From NCBI GenBank assembly GCA_021812785.1, contig JAKAMR010000092.1, positions 1-8,636 on the forward strand: 8,636 nt of DNA, given 5' to 3'. Shown here piece by piece: positions 1-8,636 of this stretch (the first letter of the stretch is position 1; every line of letters begins with the position of its first letter). The position numbers were made by a program, and so were the translations under genes. Under the pieces are notes generated by a model. It worked only from the letters and a program-made list of their open reading frames with translations. It searched no databases and was not told the origin of the DNA. Source of the DNA: Nitrospirota bacterium. GTDB taxonomy: Bacteria; Nitrospirota; Thermodesulfovibrionia; Thermodesulfovibrionales; JdFR-88.

Positions 1-1761
1 AAGTGGAGCCTGTTCAACCTCCACGACCCTTTCGATGTGCTCTACCCCCTTCAGTTCCCTGAACTCTCCCGGTCTTTGGCTTCCGCCATACAGTTGCCTG
101 TCAAGCGCCTTGTAGATTATCTCGTTCACAAGGGTGCTCTTGCCGGAGCCCGAAACGCCGGTGACGCAGGTAAACAGTCCAAGGGGTATCTTTACATCTA
201 TGTTTTTCAGGTTATAAGCCCTGGCGCCGAGCACCTCCAGGAATTTCTTCCCCTCCAGGCTCCGCCTTTTTTCGGGAAGCGGGATGCTTAGTTCGCCCTT
301 CAGGTATTTGCCGGTGAGGGAGTTCTCATTATGCAGGATCTCCTGCGGCGTGCCAGCGGCCACTATGCTGCCCCCAAGGACTCCCGCCCCCGGGCCCATG
401 TCCACAATGTGGTCAGCCCGGAGCATCGTCTCTTCATCATGCTCCACAATTATGACCGTGTTTCCCTGCTCCTTCAGCTTTTGAAGGCTGTCAAGGAGTT
501 TGCCGGAATCCCTGGGATGGAGGCCTATCGTGGGCTCGTCCAGTATGTAGAGCACGCCCGTAAGCGAGGAGCCCATCTGGGTGGCAAGCCTTATCCGCTG
601 GGACTCCCCTCCCGAAAGCGTTATGGACGGACGGTCGAGCGTCAGGTAGCCCAGGCCCACGTCGTCCAGGAAACCGAGCCTCTCCGTTATCTCCTTAAGC
701 AGCCTTTCGGCTATTGTTTTTTCGCGCCTGGTGAACTTCAGGCCCTGGATGAACTGTAGCGCCCGTCCAGCGTTTTTGCGCGAAAGCTCCCCGATGCTCA
801 ACCCGCCTATCTTTATGCTCAAGGCCTCCGGCCGCAGCCTCATGCCTTTGCATGCGCGGCATGGCCTTCCCGTGTCTATTTCCTCCTCTTCCCCGGCCTG
901 AGAAAGCAGCTCGTACCCGAGCCCGCGGCATGAGGGACAGGCGCCGGACCTGCTGTTGAAAGAGAAGAACATCGGGGTTATCTCCGGATAGCTTATCCCG
1001 CAGTGGGGGCAGACGGCCCGGCTGCTGAAAACGATGTCCTCTCCACGATCTATGAGGTTCACTATTACACTGCCGGCGTAGTGCAGCGCCGTTTCCACGG
1101 CGCTTTTAAGCTGCCTGTCTATCCCCGGCTTTATTATGAGCCTGTCTATCACTATTTCTATGGTGTGGCGTTTGTAGCGGGCCAGTTCCACCTCTCCGGT
1201 TATGTCAACTAGCTTGCCGTCTATTCGGGCCCTTAAAAAGCCCTCGGCCCTCATCTCGTGGAGCTCCTTTTTGTAGGAGCCTTTCCTGTCCTGCACAATG
1301 GGTGAAAGCACTTGGAAGCGGGTGCCCGCCGGAAGCTCCGCTATGGTGCTTATTATGTCCTGCGGCCCCTGGCCGGAGACCGGGGACCCGCACCGGTAGC
1401 AGAAGGCCTTGCCGGTCCTTGTATAGAGCACCCTCATGTAATCATATATCTCCGTAACGGTGCCAACGGTGGACCGTGGGCTCCTTGTCACGGTCTTCTG
1501 GTTTATGGCAATGGAAGGAGAGAGGCCCTCTATGGAATCCACATCCGGTTTGCTCAGCTCGCCAAGGAACTGCCTTGCGTACGGGGACAGGCTCTCCACA
1601 TACCGGCGCTGGCCCTCTGCGTAGATGGTGTCTATCGCAAGGGTGCTTTTGCCGGAGCCGGACGGGCCCGTTATGACCGTGGTCTTTTGCCGGGGGATCT
1701 GAAGCTTTATATTTTTTAAGTTATGTTCCCTGGCGCCAGATATTACAATGAAATCCTGCAT
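1..1761 (-). CDS. uvrA: UvrA, excinuclease ABC subunit A (N-terminal 587 residues; C-terminus outside window)
   Basis: UvrA is the dimeric ABC-type ATPase that finds bulky DNA lesions and loads UvrB in nucleotide excision repair. Read on the minus strand from ATG 1761, the frame is open to the window edge. Visible in order: Walker A GPSGSGKST (residues 32-40); the family stretch with AEGQRRYVESLS (48-59); a CxxC (121, 124); a UvrB-binding region (about 130-245); a zinc module C251/C254/C275/C278; a second CxxC (301, 304); ABC signature LSGGESQR (382-389); Walker B LYILDEP (404-410); H-loop EHD (440-442); and the second Walker A GVSGSGKST (535-543). Only 22 residues separate C278 from C301, against about 125 in E. 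coli as I recall it, so the insertion domain is missing while the UvrB-binding region is kept. An in-frame stop lies just upstream (TAG at 1767-1765), making ATG 1761 the first possible ATG; no clear Shine-Dalgarno precedes it. Family assignment is certain. Confidence 0.97.
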   Translation of the reverse strand, partial: MQDFIVISGAREHNLKNIKLQIPRQKTTVITGPSGSGKSTLAIDTIYAEGQRRYVESLSPYARQFLGELSKPDVDSIEGLSPSIAINQKTVTRSPRSTVGTVTEIYDYMRVLYTRTGKAFCYRCGSPVSGQGPQDIISTIAELPAGTRFQVLSPIVQDRKGSYKKELHEMRAEGFLRARIDGKLVDITGEVELARYKRHTIEIVIDRLIIKPGIDRQLKSAVETALHYAGSVIVNLIDRGEDIVFSSRAVCPHCGISYPEITPMFFSFNSRSGACPSCRGLGYELLSQAGEEEEIDTGRPCRACKGMRLRPEALSIKIGGLSIGELSRKNAGRALQFIQGLKFTRREKTIAERLLKEITERLGFLDDVGLGYLTLDRPSITLSGGESQRIRLATQMGSSLTGVLYILDEPTIGLHPRDSGKLLDSLQKLKEQGNTVIIVEHDEETMLRADHIVDMGPGAGVLGGSIVAAGTPQEILHNENSLTGKYLKGELSIPLPEKRRSLEGKKFLEVLGARAYNLKNIDVKIPLGLFTCVTGVSGSGKSTLVNEIIYKALDRQLYGGSQRPGEFRELKGVEHIERVVEVEQAPL

Positions 1762-1869
1762 GTGCTATAAATGGAAACCCTTAAAACCTTTCAAAAGAAT
1801 GCTCCCTAACCTATTAATATAATGGATGCCCTCCAATTCTTTCAAATAGCCTGCATGGAAAAATTGGTT

Positions 1870-1875
1870 TATAAT
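1870..1875 (+). promoter_or_regulatory. Candidate -10 box for the DUF1573 gene, leaderless arrangement
   Basis: A perfect TATAAT lies six bases before ATG 1882, so a transcript from it would begin at or next to that start codon. No Shine-Dalgarno precedes either ATG of the pair 1879/1882. No convincing -35 box is seen at 16-18 nt. A second perfect TATAAT at 1818-1823 could give a leader of about 50 nt instead. Confidence 0.3.
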
Positions 1876-1878
1876 TAC

Positions 1879-2304
1879 ATGATGCTAAAAATAAAAAGAC
1901 AGCTTTTGAGCATAGCTGTTGCCATGTGCCTGGTGCTTCCCGCGGTTTTTGTTTTTTTCTACATGCCCCGTGCGGCCTTGGCCCAGCCCAGGATCGTCTT
2001 TAAAAAGGAGGCGATCAATTTCGGGAAGGCCGTTGCCGGCAAGGAGGTGCAGGGCATATTCGTTGTTTCAAACAAAGGCGACCAGCCGCTTGAAATCGAT
2101 GGGTTGAGGCCCGGTTGAGGCTGCACCGCCGCGCTTGCCAGTTCGGCAAGTCTTAAGCCTGGTCAGACGGGGACCATCATGGTAAAGATAAGCACGAAGG
2201 ATGAGTTCGGGTATATAGACAAGAATGTCCAGGTCCTAAGCAACGACCCCAAAAGGCCCAGGGTGCAACTCTCCCTTTTTGGCCTTGTCGTCTCTGGCAA
2301 ATAG
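1879..2304 (+). CDS. Exported DUF1573-family protein, candidate selenoprotein (in-frame TGA at 2116-2118 read as Sec)
   Basis: Read through TGA 2116-2118, this frame encodes 141 residues ending at TAG 2302. An N-terminal signal peptide has a KIKR basic start, a long hydrophobic core and an AxA-type site (ALA, then Q at residue 36). The mature part is one DUF1573 (ASH/PapD-like Ig-fold) domain: a FKKEAINFGKAVAGKEV strand, FVVSNKGDQPLEI, then RPG-U-GCTAAL, KPGQTGTI, and the closing LSNDPKRPRVQLSLFG. DUF1573 proteins normally carry CGCT here; TGA replaces the first Cys exactly and the rest of the domain continues intact. A SECIS-like hairpin follows the TGA. The family's function is unsettled; a redox or metal-binding role for the CxC/UxC pair is inference. 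Tandem ATGs at 1879 and 1882 fit the signal peptide; an upstream ATG at 1822 would add an unlikely leader. The alternatives are a nonsense-mutated pseudogene or a sequencing error. The next gene begins 68 nt downstream, probably in the same transcript. Confidence 0.75.
2116..2160 (+). promoter_or_regulatory. Candidate bacterial SECIS element downstream of the UGA
   Basis: The UGA is followed 21 nt later by an apical loop AGUUC (2140-2144) closed by a perfect 6-bp stem, CUUGCC (2134-2139) with GGCAAG (2145-2150). A 5-bp basal helix AGGCU (2118-2122) with AGCCU (2156-2160) starts at the A of the UGA itself, with an internal loop between the helices. From memory, bacterial SECIS elements place the apical loop about 16-37 nt after the UGA and need a G among its first two bases; here G is second and is followed by U, as in the E. 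coli fdhF element (loop AGGUCU). This is a match by eye, not a folding calculation. Confidence 0.65.
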
Positions 2305-2323
2305 ACAAAGGGCCGCATGAAAA

Positions 2324-2352
2324 ACGGATAAAGAAGTCTCTTTAAGGACCGT
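2324..2352 (+). other. Imperfect hairpin between the DUF1573 and prenyltransferase genes
   Basis: ACGG (2324-2327) pairs with CCGT (2349-2352), and AAAGA (2330-2334) pairs with TCTTT (2339-2343) around the loop AGTC. An AT/AAGGA internal loop separates the two helices. No T-run follows, so it does not look like a terminator; it may only shape the intercistronic RNA just ahead of the AAGGA ribosome site at 2359-2363. Confidence 0.25.
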
Positions 2353-2372
2353 CCCAAAAAGGAATCGAAAAA

Positions 2373-3221
2373 ATGTTCAGGCGTTTTGTTCTGTTTCTGA
2401 GGATGATAAAATTTTCCCATTCCATTTTCGCCCTCCCTTTCGCTTTTACTGCGGCGCTGATGGCCTCTGGCGGCATGCCCAGGGCTGGCAAGCTCTTGTG
2501 GATCACCCTTGCCATGGTCGGCGCAAGGTCCGGGGCAATGGCCGTAAACCGGATAGTGGACCGCAAGATAGATGCCCTGAACCCAAGGACAAGCAAAAGG
2601 GAACTTCCCTCCGGAAGGCTGGGCCTGGCCGAGGTCCTGGTTTTTGCCCTTTTGTCCTTTACACTGCTTGTATTTGCCTCGTGGAAGCTTAATCCGCTTT
2701 GCCTTGAGCTATCTCCGGTAGCCATAGCGCTTGTTGTATTTTATTCCTATACGAAAAGGTTCACCTGGGCCTCCCATTTTTTCCTCGGCCTGGCCCTCTC
2801 GCTTGCACCCCTTGGCGCCTGGATAGCCGTGCGCGGCCAGGTGGGGGCGGCCTCAGTCTTTCTTGCCCTGGCTGTTGTCTTCTGGCTTGCGGGCTTCGAC
2901 ATACTTTATGCCCTTCAGGACATGGATTTCGACCGCAGCCACGGGCTTTATTCGGTGCCCGCCCGGTTTGGGATCAGAAGGTCCCTTGCAGCCTCAAGAG
3001 CCTTTCATGTGCTCAGTGTCCTTATGCTTGGCGCGGCAGGCGCGATCATGTCCCTGGGGCCTGCATACTGGGCAGGCCTTGTTGTCGTATCAGGGCTGTT
3101 TGTCTATGAGCATTCTCTTGTGAAAGAAAACGACCTGAGCAGGCTGAACATGGCTTTTTTCAACATGAACGGCTGGATCAGCGTGGCGGTATTGCTCTTT
3201 ACAGCGCTTTCTTTTGTCTGA
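2373..3221 (+). CDS. mqnP: UbiA-family prenyltransferase, MqnP-type (menaquinone biosynthesis)
   Basis: This is an integral membrane prenyltransferase of 282 residues, the usual length for UbiA proteins, with several hydrophobic helices. The two Asp-rich motifs that bind Mg-diphosphate are intact: NRIVDRKID (N59-x3-D63-x3-D67) and YALQDMDFD (D183-x3-D187), followed by GLYSVPARFG. The wording of the second motif matches the subgroup called 'putative 4-hydroxybenzoate polyprenyltransferase'. In bacteria using the futalosine route, this enzyme (MqnP) attaches the polyprenyl tail to 1,4-dihydroxy-6-naphthoate. The aromatic substrate cannot be told from sequence alone, and no other mqn gene is visible, so the symbol is provisional. 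ATG 2373 has AAGGA at 2359-2363, nine bases upstream. It lies 68 nt after the DUF1573 gene in the same direction. Its last 23 bases overlap the convergent gene. Confidence 0.88.
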   Translation: MFRRFVLFLRMIKFSHSIFALPFAFTAALMASGGMPRAGKLLWITLAMVGARSGAMAVNRIVDRKIDALNPRTSKRELPSGRLGLAEVLVFALLSFTLLVFASWKLNPLCLELSPVAIALVVFYSYTKRFTWASHFFLGLALSLAPLGAWIAVRGQVGAASVFLALAVVFWLAGFDILYALQDMDFDRSHGLYSVPARFGIRRSLAASRAFHVLSVLMLGAAGAIMSLGPAYWAGLVVVSGLFVYEHSLVKENDLSRLNMAFFNMNGWISVAVLLFTALSFV

Positions 3222-3789
3222 AATTATTTTTTTCTTTTTCTTCTGTTCTTTCGTACCTGTATCTGTATTTCTTCAGCGTTTCCCGTGTCTTGTTCCGGCA
3301 GGACTCAATGGTCTCAAGTAGTTCCTCTTTGGTCATGCTCCGGGTATTAAGACTGTCAGAAAGGGCCTCCAGGTCCTCATCCACGGTCTTTATGAGGCTT
3401 TCCTTAAGAAGGTGCATCTTCTCGAACTCATTTAAAAGATGATTGATCTCTTCTATGAAGGATTTTATGTACGGGTCGTCCCTTTTTCTTATCTTGAGCT
3501 TGCCGGAGTAGTTGCCGCCCAGAATAAGCCTTATCTCCATCTTCAGCCTTTGGAACGGCCCGACGAACCGGTGGGCAAATACCATTGTCAGCAGGAAGAC
3601 CAGCGCAGCGTAGCCAACCATTATGACAATGGTCACGGCCTCCGGGCTGACCACAGCGTTGATGGCCTTGGCAAGAACGATAAAGCCTATCCCCGCGACC
3701 AATGAAGCGATGACTATGAAGGCAACCGAATAACGCAGTTCTCTGGAAACGAAGTGTCTCGTCGATTGTTTCGGCCCGAGGTCTAGCAT
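3199..3789 (-). CDS. Two-helix membrane protein with HAMP-like segment and C-terminal coiled coil, no output domain
   Basis: From ATG 3789 this is 196 residues. A short cytoplasmic start with FVSRELRYS leads into TM1 (about 20-40), a periplasmic loop of roughly 10 residues, TM2 (about 52-72), and a HAMP-like junction HRFVGPFQRLKMEI around P78. A charged helical region follows from about 105 to the end, likely coiled coil and very rich in E and K. No kinase, methyl-accepting, GGDEF or DNA-binding domain follows. Proteins of this make-up occur as stand-alone HAMP proteins in sensory bacteria; their function is mostly unknown. It might act as a membrane adaptor or partner of a kinase, but that is inference. 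The frame extends upstream to 3966, yet that extra stretch (many K/R, then an unstructured part) does not look like protein. ATG 3789 lies just before the family-like region, although no Shine-Dalgarno is seen. Confidence 0.75.
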   Translation of the reverse strand: MLDLGPKQSTRHFVSRELRYSVAFIVIASLVAGIGFIVLAKAINAVVSPEAVTIVIMVGYAALVFLLTMVFAHRFVGPFQRLKMEIRLILGGNYSGKLKIRKRDDPYIKSFIEEINHLLNEFEKMHLLKESLIKTVDEDLEALSDSLNTRSMTKEELLETIESCRNKTRETLKKYRYRYERTEEKEKNNFRQKKAL

Positions 3790-3799
3790 TTTTGAAATG

Positions 3800-3805
3800 A
3801 TTATA
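3800..3805 (-). promoter_or_regulatory. Candidate -10 box for the HAMP-like gene
   Basis: On the minus strand a perfect TATAAT ends eleven bases before ATG 3789, predicting a leader of only about four bases. No clear -35 box is present at 16-18 nt. It also argues against translation starting farther upstream, since such starts would lie ahead of this promoter. Confidence 0.3.
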
Positions 3806-4142
3806 CATGAAAATGGCAGCAAATAATGTTTTGGTCTGAACCGGCCGCAAGATCTTAAAAACCAAAACTCATTCGGGGACAGAATATGTAATGTCTGCAT
3901 GCGCCTGCCCTGCCGTTTTTTTTGCAGCAGTTGACGTTTTTTGAAAAACGGGATGCGTTTTTTCACTCAAAAAAATGGTCATTTATTCAATAACTTGCTT
4001 TATTTTTCATGGGGGTCGGAATGATATCCATATTTAAAAATAGAAGTAGAAATTTAGAATTTTGTTGGTTTACAATAGAACTGCCTTAAAAAGGGAATTT
4101 CAAGGACTGTTTAATCTTTAAGGAAGTTCGCGGGTACGGATA
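3806..4142. other. AT-rich divergent intergenic region, no gene seen
   Basis: It separates the minus-strand HAMP-like gene from the plus-strand diguanylate cyclase. I see no convincing gene. It contains a palindrome CGTTTTTTGAAAAACG (3935-3950), several T-runs, and a TACAAT at 4071-4076 that could be a -10 for the downstream gene but lacks a good -35. AAGGAAG at 4120-4126 resembles a Shine-Dalgarno but sits 16 nt from the first possible start. Confidence 0.5.
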
Positions 4143-6329
4143 TTGCTTAAAAACCGTTATATGAACCATCTCATAGATATACAGTTTTTGACGAAGGCCC
4201 TCAAATCCCTTTCGAGCCTCACAGGGCTTGATTTTTCCATTTATGACGACAGGGAAAACCTGCTGGTGCCTGCTTCAAGTGAGGACCCTCTTCTGTCTTC
4301 CATAAAGATGAGCAAAAAGGGGCAGGAGCTGTATAACGCATTCCAGTCCAAGTACCTGAAGCTGACGCTGAAAAACACCAGGTCTTTTCTTATCCAGGGA
4401 TTCACAATGCAATACCACGTTTTCATGCCCATAAGGTACAAGGACATCACCCTGGTTGCTCTTTGTGAGGGCTTCTACATGCAAGAGGATGATTTCGCCA
4501 GGTTCTATGCGGAAAAAGGCGTAATATTCGGGGTTACGGAACGGGGCATGGAAGAGTGGAGGAAAGACCTGAGGTTCATAAGCGCGCAAAAGATAGAAAA
4601 TTACATCAAATCGGCAAGGCCCCTCCTGGAGGACATCATATCTTCCGGGTATGAGAAAGGGGAGCTCAACAAAAGGTGGCAGTGGTCAAAAACCATTATA
4701 AGCCTGGCTGCCAATATAAAATCCGATGCCACGCTGGATGACATACGGCAGATCATCGTGGACACGGTCATATTCCTGTTCAATGTGGACACTGCCGCTA
4801 TCTTTACGCCCATTAAGGACCATTTCTGTCCCGAATCGGCCGGAGGGCGCGCCAGGGACGCGATCAGCAGGCTCAAGCTTTCGAAGGACAACTATCTTGT
4901 GTCGAACGCCGTTCACTCGAAGGCCCCCGTTTCGGCCATTGACAGCTTCAAACTGAAGCATTCGGGTTTTCCGGAAGAAATAATTTCCATGTATCTCTTC
5001 CCCATACAGTCGCACTCGGGCTTTTTCGGGTTCCTGGGGATATTCAACTCACTGCTGGACCGCGAGGCATTCGACTCCATAGAGGAGCTCTGCAAGCTGT
5101 CGGCCTACCTCTTTGGCGTAAGGCAGCTTGGAGCGGAGTACATGAAATACTCGGACGGGATAAATCTCATAACCTGCAAGACGATGGAGCTTTTTTCCCA
5201 TTACAGGGACAGGCAGGCTCTATGCGACCAGATCGTAAACGAGGCCGCCCTGCTGGTGGGAGCGGAGAAATGCTCCGTGATGCTGCTTGACGAGGACGGC
5301 GATGCCCTCAGCGTTATCTCTGTCAAGGGCGTGAACAAATGGCTCATGAAGGACGTGAAGATAAAAATAGGGGAGGGCGTAGCCGGAAAGGTCTACCAGC
5401 AGGGTCTGCCCGTTCTGATAGACAGCGAGGAGAAGCTTAAGAGGTTTACGGCGGCGCCAAAGCCCCTTTTCAAGACACAATCATGCATCAGCATACCGCT
5501 CAAGATCTCAAGTGAGACTATGGGCATCCTTAACGTTGCGGACAAGGCCAGCGGAGAGACCTTTACGGAAAAAGACCTGTCCGTGCTCACTCCGTTTGCG
5601 GCCCAGGCCTCTCTGCTTTTAAAGCTGGCAGATTGCCATAAGGTCTCTGAACAGATGAGGGAGCTTTCGATAACCGATCCTCTGACCGGCCTTTTCAACA
5701 GGCGGTATTTCGATGTGCGGCTTGAAGAGGAGCACCGCAGGGCCATGCGGTACAACTTGAATTTTTCACTTGCCATACTGGACCTGGACGATTTCAAGCT
5801 GCTCAACGACACCCAGGGCCACCTTGCGGGCGACTATGCCCTGCGGGAGGTGGCAAACGTGATGGCCAACTCGATAAGGGCAAACGATATACTGGTAAGG
5901 ATCGGAGGCGAGGAGTTTGCGATAATAATGCCTCAGACGGGAAAAGACGAGGCCTTCCATGTCCTTGAGCGGATCAGAAACAATATAAGCTTCATGGCTT
6001 TGCCCGGCATTAAGGATGGACCGGTCTCAAGGCTGACCATAAGCACGGGCATCGCGATGTATCCGGAATGCGGAGAGTCGATCGAGAGCATTATCGTGCA
6101 GGCGGACAAGGCTCTTTACTTCGCCAAGACGAACGGGAAGAACAAGACCGTGTCCTGGCACGCGGGAATGGATTTCAAGACGGCTAAGATCTCCGTCCCG
6201 GACGGCGCCGGCATCGGGAACAGCGAGGCCTGCCCTGGCGGCAGGCTTACCGCAGGCAATGTCCCCTCCGGCCTCCATAGCGGGAAACAACAAAACCCCG
6301 ATGAGCCCTTTAAGGGTTTCGCTATCTGA
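4143..6329 (+). CDS. Sensor diguanylate cyclase: PocR-like, GAF, GAF, GGDEF
   Basis: It makes the second messenger c-di-GMP from two GTP. The protein has 728 residues from TTG 4143. Order of domains: a PocR/PAS-like sensory region (about 10-130), a linker helix (about 140-190), a diverged GAF (about 190-330), a clearer GAF (about 350-495) containing IGEGVAGKVYQQG and a C-terminal GILNVADK strand, then GGDEF (about 505-670). The cyclase domain carries DPLTGLFNRRYFD (512-524), the metal-site LDLDDFKLLND (546-556), the active site GGEEF (588-592) and an RxxD inhibitory site (R579-D582) exactly five residues before it. It should therefore be active and product-inhibited. No membrane segment or EAL domain is present, so it is cytosolic. 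About 55 low-complexity residues trail the domain. ATG 4161 is an alternative start; neither start has a well-placed Shine-Dalgarno. The ligands are unknown, and the PocR-like call is the least certain part. Confidence 0.93.
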   Translation: MLKNRYMNHLIDIQFLTKALKSLSSLTGLDFSIYDDRENLLVPASSEDPLLSSIKMSKKGQELYNAFQSKYLKLTLKNTRSFLIQGFTMQYHVFMPIRYKDITLVALCEGFYMQEDDFARFYAEKGVIFGVTERGMEEWRKDLRFISAQKIENYIKSARPLLEDIISSGYEKGELNKRWQWSKTIISLAANIKSDATLDDIRQIIVDTVIFLFNVDTAAIFTPIKDHFCPESAGGRARDAISRLKLSKDNYLVSNAVHSKAPVSAIDSFKLKHSGFPEEIISMYLFPIQSHSGFFGFLGIFNSLLDREAFDSIEELCKLSAYLFGVRQLGAEYMKYSDGINLITCKTMELFSHYRDRQALCDQIVNEAALLVGAEKCSVMLLDEDGDALSVISVKGVNKWLMKDVKIKIGEGVAGKVYQQGLPVLIDSEEKLKRFTAAPKPLFKTQSCISIPLKISSETMGILNVADKASGETFTEKDLSVLTPFAAQASLLLKLADCHKVSEQMRELSITDPLTGLFNRRYFDVRLEEEHRRAMRYNLNFSLAILDLDDFKLLNDTQGHLAGDYALREVANVMANSIRANDILVRIGGEEFAIIMPQTGKDEAFHVLERIRNNISFMALPGIKDGPVSRLTISTGIAMYPECGESIESIIVQADKALYFAKTNGKNKTVSWHAGMDFKTAKISVPDGAGIGNSEACPGGRLTAGNVPSGLHSGKQQNPDEPFKGFAI

Positions 6330-6410
6330 GATATTTCCCTTTTTTCCCTTTTTGACTTTCATTTACAGGACACTCTGTAGCGGACCCGGAACTTCCTGGC
6401 CGACCGCCAA

Positions 6411-6426
6411 ATAATTAATGAATTAT
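6411..6426. repeat. AT-rich perfect inverted repeat
   Basis: ATAATT (6411-6416) and AATTAT (6421-6426) flank AATG. It lies between the cyclase gene and the terminator-like hairpin. It could be a protein-binding dyad, or chance in an AT-rich spacer. Confidence 0.3.
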
Positions 6427-6443
6427 GGATCAAGCCGGTTTTT

Positions 6444-6479
6444 GCCCCTGTTCCCATAGGGACGAAGGGCGCATTTTTT
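6444..6479 (+). terminator. Rho-independent terminator candidate for the diguanylate cyclase gene
   Basis: GCCC (6444-6447) pairs with GGGC (6467-6470), and an inner stem GTTCC (6450-6454) pairs with GGGAC (6459-6463, one G-U) around the loop CATA. A run of six T follows at 6474-6479. It lies about 115 nt past the cyclase stop codon. The internal mismatches make it imperfect. Confidence 0.5.
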
Positions 6480-6529
6480 CTGCCGGGCGTAATTTCTTCT
6501 CCCATTTGGGGGATTGTAACGGCGCCCTT
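6465..6529. repeat. Perfect 8-bp inverted repeat enclosing a second hairpin
   Basis: AAGGGCGC (6465-6472) is the exact reverse complement of GCGCCCTT (6522-6529). Between them, TCTCCC (6498-6503) pairs with GGGGGA (6508-6513, one G-U) around ATTT. The left arm overlaps the 3' arm of the terminator-like hairpin at 6444-6479, so the two folds exclude each other. Confidence 0.4.
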
Positions 6530-6604
6530 TATCATCTAGATTTTTGATAGTTGCGGCACTCGCGGATGTTAAAGAAATCCATGTTATTTTATGAATTTCC
6601 AAGT

Positions 6605-6617
6605 CTGTTTGAAACAG
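6605..6617. promoter_or_regulatory. 13-bp perfect palindrome, operator candidate
   Basis: CTGTTTGAAACAG is a perfect dyad centred on a G, 107 nt upstream of the sigma54-activator start codon at 6725. Such dyads are typical regulator sites and could serve autoregulation of the downstream gene. The protein that would bind it is unknown. In RNA it could also form a short hairpin. Confidence 0.3.
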
Positions 6618-6630
6618 GACTATTTAATGT

Positions 6631-6669
6631 CCGGATCTTTGGAAGCGAATTAAAAAAGCCTGTATCCGG
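6631..6669 (+). other. Leader dyad upstream of the sigma54-activator gene
   Basis: CCGGAT (6631-6636) and ATCCGG (6664-6669) are complementary across 27 bases. A T-rich stretch (GTTTTGAAAATTTTTT) follows directly. It may be a leader hairpin or weak attenuator ahead of the gene. The large loop makes a strong terminator unlikely. The rest of 6330-6724 shows no gene. Confidence 0.25.
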
Positions 6670-6710
6670 GTTTTGAAAATTTTTTACGATTTTCTTTTTT
6701 TCTATGGCTT

Positions 6711-6716
6711 GGGAGG
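6711..6716 (+). promoter_or_regulatory. Ribosome binding site that sets the activator start at 6725
   Basis: GGGAGG ends eight bases before ATG 6725. The upstream in-frame ATG at 6704 would place this site inside the coding sequence and has no site of its own, so 6725 is the better start. Confidence 0.8.
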
Positions 6717-6724
6717 CAAAGGAA

Positions 6725-8188
6725 ATGACTGAAAATAGCGGCAGCGTGCTTATAGTGGACGATGAGCCCAACGCCGTAAAAGTCCTTTCCGAGATCCTTT
6801 CGATCGATGGTTACCGGGTATATAAATCATTTGATGCCCGCGGGGCCCTTAGCATGGTAAAGACCGAGTCTCTGGATGCGGTCATAACGGACCTGAGGAT
6901 GCCCGGATTTGACGGCATGCAGTTTTTTGAGTCCATAAGGGAAAACCATCCCGATATCCCGGTGATATTCCTGACCGGCTATGGCACGGTGGAATCGGCG
7001 GTAGACACGATCACCGAAGGGGCGTATTACTATTTCATCAAACCGCCTGATTACACGAAGCTCAAAGGGGTGCTTTCAAGGGCGATAAGCACACGCCGCA
7101 CGCTGCTTGCCTTCCGGTCGCTCCAAAAAAGCGGCATCCTTGGAAGGACGCTTCGCTCCCGCCGCATGAGCCTGTGCTCCGCCGTCCCGTCAGAAGAAGG
7201 CATTTTGCCAGGCGGCATCAGGATGCTAGGGAATGACCCCGGCATGAAGAAGATATTGGAGACAGTCGATTCTGTCAGGGACACGACCTCCAGCGTGCTC
7301 ATAACAGGGGAGACCGGCACCGGCAAGGAGCTTATTGCCAGGGCCCTTCATTTCGGCGGGATCAGGCACCAGAAGCCTTTCGTTGCCGTCAACTGTGCGG
7401 CCATCCCCAATGAGCTGCTTGAATCCGAGCTTTTCGGGTATGAAAGGGGGGCGTTTACCAATGCAGTGTCGAGGCGGATAGGCAAATTCGAAGAGGCTTC
7501 CTCGGGGACTATCCTGCTTGACGAGATAGGCGAACTCAGCCTCCCGCTTCAGGCCAAGCTCCTCCGTGTCCTTCAGGAAAGGGAACTGGAGCGGCTTGGG
7601 GGAGGCAGAAAGATAAAAGTGGACTTCAGGCTGATCTCCTCTACTAACAGTTCCCTTGAAAAAGAGGTCCAGGCGGGAACCTTCAGAATGGACCTCTTCT
7701 ATCGCATTAACGTTGTGCATATTTCGGTGCCTCCGCTCAGGCAGAGAAAGGGTGACATCCCTGTCCTGGCAAGCGAGTTCATAAAAGAGTTCTCTGAAAG
7801 GGAGAATAAGGAAGTCGAGATTTCGGATGAGGTGATGGCCATGCTCTGTGATTATTCCTGGCCGGGCAATATCAGGCAGCTGAGAAACGTCCTTGAAAGA
7901 CTGGTCGTTCTGTCGAGGACCGGGAAGGTGTCGCTGCGCGATTTGCCGGAAGAGCTTATGGCCTTGAGGGCAGCAGTTCCCGATGCGGAGCCCATGGCTT
8001 CCGCCAAGGCGCCGGCCTTCCCCGGGAGGGGCGCTCAGACCCTCAGGGAACTCGAGGACAGGGCAGTTTTAAATTCCCTTGAGGAGTGCCGCGGCAACAA
8101 ATCAAAAGCTGCAAAGATGCTGGGCATCTCCAGAAAAACATTCTACAAAAGGCTCAGGGAGATTGACCCCGGCAGTACCTCCGCCTAG
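6725..8188 (+). CDS. NtrC-family sigma54-dependent response regulator (receiver, AAA+, Fis-type HTH)
   Basis: It is an enhancer-binding protein of 487 residues that, once phosphorylated, remodels sigma54-RNA polymerase. The receiver domain (about 6-120) has the acidic pair D12/D13, phospho-acceptor D56 in ITDLRMPG, T84 and K106, so it should be phosphorylatable. After a linker of about 40 residues comes the AAA+ domain: Walker A GETGTGKE (195-202), the sigma54-contact loop GAFTNA (242-247, usually GAFTGA), Walker B TILLDE (262-267), an arginine-finger region [10 protein letters not shown] and sensor [16 protein letters not shown]. The C-terminal Fis-type helix-turn-helix reads [22 protein letters not shown] at the fifth position of the loop is unusual, but the F and T that contact sigma54 are kept. 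No histidine kinase gene adjoins it, so its partner is elsewhere. Its targets are unknown; galE, 84 nt downstream, may or may not be one. No sigma54 promoter was found upstream of either. Confidence 0.95.
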
Positions 8189-8200
8189 GAAACGTTCTTC

Positions 8201-8228
8201 TTGTCATCCGGTTTTGGTAATATACATA
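8201..8228 (+). promoter_or_regulatory. Weak sigma70-like promoter candidate for galE
   Basis: TTGTCA (8201-8206) resembles a -35 box and TACATA (8223-8228) a poor -10 at 16-bp spacing. The gap between the activator stop and galE is only 84 nt, with no terminator visible, so read-through from the activator gene is equally possible. Confidence 0.25.
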
Positions 8229-8262
8229 GTTAGGGCGTTTTGCGTCAAAAATTTATTCTCGC

Positions 8263-8267
8263 GGAGG
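8263..8267 (+). promoter_or_regulatory. Ribosome binding site supporting the TTG start of galE
   Basis: GGAGG ends five bases before TTG 8273. The protein from that TTG begins KIFVTGGAG, exactly where GalE proteins begin, so the non-ATG start is well supported. Confidence 0.75.
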
Positions 8268-8272
8268 CCTGA

Positions 8273-8636
<364 letters not shown>

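Follow-up and report, generated by a model that had tools for sequence, protein, structure and literature searches.

A gene for a DUF1573 protein from a Nitrospirota bacterium carries a single in-frame TGA, which raises the question of whether this codon ends the protein or is decoded as selenocysteine (Sec). The window, by which we mean the whole stretch of DNA analysed (8,636 nucleotides), lies within contig C62 of a 2.58 Mb source genome (116 contigs, 85% complete). On the sequence evidence, UGA 2116-2118 is very probably decoded as selenocysteine in an exported DUF1573 protein (probability about 0.93). The features concerned are:

1..1761, minus strand: 5' part of uvrA, divergent
1879..2304, plus strand: predicted DUF1573 selenoprotein gene, 141 residues, Sec at residue 80, stop TAG 2302-2304
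1879..1983, plus strand: probable signal peptide, about residues 1-35 (translation, by eye; helix 2-28 in the structure model)
2116..2118, plus strand: UGA in the column of the first CGCT cysteine, probably a selenocysteine codon
2122..2124, plus strand: TGC, Cys82 in translation, partner in the U-G-C motif
2134..2150, plus strand: SECIS-like apical hairpin (stem 2134-2139 with 2145-2150, loop AGTTC 2140-2144)
2373..3221, plus strand: UbiA-family prenyltransferase gene (UbiA/MqnP-like), downstream

The DUF1573 gene and its place among listed selenoproteins

The TGA at 2116-2118 lies in frame in a complete DUF1573 domain, on the first Cys of the family's CGCT, and is followed by 61 sense codons before TAG 2302-2304; the coordinates and reading given in an earlier note on this DNA were right. 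Translated with TGA as Sec, as that note had suggested, the gene gives a full match to Pfam DUF1573 (PF07610; 69.1 bits against a gathering cut-off of 26.1), in which residues 39-131 align with profile positions 1-92 of 98 and U80 stands in the context R-P-G-U-G-C-T. Under the standard code the frame stops at 2118, leaving a 98 aa ORF; the gene cut at its UGA is now corrected. Candidate starts are ATG 1879 or 1882, the frame being open from ATG 1822 too. By eye, the N-terminal hydrophobic stretch, ending ALAQ, resembles a Sec-type signal peptide, and the protein is probably exported.

To the earlier note DUF1573 was not known as an established selenoprotein family, and on this point it has to be corrected: as far as the consulted parts of these papers go, two reviews (PMC9312934 and PMC13188914) already tabulate DUF1573 (pfam07610) with the motif UGC, one among predicted families and the other with one Sec, both crediting it to Zhang and Gladyshev 2007, and the 2008 table of PMC2398784 has it as OS_HP2 (pfam07610, motif UxC), its Sec column giving 2 and what appears to be its Cys column 354. 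With its PF07610 domain and an in-frame UGA giving UGC, the window protein fits the reviews' definition. It resembles the OS_HP2 selenoprotein in combining PF07610 with Sec as the first residue of U-G-C, but differs in its Nitrospirota source and in scoring 80.1 bits, below the cut-off of 100, against NCBIfam NF041425 (OS_HP2_seleno, "OS_HP2 family (seleno)protein"); five relatives also fall below that cut-off (85.5, 82.2, 62.7, 56.7 and, for a part, 22.4). The window protein thus belongs to a kind already described, though not to the NCBIfam subfamily in its strict sense.

UGA forms, cysteine forms and the hairpin behind the codon

Among 12 genomes of the window's family, 6 (counting that of the window itself) hold a match, each with one TGA, and a search of the class at E 1e-3 gave matches in 119 of 230 genomes. 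The best-scoring 84 among the class matches listed (the window's own included) all contain TGA, here meaning anywhere inside the match, some matches holding other stops too; lower-scoring ones are mixed. Of the loci read, L041-L070 are the 30 best-scoring class matches with stops disregarded (29 relatives and the window's own) and L071-L090 are 20 chosen from matches showing TGA, while most of 20 comparison stretches were chosen for the absence of TGA, so that these selected sets give no estimate of the frequency of the Sec form. TGA stood at the Sec column in 50/50 of L041-L090, the window's own being one; the earlier note's proposal to look for UGA at this column in relatives was thus borne out in 49 of 49 (29 unselected best matches and 20 chosen for TGA). 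One TGA in each of the six family matches, together with the same column in all 50 loci, argues that the in-frame TGA is not due to chance, and the residues after it are conserved among relatives. A scan with the family alignment gave 11 named loci, the nearest five being Nitrospirae MAGs. The predicted Sec form of DUF1573 is common in this one Nitrospirota class, a selenoprotein type of which few Sec examples had been listed (2 in the 2008 table, in the part of PMC2398784 consulted).

A phylum-wide sample around the window matched in 111 of 395 genomes at E 1e-8. Outside the class, one group (f25; 13 genomes, 14 loci read) has UGA and four groups (f22, f23, f24 and f28; 20 genomes, 20 loci read) have Cys; two f25 genomes (G677 and G697) hold weaker TGA-free matches as well. 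In a sample of another phylum (395 genomes, entered via a Bacteroidales locus), 233 genomes match a Cys homologue, and TGA is absent from the matches listed, two rows of which hold TAA. A Cys type of DUF1573 protein, several members of which are named as Ignavibacteria or Bacteroidota, resembles the window protein in that its second domain mostly reads C-G-C-T-A-A-L-x-S; it differs in having two domains (about 240 aa), Cys for Sec, and no SECIS codons at the sites read.

Directly behind the window's UGA, the sequence points to a SECIS hairpin of six perfect pairs (CTTGCC-AGTTC-GGCAAG), whose loop begins 21 nt past the UGA. Of 53 distinct UGA stretches, 52 have a loop AGTT[CT], which starts 21 nt past the UGA in 47 and 24 nt past it in 5, the last stretch having GGTTC instead; all 19 Cys stretches in that set lack the loop. 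Stems have six pairs in 37 of the UGA stretches, five in 15 and four in one (mean 5.68 of 6), against a mean of 4.17 (sd 0.12, maximum 4.47) in 500 synonymous-codon shuffles that kept the protein. Swapping 3' arms gave 5.0 pairs (maximum 5.24, observed 5.68) in the main register of 38 sequences, 4.6 (observed 5.6, equal to the maximum) in the 10-sequence register that includes the window, and 5.65 (observed 5.8, again equal to the maximum) in a 5-sequence register; all these pairing statistics ignore relatedness among the sequences. The best control for the hairpin is provided by Cys homologues from the other phylum in which this Ser-Ser is retained, as it is at 15 of 52 sites (30 loci): their codons are AGC-AGT, AGC-AGC and the like, with AGTT[CT] in 0/15 and a mean of 3.6 pairs. 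In f25, AGTT[CT] lies 21 nt after the UGA in 12 of 14 stretches (stems of 4 to 6 pairs) and two are without the loop. An Rfam scan of window positions 1750-2600 matched nothing, even at E 1, and the case for a SECIS element therefore rests on comparison. In folding energy, a weak criterion when taken alone, the window stretch was not clearly better than shuffles (z -0.57, and z -1.21 in a second run, of which two further stretches, starting at another offset than the first, were left out).

The f28 Cys forms carry AGTTCC in 4 of 6 cases (L166, L168, L169 and L171), with 2 to 4 stem pairs, and these AGT-TCC codons with a poor stem are possibly the trace of a Sec-to-Cys change. A tree of 107 domains (68 UGA and 39 Cys; no outgroup root), from which repeat copies of the same genomes, rows with fewer than 70 filled columns and rows lacking both TGA and a Cys codon were left out, requires five state changes. 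This unrooted tree has poor resolution, 48 of its 104 inner branches being open, and places the f28 Cys forms with other Cys rows, so that a change from Sec to Cys that left a fossil loop can be taken only as a hint.

These comparisons bear on two further explanations. That the TGA is a nonsense mutation ending a dead or shortened protein would agree with the standard-code ORF of 98 aa, and one UGA-form gene (L063) has an additional in-frame TGA 13 codons upstream of its Sec codon; the same column is, however, TGA across many genera, the residues past it are conserved and the hairpin is constrained at the codon level, so that a pseudogene is very improbable. A Cys codon misread as TGA in the assembly, for which nothing speaks beyond the 116 contigs of the genome, is harder still to credit, the same TGA being present in assemblies of other species.

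Selenocysteine machinery in the source genome and beyond

All the genes for selenocysteine insertion that the earlier note had proposed to look for, selA, selB, selC (tRNA-Sec) and selD, are present in the source genome, selD in pieces. The tRNA-Sec scores 73.1 bits, and ARAGORN too identifies it as tRNA-SeC (anticodon tca), two weaker matches above the Rfam cut-off being a tRNA-Ser and a tRNA-Leu; selB scores 360 bits against a cut-off of 242, selA scores 600 bits, and selD is fragmented, with two pieces above the cut-off. One selD piece at a contig edge (L038, G000:C8:1-180) holds a TGA within its CAGUAAK motif, and SelD of the source genome is thus probably a selenoprotein too. A second selD-like stretch (L035 and L037, G000:C59) has a TGA and, further along, two TAG; this copy may have decayed or have a broken frame.

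The earlier note's view of the gene as a probable selenoprotein is supported by these Sec genes and by the TGA common to relatives; two outcomes that it had named as refuting, a genome without selB/selC and relatives that all have TGT/TGC at this column, did not occur. The hairpin just past the codon would recruit SelB together with Sec-tRNA-Sec, by which UGA 2116-2118 would be decoded as Sec80, and the product would be an exported DUF1573 selenoprotein with an Ig-like beta-sandwich. A genome-wide recoding of UGA as Trp or Gly would also let the frame continue beyond a UGA, but can scarcely be entertained given the single UGA before the stop, its position on the Cys column, the tRNA-Sec, selA and selB in the genome, and the use of TGA as the stop of the DUF1573 gene itself in 4 of 6 family copies.

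Within the class the co-occurrence of selB is non-discriminating, 206 of 230 genomes being above the cut-off. Outside it, selB is above the cut-off in 10 of 13 f25 UGA genomes versus 2 of 20 Cys genomes, and selB pieces at contig edges add one UGA genome (G689) and two Cys genomes (G667 and G654). Two f25 UGA genomes, G663 (96% complete) and G697 (74%), gave no selB-level match, which we can only put down to gaps. Group f23 has Cys in DUF1573 though selB is retained.

Neighbours, fusions and a possible redox or metal role

The earlier note had suggested redox chemistry for this family, which is plausible: fusions and neighbours of relatives fit the suggestion, while the window gene's own neighbours are silent. 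In the window the DUF1573 gene stands between uvrA and ubiA, with no redox partner adjoining it. The six family genomes with a match all have these two neighbours, and uvrA recurs in one f7 locus and nine f9 loci, f7 and f9 being two other families of the class, and at low identity in one f6 locus; these two neighbours give no role for the DUF1573 protein. Structure matches were rejected as functional evidence, since they reflect the fold only: the HYDIN/ASH/PapD-like Ig fold of PDB 2qsv (16% identity over the aligned part) is shared, and tells no function.

Among relatives, a region with two CxxCH motifs (at +75 and +96) continues 15 of 54 distinct UGA frames, several of which end at the edge of the stretch read, and the one such frame that was scanned matched Pfam Cytochrome_CBB3 (46.3 bits). 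The U-G-C domain with this C-terminal region is found in L060, L061, L066, L069, L070 and others, and two CxxCH at 75/96 or 76/97 occur in 14 of 20 Cys loci. A second type of DUF1573 has U-R-x-C-T (UxxC). In L114 a UxxC domain lies behind a carboxypeptidase-regulatory-like domain, near genes for an ABC-2 transporter, a transglutaminase-like protein and a redoxin (Pfam), and the UxxC locus L113 has a SCO1/SenC gene (Pfam); L111, L112, L116 and L117 are, by eye, operon-like loci resembling these two. In L115 (1436-2233) a SCO1/SenC domain is joined to DUF1573 through the UGA, with the UxxC motif U-R-A-C-T. Tandem DUF1573 proteins with a UGA in each domain occur in six f6 genomes (L111:1475-2893 in G067, and L161-L165), with a loop AGTTC 21 or 24 nt after each UGA; their second domain has U-K-K, U-K-R or U-R-R with no Cys nearby.

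Sec80 and Cys82 lie at the sandwich edge and would probably form a reactive selenol/thiol pair. Judging from relatives, this pair may exchange electrons or a metal ion with partners in the periplasm, for instance SCO1-like proteins, thioredoxin-like proteins or c-type cytochromes. A redox or metal role as a whole is, on this comparative evidence, somewhat favoured. Through the CxxCH fusions, SCO1 links, UxxC loci and two-UGA tandems of relatives, a redox or metal-relay role in the periplasm becomes open to test, and the fusions suggest a testable job for DUF1573, in which its selenol/thiol pair would act together with periplasmic cytochromes, SCO1 or redoxins.

Whether such a pair would serve thiol-disulfide exchange, or whether U-G-C would instead bind a soft metal (Cu, Hg etc.), bears on the same relatives. 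The role of SCO1 we take to be copper handling, and both the relative joined to SCO1/SenC and those near SCO1/SenC and ABC-2 transporter genes would suit metal binding; the two-CxxCH fusions and the redoxin neighbour, on the other hand, fit electron transfer equally, and we regard soft-metal binding as rather unlikely. More broadly, and still tentatively, Sec-DUF1573 could be a periplasmic redox module used in several Nitrospirota machines (alone, with a two-CxxCH cytochrome c-like region, joined to SCO1, or as a double-Sec tandem) and delivering electrons or copper to respiratory enzymes. If true, the listed family, with its single Sec and UGC motif, would gain new variants in U-x-x-C and double-Sec; the searched literature, PMC10434189 and the three papers above among it, makes no mention, as far as its consulted parts go, of a Sec form common in one Nitrospirota class, two-CxxCH or SCO1 frames, UxxC near SCO1 or redoxin genes, or two-UGA tandems.

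Elsewhere in the window, translations read by eye give a GGDEF-like signalling protein at 4143-6329 and a sigma54-type response regulator at 6704-8188.
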